From Alternaria dauci (taxonomy: Eukaryota; Ascomycota; Dothideomycetes; Pleosporales; Pleosporaceae), in NCBI RefSeq assembly GCF_042100115.1, contig NC_091274.1:186001-250000 (forward strand): DNA of 64,000 nt, written 5' to 3'. Positions 1 to 64,000 of this stretch are shown here, in pieces. Under the pieces are notes generated by a model. The model did no database searches and had not been told where the DNA came from. It saw nothing but the letters and a program-made list of their open reading frames with translations. Both the position numbers and the translations under genes were made by a program. The stretch's first letter is position 1. Each line of letters starts with the position of its first letter.

Positions 1-618
1 TTTCACATCGTTCATAACACCATGGTACTGCCGGCTGTCGCTACCAGCGGTATGCAAGAAGACAATGGGTTGCTTTCCCTCGCCAGAGTACTCGTAGAAG
101 ATCTTGCATCTACCCCATACTGGCGCCTCGAGGTATGTGTACTTTCCGGTGAGAAAGTCTCGCTCGGGTTCGGCTTGCTCGTCTTCCTTGATCGGTCCAC
201 AGTGCGCGTCGTGAGTGAGCTCGAGGACGCGCCTCCATACATGGGTCCATTGCGCAAAGGCGGTCTGGTCGCCCAGAACTTCAATGCCTTTTTGCTTGAT
301 GTTCATGCCGAACATGCCCCAGTAGCTCTGGTACGGCATAGCCGGGACTGTCTTGAAGTGCTGTTCCCATTGCTCGGGGAGTGCGACAAGCGTGAAGAGG
401 GCATCTTTGGACGCGCCAGTGCTGGCCTTTGCGCTGCCATTGGCCACTGTGACAAGCAGGGTGTTGTCGGAACCACTCGACTTGATGCCAAAGGTAACAT
501 CCTTTTCAATGGCATTTGTTGTCGTGAAGGCTTTTAGCTGTTCGTCAGATTGGAGGAGCTTGGAGAGCTTGTCCAAGCTTCCTTTGAGAGCCGCGGTAAG
601 GTCGGACCAGTCAGACAT
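1..618 (-). CDS. alpha/beta hydrolase with SCP2-like N-terminus, 3' part cut by window edge
   Basis: Reading the minus strand from the ATG at 618, the frame stays open for 206 codons to the left edge, so the C-terminal part is missing. Residues 1-100 (start MSDWSDLTAALKG) look like the small lipid-carrier-type domain sometimes fused to hydrolases. From about residue 165 the sequence turns into the start of an alpha/beta hydrolase: KIFYEYSGEG followed by the strand PIVFLHTAGSDSRQYH, where HTAGSD is the oxyanion-hole HxxG-like motif. The nucleophile elbow and His would lie outside the window. The substrate cannot be told. The start codon sits in a good context and no upstream in-frame ATG is obvious. 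The hydrolase fold call is fairly safe; the N-terminal domain call is weaker. Confidence 0.75.
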   Translation of the reverse strand, partial: MSDWSDLTAALKGSLDKLSKLLQSDEQLKAFTTTNAIEKDVTFGIKSSGSDNTLLVTVANGSAKASTGASKDALFTLVALPEQWEQHFKTVPAMPYQSYWGMFGMNIKQKGIEVLGDQTAFAQWTHVWRRVLELTHDAHCGPIKEDEQAEPERDFLTGKYTYLEAPVWGRCKIFYEYSGEGKQPIVFLHTAGSDSRQYHGVMNDVK

Positions 619-1773
619 GGCGGTTGGGGGTGTGGGATAGCTCTTTGCAACGCGACAAAGACAGGGAAATGATTAAATGCAGGATTAGGTTCAAGAGAGG
701 CAGAAGAGGGCAAGAAACAGAGCTCAAACGCCCCGATGGCGCGCTCTTCACATATAGCAAGGCACAAACCCCGGCATCGCTCAGAGCTAGCCCTGCAGCC
801 ATGGTGCCAGGAGGGGTAAACGTAGTGCGGGGTTCTGTACACGTGGGCGCATGTCTCGACTTCTGCTCGTCATGTCTCCGGTGAGTTTTGTGTTGACCCA
901 GACCAGATTCGGGAGGACTAGTTGAGGAATCAAGCCATGGGAAGCATGGGGAAGAGGCGGGGAGTGTTGATCAAGCAAGCCGAACGCGCAAAGACGCGTT
1001 AAGGGCTGTTAGCGCCGGCGCCAAGCGAATGGCAGCACCGCCCGAGACAGGCCATCGTTCCCCACCACGCCCCCAACGCGCATCCCTTCAAGCGTCACGC
1101 ACGAGAACCGCGGACCATTGACTTTATCCCATATGCCCCTGATGATAGCTGTCACAATGCCACATCGATAAGCCAAAGATTACTCTCCAAGTTCCTCCGG
1201 TCCGGATGAGCTGTATCGCGTTACGGCACTCAAACGCCAGCCGAAGATTCGCCATCTCGACGATGTTTCTAGTATGCGTATCCTTCCATGTCCCACGAGA
1301 TGGTTGTACTACTAGTCTGTTGTTGCATGACACCTGAGGACTAGGTGCGAGTGATCTCGTGCGATGCTGAGCCATCGTACAGAGATCAAAGACTATAGAC
1401 GACTAGCATCGTGCTTCATTGCCGTTTCCTATACAGTCCAGCTATCCTCAACCTCAACCTCGCAGGTCGCACGTGTCATCTGTACCCAAGATGAAGCTTC
1501 GTCCAGAAGTCGGCTTACCATACAAGCTCTTGCATTGGGATTCCAGCCAACCACTATCTGCCCCGTAGACTTGCAGATTCCTGCAGCATTCCTGCAGCAT
1601 GATCAAATCCTCATGGTAGAACAACAGGCTGGTTACCCCGCTACTTATGTCTGCAGTCACCACATCCATTCTTGAAGTTTTCTCACGAATTATTGAGCGG
1701 ATCACTGAGACGACTCCAAGAGTGGACCTGGTTTTTGAACAAAAGTTCCAGACAAGAGGACGAAACCGGTAAA
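619..1773. other. gene-free stretch between hydrolase and SET gene
   Basis: This is the shared 5' side of two divergent genes. Short open frames exist on both strands but none has a domain, a signal peptide or convincing splice-linked continuation. I see no repeat or RNA gene. A short upstream exon of the SET gene around 1490-1670 cannot be excluded. Confidence 0.5.
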
Positions 1774-2838
1774 ATGGGGGTCCGAGCGAGCCTTCCTACG
1801 CCCACTGTCGAAGATGCATCGTGCACTACTGAAGATGCGCCGTGCAGTATAGAAGATGCCTTATGCACTAACGAAGATGCGTTGTATACAGTCGAAGACA
1901 TACCTGGCAAGGGCAAAGGCCTCATCGCAAACAAGGATATACCCAAGGGCACGCGAATCATCTCTGAGAAACCAGCCGTCACTGTAGGAGGTAGAATGGC
2001 AAGCATGGAGCATCTCGAAGCGGCAATCTACCAACAAGTCAGATCTCTGAGCAAACAACAGGTACACGACTTCCTTTCCATGGACAACGTCTATCCTTAC
2101 ACCAGTCCTAGAGAGAGATGGCGCGGCATCTTTCACACCAACGCTTTACCTATTGGATCAAACTTGGATACCGGCGGTGTCTTCTTCCAAGCATGTCGTA
2201 TCAATCATGCTTGTCAAAGCAACGCAACAAACTTTTGGAACGACGACCTAGGCGAGCTCACGATTCAAGCTATACGAGATATCAGCAAAGGCGAGGAGAT
2301 TACCATCTTTTACCTACGCAGCAACACAGATCGCCAAACGCGGCAGCAAGAGCTCCAGAAAAACTTCAAATTCAAGTGTCTCTGCCAACTCTGCTCCTTG
2401 CCCCGCGACCAAAGCAGAAAGAGCGACTTGAAACTGAATCGTATTCACGAGATCGATTGTATCATCGAGGAAGCCGGTGTTCCTGGTCTCGTTCTAAACC
2501 CGCGCCATATGCTTAGCTTGATCGACGAACAGGTCCGGATGTGGAATGAACCGGTCCCTGATTACATTGGCCTCGCGCGGGCATATCCCGACGCTTTCGA
2601 GATTGCTATTGCAAATGGTGACTTGGCGAGGGCTTGGGTGTTCGCGGAAAGAGTGGTGCCGCTGTACGTGACTACTATGGGGGCAGACAGTCCGGATGTG
2701 GTGCGATACAAGGCGCTGATGCGAGACCCTACTACTCATAAGTACTATGGCATGTCAATGATGTGGAGAACAACGCTGGGTGAGATTCCACGCGGACTGG
2801 GAGTAAAGGAGTTTGAGGATTGGCTTTGGAGGAGATGA
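1774..2838 (+). CDS. SET domain protein
   Basis: The protein has 354 residues from the first in-frame ATG at 1774; the frame is open further upstream but without an ATG. After about 12 residues comes a tandem repeat (residues 13-47, five units of seven residues each beginning ED). The SET domain follows: GKGLIANKDIPKGTRI near residues 46-61, NHACQSNATNFWN starting at residue 144 (the NHSC-like cofactor/pseudoknot motif) and GEEITIFYL starting at 173. A post-SET-like CLCQLC cluster lies around residues 202-207. SET proteins of this layout, with a cysteine cluster after the SET core, are common in ascomycetes, and many are uncharacterised lysine methyltransferase candidates. The substrate is unknown. 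The gene appears intronless. The canonical NHSC is NHAC here, a common variant, so activity is plausible. Confidence 0.8.
   Translation: MGVRASLPTPTVEDASCTTEDAPCSIEDALCTNEDALYTVEDIPGKGKGLIANKDIPKGTRIISEKPAVTVGGRMASMEHLEAAIYQQVRSLSKQQVHDFLSMDNVYPYTSPRERWRGIFHTNALPIGSNLDTGGVFFQACRINHACQSNATNFWNDDLGELTIQAIRDISKGEEITIFYLRSNTDRQTRQQELQKNFKFKCLCQLCSLPRDQSRKSDLKLNRIHEIDCIIEEAGVPGLVLNPRHMLSLIDEQVRMWNEPVPDYIGLARAYPDAFEIAIANGDLARAWVFAERVVPLYVTTMGADSPDVVRYKALMRDPTTHKYYGMSMMWRTTLGEIPRGLGVKEFEDWLWRR
1810..1914 (+). repeat. five-unit 21-bp in-frame tandem repeat
   Basis: Five consecutive 21-bp units each start GAAGA(T/C) and encode EDxxCxx-type heptads (EDASCTT, EDAPCSI, EDALCTN, EDALYTV, EDIPGKG). The last unit runs into the SET domain. 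The unit length keeps the reading frame, so copy-number change would not break the gene. Confidence 0.85.
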
Positions 2839-3672
2839 CCAGTCTCATAACGTTAGGTTAGCTGTACGATCGCTGCGAGAATGGTTTCGGCATGGCTATT
2901 TCCATATCCAGTATACCGGCTACGAACATAGTAGCAGTTCGAGTTTATGCGATACCTGACACCCTTGGAACGGAGGAGTTCATTTAACTCATCCGAAGCG
3001 GCATCAAATCCCTAGAAATCCGGATAACCGCACCAAGTATGCCTGGGCCTTGTACTGTTTCTGTTACACAGCCCGGTGGCTCCCGGGAGTTACCTTATGA
3101 GTACCGCAAACTCATTTGTACGACAACTAGAGCCTTGCCCCACATTGGCCAAAGGTCAAACCTTTGGGCGCTGTCTCTTTATTCAGATACCACACTTATC
3201 GCTCAGATTTGATCACTCACACGGCGACCGGATATTGGAACACAAGAGCATACGGGACATTTCGAGACGTCATACGGCCACATGTCGCCAGTAACTAGAG
3301 ACTTCATGACATCGTAGAATCCTTTGCTGCCGTCTGTAGACTTGCCCTAGCCTTCCATTAAAGGGCTACTTGCCGTTCATTGTTCACCCGATGGACAGTC
3401 ATATGGTTGTTTGCCCAAGTTGTCATCACTTTCCGCGGGAACACCTACGGGTATCGGATCCTTCCATCGGGATGAGAGAGCCGCGCAATCTCGCAAACAA
3501 TCCACTAGATGTCTGAACAAGCGCGTTTACAGCTCAACCGACATTAAGTCGGATACCCAACGACACATACAAGTACACCAGCACACGCCACATCACATTT
3601 CCTCACCACAAGATCTCATCACGTTTCACACTTCTTTTCACAGTCGAAAAAATGTAGACACGAGGACTCGCT
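2839..3672. other. gene-free stretch
   Basis: This holds the 3' flank of the SET gene and the promoter of the first secreted protein. CA-rich sequence at about 3560-3640 just before the ATG looks like a normal fungal 5' leader. No further gene is supported. Confidence 0.55.
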
Positions 3673-4147
3673 ATGCGCTTCCCAACCACGATCATCGCTG
3701 TTGTAGCGTCTCTCCCTCTCCTCGCCACCGCCCAGCTAGGCTCCGGCGACACCATCTGTGGGTTCCTCTACGGCACCGACTACACGGACGCATGCTGCCA
3801 CACCGTTATCAGTCGCGGTGTGAACGCGCCCTGTACCGACATTGAATATGTCAGCAATCTCACTGAGTGCTCGACTGATCGCTTTCCTACTGGATGGGCT
3901 GTCTGTGTTGAGAAGGTATGTTTGTTTTGCCTAGAGTTCCGTTGGCTTGTCCTTTTTTTCTTGACGCTGCAGCTGACATGAATGCTAGGAGTACACGGAT
4001 TCTGGCCCTCTCTTTGGTCATGGGCCAAGTGGGATTGTCAAGCCTGAGATGACTTTGGACGAGTTGGTTCAGGTTTACTGGGATTATTTCAGCTCCAACG
4101 CCATGGGTGAAAGGTTGGCGAAGGCGGTTGCTCAGAAGCAGGCTTAA
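3673..4147 (+). CDS. small cysteine-rich secreted protein (copy 1 of tandem pair)
   Basis: Two exons, 3673-3915 and 3989-4147, are joined by a 73-nt intron (GTATGT donor, CTAG acceptor) in phase 0 and give 133 residues. Residues 1-20 form a signal peptide (MRFPTTIIAVVASLPLLATA, cut before QLGSG). The mature part has six cysteines, one adjacent pair (ACC), and an N-glycosylation sequon NLT next to a cysteine. There is no transmembrane segment or recognised domain. It is paralogous to the next gene: both share DT(I/F)C, a CC pair, PC, N(L/A)T(E/D)C and GW..C in the same order, and both have the intron right after that last motif. Size, signal peptide and cysteine content fit a fungal effector-like protein, but function is not known. 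Confidence 0.8.
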
Positions 4148-4442
4148 GCATTGCCTACAGCATGCCAGATCTGGTAGCGATATCCGGGTGTGGTACTTTG
4201 TGTCCTTTTCGCTCGTTTGGGGTGCATGTGGACTGCACTAGTTGCTGGAGTGCATGTGCAACGTTACGTTGCAACAATCTAGAATTGGTAGGGAAAAGCG
4301 AAATGCTGGTCAACCGAAGCATACACATATACCACTTCTCACCTCTTCTACCCACTTCTTGTTGTCTCTTCTCTCAAGACATACAACAAAACTTCAGCTG
4401 TAGCTCCCATTTCCTCACCCTATCGATTCCCACCAAGCAGCA

Positions 4443-4879
4443 ATGGCCTTGCCAACCTTTTATACGCTCTTATCTATGCTCGCCCTTTTACTTCCCCTCA
4501 TCATCACGACAACCGCGCAAGACACATTCTGCCAAAGCTATTTCGGCCCAAGCTACGGGGACTACTGTTGCACTGAACTATACTCTCACAGCCCACCTTG
4601 TGACACGCCCGTTCCCGTCGCAAACGCCACGGACTGCACTCAAGAGATTTATCCCAGGGGCTGGTTCTGCTGCATTGACGCGGTACGTACAATCTTGAGG
4701 AGCGTAGGAAGCACGCCGATATGGAGAGATGAGAGCTGACTGAAGTATCATAGGTATCTAACGGCCCCAATGACCCTGTTTGGGCTTGTGGACAGAGTTG
4801 GGAGACGGAAGAAGATGGGACAACGAGTGTCTTGATGGGGAGTGGGGCGAGTATGCACTCGAGCGTATGGAAGGGGTAA
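4443..4879 (+). CDS. small cysteine-rich secreted protein (copy 2 of tandem pair)
   Basis: Exons 4443-4682 and 4754-4879 flank a 71-nt intron (GTACGT donor, ATAG acceptor), phase 0, giving 121 residues. A signal peptide covers about residues 1-25 (ending TTTA before QDTFC). The mature chain has eight cysteines: six align with those of the upstream copy, one extra makes a CC pair at GWFCC, and one is in exon 2 (VWACGQ). The NAT sequon sits where copy 1 has NLT. The copies lie about 300 bp apart on the same strand, and the intron sits at the same place, so this is a local duplication followed by strong divergence, most of all in exon 2. No homologous domain is recognised; an apoplastic role is a guess. 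Confidence 0.78.
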
Positions 4880-5649
4880 GAGGAAGTGTGTACTGGTGCC
4901 ATAGATGCGGAAGACAGTATCGCGTTGGGCATTTGGAATGAAGCCTTGTCGATCTTACCCGTCGCGAATTCGGCCGTGACCAGCCCTTTGATCGGCTTGT
5001 CCGTGAGGACGTTGACTGATCAAATTGACCTTGTTTTGAGATAATTTTCATGCGTACTGCGCATCGCAAAATTCTTGTTGTTCCCATCCCGGTGACTCCC
5101 CATGCCGAAACGGAAGGCCAGGTAGAGTGCCGCTGGGTTTTGCGGCATTCACCACATAGGCGTCGGTCCTTCGGTCTTTCTATCGAGCAGGTTTTACTGG
5201 CCAGTATCTCCTCATACATGTTGCCTCATGATGTCGAGAAGAGATTGAGAGTGGGGACGCTTTCTGGACACACTGCCTAAGGTCGATCTTGGTCAGCGGG
5301 GCGGCAGTGAAGCGGCAAATATCGGCGAAGCAAGGTCGCGTGTAGCTTTGCGCCGAACGCGAAATCCGGAGCCAGCTATCATCGTCATTGTCCACAACAC
5401 GACAACATCGGAAAGCCGAATTAATGCGAGCTCAAACTCAGGCATCATGATTGGCCCTGATGACGGCATCGGCCAGGATGCCGGCTATCTTTCCTCCCCT
5501 GATGCACGTAACCGCATATGCTGGAGCTCTACCCCACCTGAAGCCTGGACGACATAAGACTCCTTGACCCCGCTGAATTCTTCAACAACGCTCAATCGTC
5601 ACACCAAACTCTTCTCAAACTCCATCAAATCCTCGTATATACCTTGACA
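4880..5649. other. gene-free stretch
   Basis: 3' flank of the second secreted-protein gene and 5' flank of the dienelactone hydrolase gene. Short open frames on both strands have no recognisable content. Confidence 0.5.
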
Positions 5650-6431
5650 ATGCCCTGCGAAAACTGCAAGACCGGTTTCAAGTGGAACGCCGAGTCCGTC
5701 GGCAAGGTGGACAAGCTCGACCAGATCGACTGCTATGTCACTGGCGATAGCAAGGATGCCGCCATCCTCATCATCACGGATATCTTCGGCTGGACATTCC
5801 CCAACATCCGCGTCCTAGCCGACCACTACGCAAAGGAAGCCAATGCGACCGTCTACGTCCCCGATGTGTAAGTCCGGCACACCTACACATCCAACGCGAC
5901 TAACACCCATTGCGCAGATTCGGCGGCGAAGTTGTAGACCAAGACGTGCTCTCCAACCCCGAGAAGCAAAAGACCTTCGACCTCATGGCCTTTATCGGCC
6001 GCAACAACAAGGACATCCGCTATCCCGAGATCAAGCAACACGCGCAAACCCTCAAGTCGCAATACAAAAAGGTCGCTGCCATTGGCTTCTGCTACGGCGG
6101 CTGGGCCGTCTTCAAGCTCGGCGCGGACCCTTCGCTCATCGACGCAATCTCGACCGCCCACCCCTCGATGCTCGAGCAGTCGGAACTCGAGAACGTCAAG
6201 GTCCCCGTACAGGTCCTTGCTCCTGAGAACGACTTTGCGTTCACGGACGAGCTGAAGAAGGCGACGCTGGAGACGCTGCCAAAGACGGGTGTGCCGTGGG
6301 AGTACATTCACTTCCCTGGTCTCGTGCACGGCTTTGCTGCGCGTGGTGACCCCAATGACCCGAAGCAGAAGGATGGTTTTGAGCGGGCTAAGAGGAGTGC
6401 TGTGAACTTCTTCAATGAGTTCTTGCACTAG
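5650..6431 (+). CDS. dienelactone hydrolase family protein
   Basis: Exons 5650-5867 and 5918-6431 are joined by a 50-nt intron (GTAAGT, GCAG, phase 2), giving 243 residues, the usual length for the family. The start MPCENCKTGF is typical of fungal members. The catalytic triad can be seen: Cys131 in GFCYGGW, Asp178 in PENDFAF and His210 in LVHGF. The family has an alpha/beta hydrolase fold with a cysteine nucleophile and cleaves lactone or ester bonds; bacterial members open dienelactone in chlorocatechol breakdown, whereas fungal members are mostly uncharacterised. The upstream segment AAILIITDIFGWTFPN is the classical first beta-strand and oxyanion loop. There is no signal peptide, so a cytosolic enzyme is expected. 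Confidence 0.9.
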
Positions 6432-6836
6432 GATGATGGTGTGGTAAGAATGTGGTAATTGGAGCGAATGTGAATGAATATAAACGTAATCCTAGTATCT
6501 CCGATATCTGCCCTACAGGCGGATCTTTGCTGCTGACACGTCTAGTGTTGTAATGTTGTGTTGCTTTTGGAAACACTGTCTCGGGTCCCCCCATACGCTA
6601 TTCGAATCCCAAAAAAGAGGTCCTTTTCTTTTTTTCTGATCAAGTCAGTCGTTCCTGCTTCACGTCATTCACGCCGCTAGCGCAATAGGGTGCGCACGAC
6701 TCTCTCACAGCGCCTTTCACCATAGGACCTGCACCCATTCTGCTCCTTGAAGTGACTTGCTATCAACATACATCTTACTCTCCTAACGTCGCAGCAGCCA
6801 AACGAGCCAAACCGCCCACTTCAATTATCTACTGCC
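6432..6836. other. short gene-free stretch
   Basis: 3' flank of the hydrolase gene and 5' flank of the F-box pseudogene. Nothing else is seen. Confidence 0.5.
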
Positions 6837-8243
6837 ATGGCGCAGCAGATTCCGCCGCCCGAGGCACCCTTCAACCGCTTACCGGTTGAATTGCAGTTCC
6901 AGATATTCGAAGAACTTTACTCAGACACAAAAACAGGTCGACGAGACTACATCAATGCACTCAAGGTCTGTCGCTTTTGAAATATGGTGGGAATGCCGCT
7001 GCTCTGGACTTACATTCCGCTCAACAACCACAACGTCTTACCCTTCATCCGTTCACTCGAAGCGGCTCGAACGACAACAGGGGCCATCGTGCGCAATCTC
7101 TCTGTGCGACTAAGCCCACCGACCTTCGATGACGACGACGGTAGCCTGCATTTCATCACCACGGCAGAACAACTCCCCAAACTCATCGCTAGCTGACTGC
7201 CGGAATTGACATCGTTTTCATTCACGATCCCCCAAGCCCCACTTGATCCGTTTCGTCAAGGGCAGGCTTTTTACCGTTTCAAATATAAGCGCGAGATGTA
7301 CGGGCTCGGTGTTCCGATAGAATTATGTGCCTCACTGATCGATTCTCTGCCCCTGTCGTGCTCAACTCTTGAGTTTTCTACATGTCATTTCGATCACGAT
7401 GGCACCAGCGCCGAGGAATGTGCTCAGCAACCTGACACCAATTGCTTGTGCGAAGCTTTGAGAAGACGAGTACCTCACCTCGAGCACCTGTATCTTGGCA
7501 CGAAAGAAAGCGCACCTTTCATCTTTGACGTACTCCTCACAGGTCCGCCTCTACCAAAACTACAAACATTATTTCTAGACACCAGCAAACTGAAGGTTCG
7601 TGATCGAATGCGCACGCGATATGCACACTTGGGTCGCGCGTATGCAGCCAAAAAATACACCCACGAAGATGATTAAATCAAATACGCAATCTCCGGATTG
7701 CAATGGCAGGATGTCATCGCTCATGAGCTACATGCATCCTGGAAAGCCGGCCGCTTCCCATCAATCACACATCTCCTCGTCGAGGCCTTCCAGAATTACC
7801 GACTCAAATCAAAATTTTGGCAAACCCGGTTTTACACAGTCGATATCATCCTCGGGGAGATGGAAATCACTCCCGTCATGCCTGTGAGCCAGTTCGTGCC
7901 CGAGAGCGAGCGGGAGGGTGACGAGCCAAGACATAGTTTGGATGTATGGATCTACCGCAGGAACAACGACAACGGCGACGTGGTATTCTTGGACTGCAAT
8001 GAACTAAGAACACACCTTTGCACCGATCGGCTCTGGAAGACAAGTACGACTGGTATCCGGGTCGTGAAGAAGACGAACCAGATGAGCAAGCACAGCCTCG
8101 AGTGGGTGGAACCTATGCAGTATGGCATGGAGTGGTACGAGTACGTGGGCAGGGTCGGAGCTGAGCACTGCTATACAATGTCTCGCTTGCTCGAAGCAGA
8201 TGGATGGTTTTTAAGCCACGAATGTCTCCGCACATGGATTTAA
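6837..8243 (+). pseudogene. F-box-like protein pseudogene with three in-frame stops
   Basis: One continuous frame of 469 codons starts at the ATG at 6837 and is interrupted by TGA at 6978, TGA at 7194 and TAA at 7674. It never changes frame. The N-terminus (FNRLPVELQFQIFEELY, residues 12-28) is a fungal F-box-like motif, and the sequence on both sides of the first stop (ALKVCR, then GMPLLWTYIP) matches the continuation usual in such proteins, so an intron is unlikely to remove that stop. The rest has leucine-rich segments of the kind seen after F-boxes and ends WFLSHECLRTWI. Functional F-box proteins select substrates for SCF ubiquitin ligases; this copy could give only short fragments. The stops could come from point mutation or repeat-induced point mutation (RIP). 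A sequencing error at three separate sites is less likely. Confidence 0.75.
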
Positions 8244-8759
8244 AATGGCGTTTTGTCATGGCGCACTGTAAAGGAGCCTCGGATGCCAAGGTAAGAGAAG
8301 CCAATATCATTGGCATATGACAGCACGCTAACATCAAGACAGAATCACGCGCAAACATCCCTTACTCGAGATGCGCCGCGCCCTTTGAACTAAATCCTCC
8401 TCTTATGTTCGCTTAGTACCCCTATAAGCTCTAGCACGTAATTATGTTTCCCCCAGCTAGCACTCTTTGTACTCTGCAAGGAAAGATAACTAGGAAATAA
8501 GCCCTTGTTGAAGGCGTTTTCTTCCCTGTAGAGGTATTCTCTGCGCCTCCCTGTTCACTTAAAACCACGCTACGCAGCTCGACCAGGGAACGGACTGTAC
8601 GGGTACTGTGATGGATATGTAGACTGCAAGGCACTGCACTCTCAACATCCATGTATTGTGAATGCCACCCAGAGGCAAATATGTTGTTAAATATATACAT
8701 GAACATCTTCCCAGCCTTTCTCAAGTACCATGATGGCCACCGGGTATCTCCATCCGACC
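8244..8759. other. gene-free stretch
   Basis: 3' flanks of the convergent F-box pseudogene and DUF1996 gene. No gene or repeat is supported. Confidence 0.5.
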
Positions 8760-9743
8760 CTAAGCGCCCTTGACCAAACGAGCAAGCCTAGACCTAGTCT
8801 CCCAGCCCCAAGCGCCCACGCTGCGCTTAGCCATCGCAGCAACACTCTCAGCATAGTCGCTGGTACCGTGGCTCGGATCAGCATCAGCAGCCTCGCAAGT
8901 AGACCCCGCCTTGTAGTCTCCAAGAGGACCATTGACAGGAGAAAAGTGCTGCTTATCGTTCGTCGTACCGACCATGTTCTCCGCGGCCTCAGGAACCCAG
9001 CCGTTGATAAAGTCACCGTGCGAGCACCACGCCGGGCCACATGCCAGCTTGAACGGCGCGGTTCCAGACCAGCCGTCAGGCAGCGCTTTGCGCAGATCGT
9101 AACGGATCGAGAAGCGGAGTTGGGGCATGGACTTCATGCCAGTAGGGCACCAGTTTGGTGTTCCGTTCTCGCGGCTCTTGTACGCGGTCTCGAGGGTCTG
9201 CTCGTTGACGCACGACGGGAAGTAGAGGAGTTGCTGGACGTGTGTGGCGCACGTCTTGGAGGGGAAACCGTTGGCGTCTAGAGCGACTTCTTCGCTTTCG
9301 CAGGCCCATTCCGACTTTGCGTTGGCGTCCATGTCGGCTTGCGTCATGGCCGTGGCTTTGCCGGCTACCATCATCAGGTCTTGCGGGATGGCGACTTCGG
9401 CCGGGGCTTCGCCCAGGTTGTAGTATGCGCTGAAGCGGAAGACGGGGACAGGCTCGTAGTTCTTGCCATCCTTGGTGTAGAGGAATGTGGGGACCCAGTA
9501 GGTGGATAGATCGTTGGGGTTCTCGGCAGTGGTGCAGCCCTTTTGGAGCTCGGCACTGGTCTTTGTGCCGGCGACGACGGCGTCAGAGCCGTAGAAAGAG
9601 TGGAGATGCGACTTGTCGAACTCGCCAGGGAAGACGATGGGGTCGATGTTCTTGTTCATGAAAGGAGGAGGGATCTGGATGACGGTGTACGCATTTGCGA
9701 ACTGAGCGACAAGAGCCGCGGCGAAAAGAGTGTAAAGAGACAT
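8760..9743 (-). CDS. secreted DUF1996 protein
   Basis: An uninterrupted frame of 327 residues starts from the ATG at 9743. Residues 1-18 (MSLYTLFAAALVAQFANA) are a signal peptide. The mature protein shows the features of the fungal DUF1996 family: an early IDPIVFPGEFDKSHLHSFYG block, in which the SHLHSFYG histidines are the family signature, then several conserved cysteines (GCTTAENPNDLSTYWVPTF, LLYFPSC, NWCPTG, KLACGPAWCSHGDFINGW). Members are extracellular proteins of filamentous fungi, some with WSC or chitin-binding modules, which are absent here. The biochemical activity is not known. The gene is intronless. Confidence 0.9.
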   Translation of the reverse strand: MSLYTLFAAALVAQFANAYTVIQIPPPFMNKNIDPIVFPGEFDKSHLHSFYGSDAVVAGTKTSAELQKGCTTAENPNDLSTYWVPTFLYTKDGKNYEPVPVFRFSAYYNLGEAPAEVAIPQDLMMVAGKATAMTQADMDANAKSEWACESEEVALDANGFPSKTCATHVQQLLYFPSCVNEQTLETAYKSRENGTPNWCPTGMKSMPQLRFSIRYDLRKALPDGWSGTAPFKLACGPAWCSHGDFINGWVPEAAENMVGTTNDKQHFSPVNGPLGDYKAGSTCEAADADPSHGTSDYAESVAAMAKRSVGAWGWETRSRLARLVKGA

Positions 9744-10738
9744 CCTGTGTCTTGGTAACGAATGTAATGAACGATAGACGAAGCTGAAAAAAAGGATAGT
9801 AGGTTAAGTTGGTAAGAGAATGAAGCGCAATGAAGAAAATGCAAGAGGTGGCGATCGCTGTACTTATGCCTGAGGCTTGGAGGGCGGGTGGCTTCATGCT
9901 TACCGTGCCATATCCCAGGGCACCCTTCCCTCAGCGCTATCGAGCCTCCACCAAAGTTTCACACCTCCTGGTGTTTTCGCCCAAGCGAGACATGTTTGCC
10001 GTTAGGCCTAGAACTATAGCGGAGCTTAGGGGGGCGTAGCATGAACGACACCTGATGTTGCCGAGGCACTAGTGATGATCCGGCGCCGCCTATTGGTCGA
10101 GCAGAAATGCCAAAACACTAGTGCCCGCTGTTCCGTGTTAACAGTTTCGAAACTGCGAAACAATCTACCTTCGTTCTCGCTCTTCATCTCTTCTAAACGG
10201 ATGTCGGCTTTGCCAGTACGGATGCGTGATGTGGCGCACTGAGTCGGCGCAGTACGGTGTGACGGGAGAGGCGGAATCTACTGCCAACTCGGGTCGACAG
10301 CGGACTAGTGCTATTGCGGCGATGTGTGCGACTGTTCACGATATCGAAGAACACGAAGAGCGAGTAATGAAGAATGGATGCGATGTTGATGAGTTGGGTG
10401 CTGGTTCGCAACAAAATTAGGGATGTGGCGCGAGCAAGCGTTCTATGCGGCTCTGAGCCGTCCGAAGATGTCTAGGCTGACACCCCGCACCCGGCCTCAC
10501 AATCAGGCATCAACCTGCACTTACACTACAACCACTTCCACTGCCATCTATCGACGCCTAGCAGCTGCGAGCCCTCAACCTCTCCCATCGTCCATGTTGA
10601 CTGGTCACATACGTTGTGCACGACCGATAATGCCACGGCTTGTCATCACACTGTCCATACACGCATACGCCAACCAATATCGTCACACCGCCTATAACAT
10701 TAGCATTCGGAGCTTGGTGCCTATAAAAGCGAAGCGAG
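9744..10738. other. gene-free stretch between divergent genes
   Basis: This lies between the 5' ends of the DUF1996 and HET genes. A TATAAAA at 10722 is only about 11 nt before the HET ATG, so it is unlikely to be that gene's working TATA box. Nothing else is supported. Confidence 0.5.
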
Positions 10739-12715
10739 ATGCTGTGTCAAGTTTGTTCGCGCATATTCTCAAGCCGCGTTGAAAGAGGTGATCATCACAC
10801 CAGCCTCGAGCCTTTGAACAAAGCAGCAACAGACGGTTGCTATATCTGTGCTCGTCTCTCGAAGTATGCAAGGAAATGTATCTTTGATTTGAAATTCCTC
10901 TTTGGATCCGACACGAAATTCTCCTATTTATGGAACAGCCCCACATTCTACTATGAGCTTGGGCTTCTTCGTTTCGAGATATTGTCAAGTATTCATTTCG
11001 AGGTATGGGGAGTCGACAGATCAGAGTGGGAATTCCCTCGAAAGTTCCTTCTCGTGCCGCAGACAATGCTCCCGGTAAGAACAAGTGTGTTCGGTAGAAG
11101 GTCCACCATATCGATAAATGATTGTCTTCCGGTTGCGCAGGAGTGGATGAGCTCCTGTCTAGACAACCATGAGCAATGCCAGAAACACACTCAACCACAC
11201 ACATACCCTACAAGGCTTCTTGAGCTCGGGACCAAAAACCTCCGCTTGATTCTTCCAGAAGATGATAGACCTTCCGGCCCATACGCTGCTTTGAGCTACT
11301 GTTGGGGGCCAAATCCTAGCTTTATTCGCCTAACAGCCGATAACCTACAGGAATTTCGAGCCGGTTTGCCTTACGCCAGTCTTCCCATCGCTTTCCAAGA
11401 GGCGATACATATCACAAAGAAGCTAGGCATCCAGTATTTCTGGATTGACGCCCTTTGTATCATACAGTCTGGGTTGGGTAGTAACGATGACTGGCAATCG
11501 GAGAGTGCGCGGATGCAAGATGTGTATTCAAATTGCATACTCAACCTTTCCCTAGCGCAAGCGGCTCATCCGGATCAAAGCTGCCTTGGAGGATATAATC
11601 TCGATTGCACACTGCCATTCGAGGTCGATGTCATCAACAGAGTGCATGGTCGTGGCTCTAGAGGAACTCACAGATACACTGTAGTTTCCGTAGACTACTT
11701 CAAAGAAGCACTCTACGGACAGCCCATTGGTGGCCGCGCCTGGGTCATGCAAGAGCGTTTGCTGGCTACCCGTGTCCTGAGCATCGGTCACGGTGAGCTC
11801 TTCTGGGACTGTCAGCAAGTTCCGCATGCAAGCGAATCTCTCCCATGCGGCTTTGCGAACTACTCTGCCGCTGAAAGGAATGTTCTCAACAAAGACATGG
11901 ATCTCCCGATACCATTCATTCCGCGAACGTTAAACAGTAAGGATTTGGAGGATTCTTGGTTCAAAATCGTCAAGGAGTATACTGCGCGTGAGCTCACACG
12001 CCCCCAGACCGATAAACTGGTGGCGCTTTCAGCTATTTCGACACGTATGGGCTATGCAATGAATGACACATACCTTTGCGGTCATTTCCGCAAAATGCTG
12101 CCAGCAAGCCTAAACTGGTGCGTACACAGGGGACAAACGCCTGCAATACGAGACAAGCTCCGTGAACCAAAGAGGCTGCCCCCTTCCTCAGGTCAAATGA
12201 TAAGTGGGGATTGGATTATCACTCCAAGCTGGAGTTGGGCATCAATGAATGGCCCACTGAACATGTTGAGAACTCAAGCAAGAGATGAAACATTTGTAGC
12301 AGCCATGGAAGATTACAGTTTCTCTCCACTCATCCAAACGGGGCCTGAAACACGACTCGAAAAGAAGCTCCTGCTGACCATTCGGACCTGGTGCCAAATT
12401 ATCGACTGGAGCAAAGTCGAACCACGCCGCAACAGAGGGCTAGAAATCGTACCAGGAGAACCATTCGGTTTGTCTTTTGTAATGGACGACATGAGTGACC
12501 TGCCAGAAGATAGAAGCCAATGTCTTCTTGCAGCACTAGGTCTCAAGGGTTATATGGTTCAAGGTTTGCTGCTGAGAGAGACTAATTTCGATGGCAACAA
12601 GGTGTATGAAAGACTGGGGCATTTTACGTGGCTCTTGAGCCCCACGAATGAGTTCACCCAGGGAAGTTGGAAGACAGTCTTTACCTATGGAGAGCGTTTG
12701 ATAACCCTTTGCTGA
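10739..12715 (+). CDS. HET (heterokaryon incompatibility) domain protein
   Basis: This is an intronless frame of 658 residues. The HET core is plain: YAALSYCWG at about residue 182, LPIAFQEAI then FWIDALCIIQ at about 235, RMQDVYSNCILNLS after it and RAWVMQERLLATRVL at about 334. The N-terminal 150 residues contain CxxC-type pairs (CQVCSR, GCYICAR) often seen upstream of HET cores. The C-terminal part is HET-protein-like and poorly conserved (SGDWIITPSWSWASMNGP). HET domains trigger or amplify programmed cell death after non-self recognition in filamentous ascomycetes; the domain is TIR-like in fold. All core motifs are present, so the gene looks functional, unlike the disrupted HET gene near 41 kb. 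Its partner or trigger cannot be told. Confidence 0.9.
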   Translation: MLCQVCSRIFSSRVERGDHHTSLEPLNKAATDGCYICARLSKYARKCIFDLKFLFGSDTKFSYLWNSPTFYYELGLLRFEILSSIHFEVWGVDRSEWEFPRKFLLVPQTMLPVRTSVFGRRSTISINDCLPVAQEWMSSCLDNHEQCQKHTQPHTYPTRLLELGTKNLRLILPEDDRPSGPYAALSYCWGPNPSFIRLTADNLQEFRAGLPYASLPIAFQEAIHITKKLGIQYFWIDALCIIQSGLGSNDDWQSESARMQDVYSNCILNLSLAQAAHPDQSCLGGYNLDCTLPFEVDVINRVHGRGSRGTHRYTVVSVDYFKEALYGQPIGGRAWVMQERLLATRVLSIGHGELFWDCQQVPHASESLPCGFANYSAAERNVLNKDMDLPIPFIPRTLNSKDLEDSWFKIVKEYTARELTRPQTDKLVALSAISTRMGYAMNDTYLCGHFRKMLPASLNWCVHRGQTPAIRDKLREPKRLPPSSGQMISGDWIITPSWSWASMNGPLNMLRTQARDETFVAAMEDYSFSPLIQTGPETRLEKKLLLTIRTWCQIIDWSKVEPRRNRGLEIVPGEPFGLSFVMDDMSDLPEDRSQCLLAALGLKGYMVQGLLLRETNFDGNKVYERLGHFTWLLSPTNEFTQGSWKTVFTYGERLITLC

Positions 12716-13015
12716 TATTGCCCCAGCAGCTGTGGTCATTATGGTATATGTCGTCTTTGGCTGGAAATCTTCAATTGGGGACACTAGTCTATCTTTGACT
12801 GTCCAGAGGTCCGTGATCGGAGAAAGACGAACCAGCAATGGTGAACGGACATCCCAGTAGGATGACCGGAGGGCGAGCCTACCTCTACAAAGCATTTGGA
12901 CAAGCCCTCAGCACACGATTTCGGAATGAACGGCGTATGAATCTCAATGAAACTGTTCTTCAACTTTCTAATCGTACACACCCCAGATGCAAATATTACA
13001 TTCTTCCAACAACCT

Positions 13016-13470
13016 CTACTTGTCCGCCGCATCCAAAGGCTTGTTCTGGCCATAATTCAGCGTCTTCTCCCTCTTCTTCGCATCCGACTCCTTGGGGTCA
13101 TGCTTCATGTTATCCTGGCTATCCGTTGTCTCCTCTGTCGCGCCCATTCGGTCGTGCTCTGGATGGCTGACCGGGTTCTGTATCGACGCGTGGTCGCCAT
13201 CGTTCTTGTCTGTTCGGCCGACCGAGGCGCTCTTATTAATGTCCTGGCTCTCGGCGCTGCTTGCTTGGGGGTTGGAGACGTTGGATGATTGGCCTGGCGC
13301 TGCGCTGCTAGCGTATGTGCGGGAGAGAACGGGTGCGAGGACTGGGTAGAGATGTGTTAGTTATGTTTTTGTTGTTTCGGGCGATGATGGTTACCTTCGC
13401 TTCGCGGCTGGAACGAGCGGGCTGCGGTTGGCGCTGAGCGCGAAAAGCTTTGGAGGAATCGTGATGCCAT
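13016..13470 (-). CDS. small mitochondrial-targeted protein of unknown function
   Basis: Exon 1 runs 13470-13395 and exon 2 13341-13016, with a 53-nt intron (GTAACC donor, CCCAG acceptor, phase 1), giving 133 residues. The start MASRFLQSFSRSAPTAARSF is rich in Arg, Ser and Ala with no acidic residue, a typical mitochondrial presequence, probably cut before the Ser/Ala stretch SRTYASSAA. The mature part is hydrophilic and probably disordered, ending KREKTLNYGQNKPLDAADK. Such small presequence-bearing proteins with a conserved Lys-rich tail occur in many ascomycetes; I do not recognise a function. Reading the other strand gives only shadow frames. Confidence 0.7.
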
Positions 13471-14307
13471 TTTGATTCTGGATGTATTATCGAGATTTCT
13501 TAGAGATGTCACAGGATGATTGTGTTTGACTACGGAGAGTTTCAGCGAAACGGCGAAGCATATTTGTTAATGTCTGGTGTTGACGTGCCTCTGATGTTGC
13601 CGAAACGTCATTATGGAACCCCAGGGTCGATCAATGGAGATCCGGCATTGCAATCCCGCGCAATCTACTTTTCGCTATGATGGCGATTAAACGAGCGAGG
13701 ACTAGTTTGATCTATGTTTTGCCAGTCGTCGCCAATGCTTGTGCACGTGGTTAAAACTCCGCGATCATGACGATGACGTATACCACATGCCCGAGGCCCG
13801 TCATACACTTCGACATGTATATGATGAAGACGGACAAAATATGCAACCTCTTTCTGTGCCGTCAACATGTGTCAGTTTCGCGCTGTGATAATGATAGAAA
13901 TCATCATCCCGCTTTCGTGTTCTCCCACCATGCTGCAGCAGTTGTCCAACCACGGTCGTCGTCCCACCTAACTCCGCCGCTTCGACAGCATGTGGTATTG
14001 CCTAGTCACCATTTCTTCCCAGTTGCAATCCACCTCCAAAGCAAGAGTCTAGGCTAGGGCATACATCCACGTAAGCGGAACAACCATGAGGTCAGTATAG
14101 AGCATTGCGCAATCAAGATCGCTAAGCCAATCGGCCCTGTGCTAGGCTTGTATTCTTGCCTTTCAGTAAGAAGCTTATGCATAACGCGCGGAGATGTATA
14201 TAGCCACACTGGACAAAGATATTTATTGGAAAAATACTGGGCAGTACGGATACCAGCTCCATCGAATATAATATACAAGAATAGTAACCCCGGCTTCTAT
14301 CCCACCT
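13471..14307. other. gene-free stretch
   Basis: 5' flank of the mitochondrial protein gene and 3' flank of the pectin methylesterase gene. Only short shadow frames are present. Confidence 0.5.
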
Positions 14308-15318
14308 CTACAAGTAATCCGCATCGACCCAGTTCTCCTTCTGGAAGTCCTTGCCCAAGATGTCCGAAGCCTGGATAGGCGCAACAGCCTGGGTCGAAAA
14401 GTTGGCTCTCGCCGCGGTATTAGCACCAGGACCGTAGTTCTGGTACTCGCGGTAATCGATGTCCTCAGTGCTCTGCGTGTTATCCCATCGTGCCCATCCT
14501 TCGGGCTTCACGACGTCGCTGAGGTAACTCTTCTGGAAAACGACCCTGGAGAAAGGTCTCCACGGGCGGCCCAGGACAGTCGTGTCGGTACCATTGGTGC
14601 CGGAGACGTTGGCCTCGTTGAAGACGTAGATGCTAGTGTTGTTCTCGGCTTCGCGACCGTTGGCAGTAATGTAGCCGGGACCGATGGCCTGGATATCGAG
14701 CTTGTGGAACCACGCGATAGCGCGCTGGCCGAAGATGAAGTCTACGGCACCATTGACAAAGGACTTGGCGTAGATCTGTCGGCCGGCGTTGGCGAGAATG
14801 GTGTCCTGGTAGCCGGTGAACTGGCAGCCGTAGAAACCTTGGTTGGTCTTTTGTGCGCTGATGGCAAGGGCTTGTCCGTTCGTGCGGAACTGGCCAGCAG
14901 TGTTGGCAATGTTCAGGTTGTAGATGCGGACATTGGGTGAGTGGAGGCGGAGAGTAGCTGTCGCGTCGTTGTTGAGGAGCTCGGGCATCTGGCGCGAGAA
15001 GTTGTTTGTGAGAGTGGCTTTGTTGTCCTTGTAGCCACGTGCGTTCTTGGTGTAGCCTTGGATGATAATGGGTCCCTGGTGAGCGGGGATGAAGACTTGT
15101 TCCTTGTAGATGCCGGGATGGATGAAGATCTTTTGCGAAGTGGTCAAGTTGTGCAGAGCGTCTACTGCGGCACTGATGTTGAGGTAGCTGCCGGCCGTCG
15201 CGCCGGTGGCATCGACTACTAGAGCGCCTCGCTCGGGCTTTGTCCTCGAGTATTTGTCGGCAAACGCGCCGGAGAAAACGCTTGCAACCGCAAGAATGTA
15301 TTTAAGCTGGAAAACCAT
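14308..15318 (-). CDS. pectin methylesterase (CE8), secreted
   Basis: An intronless gene encodes 336 residues. A signal peptide covers residues 1-20 (MVFQLKYILAVASVFSGAFA). The right-handed beta-helix enzyme of family CE8 is recognised by GYQDT (Asp172), AVDFIFG (Asp193) and LGRPWRPF (Arg251), the two catalytic aspartates and the substrate-binding arginine. Length is normal for a single-domain fungal enzyme. It removes methyl groups from homogalacturonan, giving methanol and acidic pectin that polygalacturonases and lyases can attack, so it acts outside the cell on plant cell walls. Several N-glycosylation sequons are present (NLTT, NNTS, NVSG, NGTD). No other pectinase lies next to it. Confidence 0.95.
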   Translation of the reverse strand: MVFQLKYILAVASVFSGAFADKYSRTKPERGALVVDATGATAGSYLNISAAVDALHNLTTSQKIFIHPGIYKEQVFIPAHQGPIIIQGYTKNARGYKDNKATLTNNFSRQMPELLNNDATATLRLHSPNVRIYNLNIANTAGQFRTNGQALAISAQKTNQGFYGCQFTGYQDTILANAGRQIYAKSFVNGAVDFIFGQRAIAWFHKLDIQAIGPGYITANGREAENNTSIYVFNEANVSGTNGTDTTVLGRPWRPFSRVVFQKSYLSDVVKPEGWARWDNTQSTEDIDYREYQNYGPGANTAARANFSTQAVAPIQASDILGKDFQKENWVDADYL

Positions 15319-16621
15319 AATGAAAGATGTGTAAGGAGTGACTTGGATGCTGGTTATCTGGTAGTCGGGACGGCCACGTACTTATACCAAGTCCTGGACA
15401 CCAAAGATGCACCCCTTTCCTGGATTACTGGAATCTATAATTGTTCCGCCGCACTTACACATTCCGGACCGACTATCATGTAAGCATGCAGAATACCACA
15501 CATCTGCGGACATCGTGACTTTGCGGGGAAGTGTGGAGGCACACACGGATGGCGCTGCGCCATATGATTGGTGGCACAACTCGTTCCGTCCACCATTTTA
15601 CCCCAGACTTCCTGAGCTACTGTACGTGAATCTGGGGTAGCGATACTTTTTCGATACACATTTTGGTGTTTTGCAAGGCGGATGAGCGGAGTGTTGGGGA
15701 AATTGCGGTTTGTTTGGAGGAGAGATACATCCATGGATAAGGCCGATTATAAATTGAGTGCCGCGCGCCAGCCCGGCAACGTCATCTTGGCTCTGGCAAC
15801 CAAGAAATCGTAGCGTTCTTGTACCCCAAAATTAAGGCATCGGGAACCCTAGCGCCGTCGTCCGACGATTGCCGGACCCCGAGCGCGAGATGTGTTTCAG
15901 AACACGAGTGTCAGCGAACACATCTTACCGAAATGCTGCCGGGGCTTCCCAGACATCCGAGATATATCAAAGTGGCTTCCAAGGCTCCTTGGTGTTCACG
16001 ACCGCCCACCGTTACGGACGAGATAGGTCTTGGCTCTTCTTCGAAATCCACATCTATTTCGAAACTTGTGGAGACGTATGCGCCTTGCAGCTTGTCCTGC
16101 TCGCGACTGCGCTTTGCTATTCAAGGTTGTTGTAACAGCTGTTCAAACAAGGCCATCAGGCAGAATATTGAACTTATACCATGAGACAAGGAACTAGTCT
16201 AGTGATAAGAGCTCGAAGCATTTACATATCAGCCGCCGCGCGAGCCCAAGACCGAAGACTGCCATCGCTGAGCACAATGCTGATACATTACGCACTCTTA
16301 GTGTGAACTAATGCCTTATCACAGCCACACTGAAAGGCTTTCGGAGCCGAGAATGTTTTGTCGTTTGATGTGACGATGTACCATTAACGCATTCATACAC
16401 CGCTACCCATGTCGTCGCATTCACCGTCACTCCAGAACACCGTTTGCACGACATCGCAATCTCAAGGCAGCAAACGCGCACGAAGCGAGTACATCGCAAA
16501 ACCAGAACTTCATCATCTCTTGCATCCGCCGCCCACTGCATTATTATCGCACAGCCGCTCTCGCATTTCGCGCACTACCTACCTGGCCCTGTCACTCTGC
16601 ACATCACCGCCTTCAAACAAC
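15319..16621. other. gene-free stretch upstream of pectin methylesterase
   Basis: Promoter side of both the pectin methylesterase and the CRIB-motif gene. Open frames here are short and lack domains. If the alternative start of the CRIB gene at 16409 is used, the last 213 bp would be coding. Confidence 0.5.
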
Positions 16622-17065
16622 ATGGCCCCCAACACCTCCAAACACCTCCTCCCCATAAACTCAATCCTCTTCCACAACAAACCCACCCCGCACCATCCAC
16701 TCGCCCGTCCGTCAAACCCCACCCTCGCAAACCTACAAGACGCACAAGACACCACCGTCACCGCACTACCACAGCCACCTACCCCCACTACCGCGCCAGC
16801 CAACCCCAGTTTCTGGAAGAGGATATGGGCGAAGCTTAAAGACGTATTTTGTTCAGAGCACGAAACAGAGAAGCAAGGATGCGAGAAGCAGGAGGTGAAG
16901 GAATTGTGTATTGGTGCGCCGACGGGGTTCAAGCATGTCACGACAGGGGGGTCTCAGCCGATGATGGGGAGTGTTTCGGTGGTTGTTGAAGAGGGGGAGA
17001 GCGAGCGGGAGGATGTGAGGGAGAGTCAGGCTGGGGGAGGAGATCCGGTGTGGACTAGGAGGTGA
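16622..17065 (+). CDS. short CRIB-motif protein
   Basis: From the ATG at 16622 (good context, ACATGGCC) the frame gives 147 residues; an in-frame ATG at 16409 would add 71 low-complexity residues. Residues 1-60 are Pro/Thr/Asn-rich. PSFWKRIWAKLKDVFC is an amphipathic, basic, Trp-containing segment that could bind membrane. It is followed by IGAPTGFKHVTTGG, a close match to the CRIB/PBD consensus (I-S-x-P-x-x-F-x-H-x-x-H-x-G) by which effectors bind GTP-loaded Cdc42 or Rac; the second His is replaced by Thr. An acidic tail follows. Short basic-CRIB proteins in fungi include the Gic-type polarity effectors. The assignment rests on one motif. It is convergent with the PTH11-like gene. Confidence 0.6.
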   Translation: MAPNTSKHLLPINSILFHNKPTPHHPLARPSNPTLANLQDAQDTTVTALPQPPTPTTAPANPSFWKRIWAKLKDVFCSEHETEKQGCEKQEVKELCIGAPTGFKHVTTGGSQPMMGSVSVVVEEGESEREDVRESQAGGGDPVWTRR

Positions 17066-17240
17066 GATGGATTTGGTATAGCAAGGGCGAAAAGGTAATA
17101 GCAGAGAGAGAGGGAGACAAATGTACGAAGAACGTTGTATCGATTTGGGTATTGAGAGATACAAAAGCTATTAAGCTAAGAACAACGGATAAGCGGATGA
17201 GATACCAGAACAACAAACCACACTCTTCAAACCAACCCCT

Positions 17241-18468
17241 CTATTTCCCCCCATCCTTCGTCTCCCCACTATCAACACTCACATTCCAATTATTCGGCGC
17301 CCTCCACCACCTCCCCAACAAACTTCCCTCGCTCTTCCCACTACTCCCCGTAATCATCCTACTCCCCACCTCCGGCCTCTCCACCTTAACATCCTGCGTC
17401 TTCACAATCTGCAACTTGACATCCTCGCCACTATGTCCAGTCCCCGCCTCGGGATCCAGCGTCGCACGCCCAGAGCTCCCCGTCCGATACGCCTTGCCAC
17501 TGCGCTTCCCCGAGCTGCCTTCGTCAGAGATGATGCGTTCGAATTTCGATTGCAGTGAGGGGTAGTAGCGGATGAGGACTGCCTTGATGGACGGCGCACA
17601 TGCGACGATGACAGCGAGATGGTTTTCGACGACAGCGCAGATCATGGATGCCGCGTAGCGGAACGGAAAGTCGCCCTGCGTAGCAAGCTGGTGCACAAAG
17701 TATACACGCGTAGCGGACGCAGCGAGCACGAGGCCGCCCATTGCGAAGAGGATGTTGACGGCGATGCGATGGTGACGCCGGAGCTTGAGGTTCCAGGTGA
17801 AAATGACGGGCATGATGTAGAGCACAAGGTCGCAGGCGAGCATGAAGATGCTGTTGAAGTAGGAGAAGCTGCTGAGGTTGATGCAGTAGCCCTCGATGGT
17901 GGGATCCCACCATTTGGCTACGGGGATGCATTGGAAGATGCTGGTCACGACGCAGACGAAGCCGAAGGAGAAGGCGATGACGTGCATGCTGTAGATACAC
18001 CGCCGGGCCCAGGGCTCGAAGGTGAGTTCGGCGTAGAAGAAGAGGAGGGAGTGCTTGACGGCCCAGTTGACGGAGAAGTAGAAGAGGAGGGATGCCATGA
18101 CCAGCTGGTAGGCGGAAGGTTAGTGGGTGGGTTGTGGTGAATGCTAAGAGGGTGGTGCACCTTGAGCAGTAGCTCCATGTTGTTTGGATCAATGTCTTTC
18201 TCATGCAGACCGGCCCCGATACGCGTGGCGTACATTTGGATGATGGATAGGACGATGGCACAAGAGGCCGCAAAGGTAGCAAGTGCTTAATGCTGGTCAG
18301 TACGATGACGCGGTAACTAGCAAGCAGCTTTGAACTAGACTCACCATCATGCCATCCAAAACTGCTCAGTATGCGTATCTTCCTTCCGATACGACAACTG
18401 ATAGCAAGGGAGGTCAAGCCAATCAACGTCAAGTTGACGCTAACAGTGGTAGAACGAAGGTCAGACAT
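17241..18468 (-). CDS. PTH11-like integral membrane protein (fungal rhodopsin-fold domain)
   Basis: Three exons, 18468-18345, 18285-18161 and 18104-17241, with introns of 59 and 56 nt, give 370 residues. The N-terminal part has several hydrophobic helices; FGWHD at the first splice junction is the family motif, followed by IQMYATRIGAGLHEKD, then FYAELTFEPWARRCIYSMH, SIFQCIPVAKWWD, GYCINLSSFSYFNSIFMLACDLVLYIMPV and LKLRRHHRIAVNILFAMGGLV. These are the standard segments of the fungal seven-helix PTH11-related family. The extracellular CFEM domain found in Pth11 itself is absent. The last 110 residues are a hydrophilic cytoplasmic tail rich in Ser, Gly and charged residues. Some relatives sense surface or plant cues; the ligand here is unknown. 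Confidence 0.88.
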
Positions 18469-20099
18469 GATCAAAAGACGGAATGCAGAACGAGAACGAA
18501 ATGCAATGCACAGTGATGGAGAAGGATGCGTGCCTTGCATGCCCCTACATATACGATTCAGCACCTCCAAGACGCGGCTTGTAGTTTGTTTGTCCGAGTG
18601 TGCGCACCACCATAATGATGAACGCTCTACGGGGTACAACGTTAGCTGCCCCGCGACGGCGGCGCAAACATCCATGCCAGCACAGCGATTCTGTAGGACT
18701 GCTTTCGTCTACGTGCAGTCAGGACTGTCCAGGGACTGTCGCGGCAGTCAGTCTAGCGCCCAGTGCGTGTGGCACTTGTTGGACTGAGAAGAAACAACAG
18801 ATGTAACGAAGCAGCATGATTGGGTAGATAGCGCAGCCTTCGTCTAATCGAGACCTAGCAGTGGACGCCAGGTATATAATTTGCTTTGTGGTGTTTGTTT
18901 TGGGGGTTGGGGTACACGCTAGACGCAGCGGGGACTTGTCGACATTGAAAAAGAAAGACGACGTCGGTATACACATGTCTTCCGCGCGAATGGTAAGCGA
19001 GACTACCAGATTAACAAAGGGTCTCATAGGCTGCGGGACTGACCCCGCCTTGCCCTTGGCCCAACAACGTCGCATTCAGATAGCGATGCATTCGTTTTGT
19101 GGGTTGCTTTTTCTAACAAGACCCTGTTGGCAGGTTGTTTTGCTGCAGTACGAGGGGAAGTCTGCTATACGCGGCTTTGTGTGTCAGTAGTGCAATGACC
19201 ATAATCGCATGCCGTCAATGCTATCGGATCCACGATGTTGTTGTCTTGAGATCGGATGTGTTGCATCAACTCCATCCGAGCCGAGAGCGACTCGGTAATC
19301 TCGCCACCTCAACACACATTGTGTCTACCGTCGATCAGCGACAGCACGAGATACTGCGAAAGAGCAATGGCGGCAACAATAGACAAAAGGAACATTCCAA
19401 TGTAAAAGGACCGATGGGGCAGGCGGAGGTTTACAAGGTGGGTAGACAGACGGCGAGAGACGCGAGATTGTGAGCAGCCACATCGTCATAAAAAGGCGTA
19501 GCCCCGCTTGATTCTCGCGACCCGAAACACGGGCATCGTGTTCTCGTCAGGGCATCTGAGGATCGCATGCGCTCGACGCGCGATTGCTCCAAGGGTGGAA
19601 GTGGATGCTTTGGCGGTGCATCATGTGATGAGCTTGGTGAGCTGAATGTGCAAAGGCATTCAGCCCGACTCTCGACCTCCGGGCTGACTCAGACGATCTG
19701 ACGCTAACCGCATCTGATTCTCAGTAATTCCGTTTGTCTAATTCGTCGCCGGAGATGGCTCGGCGTTGATTGGCAGCTCGTATGCGCATAGTGTCGCCGC
19801 ACCTTGTGTATATTGCAGAGAATCTAAGAATTGGCCTCTTCAATTCCTTCCTTCCACTCCGATTCTCTTATCCCACACTCCGCGTCGCTATCTATTCCGC
19901 TCTTCCTAGATTTCAGCGCGCTGTCGTAGTCGGAGCGAAACTTTGACGCCTCGGCTGTCCGCATCTACTACGAACGCCACCTTTACCCGTAAGGGACCAA
20001 ACCAACGTCAGCGACATTTCACGTCCTCTGCACAAACGAGGCCTCAAGTATCCAGACACCTCGCCACCCGCCTTCAACTCACACGACCCCACGCCCGCC
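18469..20099. other. gene-free stretch between divergent genes
   Basis: About 1.6 kb between the 5' ends of the PTH11-like gene and hemB. Several frames of 60-140 codons exist but lack ATG starts, domains or splice-linked extensions. Nothing is supported. Confidence 0.5.
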
Positions 20100-21286
<1,187 letters not shown>

Positions 21287-22381
21287 GGGTATGACGACTG
21301 TTACGGCATAGAAAAGAAAGGGCGTAGGGGCGTTTTGATATCCAAGGGCATGGGCATGTCTGCAATGCAAATCTCATCATGACTTTGCATGACAACCAAG
21401 TTCTTTCGTGATTCTTGTCCAACGCCGTTGTAGCGCAGTTCGCAAACGGAGATGCAGTCTGCAATCTCGTTGGTGACACTGTACAATGCCAAGATCATGA
21501 ATGCAACAAGTCAGCTGGTGTTGCGTAGGATGGAAGGATTCTGGTGCGCCACAGCCTTCGCCACGCCATGCGACGAACAGCGTCTGCAGTGCTGCGGCGT
21601 CACCACTGCCTCGCTAACCCACCATGCGTCAACGCTCGTCGACTCACCGGCTAGCCCGCAGTTCACTGCCGGCGTCACCGAGTGTACCTCAACGTTGGTT
21701 GCATCTTGTCTCTGCAGCGTCATGCATCGCGGACACTTCGCTGCGCCCTTGTAACGAAATACCATGCGCAAAAAAATATCGACCATTTCCTTAGACTACA
21801 CGCCAGTCCGCCTTGCTCGCAGCCGTACCCCACTGCTGGCGCACCGCACCGGCTAAAACTCCCGTTCCACGCTCCTCCTCCTCCACCACAACACAATAGC
21901 CTCATGCAGAGTCTCCACACTTCCTGGATGCATCGCATCATGCATGCAACTCCTTTGACTCCTTCCCATGCACACAGAGCCGCCGAGAGGCTGGTGCCAT
22001 GTGCGATGGATGGGTAGCTGAATAGTCGTCGCACATTGGATCGGGTGTAATGGTCATGCACAGCCACTTGTTAGCTTAGGCTGCCGTCCCACCGCCCTTT
22101 TGCTCAACACTGGGGTATGACTGGGTTAGTGGAGTGTGGTGTGGATTGGTATATATCAGGGCTTTGGGAGGAGGGGTTGAAGGTATTGTGTCGAAGGTTG
22201 ATAAGGATATTTTGTGGTTTGTAGCTGGACTACGTTGTTTTGTACTGGGTCGAGTTACTCGCCGGGTATTAACGTTTCATCAAGACATCGGATTCCGGCA
22301 ACAGACGCTCTTTATCACCTCTGTTTCTCACCTATCTACAGTCTTGCTTCGACTTGAAGAAGGTTCGAACTGACATCGACC
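21287..22381. other. gene-free stretch
   Basis: 3' flank of hemB and promoter of the BCS1-like gene. No supported gene; frames on both strands are short and composition-driven. Confidence 0.5.
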
Positions 22382-24428
22382 ATGGATAGCCTAAGAGCCT
22401 CGATGCCTCCCGGCATGGCAGACGCGGCTGTCAACATTCCAGGTGTTGGCGCCGTCCTCCAGCTTCTCCTCAACAAACTCGGCTTCGATGTCGGAAGCAC
22501 AATGTCCTTGTACCTCTTGTTATTCGGTCTCTTCCAAGGAGCGCTGTTCTTGTACACCCAGGGACGTGGATTAGTATTGTAAGTTCCCACTCGTCCAGCC
22601 CATCCAACAATCACATACTAACTCTCTGTCTAGAGGGCACGGTACTTCAGCTATACGCATAGATGATGACGATGACCTGTACCCCCAATTCATATCCTGG
22701 ATATCAGAGCACCGCATGACAGAAATGAGCCGAGACCTCAAAGCCACCTCCAAAAAGCCCAGAGCACGCAACGACGAAGTAGACAACGACGATGCCTCGG
22801 AAGCAGATTTCGAGGACGTTCTGGACGACTCTGGCATCTTCAACTACGAAAAGTACAAGGGTACTAGTCCGACGTACTACGAACCGAACATGGGCGACGA
22901 CAGCTTCACCCACAACGGTCACTACTTTCAGTTCAGCAAGGCCTGCCAAGAGAACAAGTTCCAAGAGCGCATGGAGTATTTTCTCATCATCCGTTGTATG
23001 GGCCGCAGCACGAAGCCAGTCAAGGACCTCATCAACCACGTCAAAGAGTGGACGGCGCACAAGCCTAACAAGACAACTGAGATTATGCGCGCCGAGATCA
23101 AACATGGTGGCTACTGGTCCGTCCAGTCGAACCGCCCCTCACGACCCATCAGCACAGTCACTCTCGACGAAGCGCAGAAGAACAAGGTCGTTGCAGATAT
23201 CAACGAGTACCTCCATCCAGCTACTGCTCGATGGTACGCTGCACGAGGTATTCCGCACCGCAGGGGATACCTGTTTCATGGCCCGCCCGGTACCGGCAAG
23301 ACATCGTTGAGTTTTGCGATAGCGGGGATCTTTGGGCTGAGCGTATATTGCGCTTCGCTGAGTGAGCGCGACATGAGCGAGTCTGATCTCGCGTCGCTTT
23401 TCGGGCAGCTGCCGAATCGCTGTATCGTTTTACTGGAAGACATCGATAGCGCGGGTATCAGGCGTGACAGATCGTCTGTGATTCCGGAACAAGAGCGCGA
23501 TGCTGGTGTTGACGAGGCGGACAAGTCGAGTGCTCCTGCGCCAACGGAGAAAGCGATTGAGGAGAAGGACGACCAGCACGACAGGAAAGACGAGAAGGAA
23601 ATCGAAGAGAAGCAGAGTCCTAGCATTGCTAGCGAGAAAAAAAGGTCGATCCGGAGACGCATAACGCAGTCCCTCCGCCCCCGCAAATCCTCGCATCAAA
23701 AACCCGATAGCGAAACTACAACCCTCGTCGCCACACCCTCGTCCCTACCCACCTCCGCACCCCCATCGGTCCTCACACCCGCCCCCAGCATATCACAAAT
23801 CCCTCCCCCTACCACCTCTACCTCCACCAAACCCCCACCCCCACCACCCACAGACGAAGAAGGCACCAACACCGCCAGCAAAATCTCACTAGCAGGCCTC
23901 CTCAACATCATCGACGGCGCCGCCTCAAGCGAAGGCCGCGTCCTCATCATGACAACGAATTACCCAGAGAAACTCGATTCAGCACTCATAAGGCCGGGCC
24001 GCGTGGATTTACAGGTCAGATTCACGCTTGCGACGAGGATGCAGGTACAAGAGATATTTCGGCGCATGTATAGCGATGAGGCGGATGGAGAAGATAGTCA
24101 AGGGAAGGTAGGGCGGAGGGGGACGCCTGCTGGTCCTATTGCGGCTGCGAAGTCGAAGTCGACGTCTGGTACTGGTGGTACGACATCGCCGCCACTGTGT
24201 TTCCCAGCGCGACCGAATTTTGTCACATTGCCGCCGGAGGAGCTGGAAAATATGGCAAGGAGGTTTGCGGATGAGTTGCCCGAGGGAGTGTTTTCGCCGG
24301 CGGAGATTCAGGGGTACTTGTTGCAGAAGAAGAGTGATCCGCAGGGGGCATTGGAGGGCGTGGGGGAGTGGAGGGATGTGGTGCTTGAGGCGAAGAGGAG
24401 GGGGAAGAAGGTGGTGGAGTTGAAGTGA
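22382..24428 (+). CDS. BCS1-like AAA ATPase
   Basis: Exons 22382-22578 and 22634-24428, with a 55-nt intron (GTAAGT, TCTAG, phase 2), give 663 residues. A single transmembrane helix lies near residue 50 (MSLYLLLFGLFQGALFLY). A BCS1_N-type region follows, then the AAA module: Walker A GPPGTGKT at residue 282, Walker B CIVLLEDID at residue 329, sensor region LIMTTNYPEKLDSALIRPGRVD. True Bcs1 moves the folded Rieske protein across the mitochondrial inner membrane for complex III; filamentous fungi also carry many Bcs1-like paralogs of unknown job. Between Walker B and the sensor there is an insertion of about 140 residues, charged then Ser/Pro/Thr-rich, which argues for a paralog rather than Bcs1 itself. 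Confidence 0.88.
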
Positions 24429-24971
24429 GTGGGTAAAGTAGAAGGATGGTGTTGAGGAGTGTATGGGAGGGTTGGTGTTGCGGCGCTGGTTGGCTGTGAC
24501 GTTGTGGGTGTTTTCCTTCCGTGCGTCACCAATGCCATACGATCAACCGTTCCTTCACAGCACAACACAATGATCATCGATATACAATAGGCCTCTACTA
24601 GAAGCCTCAAAGCGGCTATACACACTCGTACTCTCTGTGCATGTAGCGATTGGGTCGGCGTCAAAGTCTTTTCCGGCAAAATTTTGGTCAGAGAGTGGGT
24701 TAAGATATTCGAACGAAGATGACAAAGATGTAAAACAGTAAAAATTTGATAACATTTGAGTGTCACTCAACTCATCATCATGAAAGAAGAAATGGCCAAC
24801 AATCAACTGCAGCAAAAGACCCGAAAATCAACGCCGATCGACGTTCCGTAAAGATGCGTGATCCTACTCTGGCGAGCCTGGGTTTATGACTTACTTCCAG
24901 ACCGAAGCGAAGAAGTGTGGAATTGGCACCTCGTGGTTGTCCTCGAACCCTTATCCCGAAACCAATGCACC
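24429..24971. other. gap between convergent genes
   Basis: 3' flanks of the BCS1-like and CHAT genes. It contains one copy of the dispersed repeat described separately. Confidence 0.55.
24536..24629. repeat. dispersed repeat, copy A (about 94 bp)
   Basis: This segment resembles 46438-46529 on the same strand. Shared blocks in order include CATAC, ATCAACCGTT, GCACAAC, TGATC, TACAATAGGCCTC, AAGCG and ACTCGT with only small spacing changes, roughly 70-75% alike by eye. Both copies are in 3' flanking DNA. Confidence 0.6.
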
Positions 24972-27900
24972 CTAGGGCCGGTATATAAAATCTTTTGGCA
25001 CTGGTGCCTCGTGCTCTCCCTCCCAGCAGCCCGTCTGGATCGCATCCTCCCAAAAAGGGTTATCCTTCAGCCTTCTGCCTTCGACAGACTTGCAATATGC
25101 AATGAACTCTTCTAGAGAAGCATCATGCTTGGTCTGCCTGTAGTTTGACAGCTCCTTGGCGAGCCACTGCCTGTCAGTCCACATGCGCTGCGAAGCGTTG
25201 CCGACCATGACGAACGGTGCCCATATGCGTGGTTCCTTGAAGTCTATAATGTCTTTCCCCTCTTTCCATGATTTGATCACTTGCAACAATTTCTTCTCCT
25301 CTTTCTTACCTGCAAGCCCTGCTACATGATTCCCATGCTGTTGTGACATGTCCAAAAGCTTCACAAACTGCTCTAGTAGGTCAATTGCTGTTTCCGTCGT
25401 CATATTGTACAAGAACTCTGTAGCAAGCTGCCACGCTCCAGAAAAGGAAGGTTGGTCTTGGAAGACCCAGAGGTTGGTGTAGAAGATCCACATGTGTATC
25501 ATTGTGGCAACATCATTGACCTTCCACAATGCGCCCAAATATGCGTGCGCTCCAGCTGCAAGCACAGCGTGGGAAAAGCCCTGTATATCACCGGAATCAG
25601 AGGCATGCCCTACGCCGCTGTGACAAGCGCTGAAGGTTACTAATGCAACATCTCCTCGCACAGCAAGTAAGTCGAGTACTCGAAACTTCTCTTGGAGAAG
25701 TATTTGAGAGTTGAATGGATGATCGGCGTCTTGAAGACCATGCGTACAGATATGGAGGAATTCAGACTCTCGAACGAGGCTGCGGAAGTCTTCCCTACCA
25801 ATATCTTTGGCATTGATAGCCGGTGTGTTGAGTAATCTGCCGATCAATGATGCTTCGATAGCGGCCATTGGTAGCCATCGGTCTCGCGGCCCCCCTGGAC
25901 GCGCTACGACACTTATCGTAGGCCTGATTCGAGCATGCGTTTGTAATCGCCTTAATCGTAATGAGTGAAGTGCTCTCAGGCTCGGGACTTGCGAGACTTC
26001 GCGCTGCATTATAAGGTAGTCACTGTCATATCGGAGCGCACTAACGGGGATCCGAGTCAACATTCCGGATAACACAAAAATTACGTGGCGTCTTTTCGCG
26101 ATGCAGTTTCGGAAAGGTCGAACGAGAACGTTGTCCAGAATTTGACCGAATAACTTGATACCATCCGTGTAGTTGTTCTTGATCGAGTCCACGAACATAA
26201 TGACGGTCTCCTCCAGCGTTGCGAGAGTGGCTAGGGGATGGAATATAGCCATTCTAACTTTCACCTCGTCTAGAGCCATCAAGATGCAGCCTTCCTGTGT
26301 GGCAAAAATGTACAATACGGTCGCATCTTTAGGAATGCATCTGAAGAACGAACCCACTGACTCCAGTGAGAGTTCCGCAGTCTTATTTCGCAGATGGGCA
26401 GTTTGGTGGAACACAGCGAAATATTCTTCTCTCAAAGGATCTAGCGCCTGGAACTCAACTTCTTCCTCGGGGCTTCTATGCTCCTTTTTCATGAGCTCTT
26501 TCCAAAGTTCAGACTTGTATTGAGCCTCGGCTTGTTCAGATGTAAAGTCTTCCGATCCGTCGCTCCAAATATACTGAGGTCGCGCCGCTTCCAGAAACAC
26601 CAAAGCTTCGATGAGATGTTCTTCCAAGTCTTTGTAGTATGTTGTGCTTGCAAAGAGACTGAAGACACTGCAATCAACTGCAGGATTTGAGGTCGGTCCC
26701 AGAGTAGTATATCCTGGCATATCTTGTTTCCACAGCAAAGCCCTTCGTGCAGCGGAGCCTAGCAAGCGGGTGGCGTCGTTCATCGCCAACACAAGTCGAA
26801 AGTCATCGTCGGTCATATGAGCAGCCATGTCAAGGAGAAAAGCTCGGCCTTGTAGGAAGTACAAGTATGCCTCATGAAAGTCTCGTTGACTTTCACACAA
26901 TAGACCAGCGTAGAGGCATCTTTGCCAGGGCCAAAGCTCTGTGTATGACGTTACTGATGTAAAATATCCTGGTGAGGCTTCCTCGATGGTTGACATTAAT
27001 TCTACCGCTCGCTTCCAGAATCCGAGCTTGATACAGCTCAGAAATATTGCCTCTAACGACTTTAGTCTGCACTGTCGTACAACCTTGACCATAGCCTCCA
27101 CAAGATCTTGAGAGTCCACATGAGACGGTGGTATGATCGTGAACATATCGTCGTCACTCACATGCAGAGACATGAGAGCTCTAGCTCTGTCGAAATTTCC
27201 AGCCCGGTGAAGAATGTCGATCTTCAGCAGAATTTGCTCTAGGTTCGTTGATGTTGCGCTTTCGCTCTCATCCAAGAAATTTTGAAGAGCACATTGTGCA
27301 GCCTTGAGATCTCCATCCTGGAGGTTTCTCCGGTAAGCTGTTGTAGCCGCTGCGTGCCGTAGCTTCGTGAGTGCTTCTTCTGTATAATGAGACATAAAGG
27401 GGTTGCGGGATAGGGTCTCAAGCATTTTCTGGGTTGCTTCATCGGGGAACTTTGAAGCTTCATCCTCGGTTGGTCCTAGAAGTACTTCAGCTTCGACGAC
27501 GGCTTTGATGATCCAGTGTATGGTGTGGAGATTAACGGCGGATACGTCAGGAGTCATATCATATGTGAACATGAGGTAAGTGCTGTCCTTGAGGTGACGA
27601 GCCCATATTGCCGCACTACTGTGAAGTCCCAGGGACAGCCATGCTCTGAGCTGTGCGAGCATCGCAAGGTACCAGACTGTCCAAAAGACTTTCATCGCTT
27701 TGATTATTTGTCGACAGACCTCGTAGCCTTCAAGGTTCGTGGCTGATCCTACGATATAACGATTGTAGTGCCCTAACCTCAACGCGAAGAGCGCCAAGCC
27801 CAGAGCGAAAACGTCGTTGCCACAGCCGCGAGCCCAATGGGCTATCCGATGGATCTTGGTGCGATTTTCAAAGGATGCATGCACGTGAACTATTCGATGG

Positions 27901-29144
27901 ATTTCGATCAAGGCCTCAAGCTGCTTATCGTAGCATCTTTGCGCCATTGAGTAACTTTGGCTCAGCAACTCCGAGATTTGTTCCGCGTGAGTCGACCCGC
28001 CCAGCTTCGCTTCTGGCTGCATTCTACGCATACGATGAGTACAGGCCTCTCGAAAGGTACTAGTTGCCAGCCCACGAGTGGATTGCGCCCGGATAAAGTG
28101 CTCGTTCGCTTTAGCATACCAGATGCGGCTGAAGGAGCAATGCTTCTTGATACGTTCCTTCGGATCCAGAGACCCAGTGTCAAATTCAGTCCCTACTAAA
28201 ACGCAGTTCAGTCGTAGTAGAATGTAAGCAGGGCGGAAAAGCAACTTACAGGCTGCATTCTCAGCGAAATGCATAGTACTGTCGCCGCCATAGTCGTCCA
28301 CGCTATCGATAATGACCAGATTTAACAACGAGGGACATGTGAATTCTGGTGATACCATATAATCGCCTCGAATCAAACAGTAGTGGCCAAGACCAACATC
28401 ATCTTCGAGTGCGGAATAGATAGATTTCATGGGTTCAAGATATCGAATTGCATTCGGATCTTCACTTGCTCGAGCAAGGTTGTACTGCGTTCGGAGTAGA
28501 TAAGCGGCAACCAATGGAAGATCGAGTTGAAGCGATTCTTGGATCACTCCGTTGATCTGAGTGAGGAGTTTCGCGAAACGACTGTACTGCAATTTGTGCC
28601 GAGGTAGGTTAAAATCGCAATCAGAGGGTCTCTTGTGCAGTCGACGGACAGCGCGGATCATACGATGTGAGAAGCATATAGCGCAGATGACGTTGTATTC
28701 AAGAACGTCTAGTCTGGACATGTCTTGTTCATACTCTGCGCATGTCTTAACAAAATGCGCGCCATTGTCGTAGTTCTCACGATTCATCCACATGGCTAAT
28801 GCTGGCCCTCGCAGATCGCATGGCTGTAGCAGAGGCGGGAAGTCCCTCCAGGTGCAGAGGAGGGCCGAGTAGGCGTTTCTTCGAAAGGTCCACCGAGTAC
28901 GCTGTGCTGGAGAAAGGCCGTCCTTGTGAAGACTGTCCAGATCCTGGGTCGCGGACACGAAATCGCCCTGTAGAAGAGCAAATATGGCACGCAGCAGAAT
29001 TGTAGACAATTCTTCATCGATAGAAGATGTCGAAACGTCGGCGGCAAGGACTTCCAGTTTTTTGTGTGCTGTCACTAGATCCGTGTGTAAATCGTCGTAG
29101 AAAGGCGTGCCGCCAAAGACTCTGCAAACGTCTCGAAAATCCAT
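24972..29144 (-). CDS. helical-repeat (TPR-like) protein with C-terminal CHAT caspase-like protease domain
   Basis: The frame from the ATG at 29144 has 1,390 codons. A probable 54-nt intron at 28249-28196 (GTAAGT donor, TTTTAG acceptor) has no stop and keeps the frame, so the spliced protein would have 1,372 residues. About 1,000 N-terminal residues are alpha-helical with TPR-like character (for example FHEAYLYFLQGRAFL, FDRARALMSLH). The C-terminal third is a CHAT domain, a clan CD cysteine protease: His1135 in FLHICTHGLQD and Cys1174 in FSACHSGVG (unspliced numbering), followed by AVLAAGAHAYLGALWKVND, the usual CHAT end. No NACHT or NB-ARC motif is seen between repeats and protease. The gene is divergent from the gasdermin-like gene with about 250 bp between the two ATGs. 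In fungi and bacteria CHAT proteases often sit beside the protein they cut, which fits a role as the activator of that neighbour. Confidence 0.85.
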   Translation of the reverse strand: MDFRDVCRVFGGTPFYDDLHTDLVTAHKKLEVLAADVSTSSIDEELSTILLRAIFALLQGDFVSATQDLDSLHKDGLSPAQRTRWTFRRNAYSALLCTWRDFPPLLQPCDLRGPALAMWMNRENYDNGAHFVKTCAEYEQDMSRLDVLEYNVICAICFSHRMIRAVRRLHKRPSDCDFNLPRHKLQYSRFAKLLTQINGVIQESLQLDLPLVAAYLLRTQYNLARASEDPNAIRYLEPMKSIYSALEDDVGLGHYCLIRGDYMVSPEFTCPSLLNLVIIDSVDDYGGDSTMHFAENAACKLLFRPAYILLRLNCVLVGTEFDTGSLDPKERIKKHCSFSRIWYAKANEHFIRAQSTRGLATSTFREACTHRMRRMQPEAKLGGSTHAEQISELLSQSYSMAQRCYDKQLEALIEIHRIVHVHASFENRTKIHRIAHWARGCGNDVFALGLALFALRLGHYNRYIVGSATNLEGYEVCRQIIKAMKVFWTVWYLAMLAQLRAWLSLGLHSSAAIWARHLKDSTYLMFTYDMTPDVSAVNLHTIHWIIKAVVEAEVLLGPTEDEASKFPDEATQKMLETLSRNPFMSHYTEEALTKLRHAAATTAYRRNLQDGDLKAAQCALQNFLDESESATSTNLEQILLKIDILHRAGNFDRARALMSLHVSDDDMFTIIPPSHVDSQDLVEAMVKVVRQCRLKSLEAIFLSCIKLGFWKRAVELMSTIEEASPGYFTSVTSYTELWPWQRCLYAGLLCESQRDFHEAYLYFLQGRAFLLDMAAHMTDDDFRLVLAMNDATRLLGSAARRALLWKQDMPGYTTLGPTSNPAVDCSVFSLFASTTYYKDLEEHLIEALVFLEAARPQYIWSDGSEDFTSEQAEAQYKSELWKELMKKEHRSPEEEVEFQALDPLREEYFAVFHQTAHLRNKTAELSLESVGSFFRCIPKDATVLYIFATQEGCILMALDEVKVRMAIFHPLATLATLEETVIMFVDSIKNNYTDGIKLFGQILDNVLVRPFRNCIAKRRHVIFVLSGMLTRIPVSALRYDSDYLIMQREVSQVPSLRALHSLRLRRLQTHARIRPTISVVARPGGPRDRWLPMAAIEASLIGRLLNTPAINAKDIGREDFRSLVRESEFLHICTHGLQDADHPFNSQILLQEKFRVLDLLAVRGDVALVTFSACHSGVGHASDSGDIQGFSHAVLAAGAHAYLGALWKVNDVATMIHMWIFYTNLWVFQDQPSFSGAWQLATEFLYNMTTETAIDLLEQFVKLLDMSQQHGNHVAGLAGKKEEKKLLQVIKSWKEGKDIIDFKEPRIWAPFVMVGNASQRMWTDRQWLAKELSNYRQTKHDASLEEFIAYCKSVEGRRLKDNPFWEDAIQTGCWEGEHEAPVPKDFIYRP

Positions 29145-29394
29145 ACAAGCCAATTTTAACAGCTGTCAGAGATCGAAGAAAACAGTTGTTTGTAGGAAGG
29201 ATGGGCTGTTTGGAAGATATGGTGATTGGGCTCACAAGGCTGTGCTGCTGCCTATATTCAGCTGAACGCCACAATGACGTGTAGGTCCTGGAGTGGTCGC
29301 ATGCACTGCCGCGCTAGAGCTCAGCTGCTCAGCTCCAGATGACTAGAAAAGCCTCCCAGCTCGCGAACGACAAGTTACAAAATCCATTTCTAAA
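29145..29394. promoter_or_regulatory. shared divergent promoter of the CHAT and gasdermin-like genes
   Basis: Only 250 bp separate the two start codons, so both genes must draw on this segment for transcription initiation. This arrangement suggests co-expression. No clear TATA box or operator-like palindrome stands out by eye. Confidence 0.6.
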
Positions 29395-30491
29395 ATGGCG
29401 CCGATTGAGAAGATCACTTACTTCGCATACAACGAGGGCATTGACCCGACCAGATTGCCTCTTGGCATGCTCGCTTTTGATTATGCAAATGCAAGGCTAT
29501 CGCGGCGATCTTTTCGTCCTAGGGAGAACGAGTGAGTCATCCTTATCGTTGCATCATTTCAGCAGTCTCACGCTATACAGTGAAGCATTGCTCAAGGACT
29601 GCAACCTCGTTGACGAGGACAAACGGTCGTTTTGCAATATGCTATGGACGGAGAAGTCCGACGCCTTGCTCAACATCGACCTGAAGAAAGTGATCGAAGC
29701 GGGGTGGAACTCGTCCAAGTCTGATGCCCGTTTGATCGTCGGCAAGAAGGGATCCAAACTTGAAATCATCGAGTAAGCACTGAAAATCCAATCTCGCAGA
29801 CACACACTAATTGTTGTGAAGCTCGGACAAGTTCTTCGAGGATTACTTGCTCAAGCAAGATGCCGTCCGACAATGGTTCGAGACCAGGCTTTCTGTTGCT
29901 CGCTCTATCACTGCAGCTGTCAACAACCTCATAAAAGCACCAGATATGTGGCTGCTGACAGGGATTTACATCATCGAAGACGGCACCGTGTTCTCTGTGC
30001 GGAAAGAGAGTTCATCTAGTCATGCATCTGCGAAGATGCCAATTCCAGAGCCCACTGGCTTGACTGGATTGGCGGGTCTCAAAGCCGGGGCGACGATTCG
30101 CATCGGTAACGGTATAGAGGCCCAAGCCAGTACTCAGATTGAGGGCGAAAAAGTCTGGGCTGCGCAATGGATCAAGGTATGATGACCGCGATCCTCGATG
30201 TATGAAGCCACTCATTGACAGTCCGGATAGGTAAAAGCGCGGTATGTTGCCATATCCAAGTTGAGAAAAAATACCGAGGCAGTCATGCATACGGTCGTGC
30301 TGCAGGATGTCTGGAGCACTGGCACCACGAGGGGTTGGGACGACGAGCCTCAGGCTGTCGAGCTAGGACTGTCGAACATGCACGAGGACAGTACGGAGGA
30401 AGGAAACACAAGCCTTTTCGACGAGGAATGGTGGAGCAAGTTCGACGACAAGCTTGCAAGTCATCTTGAAGACTTGGACATTGAAGAATGA
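29395..30491 (+). CDS. gasdermin-like pore-forming protein (probable)
   Basis: Four exons, 29395-29531, 29581-29772, 29822-30176 and 30231-30491, with introns of 49, 49 and 54 nt (GTGAGT, GTAAGC and GTATGA donors; CAG, AAG and TAG acceptors), give 314 residues. The reading frame is conserved across all three junctions. The chain has no signal peptide. The central part has beta-strand-like segments, MWLLTGIYIIEDGTVFSV, AGATIRIGNGIEA and KVWAAQWIKVKARYV, in the order seen in fungal gasdermin N-domains. The end is short, acidic and Trp-rich (FDEEWWSKFDD), as expected for an inhibitory C-terminal piece; fungal gasdermins such as HET-Q1 and RCD-1 lack the large mammalian C-domain. Gasdermins oligomerise into membrane pores after proteolysis and kill the cell. 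The call rests on sequence feel plus the CHAT neighbour; a structure-based comparison would settle it. Confidence 0.6.
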
Positions 30492-30641
30492 TATCGCGCT
30501 CCAGACTGGATAACAGCTAATTGTCGAGTTATGGTGTATAGCTCTCGCGAGCCTTGAGCATGGCGCTTTTTTGAACATGTAGCTGAGGTGCTGCGATTTT
30601 TTAGTCTCTTATAATGTTAGACTGGAGCTTACTCCGAAAAC

Positions 30642-30755
30642 TCTCTGATGTATGGTACGTCTCTTGATGAGAGCCTTGTGTGTATAGAACATATGGGTTT
30701 TGGAAGACGTAAGTGGCTCGTCAGTTATGGGTTATCGCCAAACCATGGTTGAGCG
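30642..30755. repeat. direct repeat, copy 1
   Basis: The segment begins CTCTGATGTATGG and ends with TTATCGCCAAACCATGGTT followed by GAGCG. It matches 31790-31915 along its length with scattered substitutions and a short GGTGGTTCT-type expansion in the second copy. It lies about 150 bp after the gasdermin-like stop codon. Confidence 0.75.
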
Positions 30756-30939
30756 TTTACTCCAACAAGAATAAACTCCAAAGATATGTAGCGGCAGGGA
30801 TTCGTTAAGAGTCACCCACATGAGTACTAGTCCGCTGGTAAGTGTAACCTGTCTATGGGATGTGGCGGCATCTAGATGGCGATGGATAGGGGTGAGCGGC
30901 TGAGGTTGTGGCAGCCCGTAGTAGCGAAGTGCACTGACA

Positions 30940-31686
30940 TTGGTGGTCGGCAAAATATCGGTACAACAAACCGCCGAAGCGCCCGCATACAGACAGGCCT
31001 CCACACCAGCATCCCCAAGGCGCCCGCACTCGAGCTCCAAACCCAGTACTCTCAGCTCAACGCCAGCATATCCCGTGCGACCCTGCGGCCTACCGAGACT
31101 CGTCCAATGCGCCAGCTTTGAGCTCGTCTACAGTGGAGACTATTCGGGCAACGCCGTCGCACTCAGCCAATTATGGGCTCTACTCAACAACGCACTCACC
31201 GAATGGCCATCCCCTCGCACACCAGACCTTGTCGCTCTACCCTCAGCGATGATTACAATCACCGACGCTATCCACCGTAGCGAACTGTTTGACGACACAG
31301 ATAGGAAGCCGGAGCCATGAGCGAAGCTTCCCAGGTTTCGGATGGTCTGGTCCGAGGCGTTCCGGAGAACATGCCCGGTACGAGCAAATAGGTGGAGCAC
31401 AACGGCGAAAGACTCTCCAGTGGCGTTGATGGGCTAGATAACTGGTGCGAATGGAGCGCCCACAGAGATGATAGATTTCGACCAGCCACATGAATTCTGG
31501 GAGTTCTGGCAGAAGCGGCTACTCGCGATCGCAAAAGGTACTGGAGTTGATGACTTTGCACTAGACGCGGCAGGCAATACTGTACAGCGTATGCGCAGTA
31601 TCAGTGCGAAGACATCAAAGTACATGGGGGATGAAGGGAAGGGGCTTGAATGCTCGAATACCAACGTCGCTGGGTGTGATGAATGA
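30940..31686 (+). pseudogene. possible relic of an unrecognised gene
   Basis: Two broken frames, about 30940-31320 and 31468-31686, have protein-like composition (for example LSQLWALLNNALTEW, AMITITDAIHRSELFDD and FDQPHEFWEFWQKRLLAIAKG). They do not join through clear splice sites and have no recognisable domain. They sit exactly between the two direct-repeat copies, so the block may be a decayed insertion or duplication. This is a weak call; it could also be random open sequence. Confidence 0.2.
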
Positions 31687-31789
31687 ACAGCTTCGTAGGA
31701 GTCTGATGAAGCTCGACAACGCTGTTGTCAAACGAGAAGAACGGTGATTATGAATGCCGACATGGCGGCCTGTCTCAACGTCTACCTAT

Positions 31790-31915
31790 TCTCTGATGTG
31801 CGGTACTTCTCTTGATGAAAGCCTTTTGCGTATGGGAACATATGGGTTTCGGAAGTTGTGGGTGGCTACTGGTGGTTCTGGTGGTTATGGGTCATCGCCA
31901 AACCATGGTTGAGCG
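31790..31915. repeat. direct repeat, copy 2
   Basis: Same orientation as 30642-30755, about 1.15 kb downstream. The most conserved part is the end, ATCGCCAAACCATGGTTGAG, nearly identical in both copies. The middle carries an extra GGTGGTT-rich stretch. Confidence 0.75.
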
Positions 31916-32666
31916 GATGGCAACCACGGTACGGCTTCGCGATTACGCCCACACAGCAAATGTGTGAGTCAAAGGAGAGGACAACGTCTACCTAAGCAAC
32001 CAGGCATCAGTGTATTACTGGTGAGACGCGCATGGGTAAAGTCGAGGACACCAGTAGTGATACCACCGTAATTTCCATTCTTGTACTCGACTAGATTCTA
32101 ATTATATCAGACTTGTGCATACTTAAAACAGGTAAAACACAGAGCTCTCTTGACACAACTCTAACAACGGTCAGTGGAGATTCAGCGAAATTCATCACTG
32201 ACCACGCTGATAATCCACCGTCCTGACAGATACCGACACCCCGGCGCGATCACGACTGTCCTCGTCCTGGATGCAACTCTCAACGGGCGCACGAAAATCC
32301 AAAATGAAAACTCGTTGTCGAAGGTGCGGAGAATGGGATGTCATGACAAACACCGAGACCTATTATCGCTGAGTGCGTTGGCAAAGAACAAACCGCGCTT
32401 GCGTGCAAAATACGGTCGGTCTACAGGCATCCTCTAACAAGAACCCATCCGCAGCGAATATTGCGCCAGACTCCCCATACCTCACCACGCTATGCCGTTT
32501 GGGGACATTGGTAAAACGGCTGTTTGTACCATGGGACATATATATGGGTCGTTAGTCACGCACCTGTGATATTCAGATCACTACGCATGCGACACTCACC
32601 TTCTCTACCTCATACACAACCAACATTATCACACCAAGTTCACATCAACAACATACACATTCCACT

Positions 32667-33707
32667 ATGCCACAGTCCAACGCGCAATATCGCTGCATTG
32701 GCAAGGGCTTTTGCGGTAGTGTCTGGACTCTTGAAACCCCCCAAAACCAGGACGACAGGCGGATTGCCATCAAGCGCGAAGATGGCGGACCTGGCCGCTC
32801 CGTAACGAACGATTACAACATGCATCTTCGCATTCTCCACAGCGCATCTCAACAGCCACCATCCATGCCGCTGTCAATACCTTCCTGCCACAATCTCATC
32901 CAACCCGACGATACCTGGTGGCTATCAAATCTCCATCACTTCCCGTCCGGCTACACTGCTTGCAGAGCGCTCATCTCAGAACGCATCCCCAAGATCCCTA
33001 GGCCTATCAGCGACAAGATCGTAGACCTCTTCTGCGCCGGCAACGCCCCACTATCCACTTTCGTCAAAGGCAACCCAGACGACAACGCATGCCTGATACG
33101 ACCATATCTAGGACACCGCCGCCGCCACAGACAAGAAGGACAAAGCAATTCGCGCTTCCAGCGCTTCAGTCTGCGCAACGTTCCTCTACACATTGACCAA
33201 ATGGAAGCCTTGGGTCTGGACTCCAAAGCATACGCGGAGACCATGGCAGAGGCCCTCGCACTGATGCACTGGGGCGCGGAGATTGATGCAAACGATGTCG
33301 AATTCGTGCTAGCACCTCCGCGAAGCGAGCATACGCAGTCAATGGTCTTCCAGTCCGACTACATGGGTACACACTGCATGTGGATTCTCGATTTCGACTG
33401 CTGTCGGCCGATGAGCATGGACGTAGAGGGGGTTGAGCAGGCCTGCGCGGCATTTTTCAGGAACGATCCGTTTTATCCCAGGCCGGGGACTGGAGAGACG
33501 GCTGACGAGGAGCTGTGGGCTGTTTTCAAGCGAAGATTTCTTGAATCTAGTTATAGGTTTCTGAGCACAGAAAAGCAGCATTTATGGAACCTTGTAGATA
33601 GGCTGATGGGTAGGATTGAAGAGGAGGCGCGGTCAAGATCAGGTAACAGGGAATCTGGAGCTTCTCAGGGAACTAATCAGTTAGCACGTACTACGTCCCA
33701 TGCGTAG
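32667..33707 (+). CDS. DUF3669 protein (kinase-like fold remnant)
   Basis: An intronless frame of 346 residues. The N-terminal IGKGFCGSVW resembles a kinase glycine-rich loop and IAIKRED the lysine strand. The C-terminal half carries the ascomycete DUF3669 signature: FSLRNVPLHIDQMEALGL, YAETMAEALALMHWGAEID, NDVEFVLAPP, WILDFDCCRPMSMD and AAFFRNDPFYPRPG. WILDFDCCRP corresponds in position to a DFG-like element, but the catalytic HRD motif is not visible, so phosphotransfer is uncertain. DUF3669 proteins are expanded in filamentous ascomycetes and their role is unknown. The last 25 residues are low complexity. Confidence 0.85.
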   Translation: MPQSNAQYRCIGKGFCGSVWTLETPQNQDDRRIAIKREDGGPGRSVTNDYNMHLRILHSASQQPPSMPLSIPSCHNLIQPDDTWWLSNLHHFPSGYTACRALISERIPKIPRPISDKIVDLFCAGNAPLSTFVKGNPDDNACLIRPYLGHRRRHRQEGQSNSRFQRFSLRNVPLHIDQMEALGLDSKAYAETMAEALALMHWGAEIDANDVEFVLAPPRSEHTQSMVFQSDYMGTHCMWILDFDCCRPMSMDVEGVEQACAAFFRNDPFYPRPGTGETADEELWAVFKRRFLESSYRFLSTEKQHLWNLVDRLMGRIEEEARSRSGNRESGASQGTNQLARTTSHA

Positions 33708-34624
33708 TAAGAATATACGAGACAGTTGCTTGGTTCGAGACTACGTCTTGGTATGCTCGCTCCCTATTGTAGACTAAAGCCCGGTTTCGCGAAAACAAAG
33801 GTTCAGCGAGATCGAATTGCGAAAAGCATACAACAGCTGGGACTCGCTAGTGGTCACCTACCTAATTAGCAATCCGCCAGTACATTGCTTGTATATATCT
33901 GAGCGGATAGGAGCCTTGTTGTTACCCGTTCTAATACTGTAAAGACCGCTAAATCATCTGTTTCTAGTATCGCGCAACCCGTAGCAAGTCATTGTAGAAA
34001 GGAGAAGGATCTACTTGCGTTACGTACACTCCAGGCTGAGCAGCAGATCATCCTGAAATAGTGTAGCGCAGATAAATAATCTACATAAGCCATAATCAGG
34101 GGCTGACATCAACCTACTAGCCTTGACAGTAAACCGCTCTACTAATTGTAGCAATACGGCCTGCTCACTAATCGTTGCCTCCACGAAGCAAGAGGCGTGA
34201 TACCACCAGCATAATAGGCGCCATGATCGCCTAATACAGAAAGCAGCCAACCAGAACGTGTGGTCAGCCTCATAAACTCTAGCTCTTCAGATGTAGATTA
34301 CTCGTCGGTCTACACTATGTACACCAAGCCGCCATACCGAGCTCGCCTCTCTACATCCTCAACACTACTACAACGGGATACAGGGGACTTACAGAGACGT
34401 TTGCGATCCAGGCTAGACATTAATAGATTGGATCATGAGGCTCTACAAGAATTCACAGCGCACTTACACAGCAGACAGAAAACACTCATCACGCAACGAG
34501 AACCAAAAATTTAGGCAGACGTCGACCAAGACGGTTATTCCTTTCTATGATCCCTTCATCGACTCTACACCCATCTACTGCTGCCATTACGTCTACTCCG
34601 CTACATCTTTCGTCCTTCTTACTC
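33708..34624. other. gene-free, TpA-rich stretch
   Basis: No gene is supported. The sequence from about 33880 to 34250 is rich in TA dinucleotides and stop codons in all plus frames, with patches that look formerly coding; see the mobile-element entry. Confidence 0.5.
33880..34510 (+). mobile_element. possible RIP-decayed transposon relic
   Basis: Plus-strand patches read like the charged, coiled tail of a pogo/Fot1-type transposase (for example a KEKDLLALRTLQAEQQ-like segment near 34000 and a later RLDHEALQEFTAHLHS segment near 34420), separated by many TAA/TAG codons. No terminal inverted repeat or target-site duplication was found by eye. The call is a guess from texture. Confidence 0.2.
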
Positions 34625-35777
34625 TTAAGCGTAGACATATTTGATTGTGATGCGGGGAACGCACATAGCCTCGTATGGCTGGGGAGCAGTGAAGGGAGCA
34701 ACGTAAACTGGAGATGTAGGGGCAGCAGGAAGAGCGGCGACACTGGAGGATGCAGCAACACTGGGGGAAGCAACACTAGAGAAAGCGGCAGCGCCAGAGT
34801 GAGCAGCAGCGCCAGAGGCAGCAGCAGCGCCAGAGGCAGCAGCAGCGCCAGAGGCAGCAGCAGTGCCAGAGGAAGCAGCAACACTGGAGGAAGCGGCAAC
34901 ACTGGATGACGCAGCAACGCTTGAAGATGCAACAGCGGCCACGCCAACAGAAGAGGCCTCGACAGAAGAAGAAGAAGCGCTGGGCGTAGGTGTGGGAGCG
35001 GCACACAGAGGAGCGGCTTCATTGAACTTGTTAACGGCCCAGGTCGAGGCTTCGTCGGTGTACAGCTCAAAGTAGCTCAAGTGCTTCTCGACGTTATCGC
35101 CGTTGGCGCAGATCGGGTCTCCCTTGGCACAGAAAGAGCGCAGGACGGGTGCGTATCGGTTCAGGCGCGCAAGAGAGTCGGCGCTGCGACCGTTCTTCTG
35201 TAGATCAGAGCCGTCAAGAACGTTGTATGGCTGGTTAGCCACGTGCATGACATCGCCCCAGAGGAGAGCAGCAGCAACTAAGTCACCACGTTAGCGGAGT
35301 TCACGGTTCGAGTGTGGCATGTCAAGAATACTTACTAGCATTACCAGGAGCCGAGGTAGGGTCTAGTCCAGTGGTGATTTGGGAGCATCCACCAGGTCCA
35401 GCAAGGACATCTCCGGTAATCCAGGCACCCTGAGAGAAGCCGTTGAGGATGAGGTGCGTGCAAGGGCACTTCTTGTTGAAAGCGGTGATCTGGGATAGAC
35501 CGTTGCGGACTCCCTCGCCAATTTGTTTGCAGTAGTCGCCGCCCTTCGGGAACACAATCTCAATGTAGTCGCAGGTCTTGCCCTCAGCCCTCAGTTTGGC
35601 GCACGTAGCGTCGGCGAAGGGGAATGTACGCCAGTCATGGTACGGCGCATTGTTACCACGGGCCATGAAGATGACGGCATCGGCGCAGGGAGCGTCGAGC
35701 TTGGGGGCTGGGTCTTGAGCGACGGCGACGGCGGCGATAGCGCTGAGCGCGAGAACGTTGCGGATGATGGAAGACAT
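34625..35777 (-). CDS. cutinase (CE5) with long Ala/Ser-rich C-terminal tail
   Basis: Exons 35777-35336 and 35277-34625, with a 58-nt intron (GTAAGT, CTTAG, phase 1), give 364 residues. A signal peptide covers about residues 1-20 (MSSIIRNVLALSAIAAVAVA). The CE5 triad is visible: Ser115 in NGFSQGAW, Asp201 in KGDPICANGD and His213 in VEKHLSYF, with paired cysteines at PCADAV, ATCAKL, TCDY, CSQI, FCAKGD and ICANGD. Cutinases hydrolyse cutin esters of the plant cuticle; some CE5 members are acetylxylan esterases. Residues about 240-335 are an Ala/Ser tail built from near-perfect repeats, then a short hydrophobic end (PRITIKYVYA). The tail could be a glycosylated linker or wall anchor; there is no binding module. 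Confidence 0.9.
34800..34871 (-). repeat. four-unit 18-bp tandem repeat in cutinase tail
   Basis: Units of 18 bp (plus-strand GCAGCAGCAGCGCCAGAG, with single changes) end at 34817, 34835, 34853 and 34871. They encode SGAAAA-type hexapeptides. Flanking sequence carries a related 15-bp unit encoding SSVAA. Both unit sizes keep the frame. Confidence 0.85.
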
Positions 35778-37216
35778 TATTAAGGATTAAAGAGTGTAGT
35801 ATTAATCGGTCGATAAAAAGCGAGTGTACTGGTTAGGTTGCGAGGTTGGAAGACCTGTGAGAAGAGAGAAAGACCTATTGGCCTCGGGGAAACAGTTTAA
35901 TAGGAGAGTTCATTGTGCATCACAGCCGAAGTCAGTGTCGAGTCGGCTCGATTCCGCAGAAACGGGCGGAAAAGGGTAGTGTAGATACGAGTTGGATCCC
36001 TTTTTGGGTGAGCTAGGTATCTATCTTGGGTCGTGCGCTAGCAGGAGCGCGGACAAACGTCGTATTATCGAGATTGACGCTGACAATAGGGTCTTGGAGG
36101 ATGGCTCAGGGGCCGTATGTCCCCTTGATGGATACCGTCAGGCTCTGCCATCTTTGCGAAATGGGTAAAGGGGACATGTGAGACGTTGCTTTCGAGGTTT
36201 GCATCAAAGCTATTTTTTAGCTCATGGGACGGGATCAAACAAGAACCAAGAATAATGCTAGCGTGCGTGTCAATGCTTGATCGATTCTGCATGCGCAAAG
36301 TTATACGCCATAGAGATTACACCCCGTGTCTGACCCCTGAGCTTATCTCAGATAAGACTTCGTGCACGTCCCCTCGACCGACCCAAAACGTCTTAGCTCT
36401 TACCGGAACTCTTCGTGGCTGCCGTGCCTCATGCCAGACATTTGACAATCTAGATGCACTTCACTTGTTAGATACAGTCGAGCTTGCCTCTCGTACTCAT
36501 CTATCTCTCAAGCTTGTCGTACATTGGTGCAATCAGCACCACTTACAGCACTATGAATACAGGCGGTGCCTAAGCGAGCACATAAGCGTGCGCATGATTG
36601 AAGATACTTTGTTGCTTCAAAGGCTGTTAAAAGCTGTAAACGAGATTCAGGTGGAGGGGTGGCACAGCCGCAACGGTTGGAATAGTCCGATTACCGCGCA
36701 CCGCAGCAAACAACCCGTAAACAGTACCTCGATATCTACTTAATCCGACAAGAGAAACTGATTTCCAGTGTGCTGTGGTCGTATGTGACATGAGCCGGAT
36801 TTTATAGAAACATATCCTCATCCCTGTCACCCAGAATCTTTGAGAAGGCTCACACTGGTGGAGCAGCCTTCTCATTCAAGTCGGTGAGCTACGTACATCT
36901 CCTGAGAAGCTCAAGCGTAACAGCCGCAATGATTTTCCAGATGACTCTTAGTGCTCTCGTTTCTAAATATCGGAATCTGGTTGTCGTTTCGGTGGAGCAA
37001 TGGTGCCCTGCAGGCGGGGTAACCTTAGCGTGGCTGCTTCTGGTTAGTACGGTTTACAACAATCTCACGCAACAAACAACCTCGGAACCGCACGAGTGCA
37101 CTCTCTCTCCAGTACCATCACATATAGAAGAGCACTCATCAGTAAGCTACGTATTATTTATCCTTGATCGTCCGGAGACCAGTGTGAGCATCCACGTCAA
37201 GCAGACTCATAGCGAG
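35778..37216. other. gene-free stretch between divergent genes
   Basis: About 1.4 kb between the cutinase start and the Pol-domain gene. Frames here are short, lack ATG starts or domains, and none is supported. The Pol-domain gene's frame is open upstream of its chosen ATG to about 36884. Confidence 0.5.
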
Positions 37217-38220
37217 ATGAATCCGGATAACAATGCACCCTTGTGTCGCGACTGGGTCTTTCTCAATAATGCCAACGTACAGTAAGTGCGCTGCAACTGG
37301 TTCTGGACTTTGATCATTGACACTAGATTCTCAGCGTTGCAAAGGACCGGGGCTGGTTCAAAACGTACACGCCCTTCACATCAACTATCGATGGCTCGCC
37401 CTTCGTCGGCTCGGGCAACCACAGTCCCGTACTAGGAATTGGCACTGTCGAGATCCCTACGAAGCGCTCGCCCAATGCTTCAGGTGTATCTTCTCATGGA
37501 TCTCTCCTTCTTCACGATGTCTTGCACGTTCCTAATTTCATCTGCAACATCATCGGACAACCACTTATGTTTACAGACGGTTACTACCCTACACTCCAAC
37601 TTGGTAAAAGGTCTCGCGGGACTATCAAGGATGGCCAGGGCAGGAGTGTTGCCTACTTTGACCCCGGAAGTCCACTGCTGGCGATCAAAGTGCGCTCTTT
37701 GCCAGACGGGCCAAAACTTGGTCCGCACGCTCTTAAGAAGGACAGCCTATATGTGTTAGGCTGTCGATGGGATGACGCTGAGCATCGAAGATGGATAGAG
37801 TTCAAAGCTAGCAACTCACTTTCCACTCCGGCGCAAAACAATGCGCCCTACACGGCCGAGGAAACTGCGTTCCTCAAGAAGAATTATCGCTCCGAGTTCC
37901 ATTTCTTAACCGAGCACGGGCTCAAGATCCACTCAGAGGAAGACCGCGAGGAGGGCCCGGCTATCCTACGTGCCATCATGCGTGCGGAAGATATGTCCGA
38001 GGATGAAGATTCCGAGGGCGAAGAGGGTGATTCTGACGAGTTTGACTTGGAAGGCCATCAGGCAGACTATAACTTTACCGAGCGCCAGCTTGACTGGATC
38101 CAAAAGTACTATCGTAATTCGGAGCAGTTTATGATCTCTTACGGACTCAAGTTTTATGACGACGAGGATCTTGAGGAGGCCAAGGCGATTGTGGAAGCTA
38201 TGATGAATGAAGATGATTGA
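37217..38220 (+). CDS. protein with copia-type Pol beta-barrel domain (probably domesticated)
   Basis: Exons 37217-37281 and 37335-38220, with a 53-nt intron (GTAAGT, CTCAG, phase 2), give 316 residues. The junction restores NVHVAKDRGWF. Residues about 10-110 match the beta-barrel domain found in copia/TNT1 polyproteins next to the protease: CRDWVFLNNAN, GWFKTYTPF, VLGIGTVEIPTKRSP, LLHDVLHVPNFICNIIG. No integrase, reverse transcriptase or LTR lies nearby and the gene has a normal intron, so this is a cellular gene made from, or parallel to, a retroelement piece. The C-terminal 110 residues hold two similar segments (YTAEETAFLKKNYRSEFHFL and FTERQLDWIQKYYRNSEQFM) around a very acidic stretch (EDEDSEGEEGDSDE). 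Function unknown. Confidence 0.7.
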
Positions 38221-38593
38221 ACTTATGCCGAACTATTGCTTAGTCCTCGAGACAATGGAGACTGAAGGCACTGTATATATCATTTCTTCTCTGATTGCTT
38301 GGATGGTACGTCTCAATCAACTATCCATACCCAACGAAGTGAGTCCAGAGCGTACGAGAACACATGAGCTGACTTGCTCAGCTACTCAAGCTCGGCAGCG
38401 TCCATCGGTCTTCTGGAATTTAAGATACCCTGATCCTGTCCAGTGTCTTGTCACCATTTCCCAAGACCGTGTCCAGCATAATGCGCTGTATATGCCAGAC
38501 CATTTGACGACATCCACATCACTATTACCCAAACAGCAGACGAGCTCAAGAAAAGGGCGCATTTCAGACTGTCATTTCTTCTGCTTTCTACAA
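38221..38593. other. gap between convergent genes
   Basis: 3' flanks of the Pol-domain gene and the eight-cysteine secreted protein gene. Nothing else is seen. Confidence 0.5.
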
Positions 38594-38969
38594 CTAGTTT
38601 GGGTTGCATTGTGCGCCATCGAGGCCCGATGTCGCAAAACTTCTGCAACAATTGGCAAACGCATTCGACGTCACTGCCTGTGTGCTCCCTGCATCAACCA
38701 CACAGTCATTATGGTCGTCGAAGAATTGGCCAACGAGTGTTCCTCGACCGGGGATGCTAACACCCCTCGAGCAGCAAGTAAATGTTACGCCAGCAATATC
38801 GACATCAGAGCCCCCTGTGCATTTGCACCAGTATGATGGCGACTGGATACATGGAGGATGTGGTTAGTTTATGCTTACAGAGAAGGCACGGGAAGGAGGA
38901 GAATTTTGACTGACGTACCTGGGCTGCTGCCGTGATAGCGAGGCAAGAGATAGCCAGATGGAACTTCAT
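38594..38969 (-). CDS. small eight-cysteine secreted protein
   Basis: Exons 38969-38919 and 38842-38594, with a 76-nt intron (GTACGT, TCCAG, phase 0), give 99 residues. Exon 1 is essentially the signal peptide (MKFHLAISCLAITAAAQ). The mature 82 residues have eight cysteines in the order C-C-CC-C-CC-C (Cys23, 25, 40, 41, 64, 82, 83, 96), about 10% of residues, with no transmembrane or known domain. The pattern recalls hydrophobins, which have C-CC-C-C-CC-C, but one cysteine lies on the wrong side of the first pair, and the chain is not very hydrophobic. Effector-like or surface-active roles are both possible. The gene is missed if introns are ignored. Confidence 0.75.
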
Positions 38970-40121
38970 CGTGCAGAGTGTGTGATCGGTATATCGGGGT
39001 TGCAAAGGAAGATAAAGAGTGTAGTCAAGATTCAAGATGAAAGGCTTTTGTTGTCAGAACAGTAACAAAGGATTGTGGGGAGTGCTATAAGAGAAGTGCC
39101 TGTGTACTTATACCTGTTCGTCTGCAGAGAAAATAGACAGCAGGCCTACTATGGCAAGATCCAAGACCACAGCCCCTACTCTAACTAATGCCATGCCATT
39201 GATATCTTTTTCTAACACCAAATACGGTATCGCTCGATCGCTACGAGAAGTTGATTAGATATCTACAGAGTATACAGACAGCACCCTCGTTCACTTGCTC
39301 ATGTTGCCGCGGATCAGCTGGATGCCGATACCCTAGCAAGTCACACAACCACATCGACGTGCAGTTCGCCGTTCTGGCACTGCTACCATTGCTGATTGAG
39401 CCCATTTCCAAATCTTCCTTCTACGTTAGTGATCTGTTTGAGATGTACTAAACCATTCGTTGGTAAATATTATTGAAATTTTGGAAGTCTTCTCCCATGT
39501 CGTTGTTTTGCGCAGGTACCAGGTCAAGGCAATTGCGGCCCGCAATCGTCCAGTAATCTGCCGAGCGGCGAAGTGCATGCTGCCAGTCAGTGCATACGAA
39601 GCCAGGATGAACATAGTTGTAGTTGCACCCAAGTACGCAACTAATCATAACCTACTCGTCGTCAGCAGGACCCGTAGCTTCACCGACAGCCAAAAAAAAA
39701 TTAGGCCGAGATCAAGTTGACCCTGCGCCGTGGTGAAGCAACTGCTCGTAATCTCAGCCAATCTCAGAATTTGCAACTTTTCCAGCACCTAGACGGCCTC
39801 GCGGTCGATGATACCGCCGGCGCTATAATGGTGGACTGGGCGCATTCCGCGATTGTTATCGGAATCGTCAGATTTCCGGAGGTGATTGATGCCGACTGGA
39901 CAGTATTAACGTTGGAAGAAGCCTCAGTGCGGTACATCAGCGTGGGCAGGTGACAGTGACGATGGAAATGCGAGATCAATCTTAGAAGCAAGAAGTAAAC
40001 TTGCATAGATAATTCCGACTGTGTCATGCAATCTGTTCATGTTTGAATATATCTTGACAGCAATCAGAGGAGGTATATCACCAGTATGAAAAGTGTTGTT
40101 CTTGATGTATCTTTCCTCCAC
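38970..40121. other. gene-free stretch
   Basis: 5' flank of the eight-cysteine protein gene and 3' flank of the disrupted HET gene. A minus-strand frame at 39448-39648 has four cysteines and a protein-like look but no ATG or signal peptide could be linked to it. Confidence 0.45.
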
Positions 40122-41734
40122 TTACTGGAACGCAAACAATTGGGGCTTTTGGCCGATTATTAAACCTCCCTCCTGTATCATGTCTTCCCTATAACAGTCC
40201 CCAAGCAGTTCATAGCGTTGTCCAACAGGTCTAACCACGAATGGAACAGCACATCCCGCAAGAAAACATATGCGATCAGTCGGCTTTGTGTCCACAGGTA
40301 CCCAGGCTAAATCCCTTTTCTTTGTAACGCAGAACTTCCGACCCGCTGATAGCTCATAGAATTTGCTTTCGTATATCATGTCCTGACTGCCTTGTTCATT
40401 GTGACCTCGCAGAAGGCTAGGGTAATAATGTGCCTCTTCCGCCAAGGTTTCAAACGCACTGAATAATGTCTGAAACCCCCTCATGTAGTTCTTAGCTGCT
40501 GTAGCTGTTTTCTCGGGAAGCACGCCAAATGCCATTGCGCGGCAAAACCTTCCAAAGCGGATGTTCTCATCTGAAGGTGGAAGCATCCATATAGCTACCA
40601 GATAGCACATGTACATCCAATTCAACATAGCACTGGCCGCAGTCTGGGTGTCTGCGTTAGTTTTGAACGGCGTTGCCCAGACCTGATCCATATATGGCCT
40701 CGAATTGATGATAATCTCAGGCTCGTCTTCGATAATCCCCGATATGGACAATATCTATAGAGTTAGGTTTTAGTAAAAGAGGCTAAGAAGAAGACCCACC
40801 TTGTCTTTGACATCAGCGTGATGACAATGTTGTTTGAAAGTTGCAGTGCCCGTATAGAAGCGCGTTAAGGGAACGAAATTGAATCCAATGGGCTTCCAGT
40901 CCGGCACCCAGCTCGGTAGCTGTGATGATTGTGCAGAGCGAAATTTGCAAGCTAGAAACCTGCTGACTCGCTGCAAGTCGTTCCTGTCAGTCTGGGGCTC
41001 TGACGCCTGAAACGTCTCTCCAGCCCATGTTGTCGTAGGAACTGCTATGCTGAGGGCCTTTGTTGCAATTTCTGTATAGACTCGCGCTTCGCCCTTGTTA
41101 TAATCGACCATATCCATGTCTACTGCCGTTTTTGTTGACAAGAGTGCGAAAAATCGGTCTCGAGGATCTGTGGCTTCAAGTTGCTGGCTCCTGCACCATA
41201 GATCTAAGATCCGAATGCCATCTTCCCCTCCCATTCTACGACCAGATTGATCCACTCCCAGAGCTGAAAGTCTCAAGATAGCTCTTCTGGTATCATCAGA
41301 TCAACTGCAGCTGCATCGTAGCGTTCCTGTTCTCCAAGCCAGAATATGACATTTGCAGCGCGCTTATAAATGCATCTCATCATAGCCACCTGGACGCTCT
41401 TCTCTTCATTGTCACGTTGGTTGATGCAGATAGCGTCTACCCAAAGCAGGCAATCAAACCGCTTTCTTCGTAGTTGCTTCAAGACCCCCCAAAGATTGCG
41501 TGTGATTTGCACCTTATGCCCGTTGCAGTTAATCTCACATGGCGGAATGACATCGCCCCAGACATATGAGAGCGCGGCGAATTGCGTATCTGAATCGAGT
41601 TCAAAGGTTTCGAGAGTAATATTGATGCCTTCCTCACCGGTTCCCGATTGGATGCGTAATAAGCGGATGGCTCGTGGGTGCGGAAGCAGCGAGTACAACG
41701 GGGCATCCAGCAATTTGACGCTGCTCTGATTCAT
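40122..41734 (-). pseudogene. disrupted HET domain gene
   Basis: From the ATG at 41734 the HET core starts normally: FAALSYVWGD, ITRNLWGVLKQLRR, LLWVDAICINQRDNEEKSVQV and AANVIFWLGE. The frame then stops (TGA at 41273-41275), and homology resumes in another frame just after it (ATDPRDRFFALLS onward to about 40800). A 45-nt intron (40799-40755) joins the last exon, 40754-40122. The segment that normally holds the R-x-W-x-x-QE end of the HET domain is absent, so part of the domain was deleted with a frame change. I found no GT-AG pair that would repair the join. HET proteins control incompatibility cell death; this copy should be inactive or truncated at 153 residues. A different splice solution is possible. 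Confidence 0.7.
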
Positions 41735-42893
41735 ATTGTGTGTGCGTTCTCGAAGGAGAACACTAGGTTGCAGCTCTAGAAGATGGTCGACTATTTGAGT
41801 TGGTATACCTAGGTAGCGAGGCAGTCGGTGAACTGACCGGATTACTCGTAGGCGAAGTGGCGTTCCTCCACGCGACGAATCCTGGTACTTAATTCGCCTA
41901 TCAAGATCTCAACAGAATCCTTTGTGCATGCAGGTGTCAATACGCAAGATGCACACCTGAGTTTTGATGCGATGTGAGTTGTCTGTTGATTAACAGAGGA
42001 CCATCTCACAACTGAACTGCAACTTTACCTCGTCATTAGACCACTACCCACCGCCCAGCATCCTTTTACTTGCGAATGCTCTCATTTGAAGGCACCTGTT
42101 GGTCCAGATCATTGGGAATAAATGAATTTGTGATTAAATCCAGCTGATTCTTTCGCACACATGGAGAGCAGCTCCCTGCGAGGCCACTTACTAACCTTGG
42201 AAGGCATACCTAGTGCATGGTACAGGGATGAATCGATCTGGCGACGTCAACATCCGCTTTTGCGGGAGACATGCTGCGAAGAATGAACACAATGGCCATC
42301 TTTAGGTGTTCTCGGGGGGCTGGACCTTCAAGAACTTGTCGGACCGCCAAATGTCTTTCGTGGTGTCAGCGTGTTCGGCCCTTGTTCAGCCACAACTGCG
42401 AAATGAGCCGGCTTGGTCGATAACGTCGGATCCACAAACAGGACGTTGTACGAAACCTTCGATCAATAATTTCTCGGCTTCAGGCATCTCAAAGCAAGAA
42501 CAGAAAGCAAAAACTGCGGTGTTAAGACCAATAGGCCTCTACGTTTTGCCGAGTGTAGACATTCTCCGGAGTAAACCGGACATAAGCGGACCTAGCGGTC
42601 TCAAGACATCATTCCGCAAAGGAACACGACGTAACACCGTTCAATTCACAAGTGTCTATACTGCTTGAACTCACCGGCGGTCAACATTTGTGCCGTCTTA
42701 TGGAGCTTCTCGGTATCGCTCTCGGGCTTGAGGCTGTTCGTAGGGAGCGTGGGCCAACATGCTGTTGGTATCAGATAGAACCATTACTATATAAGAGAGA
42801 GGAACACAATACTGTTTAACTCCCATCATCCTATCCATCCTATTCATACCACTGCTTCTTCGCTCGGCAATCAAGAACTCTTCGTATTCAACA
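41735..42893. other. gene-free stretch between two broken genes
   Basis: 5' flanks of the divergent disrupted HET gene and the interrupted oxidoreductase gene. No further gene is supported. Confidence 0.5.
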
Positions 42894-44119
42894 ATGCCTG
42901 GAAACAAAGCAGCCTGGCTCCCGTCGCCCGGTGCCCATCCCTTCGTAGTCAAGGAAGCGCCGTATCCAAGCGCCGGGCCTGGAGAAGTGGTCATAAAGAA
43001 CGCTGTTGTTGCTGTGGTATGCTATTTTCTAGTGCTGTTCAATACAGCGCTCTGGTCTAACGCGCATAGAACCCTGCGGATTGGAAAATCCAATACCATA
43101 GCGACGAGCACAGATACGTCTCCAACTACCCCTTCATTCTTGGTTCAGACTGTGCTGGTACCATCGAAGAGGTCGGCGAAGGGGTAACGAAATTCGTGAA
43201 GGGAGATAGGGTCATCGCGTACGTTTATACCTCTTGTTTCCTCTTGTTCTTGACCTTCCCTGTGACGATACACTACTTGCGAAACACTTCCTCCCTTCCC
43301 TACCACAACAACGGAAACTAATTACTCGCATAACACAGATTCTGCCCCTCCCTCCCTACCAATAACCCCGCGAACTCCGCTTTCCAACACTACGCCCTCG
43401 TGCCAGCCACGTATACCATCTCTATCCCCGCTTCCCTCCCCTTCAAAGACGGTGTCGTGCTACCCATCGCCCTCGCGACTGCCGCATCAGGTCTTTACCC
43501 ACCGAACCTACTCAACCTGCCTCTACCCGCTACTCCACGACCCAAGGCAGAGGCGAGGAAGACAATCCTAATCTGGGGTGGTTCCTCCTCTGTTGGCCTC
43601 TCTGCAATCCAACTCGCCGTCGCATCCGGTGTCCGCGTCATCACCACGTCCTCGCCAGCCAACTTCAGCTTGGTAAAGAGCATGGGTGCAGAAACTGTGT
43701 TCGATTACAGATCCGCGTCTGTGGTTAGCGATATCGTAGCATTGCTCTAGCAACCCGACACCGAATTCGCCGGTGTATACGATGCCATCTCCGAGCTTTC
43801 TAGCTTCACCATGGTCAAAACCGTTGTCGAAACTCTCAAACGTAAGGTACCAGTTGTGACCGTTATGCCGTGCGCGGCGGATATGGTATCAGAGTCGTTC
43901 GACCCACAGTTCATCGTGGGGTTCCAGATCTTGGCTCCGCCGCATCAGCATATCGGGGAGTACATCTTTGGCGAGTTTGTCCCTAGAGCGCTTGAGAAGG
44001 GAGACATACAGGCTAAGCCCGATGCTGAGGTCGTTGGAAAAGGACTGGAGAGTGTGCAGCACGGAGTCGATGTGTTGAAGAAGGGTGTTAGCGCGAAGAA
44101 GATTGTTGTGGAGTTGTGA
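42894..44119 (+). pseudogene. quinone oxidoreductase/MDR-type dehydrogenase with in-frame amber codon
   Basis: Exons 42894-43016, 43070-43218 and 43339-44119 join cleanly (introns of 53 and 120 nt) and encode a medium-chain dehydrogenase/reductase: [43 protein letters not shown], then the nucleotide-binding IWGGSSSVGLSAIQLA. A TAG at 43748-43750 interrupts the frame after about 228 codons; downstream the same frame continues with family-like sequence to VSAKKIVVEL. No GT-AG pair would splice out the TAG without losing expected residues. CAG to TAG fits a C-to-T change in a CpA context, the RIP signature. Relatives are zinc-free enoyl reductases or quinone reductases. The 5' two thirds could still give a truncated protein lacking the end of the cofactor domain. 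Confidence 0.75.
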
Positions 44120-44563
44120 GAGGGATCTTGCGTCGGAGTTTAGCTTGGGCAAGGACGACGGATCGCGTTTCGTTGATGCTTCTAGTGAAGATGAATCAGG
44201 ACAATAAAATCGCTTTGCGTGGGAATGCCTATTCTTTATCGAACAACCAGAACACATGGAGACTGAGTTACTTTAGCTGTTCTGCTATTACTGAATACAT
44301 CTGATCAGAGGACTCTCGCAGCTGTCCGTGCAAGACATGTGTCTAGTTGAGGTCCATGGTACCGATATCCACAACCGGGTATTAGGCAAGAAGTGAACAC
44401 ATCACAGTACCGTTTTCAGAAGCAACGACGATCTGCATACTCATGATGCAAGTAAAACCTGGGATCAGATATAGGAATGAGCGTCAAGAAGCACTGGAGT
44501 GTAAAAGCACATTTGATTGGACTATATTCATCATTGATTCTTCTACGCACGACTGCCGCATCC

Positions 44564-44950
44564 TCATTTCGCCTCCTTTGCGACCCAGCAGTATAACCCC
44601 AAGGCCCAGGCCACCAGTGGTACCATGGAAACACATTCATTCAATACGTTGACGACCACAGTAAGATCGAAAACGACGATAATGCCCTCAGTAGTATGGT
44701 TCTGGAAAGCCAAAAGCACATCGCCGATTAGCTGTTCCTTGAAACGCCAATCAGCGGTTAAATCCAGTACCAGTAACAGCGGTGGAAGGGATATGACATA
44801 GCGGCGCGAAGGGTCGTTATCCGTAGATATTGACCGAACGAGCCGTGCAAACCGTGGTAGAGAACAAAGGGCAAGACCAAGACCAAGGAAATGAGTCGTG
44901 ACGAACGTGGAACGGATCTGCACAGATTTTTTTCGGGTCAGCCTGCGCAT
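44564..44950 (-). CDS. doubtful small membrane protein
   Basis: From the ATG at 44950 the frame gives 128 residues: a basic start (MRRLTRKKSVQIRST), then about four hydrophobic stretches (FLGLGLALCSLPRF, VISLPPLLLVLDL, GIIVVFDLTVVVNVL, VPLVAWALGLYCWVA). No family is recognised and no introns are needed. It could be a small multi-pass protein of this lineage or a chance frame. Confidence 0.25.
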   Translation of the reverse strand: MRRLTRKKSVQIRSTFVTTHFLGLGLALCSLPRFARLVRSISTDNDPSRRYVISLPPLLLVLDLTADWRFKEQLIGDVLLAFQNHTTEGIIVVFDLTVVVNVLNECVSMVPLVAWALGLYCWVAKEAK

Positions 44951-46437
44951 CTCGCACTTGACTGGTAGGGTGGGGAAAAAGCTGCTGTGCAATAGATAAA
45001 AGCCCGCACTCCCTCATCTAACGTCCACTCTGATGTAGTATCTTGTTAGTCATCAACGAAGGAAGGGGTTATACGTACGTACACCCTCCTCCCTCTCAGA
45101 AACATTAGTTATCCATCAATGTGGACTCGAATCATTGGGAGGCCAACCCTACCTTTGCAATCCTCCCTTGTTTCCCTTCTCTCAGAACCCTAGCAACCCC
45201 ATCATGTATCGGCTGTTCCAGTCGATGCATTGTGGAGGATGTCTTGAGGACGCTGAAGAAGGAAGACAGGCGATTGAAAGCGACAAAGGGTCGACTTGCT
45301 GGTATCGATTCGTCGTACAAAGCCAACGGACTAGTGATGACGCTTGCTCAAGCAGCTAGGCTCTCGAAAGAGGGTGTGGCGGCGAACGAAGCACTTCTGA
45401 AGTCCGATGAACAGCTAAGGCTGGAATGATATCGAAAGAGTTGAGGAACAGGCCTTGGATAATTGCAAGACACCGAGGAAGCATAGAGTAGTGAGGGGTG
45501 GGGAAAGCAGAGCTGAAAGTGGTGTTGAGATGTGATGGAGGAGAAAGGAAGACAAGCTGTTAAAGTAGGCTTCTAATTCACGCGTTCTTGCTCGGATTTC
45601 TACCTACCTATGCTCTTGCTTCTCCCTCAGTGTAACAGCCTCTGCTTCTGGGTATTGGAAAGGCGCAGGCAAAGAAAAAATAGAAGTCTGAATCGATCAA
45701 TAGGTAGGAACGCGCTGAATTTTCCTTCTTTACTGCTATCTTTTGGCTTTGCACTAGGTGCTAAACACCAGGAACGAAGACGTACGACCGCTCGAACTTT
45801 TCCGAGATCGCCTTAGCAGCCTTACATCAAACGAATACCAGAAAGAGCGATAGTTTCTGGTGTCGATCAGACTCGCCTGAGAAGGCCACCACTACCCAGC
45901 TATCTGGACAAGGCAGGGAGTGCTCTCAGTCCATCATAACGCCTGCCCACCAGGACGATCGTGTGATTGAACAAGCAGGAGACCACGGATGTCAAAGCAA
46001 GCCTTACTCTCTACTCACACAGCTGCTTTCCTCGTCGTAATACAATACCCGAATCCAGAATCGACTCTGTAATGGAATGGTACTAGCAAGTGGTATCTCA
46101 AGCCTGCAGCGGTCTTCTGAAATTGTTGCATGCGCAAAGAGTGAGCGTACAGGATCATGTGCATGCTGTTGAACTACCTCTCCCTAGGCTAGGTATCTAT
46201 GCGTGGAAGGCAGACATCCACTGTCCTCCCTCATAAATAGCTCACTCACCCAGGTAGATCCTAGCGCGCATTGATTCCCTATTTCCTATGGCTAGTGAAA
46301 GGCTCGCTCAAGCAATTCCAGCCATCATACCAAGTTAGCCATGTGACAAGAACGGCACACTATACTGCCGCATACAGCGAAGCAAGGTGTATACGAAATA
46401 CGCTTTTATCATGAACCCAGCGAATCAACACCAAAGA

Positions 46438-46529
46438 CATACAATCAACCGTTACCTGAAGCACAACCCAACGGTGATCGTGATACAATAGGCCTCCACC
46501 AATAGGCTGAGAAGCGATTATATACTCGT
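46438..46529. repeat. dispersed repeat, copy B (about 92 bp)
   Basis: Partner of 24536-24629, same orientation, about 22 kb away. The best-conserved core is ATACAATAGGCCTC. It lies in the 3' flank of the TCP11-like gene. Confidence 0.6.
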
Positions 46530-46989
46530 GGCAATACAGTATAACTCAACAGCATCCTGCCTACGGCTTCATTACCAACACGTCCCATCACGATAACAGG
46601 AAACAGCATGGCAAGAACAAATCTGAGAATATAATGACATTTACTACACATGATACAACCTACTACTACCCTCTCCTATCAGAAAAAGAAAAACTCCCAG
46701 CTAATACTCTACCGAAGAAAGCCACATTGCCAAAAGACCGTAACGAACAAAAAAAGCAGTCAGTCAGTCATTGTTCGACCAATCTATTACAACGTATATC
46801 TGTAGTCGCTATCCGCAGCAGCGCGCATGAAGAAACAAAATGGTATCGTAGTTTGAACGAGCAAAAAAAAGTCAGAGATAGAGAGCGCCGGCGTATATCT
46901 TGTCATCATACCGTTAGCCCTCCTTTTTGCAAACGCCGCGCAGAGAAAAGATCCGAAAAAACCAGACAAAGAAGTAGGGTGGTGAAGTG

Positions 46990-49104
46990 TTATTGCGGAA
47001 GCGAATGATGCGTAACATGCGCATTCTGTCCTGACTCCAGCGGCTCGCCAGTCCTCATACTCGGCGGAACAGAGGACGCATCCTGCTCCGCGGTCGTTGT
47101 CGTTGTTGATGCAGGCACCTGTCGAGATTGCGTCTGTGTCTGTGTCTGTGACTGTGGTACAGAAGCCGACGACGACAACACACTTCCATCCGCAGAAGCA
47201 CACTGCGCATCCTGTTCCTGTACATACGCAATCGGGCCCCACACCCGCCAATGCAGCAAAATGATATGCGTGATCCTGTTCGCAAGATCATCCAGTCTCG
47301 CCGACTCGACATGGAGATGCGCAAACGGCACCGTATCGTTACCAGACGCGCGCGCAAGCGTCGTCGGAAGGAGCGGCGCCACACACGGCGCCACAGGCAC
47401 AAGGCTGTTAAACAGTTCAATCGGCGACGATGAACTGTGCCGATCAACAGTAGCCAGGATCTGGGGCAGCAGCGAGACCTCCAGCCGCGAAGCATGCCAT
47501 GCCGATTTCCGCACAAACAGATACCGCAGATGTTGATCCGCCTCCGCCATGCGCTCGAAACTGCATGCCGGCGCCGTCCGTCCCGCAAGCCGCGACGCCT
47601 GGCGCAAAATCTCCAGCGCCAACGCCTCCGAATTCATCATCCACTGCTGCGCACCACGACCCGCTGCGTCGCCCATGATAGCGGCCAGCGCGGTCCGCAG
47701 CTGCTGTGCGGACACCATGGTCAAGGGCCCTTGGTACCCTAGCTGCCGTGCGAGCGTCACGTGCATCTCCATGCACACGTCGAACATGACGAGGTCGTCG
47801 ACCTCGGCTTTGAGCGCAACGAGGCGGTCGTGGTCCAGGAAAAAGGTTTCGGGGAACACGCTCCGCCCGTCCTGGCCAAAGGTAATGGCGACGACGGCGC
47901 GCGTAAAGACTTCTAGCTCGAAACAGGGGCCTGCGCGCGGTCGGGGCGAGCACTGGGGGCCGAATTCCGAGACTGCGTTGGTGAACCAGGTTTGTGTGGT
48001 GGTGAGGTTGACTCGCGCTCTGCCGTGCACGAGCCGGTCGAGGTGGTAGTGCTTCTCAAAGTTGACCGTGTCTTCTATCAGTAGTGTCTTTAGATTGCGG
48101 ATCTGGTGGTTCGCGACGTCCTGCGCTTGGTTAATGCATGTTTTGATGACCTCGTGTAGATTACTCACGAGCTTCATGGCCTCCAGTATGCCAAACAGCT
48201 TTCGCAGGCCTTCCACAATCTTCTCGAGATCGCGATCCGCCTCGCCCTGTCTTGTGCAGACTACCATCTCATCAACCAAGACGTCGCGCATCGGCGCGCA
48301 GTGCTCCTTGAGTAGTTGCGCCATCCAGTCCGCCAGCCGACTCAGATCACAAACTCCCCGTTCAATCGCCTGCATCAACATGGGCACATCTAGATGTTCG
48401 TCCACTCTAGAATGATCGCAATCCGGTACCAGACTCTTGAGCACGTCTCGGACATTCTGAAAGAGGATCGGTATCCGCCGTTGCGCATACGGTGTAAAGG
48501 CTTCGACTTGGATCGCTGACAGCGGTGGTGTTGCGTGGAACATGCGGTTGTACAGTACCAGCTCGGCGATCAACGCTCCCCAGTACTTGTCCGCCACTCT
48601 CTCCTTCTCTTGCCCCTTGACCCCGTCAACGTTCGGCCTGAAGCTGAGGTCGCGGTCAAAGTTGACGTCGTGCCGCAGCTTGATGTTGGTGATGATGCTC
48701 TGAATGTCCAGCTCGCTCAACGACTGCTTGGTTACCGGGGGCAGATCCAGTGCTTCGAGGAAGTTGTCTGCCAGCTCCTCGCCCGACAGCTCCACTCCCG
48801 TCTGCCCAGGCATCATAGCCCGTAGATGCCCTGCTAGCTCCTCTGGAATAGTAGAATGATAAAGCGACAACGACTTTGCTGGACCTCCATCTCTAGACGC
48901 AACCTTTACCGAAGTGTGTCGCGACGACACATGTTCCTCTCCCACGGGTTCATCCGAGCACGTCGTCGAGCTGTGCCATGACTGCGACGCGCTCCTTCCA
49001 AAAGCGGAAGGTGAGTTGACAACGGCCTTGGTCGACTGGGTGCGCATCTCCTTCCGCCGACGGATGCTCCCACAGTTCTGCTGCATAGTCGGCCGGGTTC
49101 TCAT
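46990..49104 (-). CDS. TCP11/Sok1-family protein
   Basis: The frame is open from 49206, but the first ATG is at 49104, giving 704 residues; ATG 49086 is an alternative. The first 110 residues are Ser/Arg-rich and variable. From about residue 85 the TCP11 family pattern appears: PVTKQSLSELDIQSIITNIKLRHDVNFDRDLSFRPN, then KYWGALIAELVLYN, RRIPILFQNVRDVLKSLVP, VDEHLDVPMLMQAIERGVCDLSRLADWMAQLLKEHCAPMRD, and further helical segments to about residue 620. The tail is Gln/Thr/Ser-rich. TCP11 proteins are all-helical; yeast Sok1 is a high-copy suppressor of protein kinase A loss, and mammalian TCP11 acts in sperm cAMP signalling. A role in cAMP/PKA signalling is inferred from family only. The gene has no intron in the coding part and an unusually long upstream region. 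Confidence 0.88.
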   Translation of the reverse strand: MRTRPTMQQNCGSIRRRKEMRTQSTKAVVNSPSAFGRSASQSWHSSTTCSDEPVGEEHVSSRHTSVKVASRDGGPAKSLSLYHSTIPEELAGHLRAMMPGQTGVELSGEELADNFLEALDLPPVTKQSLSELDIQSIITNIKLRHDVNFDRDLSFRPNVDGVKGQEKERVADKYWGALIAELVLYNRMFHATPPLSAIQVEAFTPYAQRRIPILFQNVRDVLKSLVPDCDHSRVDEHLDVPMLMQAIERGVCDLSRLADWMAQLLKEHCAPMRDVLVDEMVVCTRQGEADRDLEKIVEGLRKLFGILEAMKLVSNLHEVIKTCINQAQDVANHQIRNLKTLLIEDTVNFEKHYHLDRLVHGRARVNLTTTQTWFTNAVSEFGPQCSPRPRAGPCFELEVFTRAVVAITFGQDGRSVFPETFFLDHDRLVALKAEVDDLVMFDVCMEMHVTLARQLGYQGPLTMVSAQQLRTALAAIMGDAAGRGAQQWMMNSEALALEILRQASRLAGRTAPACSFERMAEADQHLRYLFVRKSAWHASRLEVSLLPQILATVDRHSSSSPIELFNSLVPVAPCVAPLLPTTLARASGNDTVPFAHLHVESARLDDLANRITHIILLHWRVWGPIAYVQEQDAQCASADGSVLSSSASVPQSQTQTQTQSRQVPASTTTTTAEQDASSVPPSMRTGEPLESGQNAHVTHHSLPQ

Positions 49105-51660
49105 TCGATGACGTAGGTGAGGGTGTACGGCAAGGGTTGAAGCGTGTCGGGCAGCGTATGCGTAATGGGCGGCGATGAAGGCTGGAAGGGGAAGGCAAAG
49201 GCTCAAGAAAAGCGCATGGGGTTGCTACAAGCGCAGACTAACCACTCGTTAGCTTACCCAAACTCTCCAAGACAGAGCGGCTTGTAAGACACAAGCCGTG
49301 AACGTGTTCACGGGCTGTTTGACAATAGCACGGCTGGCCGCTCCAACGAACAAGATAGCTCCCGAGTCAGACAAGCACCACGACGCGGCGACTGGCGGGA
49401 CGGTGCGTGGGACAGTCGTACCTTTTTCGCATGTGCCCCGACTTGATGCTAGATCAATAGGATCATATGCAACTTCAGGCCTATTCAAGAGAGGACAAAG
49501 TGGTCATTCGCGATGATGACAAGAGCAAAACGATGACGATTGCGGAAGCGTAGAGAGACGGCTTCGATAGGAAAACCACTTTGCTGCGAAAAGCAAAGTG
49601 TCAAGCGCGCAACAGACGAGCAAAAAACAGAGAGACAGACTGGAAGGGGGGGAGTACTACTGAATGGAGTAGTAGACGATGGTGCTGGTGCGGCAAGGCG
49701 TGCGAGTGCTGCAAGGTGGTGACGCTGCGGAAATCAAACAGCGTTTGTGTCGTCAATGGGTGGTTGTGCAATAACGGAGGCTGAGGTCAGGGCGGGTGCC
49801 CTTGCATTCTTGTTTAAAAGGTAGGGGCACAGACTCCAGCACTACGTCTGCGATTATGCTCTGACCATATCTTAAATGTGCAGAATCCAATACTTTGGGA
49901 GCCGTCGAGGCGATCGCCACAGAACGACCGACGGCGTTAGAGCGTTCCGTACGTCTGCCATCGGGGGGTGAAGCTGCAACGCGTGTCATCCCAGCGCGCG
50001 CTCCACACCGCTAGTCAGCAGCAGCAGCAGCAGACAATATAGAGCGCAGCACCGACACGGTAAACGCGGAGCCGCAGTAGCGCTGTCTCGCCCGCCAGAC
50101 ACTGTAGGCGACAATGTGGTAAGGGAGCAGAATGCAGCAAATGTGCAGGCCCAGGACGCCGAGGCCGCCTTCGCGTGCCCGTGATTGGCTGCAGCCATCG
50201 GAGAGCGCATCACGATCGCCTCACTTTTGCGAAAGCAGGGCGAGCATTTGGCATCTACCAAGGATGGATGGGAAGAAGAAGAAAATACCCTCTCCCGCTG
50301 CTGTGTGTCGCGATGCCCTCGATGCGACCCACGACCCAGTCTGACCGGACAGATGCACCCAGCCTTGTCATCGGTGATCTACCGGAACAGCTGCAGAAGC
50401 CATTGAGCTGCAGTAGTATACCAGACGGTGAGCGACGGGGGAAGCGGATGCGTCGCACTCGTGTCCAGCCTCCCCGACTGACTACCTACTCCCCGGTGGG
50501 TCAGACTTGTCGAGGACAGGTTCGTCTTCTGGAGACTCCTCCGATGCCATCATGAGTCGGACTATCGGACAAGAGTGCTTGCATGCTCGCGTGCGGCTTG
50601 CTTGAAACGCAACCGCTTCACCCTCAGCCGCCGTGCCACTCCGACAAACTGCCGAGCGTCGTCAAGGACCGAATGGTTCGCTGGCTCCCTCTGTGCGTGC
50701 GTCGCAGCATGGTTGCTGATCGTGATGGGCAAAAGCAGAGCAGCCTCTCATGGTATGACAGATAAGCGACGGGCGGGTGGGTGAGGGCTGCTAGCACACA
50801 AGTTAGTAAGGAGAGCCCTGGCACGGGGATGTATTTGTCGTGTATCACAGTCGGGGATGAGGCGATCTATACCGCGTGCAGAGTGCGAGCGTGGGACCGA
50901 GAGCATCTAGAAGAACAGAAGCACGGAGGGCCCATTTTATTTATATAGTAGGGCTGGGCCGCTGCCACTGTTCCTGAGGCAGCGACACGCCTAAGAGACC
51001 ACGCCCTTTGTGGTTTTGCAAGGTCGCGATGTCACACGACGCCGTTCGGTTGGCTGGACTGCTATCGGACTAGCTACTTTCTGTCCCCCGGCGCACTCCA
51101 AGTGGCCACTTTGGAAATGCAAAAGGACAGAGTTATGGTGAAACACGGTCATGGTCATGGTCAAGTAGTCCTCCATGTGTCAGCAGGCCACGATGCACTC
51201 CGGTAGAGCCGACGTAAGTGCAGGGAAGAATTGCATTCAGGAAGATCATGTTCATCAACAGGCACACGTCCGAAGCACTTGACGTGCAGAATCCAGGTAC
51301 GCCTCATTCGGCTCTGACTCTCGCACCAATCAAGACGACGCGCAACATTTGAATCTGGTAGCACTGCGAATATCATATGCGACTGTCCACCCACCTTTCC
51401 AAGCGACGTCGCAACACTACAAGCACTATTCGTACACAGCCCGCAAATCACGAGTAGTCGTGCATGGCCCATGGAACGATTGCGCAATCTACCAAATGCT
51501 ATTATCTAACATGTTTACCCCATCCCGTCGAGTCGTCTTGCGTACTCTTCGACACGTATCCAACCCCTCAAGTCCAGACGCCTATCACAATATTCACATC
51601 CAGGTTCTTCCCACGACAAGAAACCTGTTGTACGAACCTCCTCGCTCACCTGTCGGAATA

Positions 51661-51840
51661 CACACCCCCCCTCCCCCTTCCTTCCTTCCACCATCCCTCA
51701 TCTCCCCTCCCACTACCCCCATCCAACAAACCTCCCCCTCCCATTTCCCTTCCCTTTCCCTTCCCCCTTCCCCCTCTCCTTCTCGCTCTCCCTCATCCCC
51801 TCCCTCCGTCCCTCCCTAACCCCTTCCCTCCCACACTCCC
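51661..51840. repeat. 180-bp polypyrimidine tract
   Basis: The plus strand is almost pure C and T, with runs such as CCTCCCCCTTCC and TTCCCTTCCCTTTCCC broken only by a few A and G. The strand asymmetry is far beyond its surroundings. It may simply be the coding end of the minus-strand frame 51713-52012, or a promoter-type CT tract. Confidence 0.8.
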
Positions 51841-52012
51841 TACACCACGCACATTCGCCCTCAACCCACACCGTCTGACTCATCCGCCGCCCCACCGGAC
51901 ACGCCGTCACAGGCTCGAGGGACCGCGCATACGGACACAGACGCAGGTACGGGTAATAGGGTGCAGGTGGACAGTGGCACAAGGACGAGGTGCTAAAGAG
52001 GACTATGCACAT
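51713..52012 (-). CDS. small cysteine-bearing protein with basic/acidic tail (uncertain)
   Basis: From the ATG at 52012 the frame has 99 residues. The start MCIVLFSTSSLCHCPPAP, then LRLCPYARSLEPVTACPVG and EGECAWCRECG give eight cysteines in the order seen in a widespread class of short ascomycete proteins that begin MC and end with a CxxC, likely metal-binding but uncharacterised. The tail (GREGVREGRREG and on) comes from the polypurine side of the CT tract and is low complexity. The ATG is plausible; an intron could replace the repetitive tail with another end. Confidence 0.4.
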   Translation of the reverse strand: MCIVLFSTSSLCHCPPAPYYPYLRLCPYARSLEPVTACPVGRRMSQTVWVEGECAWCRECGREGVREGRREGMRESEKERGKGEGKGKGNGRGRFVGWG

Positions 52013-52916
52013 TGCGGGCGGTTGGTCGGGGAAGTAGTTGGTGTGGATGGATGGGTATAGGTATGTGTTGGAGATGGGTGTGGTAGAAGGCGTGGTGTTG
52101 TACCGTGCTGTGCTGTACCGTACTGATGACTCTTTGCGTATGTATGTATGTACCACGAACCGAGCGTTGGTCTTTTGATCGTCAATCAGACGGGGATGGG
52201 AAGCCTAGGAGATAACAGCAGAGCCGTAAAGACCAACTGTCCAAGGAGTGCAATAGAAAACACTTGTTTCGACTGAGCAATCTTTCTTGACGGTACATAT
52301 GTTACTCACTCATCCATCTTATCAACGCGCCATGTCTCTTTGAACAATACCCCAATCCCTCTTTTCCAAAGAAATCACGAAGAGACAAGAAGAGACAAGA
52401 AGGGGGAAAACAAGGCCATCCGCGTGTTTTCCTGTACAACAACAAGCAGCGTTTGGCCCAACTACACCTGTCGTTTGACCTGACCAAACCAAACTGCTAG
52501 CGAAGCAGGCAGCGCAAATTGTTGTCGGGGAAAAGACGCGAGCAGGTGCAGGCGCAGGCGCAGTCGCAGTGTTCCGATGCGCTGCAGATGATACATCCAA
52601 ATAGTACCCCATAGCCCAAGCCTAACATTAACCAGAGTACATGACAAACAAAAGAGAAAGAAGTTGTTTAGTAGCACAAAGCAAGGCGGAAAGAAGGGCG
52701 CAGCCAGCAACAACGGAAAACAGGATAAGATATTATGATAAAGTAAGTTTTCGTCTTGACTAGAGAGAGAGACAGAGAGAGATGGAGATAGAAAACAGCG
52801 CAACAAGCGTTGGTAGCAAGCAACCTCGTCCAACCAACCCATGCTACGTGGCCAAAGAAGGGGAGAGGGGGAAAGGGCATACCTCATCCCCCAACCCACA
52901 ACACTCACTCCCCAAC

Positions 52917-54351
52917 CTACTGTTTCCCTGTCCGTCCCCGCCTAACCTCCTCCTTCTGCCCCGGACTCCTCGCCCCCTCCTGCTCATCCGAACTCTCATC
53001 AATCGGGCTCTGCGGCCTACTGTCATTCAAATTACGACGACTCCTCGCCATCCACGACCTCACGCCCCCAATCAACCCCAAGTTATATCCCGCCGCAAAC
53101 TCCGACGACTCCCTCGTACTACCACTTCCATTATTCGCCCTCGGGATATCCAAATGACTCAGCCTACTAATCGCACTCGGGCTGCGCGCTGCATTACTAC
53201 CAGACGCAGCAGATTCCATAGCTTCAGCCTGTGTCTGTTCCCTGGTGGGCGTGCGCGCCGGGCTAGCAGGTCGCGAGGTGCCGTATTGCCAGAACTGGCG
53301 GAAATCCTTGCTTAGTTCCTGGCCCGTCGTGGTCCAGTTTGCCTTGATGCTGTCGCGGAGCTCGGCCATGGTGCGCTTGACGTCTAGCTCGTTCTTCTTG
53401 AGCCACGAGACGTTTAGTTCTTTGCGCGAGGTGCCGCGCTTGAGTTGGCGGTCGATGTACTGGTCGTAGTCGCGGACGATCCTGTTGTGGACGTTAGTCT
53501 AGCAACCTTGTGAAGTGTTGAGTAAAGAGGGGAGAGACGTACTTTGTAATGATACCAGTCGTGCTGAGACCCTCTGTCCGCTGCGTAACAAGAAACATGC
53601 CACGCTCCTTGATCGGCCCATAAATATCATCGCCCTCATCCGCGCCATACGGCAGATCGTCATGCGCCACATAATCAATATTATGCTTGAGCAAAAACTC
53701 TGCCGTCACAATCCACGGACAATCCTCAATCACCTCATCCACCCACTTACAATGCCGCACACTCTCCGCCCGCTCCCTCGCCGACAGCACAGTCAGCCCT
53801 TTACGCTTATGCGTCTCCTTGTTCCCCGTCACACCCACCACGAGATGCACATCCGGAAACGCCGTCTTGGCCTGCTGCAGCGCGCGCATATGGCCAATGT
53901 GAAACAGATCAAACACGCCGTCGGCATAGATCCTGACGGGCCGGCCCTGCGGCGGCGGATTGGTCTTGTAACCCACGGGATCGACGAGGCCAGCTTTCGG
54001 CGGCGGCGCCATGCGCATGCTGCCCGCCTCGCCGCCCTCGCCGTGGTCGCTGTCGTCGCCGTCGCCTGCGAGCGACGAGGTGCGGCGGCTCTTCTTGCTC
54101 GCCCGCTCGTGCCCGTCGCTGTCTTTGTCGCCGTGCGCGCTCTTGACGCGTACACGCTTAGTTGTGTTCGTCGTCGTCGTGCTGCCATTGGCGTTGGCAT
54201 CGGCCTGGCGCTCCTTCTTGGACGCGACGGCTTGCAGGACAGGGTCTTCGGCGCCTTCGTCCGAGGCGTCGCGCGATGAGGGCTGCACGGCGTCCATGGC
54301 GTCTTGCTTGACTGACGTTACAGTGGTTGAGCGCTTTCGTTTTGGCGGCAT
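52917..54351 (-). CDS. PCT1: choline-phosphate cytidylyltransferase
   Basis: Exons 54351-53543 and 53481-52917, with a 61-nt intron (GTACGT, ACAG, phase 2), give 457 residues. The enzyme makes CDP-choline from CTP and phosphocholine, the rate-limiting step of the Kennedy pathway for phosphatidylcholine. The cytidylyltransferase core is clear: [19 protein letters not shown] with HIGH at residues 151-154, [33 protein letters not shown] and [11 protein letters not shown] starting at Arg258. The exon junction falls just after it, followed by [14 protein letters not shown]. The N-terminal 115 residues are charged with nuclear-localisation-like clusters (PPKRKRS, KKSRR). After the core, an amphipathic membrane-sensing region and a Ser-rich tail are present as in yeast Pct1. 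The gene is followed on the same strand by CIA1 upstream. Confidence 0.95.
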
Positions 54352-54979
54352 AAGCGTGGGGAGTTCCGAGGCTTCAGGCGGTGTACCAGCAGCTGCGGGA
54401 AAGTATGTGATGATTACAGGCGCAATGGGTCGGGCGTTTTACACTGCTCGTGTTGGCCTTGCAATACCAACTCTGAGATGGAGGGAGTGGGTAGGTAGGT
54501 AGAGGAAGTAGGTAGATGTCGGATGCGCAACGTTACGTCCAGATATGGGGAAACGCGGGTAATAACGGTGTCGGGAGACAATGCGCAGGCGCCAATTAGG
54601 TAGAGGGCAGAAGGAAGAAGCAACAACAACGACGCAAAGTCAGCAGTCGACAGGAAACACAGGGCCAGAACAAAAGACGTCGGCGAAATCCACGGTGAGG
54701 TTCACTGTCGTAAAGTTGTTGAACACGCGTAAGAGTAGACCTAGCATCATTCCAGTAAATTTCGCGCTTTCCTTGGAATTCCTGATCTGATCGGCACGCC
54801 TTGGCATGACGAAAGTCGCGCCCAACGCTCCCTGCGCCACACAGCCAACCCACGTGTGGCATTTGCCTGTCTGATTCCTTGCATTTGGCACAATTACCAC
54901 ATGTGCTCATTTGCCAACTCTGACACCCGCGGCCCTGATCCAGGAACGTGTCATGATGAGGCGCTCTGGACAACAAATG
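54352..54979. other. promoter side of the cytidylyltransferase gene
   Basis: 628 bp between the 5' end of PCT1 and the 3' end of CIA1, both on the minus strand. No separate gene is supported. Confidence 0.55.
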
Positions 54980-56311
54980 CTACGTAGAAACGGCCGCGTC
55001 GTCCAGAGTCCACACCCTCACCTCGCCATCGTCGCCCGTACTCAATATGACCTCCTCGTCTTCTGACCGCTTGCCCTTGTCTGCTCTCCTCGCCCAACAA
55101 ACGTGATTAATCTCAAACACATCGTGCCCCGAGAACAGTTCCGCGACCACCACCCACTCGGTCAATGCCTGTTTCTGCGCGCCATGTCCATCTACCTCCA
55201 TGCTCTCCACATCCCCGTTCTCGGTGCTCGAAGCAGCAGCAGCAGCTTGTTGCTCCCTCCACCTCTCCCTGTAGACCACAATCTTGCCATCACTCCCCGC
55301 GCTAACAATCAGCCCCGTCCTGCGACTCCAACTAACCGAGTACACCGCGCGTTCATGAGCTCTAGGCAGCACAGCCTCCTGATACCAATCCTCGTCGATA
55401 GCCGCCGAGCGGATGATACTCGGTACACCCGCGTTACGCTCCGCATTCTCATCTCTCTCGCGCGGCGTCCTGCGCCACACACGAACCGTACAATCATCCG
55501 AGCAAGTCGCGAATCTCGGTCCCGACCTCTCCAACTCCTGCACATACACCCTCTGCTCCTCTAACAACCCGTCCTTCTCCTTCCTAAAGTCCCTCTGGCC
55601 CATACCACTGCCCTCAAACTCTGCCCACCACACCGTTGCCTTGTGCGCATCAATCATAGCAACTTGCACCCAGTCATCCGCATCTTCCCTGTACAACCGC
55701 ACCGTGTCGTCGTAGCTCGTGCTCACGAGTAAATCTTCCTCTGGATGCCACGCCACGGACTTGACATCGCCATCGTGTTCCTGCAGCACGGCCACCGTTT
55801 CAAAATTGTCGTCCTCGAGCTCTTCCCATATCCATACGCTCTTGTCGCGCGAGCACGTCGCTAGATACTGGCCCGATGGTGACCACGCCAAGCACTTGAT
55901 TTCCGATTCGTGGCCGTCGAGGATACACGAGAACTGGTAGTCGTCTGCGTCATCGTCGTCATTCTCATCGTCATGTCCGCCTGTGCCTGTGAAGTCGTGT
56001 TCCATACCACCGCCACTACCTTCCTCCCGCCGCCATATCCCCGCGCTCGAATCAAAACTCCCCGTCGCGAGCACGCTCTGCCCCCGCGTGCCGGGCTTCC
56101 AGGACACGGTGCGTACACTGCGTTTGTGGCCGCCTGTTATCGAGTGCAGCAGTGTAAAGGATGTTAGGCTGTAGACGCGCACGCTGCGGTCCGAACACGC
56201 TGTTGCGACGATGGGGAGAGACGGGTGGGGCGCTGATTGCCATGTTCGTGAGTTGGACGGCGGTGTGAGGGTCGCGAGGGGGCGCAGGGTGTGTGTTTGT
56301 GCCGAAGACAT
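54980..56311 (-). CDS. CIA1: cytosolic iron-sulfur protein assembly WD40 protein Cia1
   Basis: The frame is open from an ATG at 56578, but ATG 56311 (MSSAQTHTLRPLATL) fits the family start and gives 443 residues. Cia1 (human CIAO1) is the WD40 docking protein of the targeting complex that inserts Fe-S clusters into cytosolic and nuclear apoproteins such as DNA polymerases and Leu1. Seven WD40 blades can be counted, with hallmark stretches ATACSDRSVRVYSL, VSWKPGTRG, LATGSFDSSAGIW, KCLAWSPSGQYLATCSRDKSVWIWE, VKSVAWHPEEDLLVSTSYDDTVRLY, FATCSDDCTVRVW and LIVSAGSDGKIVVY. Extra acidic loops (HDDENDDDDADDYQ near residue 125) enlarge it compared with the yeast protein of about 330 residues. No intron. 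Confidence 0.93.
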   Translation of the reverse strand: MSSAQTHTLRPLATLTPPSNSRTWQSAPHPSLPIVATACSDRSVRVYSLTSFTLLHSITGGHKRSVRTVSWKPGTRGQSVLATGSFDSSAGIWRREEGSGGGMEHDFTGTGGHDDENDDDDADDYQFSCILDGHESEIKCLAWSPSGQYLATCSRDKSVWIWEELEDDNFETVAVLQEHDGDVKSVAWHPEEDLLVSTSYDDTVRLYREDADDWVQVAMIDAHKATVWWAEFEGSGMGQRDFRKEKDGLLEEQRVYVQELERSGPRFATCSDDCTVRVWRRTPRERDENAERNAGVPSIIRSAAIDEDWYQEAVLPRAHERAVYSVSWSRRTGLIVSAGSDGKIVVYRERWREQQAAAAASSTENGDVESMEVDGHGAQKQALTEWVVVAELFSGHDVFEINHVCWARRADKGKRSEDEEVILSTGDDGEVRVWTLDDAAVST

Positions 56312-56814
56312 GGTGGAGGGGTGGCCGCGGGCAGGGCGCGCGCTATGTAGCGGACTCGCGGTGTGCAATTGGTGGTCGGGATTGAGGTATGAGCAAATAT
56401 GTGTTATGAGAGAGTGATACCGTCCCCTTTGTCTGCTGGTGTCGCGCAGAGCTGGCTTTGAGTCAATCGATTCGGAGAGTTGACGCGTGGGGCATGGAAA
56501 GTTCAGATGAGCGTCATTCGCCAAGCCTCCTCCCACCATTGTGGGCCGGCCAGCTGCGTTATCGGACAAACCGCACATGTGCCTTGACCAAATGCATTCT
56601 CGGAATTCATCCTACACATAATATACACATTACCCTATACACTCTCATGAACGACTCCATCATACTCCCTACTCATTAAACCCATCGAGTGCCCACAAAT
56701 GCCCAAACTCCCCTCCTTTTCATCATCGTATCATCATGAAGGGGTATCCCAAGTACTCAAATGGATCCAACGCCGCGCAATGCTTCCAAAACAAAACCCA
56801 CCATCTAATCCCCC
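56312..56814. other. short gene-free stretch
   Basis: Promoter of CIA1 and 3' flank of the MHYT gene. Nothing else is seen. Confidence 0.55.
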
Positions 56815-59371
56815 TTACTTCCTGACCCCATGATACCCCGGCCTCGTCACCGCATGCGGATCCCGAAAACTCGTCGTAATACTCATCAGCCTGTCCGCCA
56901 GTGTCTGCTGCTCCGTCTCCGCAATGCCAACCTGCGCCTTCACTCCCAACTCACTGAGTTCAACATTCGCTCCGTCTTTGCCCTCATCCACATGGATGTT
57001 CTGCGTGCTCGTCACCATGATGCCTCCCCACGGATGCGTCGACGGCTCAGACGCTGTCGATGACGTTGTGGAATTAACGAGTCCCTTCTCGGAGCCTGTG
57101 TCCGTCTGCAGACTTAGTTCTGTCGAACTCGAGCCTTTGGAGCGCAGAGCACGCGACCAGATGTATCCGCGGCTGGAAGGCGCGACTTTGGTTACAGAGG
57201 GCGCGCGGCGGCGAGAAGACAGTTCCTTGTGGTTCTTCTGGGCAAGAATAGCGTGATCGGCACATCCCTCCTGACTCCTCAAGTACGTTTTGAAGAAAGA
57301 GACCGGAATGACTTTGAGCGTCAGGCTTTGCAGGCTCTGCACGTAAATCTCTTTGATGCCGCAAAAGGCGAAGATAGTTGCCTGGTTGAGCTCCGTCTGG
57401 CCGTGCATCATATCGAGTTGCTGCGATGAGAAGACTGCGCGATGCAGCGTTTCTTCTGGACAATCGCGGAGCAGTTCCATGATCTTGTTGCGGAACTTGT
57501 CAAGGAACACGTCATCTTCCGAGTCCGTTGCTGTGCGGTTATTGATCCGCAACAAACAGTCATCCAGCGTTGAACCGTTAAAGGTGGCGAGAATGCTTAT
57601 TTGTCGTCCGTCAAGCTCATCGCTGCTTAGCTTTACCATAGGGAGGCGGCTGGGTGCGGCGCGCGGTACGATGACATCCAGGCCCCTCATACCGGGCTTG
57701 GGTTGTAAGAGGAAGGACGCCAGGTAGGTTCCTTTTCTGGGAAGAGACGATTGCCTCTCGCTGAATGCGTGGAGGCGACCAACGAGGTTCTCGAGATCAT
57801 CACGGGGTATCTGTAAACTGCGGGCTAGGTGATCGCTGACTTGTTCGACACTCGCGAATCCGTATCCGAGGTTGTGCAGCCGGTGCGCCTCGACTGTATC
57901 AACCTTCTTCGTAAGCACGAGCATTTGGCCGCGGCCGAAGAGGATCGGTTTCACGATAGCGGCCTCTAGGTCCTTGGTCGCTACGTCTGCAGCCACAATG
58001 GTCTTGTTGCCGTAGTTGCTCGACCAGATTGCGCGGTTGTTCATGGTGCCCGTTGTCAACACCTCCTCATAGAGACATCCCAAGTTATGCAGGCTTGTGT
58101 CGAGAGTCTTTGCAATCTCATGAGCGGTGACGCAGAACAGCTCTCGAAAGGTAGCCGAGTAGCTCGAATCCTCGTCGGTTTCAGAAGAAGTCCTGCTGTT
58201 GCTTGCGTGAGTGGGCGATTGGAGATAGCCGGTTGCCTGTAGATGCTCGCGCATTGTTGGGATGAGATCGGAAACGCCAGTCCAGTTGCGCGATACTCGA
58301 AAGATCCATTGGAACACGGGATGCGCGGTGTTGAACTCTTCGTCAAAGGTTCTTCGGTGGAATTGGTGGGTGATGGTCTGGCAAGGCATCAGTCCGCTTT
58401 GACTGACGAGTAGTCTTCCTTCAGGGTCGAATGTGGCGATGGCCAAAACGACTTGTTGCGCTCGATTCTTCTCCAGTCGTCGTTGACGTTGCTTGATGAA
58501 GCCGAGCATAAAACACACGACACATGCAGTTAAACACTGATGCTAATTAGCGATGCACAGTTTGCATGAGAGAACAACTTACGAGGCACAGAGATATGAT
58601 AAGGTTTGTGTTCCTTTCCTGACCGTGTCCGTGGTGGTAGCCTCGGACCTCATACCAGGTCCCAGCTGCAGCAGTCCAGTGCATTCCGCAAACAGCCAAG
58701 GCGAGCACAATCGCTACGATGATCCGTCGCCAGACATTGTTCATCCAATGTTTGCTCCAGTGGAAGAAAAGACTGAACGAGATCAGACATGCGCCCACAG
58801 CGATGGAGGCGGCGCCAACCACGTGCGCCCAACTGAGAATGATCCGGTAGTTGGTAGTGCCGTTGTTGCCCAGATAATGCATCTCAGTGACCGCTGCTCC
58901 TCCGCAGATGCCACAAACACCCAGAGATGCGAATCGGACCAAGGATCCTTTGTTCCCTTTGTAAAACTTGTCTGCGGCCAGCAGTCCCAGGAAGATGACG
59001 ACCACAGGGAGAATAGCCGAAACCGCGGTGTAGGTCGAACTGTAGTAGAGTTGGATCTCTTCCTCTCCATTACCGAGCACGATGGCCCGGTTTCCGACAA
59101 AGTGCATGCACCAAATCGCCACCAGGCCGAAGGATACTGCACAACCCCCTATTTGCACCCTGTAGCTTGGTCAGACCATTATACAATAATGTCATTGCAG
59201 AACATACCACGATCGCCATCCTGCTCCTGAAACTCTGCGGTGCAGCAGTTCTACCGTTGTAAAAGCCCCGATGAGGCTGACAATGTACGATCCCACGATG
59301 AACTCAGGGAGGAACGATATGCTAGGTTTGCTCCCCAGAGGATACTTGGTCGCAATCTCTGGGTCCAACAT
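56815..59371 (-). CDS. MHYT-domain multi-pass membrane protein
   Basis: Exons 59371-59208, 59159-58583 and 58536-56815, with introns of 48 and 46 nt (GTATGT/TACAG, GTAAGT/ATCAG), give 820 residues. The N-terminal 260 residues have about seven transmembrane helices and three MHYT-type motifs: WCMHFVGN (Met73), TEMHYLGN (Met148) and CGMHWTAAAGTWY (Met214). In bacteria this domain is a sensor thought to bind copper and detect oxygen, CO or NO. The last helix crosses the second splice junction (LIISLCLCLTACVVCFMLGF), and a basic coiled segment (KQRQRRLEKNRAQQ) leads to a 550-residue cytoplasmic part starting with a PAS-like stretch (VLAIATFDPEGRLLVSQSG). No GGDEF/EAL or kinase output is visible. 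Fungal MHYT proteins are poorly studied; a gas or redox sensing role is inferred. Confidence 0.85.
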
Positions 59372-62015
59372 TGCAGCGGGTATTCGTGACTCTACGTGTT
59401 GGAGGATGTAGTGGTCTCCGAAGACTGCAGATGCGCCCTAAGTACGCTGCCTGAAGAGCAGAGACTACCGTCTGTCAGTCTGCCATACTGCATAGAAGAA
59501 GAGACGATCACATACGTACCTCTACAGAATAATCGAATAAAGTTGAGGGCCAACCAAGCGGAACCGCCGGGGGATGATCGCTCTGAACAGGTCCTAGGGA
59601 AGAAGAGGTTGATCGCAGTCAAGTGATTGGCATCATCCACAGCTGATCGGCACGATAAGGCGTTACCAGTGTTTCGTCAGGGTCGTCCAAGCCAAACGGT
59701 ATGCAACCGCCTTTCAAACTACGGCTACTCCAGGGATCCAATCAGGACGTATGCGAAGTCGTTGTATATAAGCGTTCGGCCTCGTTCTAGCAGATGAAAT
59801 CCTCGAATGATCGATCGGAGAGGTAGCCGGGCGAACAGTCGTACGTAGCGGATATGTACCTGGGGCCGGTACTGTATGTAAGGATCGCTGCCTTCCATTC
59901 TAGACGTCCAGTAAAGCGGGAGAACATGCACATACTTTCGGGCCTAGTTAGTCTGGCGCAGGGCATGACAGCGACACCCCGTCGCACAGAGTCTCCACAC
60001 TTTGCTGCTGGGACCGACCACGAAGCTCCACCCTCTCTCATGCCGAGGTGCCAATGGCGGGAATCGAGCTTTTGCTACGCCACACCTCTGGCCCTTGGAT
60101 GGCAAATATCGCTTGGACGGCATGCAATCTAGTGGCTCGAAAACAGCTACTCGAGTAATTACAAAGTTCAGGTATGCCGTTTGGTCTCGGTGTTCTAGCC
60201 ACTTGTGCTGCTAACTTGTTCCGCTAGTTATGCAGATGTCTCCAACAGGATTTAGTCTTGCGCTGTGTCACAACCGTGGCTGCTGAATGCCCGGGTGACC
60301 GTGCTTTTCTTACCAAGATGAGTGCGCCGAGGATGTGTTGAAGAAGGATGTGCAATGCACGCAGCAGTCACTTGCTGTGGAGATTGCACAGCTAGAAGCG
60401 ACATTCATGCGGCCTAGAGTTGACCCGCATGTCATCGCAGAATTAGCGTGGAGGCTCAACTTTGGTACCTTGGCCGACTGATCCCGGGTCTCGGGTGACA
60501 TTGGTGAGAACGGGTAATTTGACTTGTTTCCGGACGCCAACACGGCAGAGACAGGCAGACTTCAAGGTCGAGACGTCGACGCTCACGATGGGGTAGCGCA
60601 CGATTTGGCTAGGGTCGGCATGTCACACAACCCTTGATGGTATGTGCCGTGTACCCAGAGGATTGGTATCACAATCGTCGATCATTGGATCAAGCCATGA
60701 TGCCAAATTACGAATCCTCTCAGGACACGCCCAAGTATTAGATTGTCGTGTCTTTCCCGTCTGCATGCGTCAGCTCTCGCGACTGTGCACTAAAGACTGC
60801 GATTACTATCGTTGCTCATGCGCCTAATCATTAACGTGACGACGACCATCCGATATCAGCCCTCAGGCGAACACACTCTGGCCGGCCACCCGTTCGACGG
60901 GTAAAGTCTGGGAGTGCCGGCTTGACATTTATCGCCATCCTCGCGAACTATGCGTTGGTGCGACGGCACATCACAGGTGGATACTGAGCATGGTATGCTC
61001 ATCCCGATCACATCTTTTAGGCTATGTTATAGTCTGTGCACCGATAACCGAAATGATCTTCACCCGTGCCTGGTCCTTCCGAGCCAGTGGGGCAAGGATA
61101 GCATATCTCCTGTAGGCTGCTGCTGGAGAGCCTACCAAAGCTGTTGACTGATCCTTTGCAGCTTGCAGTTTTGGGTTGATTGCATTACAGCCAGCCAACA
61201 CTGGCATGTGACGTATGCCAAATGCCTTATGACATGCTAGTTCCATGGTAGCTTTCGTCGGTGTTTGGCGTCCGAAACGAATTTTGGTTCGCTTAACGCA
61301 GCCTCGGTACAAAGGGACTCAAGCCATTGGACAGCGACGACTTTTACTGACAGGAGAGTTTTGACGGCTCGGTTTGCGCCACCCGAGCTACGAACAAGAC
61401 CCAGTCTATAGGGTGCTAGTAGTGTGAAAAGTTTCGTCAAGTCCGTATGGCAGCACTGATGGATGGAAGGTGAGGACCTGTTCTAGGCGGGTGCACGTTG
61501 TGGGGGTTCAGCTGGGGGCGAAAAAGTATTTTTCCCGTTACTTCCGGGACCAGCGGGATGATGTGCAGTTCTAGGTACGGGCCAAGCACTCCTCGATGGG
61601 AATGCGTGCTTAGGGCAAGGGTTTGACGACGATTCATGCTTCGTCCTAGTGCGGGTGGCGGGCTTGAGAAAGGGTGTTCTTGTGAGCTGCGATCAACATG
61701 CAGCTACTCTGATGTTGTTGACCTTTAGGGCTGAATACGGACAACGCAGCCTGGCGATGAACCAGTGTCCAGCGTATAGCCGGTGGATGAGTGCGGTATG
61801 CCCCAGGTCGTTCGGTCGGCGTGCCGCGTGTGACCCCATTCGGAGATCAAGAGTAAAAATAACTCCAAAGCCAGAGCAGCGAACATGTTATGCCATCGTT
61901 TGGAAGTTGAAACGGCTGCCAACCCACTATGCCCGAAAATCTGTGTAACCCCGAAACTCTAATATACGAACGACAACGCTAGTAAGCTCAAGCCGAAGGG
62001 CGTCAACGTTCGCAA
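59372..62015. other. 2.6-kb gene-free stretch
   Basis: Promoter side of the MHYT gene and 3' flank of the last gene. Many short frames on both strands, none with an ATG plus domain or splice-supported extension. No repeat was found by eye. Confidence 0.45.
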
Positions 62016-64000
62016 TCAACAGTTCAAGAGCAATTCCTCGCTACAGTCAACGTCATTCTCAAATAGCGGCTGGTCAAGGTTTTCGGGGTCTGCGATTGGC
62101 GCATGGTCCGAAGAAATACCTGCAGTCTGCGGTATCTCGACGCAGTGACTAGATCCCGTGATGATCGACTGCTGAATGGGTACAAAAAGCATTGAAAGGG
62201 GATATTCGTCCGAACTGCTAAACGTGTGGAATTGCCTATCCGCGGAGCGGGATGTATTTGCCATAGTATCCTGACAATCTGAGACAAGGAGTAAGTCGTC
62301 CCCACTTTCTCGAACATTGGTATCCAGATAGGGACTGCCGAGATGCTTTCCGTGCTGTTGGATCGTTTGAGTACTCTCGGCCGATGCTGATGCGTCGTTA
62401 GAAAGTTCACGTGGACTGTTAGCCTTGAACGATGTAGTACGCCCGGAATTGTGCCAGAGTGGTTCCTCTTCCGCCAACATATCGTCCGAAACCGGATGGT
62501 CCTCACGTGGGGAGGAAGCAACACAATTTTGAACTGAAACTGTGGGTTTCTCCTGAAGGATGCTCTGAGATGTTACCCATAAACGCCTCGCAATGGCTGG
62601 ATGCACTTCAGTAGCATCATGGTCAGCAACTGGCCATTTGCCGCTCTGGAGACCTGACGAGTCTCCTCGCACTATCGTGCTTAGTCTCTCCATCTTATCC
62701 TTAAGAGAGATGGATGTAGAGTTTACGCTACCAATTCGAGCGAGAGAACGAGCAATAGTCGGAATAAGATGACCTCTTTGGGACACAGCCTGTTCAGAGT
62801 CAGCCATGTAAGAAACAAAAGTAAAGCGATCTTCTTACAACCAAAAATCCAGTTCTCCATATTGCAGGAGCAACGTCTGCTAGCCCTAGACGGAAAGTGC
62901 TTGCTTTAGCCTTCCACCCGTCTATTGTCCTGTTCAACGTGCCACAAATCGACACGCGCATCGCCCCATCAACCATGCTGGCGACGTTTATTCGGTCTGC
63001 TGATATGGAATCTTTATATGATTTGGGCTGCATGAAAGAATCATCGGTGAGACGCTTGTGTTGTCGCTTCGGTTTTTGGGGCTTGTCAAGTGAATCTGGT
63101 TGAGTCGACATCACCATCTCCATGGCGGATCGTTTTCGATTCCGACATCCAGCTGCCTCCGCAGCGGTTGGGCTTCGGTCAGTGTTACCATCGTACAAGA
63201 GATCGCCGGTAGCCATCTCATGCAAAAGCATATCGGAGTCTTCTTCGTCTATAGTTGATGCTCTTCGCTTGCTTTGAGATGAATTCGATCGCTTCGTTGT
63301 AGACTTCCGGCGCGGGCTTGTCTCGAGGATGTCCATGCAGAGGCGTACCGAGTGGAGCAAAATCTCTGTGACACCTTCAGGTGGTCGAACGTCTGCTGCT
63401 GGTACACCTGAGAAGAGTCTGTGACGCTCCTTCTTTTCCTGCACCCCCATGGTGGATGCGTAGTTGATATCAAGGTGTATCGTCCCTGGATCCACCGCGG
63501 TATCTGTTCGTTGGGTTGGCCTCAACATCAGCTGATCCCAAACCTGTGGTTCGTCAATAACGATCATACTGAGTGTGTCCGCACCTACTGGTGCATGAAG
63601 GACAGCATCCGTGAGGTCTTGCAGCTGCTTGTAAGGTAATGAGTCTTCGTGTAAGCTGAGTTTCATTTCAAGGTGCATGTCGTGTGCGCGTTTGACCCAA
63701 GTATTTCCGGACATCAACACATCAAGGCACTGTGGTGAAGTGAGCTGCTGTAGGTAAGTTGCATCCTCTGTTGATGAGATGGTGATCAATGTTGTGAGCC
63801 ACAGCTCGTGATTGGTGGCAGGCGAGCTGAGTACTGCGCGCCCGAGCTCGACCGACTTTGACATTACTTCAGCCGTGTCACCGTTCTGGAGAAGGCGAGG
63901 ATAACGACATGAGCATTGCAGAAGTTGGTGGAGGGGCGGAGGTCGGGATGGTGAGATGTCTCCATCGACGCCAAGAGATGCGTTCGGCAAGCACCTCGAG
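62016..64000 (-). CDS. unrecognised protein, 5' end cut by window edge
   Basis: The minus-strand frame is open from the right edge to 62839, then a 49-nt intron (62838-62790; GTAAGA, AACAG, phase 0) leads into exon 62789-62016. At least 645 residues are visible and the true start lies outside. The first 230 residues are helical and globular in look (MSKSVELGRAVLSS, ELWLTTLITISSTEDATYL, WVKRAHDMHLEMKLSLHEDS). Then come basic clusters (SPRRKSTTKRSN, QSKRRAST, CRNRKRS, KPKRQHKR) that look like nuclear-localisation signals. A second globular part (RINVASMVDGAMRVSICGTLNRTI) precedes the intron, and the last 250 residues are Ser/acidic and probably disordered. I do not recognise a family; nuclear location is a guess. 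Confidence 0.65.

Follow-up and report, generated by a model that had tools for sequence, protein, structure and literature searches.

According to the reviews, about 80% of fungal gasdermin genes cluster with protease genes. As reported in PMC10197012, 19% of fungal gasdermin genes are located within 10 kb of CHAT genes, and PMC10989679 places the CHAT domain on about 17% of the partner proteases of fungal gasdermins, while PMC12881547 gives about 17% as the share of cysteine proteases, CHAT among them. In the accounts of PMC12881547 and PMC10197012, the proteases controlling gasdermins in fungi often carry TPR, ANK, or WD40 repeats as direct fusions, and NLRs make up a small subset. The described system closest in kind is found in Podospora anserina, where the gasdermin has a CHAT protease with TPRs as its activator (Clave et al. 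2022, as described in PMC12881547). According to the same review, RCD-1 becomes active when two divergent variants are co-expressed; the review also names the stimuli and the control of the protease sensors as open questions.

We analyzed a stretch of 64,000 nucleotides (the window; positions 186001-250000) on contig C3 of the 34.9-Mb, 10-contig genome of the plant-associated mould Alternaria dauci. The window very probably contains a fungal two-gene cell-death cluster, in which a CHAT protease would activate a gasdermin by cutting it near the C-terminus. The start codons of the two genes flank a divergent intergenic (promoter) region of 250 bp (29145..29394), confirming the divergent transcription proposed from the letters, and the distance lies inside the 10 kb between a protease gene and a gasdermin gene that characterizes Q2-like clusters. 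The gene for the TPR-like solenoid and CHAT protease (24972..29144, minus strand) is intronless and encodes 1390 residues, for which we could align 20 relatives. The frame is open across 1397 codons (24972-29165, minus strand), with the first methionine at codon 8 (base 29144). This start is common to the aligned relatives (consensus MDF...), and the alignment runs from there to the end of the protease domain.

The gasdermin gene is located on the plus strand and comprises four exons at 29395..29531, 29581..29772, 29822..30176, and 30231..30491, the last including the stop codon. The introns of 49, 49, and 54 bases have GT-AG ends, and the spliced product consists of 314 residues. Two alternative acceptors of intron 1 likewise leave the frame open; the chosen splice model matches ACET3X_003746 (P0002), a protein deposited for Alternaria dauci, with 100% identity from end to end. 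The coordinates and gene models of the sequence-only reading were thus correct, the gasdermin model having an identical deposited protein. As for the protease, the search of the protein database did not return the window's own protein among the matches listed, and the best match reached 58%. The CHAT gene model is therefore not backed by an identical entry there, and the public record may hold no annotation or a different model.

The predicted model of the 314-residue protein revealed the fold of the gasdermin N-terminal pore domain. Gasdermin entries occupied ranks 1-19 in Foldseek and rows 1-21 in VIA, so that the structure search, set beforehand as a test on which the assignment could fail, recovered the fold. 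The confidence of the model is middling (pLDDT 72.5, from 30 sequences), and the TM-scores are modest (0.34/0.51). The match with RCD-1 spans residues 7-276; the gasdermin resemblance noticed earlier is thus clear by predicted fold, and its restriction to the middle part of the protein was too narrow. Beyond the RCD-1-matched region, residues 277-314 (30375..30488, plus strand), with a helix at 293-313, form an acidic C-terminal tail with a charge of -12.0 at pH 7 vs. -0.3 for residues 1-276. The short acidic tail is thus real, and in all seven full-length gasdermin relatives for which we computed the charge, the C-terminal 38 residues are acidic as well. The 38-residue tail is a candidate inhibitory segment.

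The nearest solved structures are RCD-1 proteins, as would be expected if the gasdermin acted without cleavage upon meeting a different allele, as RCD-1 does, and the adjoining CHAT protease had another target. We regard this alternative as improbable. RCD-1 comprises 244-257 residues, whereas the A. dauci gasdermin has an extra acidic tail, which recurs in the relatives examined, and the CHAT gene is linked to a gasdermin gene in at least five further cases among the matches listed (see below). Both observations speak against this alternative.

The gasdermin is invisible to the sequence libraries. None of the 30 gasdermin sequences matches Pfam PF04598 (Gasdermin), and the A. dauci protein is therefore not filed under this family. 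NCBIfam and PADLOC recognized none of the four sequences tried (P0002, P0003, P0022, and P0026), and no known gasdermin was matched in the PDB sequence search, with either the single sequence or the profile. Annotation relying on Pfam, NCBIfam, or PADLOC will therefore miss this gasdermin subfamily. PsiB, Eic1, and YedD were rejected as identities of the protein, with PDB sequence E-values of 0.36 or more; the NCBIfam PsiB scores of 12.3 and 14.9 bits are likewise far under the cut-off of 100. PF04598 had no match in the A. dauci genome, which says little, since the control genomes also gave none above the cut-off. Searching the 34.9 Mb genome with this protein and two distant relatives as queries revealed no gasdermin paralogues and one locus only; a fourth row, with an E-value of 5.24, was taken as chance.

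The protease domain of the partner protein occupies residues 1000-1316 (25197..26147, minus strand) and matches Pfam CHAT (PF12770) with an E-value of 3.8e-36 and a score of 125.4 bits vs. the cut-off of 24. The protein has the catalytic fold of the separase/caspase type, and the complete His/Cys motifs noted earlier stand: the catalytic His1135 in the THG motif (25740..25742, minus strand) and Cys1174 in the SACHSG motif (25623..25625, minus strand) show no substitution in any of the 21 aligned proteins, including that of A. dauci. Pfam Peptidase_C50 is matched by only two of the 21, with 3e-4 as the best E-value. The modeled stretch from residue 191 to about 936 consists almost throughout of helices. 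No NACHT or NB-ARC domain was found by Pfam at E-values up to 0.01 in any of the 21 CHAT proteins, in agreement with the remark of the sequence-only reading that the protease lacks an obvious switch of this kind. By computation, the locus combines a pore domain of gasdermin fold, followed by the short acidic tail, with a neighboring separase/Craspase-type protease that retains both His and Cys and carries a long TPR-like solenoid.

Comparison of A. dauci (Pleosporaceae) with Periconia, which belongs to a different family of Pleosporales, shows 73% identity for the gasdermin and 57% for the CHAT protein. Along the CHAT protein, identity is 49-56% per 200-residue block over residues 1-800, rises to 66% for residues 801-1000 and 68% for the CHAT domain, and falls to 36% at the end. 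Such a profile would suit a fixed effector joined to a faster-evolving sensor, as it would many repeat proteins that show the same. Among fixed 30-residue blocks of the 21 aligned proteins, the most conserved is residues 721-750 in the helical part (26895..26984, minus strand), with a conservation of 0.84 vs. 0.82 for the block of the catalytic cysteine (1171-1200). From this conservation, we propose residues 721-750 as a candidate latch or gasdermin-docking site.

Do the two families travel together in other fungi? Linkage elsewhere was inferred from equal sizes of contigs, comparing one contig (the longest) per cluster, and the counts are hence a lower bound. Among the matches listed for the 20 CHAT relatives, at least five further gasdermin/CHAT pairs share the same longest-contig size, namely 6,614, 6,949, 8,013, 19,112, and 3,687,698 bases, the largest belonging to Periconia digitata. 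As four of these contigs are short, both genes would lie within 6.6 to 19 kb of sequence there. The linkage of CHAT and gasdermin families in other fungal sequences is therefore supported, as judged from contig sizes, and the absence of the pair from relatives, which had been named in advance as an outcome that would count against the module, was not what this indirect comparison found.

Most relatives in both families are unlinked among the matches listed: 15 of the 20 CHAT relatives have no partner gasdermin, including those of Hyaloscypha finlandica, Sarocladium, Podospora aff. communis, Plectosphaerella, and Xylographa, and a CHAT partner is lacking for 24 of 29 other gasdermin sequences. 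Their partner genes may lie beyond the search. Such a distribution would also suit genes that are adjacent by accident, or merely share a promoter, without joint function. This explanation is very improbable. By area arithmetic, the odds that the gasdermin gene of this genome came by accident to lie no more than 5 kb from a CHAT gene are about 1 in 1,000, a figure that does not count the five or more cases of linkage elsewhere, and the two families diverge concordantly. Over six pairs, including that of the window, the pairwise distances correlate with a Pearson coefficient of 0.89, reached by 2 of 720 permutations; this concordance is weak evidence, because it involves six pairs, partial sequences, and a shared species history. 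The preferred reading remains a pair with a joint function.

The scan of the genome located CHAT at three places in four rows, two equal-length frames side by side on C8 being counted as one gene. The two other CHAT genes (C10:1735247-1736077 and C8:2574408-2575478) are distant from the CHAT family of the module. No gasdermin relative was found within about 9 kb on each side of them, the best E-value of 0.26 being at chance level.

The patchy distribution, and the fact that the A. dauci protein is the sole Alternaria-named one among the matches listed, might also reflect a genuine pair that is decaying or silent in A. dauci. There is little likelihood of this, given that both frames are intact, the catalytic residues are retained, and the introns are in frame; a metagenomic relative, moreover, is 89% identical over 38% of the length. 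A functional pair in A. dauci remains our preferred reading.

The surroundings of the pair comprise other genes as well as mobile-element sequence. On the left, we found a delta-aminolevulinic acid dehydratase gene (20336-21286, plus strand; 1.7e-118) and a BCS1-type AAA ATPase gene (22575-24428, plus strand; BCS1_N, 1.7e-32), and on the right a gene with a DUF3669 domain (32556-33707, plus strand; E-value of 6e-28). An 18-base tandem repeat at 34734-34928 lies within the minus-strand open frame 34489-35076 and gives it a repetitive stretch. A piece of a retroelement polyprotein at 37327-38220 (plus strand; Pol_BBD, 4.9e-7) shows that mobile-element sequence lies no more than 8 kb from the module. 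Two copies of a dispersed repeat (30638-30755 and 31784-31981), probably short remnants of mobile elements, follow shortly after the gasdermin gene. Searching the genome with 30500-32000 returned 33 rows, the query included, spread over nine of the ten contigs. The repeated stretch was therefore rejected as the relic of a second gasdermin or of a duplication of the module.

In the proposed mechanism, the solenoid would sense a trigger, either non-self encountered upon hyphal fusion or an invader such as a virus, whereupon the CHAT domain would turn active. Following the precedents, the active protease would cut the gasdermin near its C-terminus, perhaps at Arg262 in a disordered loop. The tail would then be freed, the pore domain could oligomerize in the plasma membrane, and the resulting pores would kill the cell or the hyphal compartment.

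We predict the cut between R262 and G263, giving it somewhat less than even odds. Arg262 (30330..30332, plus strand) is located in the loop 257-265, predicted to be disordered with a pLDDT under 50. An arginine or lysine occurs within one column of 261-262 in 22 of the 25 sequences with letters there, A. dauci included; it is found one column earlier in the Fonsecaea/Fusarium-type rows and is missing in P0022, P0030, and P0031. These 22 are not independent cases, since near-duplicate rows (such as P0023/P0024 and P0010/P0018) were kept, and five further gasdermin sequences terminate ahead of the loop or are blank at these columns. Between residue 245 and the C-terminus, no three-residue window other than those at 261-263 has more than 13 basic rows.

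On the side of the protease, Asp1211 in LGALWKVND (25512..25514, minus strand), which follows the invariant tryptophan of the ALW motif by four residues, shows no variation among the 21 proteins. In separases, as described in PMC10317155, an invariant aspartate binds the arginine that these enzymes require at P1. Asp1211 is located at Cys+37, vs. Cys+41 in human separase (Asp2070 according to PMC10317155; Cys2029 according to the title of the structure entry), and by this analogy it is a candidate equivalent of the separase S1 aspartate, i.e., the S1-pocket acid for a P1 arginine.

Almost an even chance must be given to an alternative in which the CHAT protease activates the gasdermin by cutting away from Arg262, in the linker beyond residue 277 or at another site, with recognition by docking as in Craspase. 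Orthologues of Craspase are reported in PMC11106740 to cut unrelated, non-conserved sites (A|S, L|D, and M|K) and to recognize the substrate by its physical context, which weakens any guess of a cut site from residues. The linker 278-289 is disordered as well, and basic residues are equally frequent elsewhere in the gasdermin (16/18 at 104-105 and 24/30 at 227-228); the motif at Arg262 therefore does not prove where the cut occurs. Moreover, HET-Q1 loses about 40 residues according to PMC10989679, an equivalent loss mapping near residue 274, whereas a cut after R262 would release 52 residues. Against cleavage in the linker stands its poor conservation (0.34 for the block 281-290), and in the C-terminal part of the gasdermin the basic residue at 261-262 is conspicuous.

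The most specific form of the R262 prediction is also rather doubtful as a whole. In it, the protease would be a separase-like, Arg/Lys-specific executioner reading R262, which lies inside the gasdermin domain ahead of the final strand; activation would then strip this strand along with the tail. The solenoid alone, with no nucleotide switch, would restrain the protease until an invader or non-self protein binds, and residues 721-750 would serve as the latch or docking site.

The architecture had been called unusual, a claim that does not survive comparison with the literature: in PMC12881547 and PMC10197012, repeat-fused proteases are common and NLRs few, and a TPR-CHAT activator is described in Podospora. 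Given these reports, all three features are known in kind: the pairing, the mechanism, and the deviation from the NLR scheme. As far as the literature searched goes, what appears to be new is this member, the unannotated subfamily, the separase/Craspase-type reading of the sensor suggested by the models, and the R262/D1211 prediction; no description of this Alternaria gasdermin/CHAT pair was found among the matches listed.

Likened by description, not by sequence, the A. dauci pair resembles the P. anserina cluster, in which a gasdermin likewise adjoins its activator, a CHAT protease with repeats; in A. dauci, this role of the protease is the predicted one. With HET-Q1/HET-Q2 of P. anserina, it shares a fungal gasdermin with a short C-terminal tail under protease control. 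HET-Q2, however, is a subtilisin-like serine protease of 388 residues as described in PMC10989679, whereas the A. dauci enzyme is a cysteine protease of 1390 residues. HET-Q1 and HET-Q2 are also idiomorphs, according to PMC12881547, whereas A. dauci carries both genes in one genome. RCD-1 from Neurospora crassa (PDB 8jyy, 8jyx, and 8jyz), the nearest structural relative of the gasdermin, has 11% identity to it, is shorter, and is activated on meeting another allele.

The top Foldseek match of the CHAT protein is the Craspase TPR-CHAT (Csx29) of type III-E CRISPR, which likewise combines helical repeats with a separase-like CHAT domain and, as described in PMC11106740, cuts a partner protein and thereby starts downstream defence. 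In contrast to Csx29, the A. dauci protein has a longer solenoid, is fungal, has no CRISPR partner, and presumably has the gasdermin as its substrate; its NCBIfam Csx29 score is 19.6 bits vs. the cut-off of 300. Separase is a protease of the cell cycle, whereas the A. dauci CHAT protein is linked to a gasdermin and is not a cell-cycle protein by context. The bacterial gasdermin systems with CHAT or caspase-like proteases, as described in PMC10197012, follow the same two-part logic. Fungal gasdermin pathways are among the closest parallels between the immunity of moulds and animals, and the A. dauci pair is a compact example, without a recognized nucleotide switch, in a sequenced Alternaria, for which R262 and D1211 are predictions precise enough to test.
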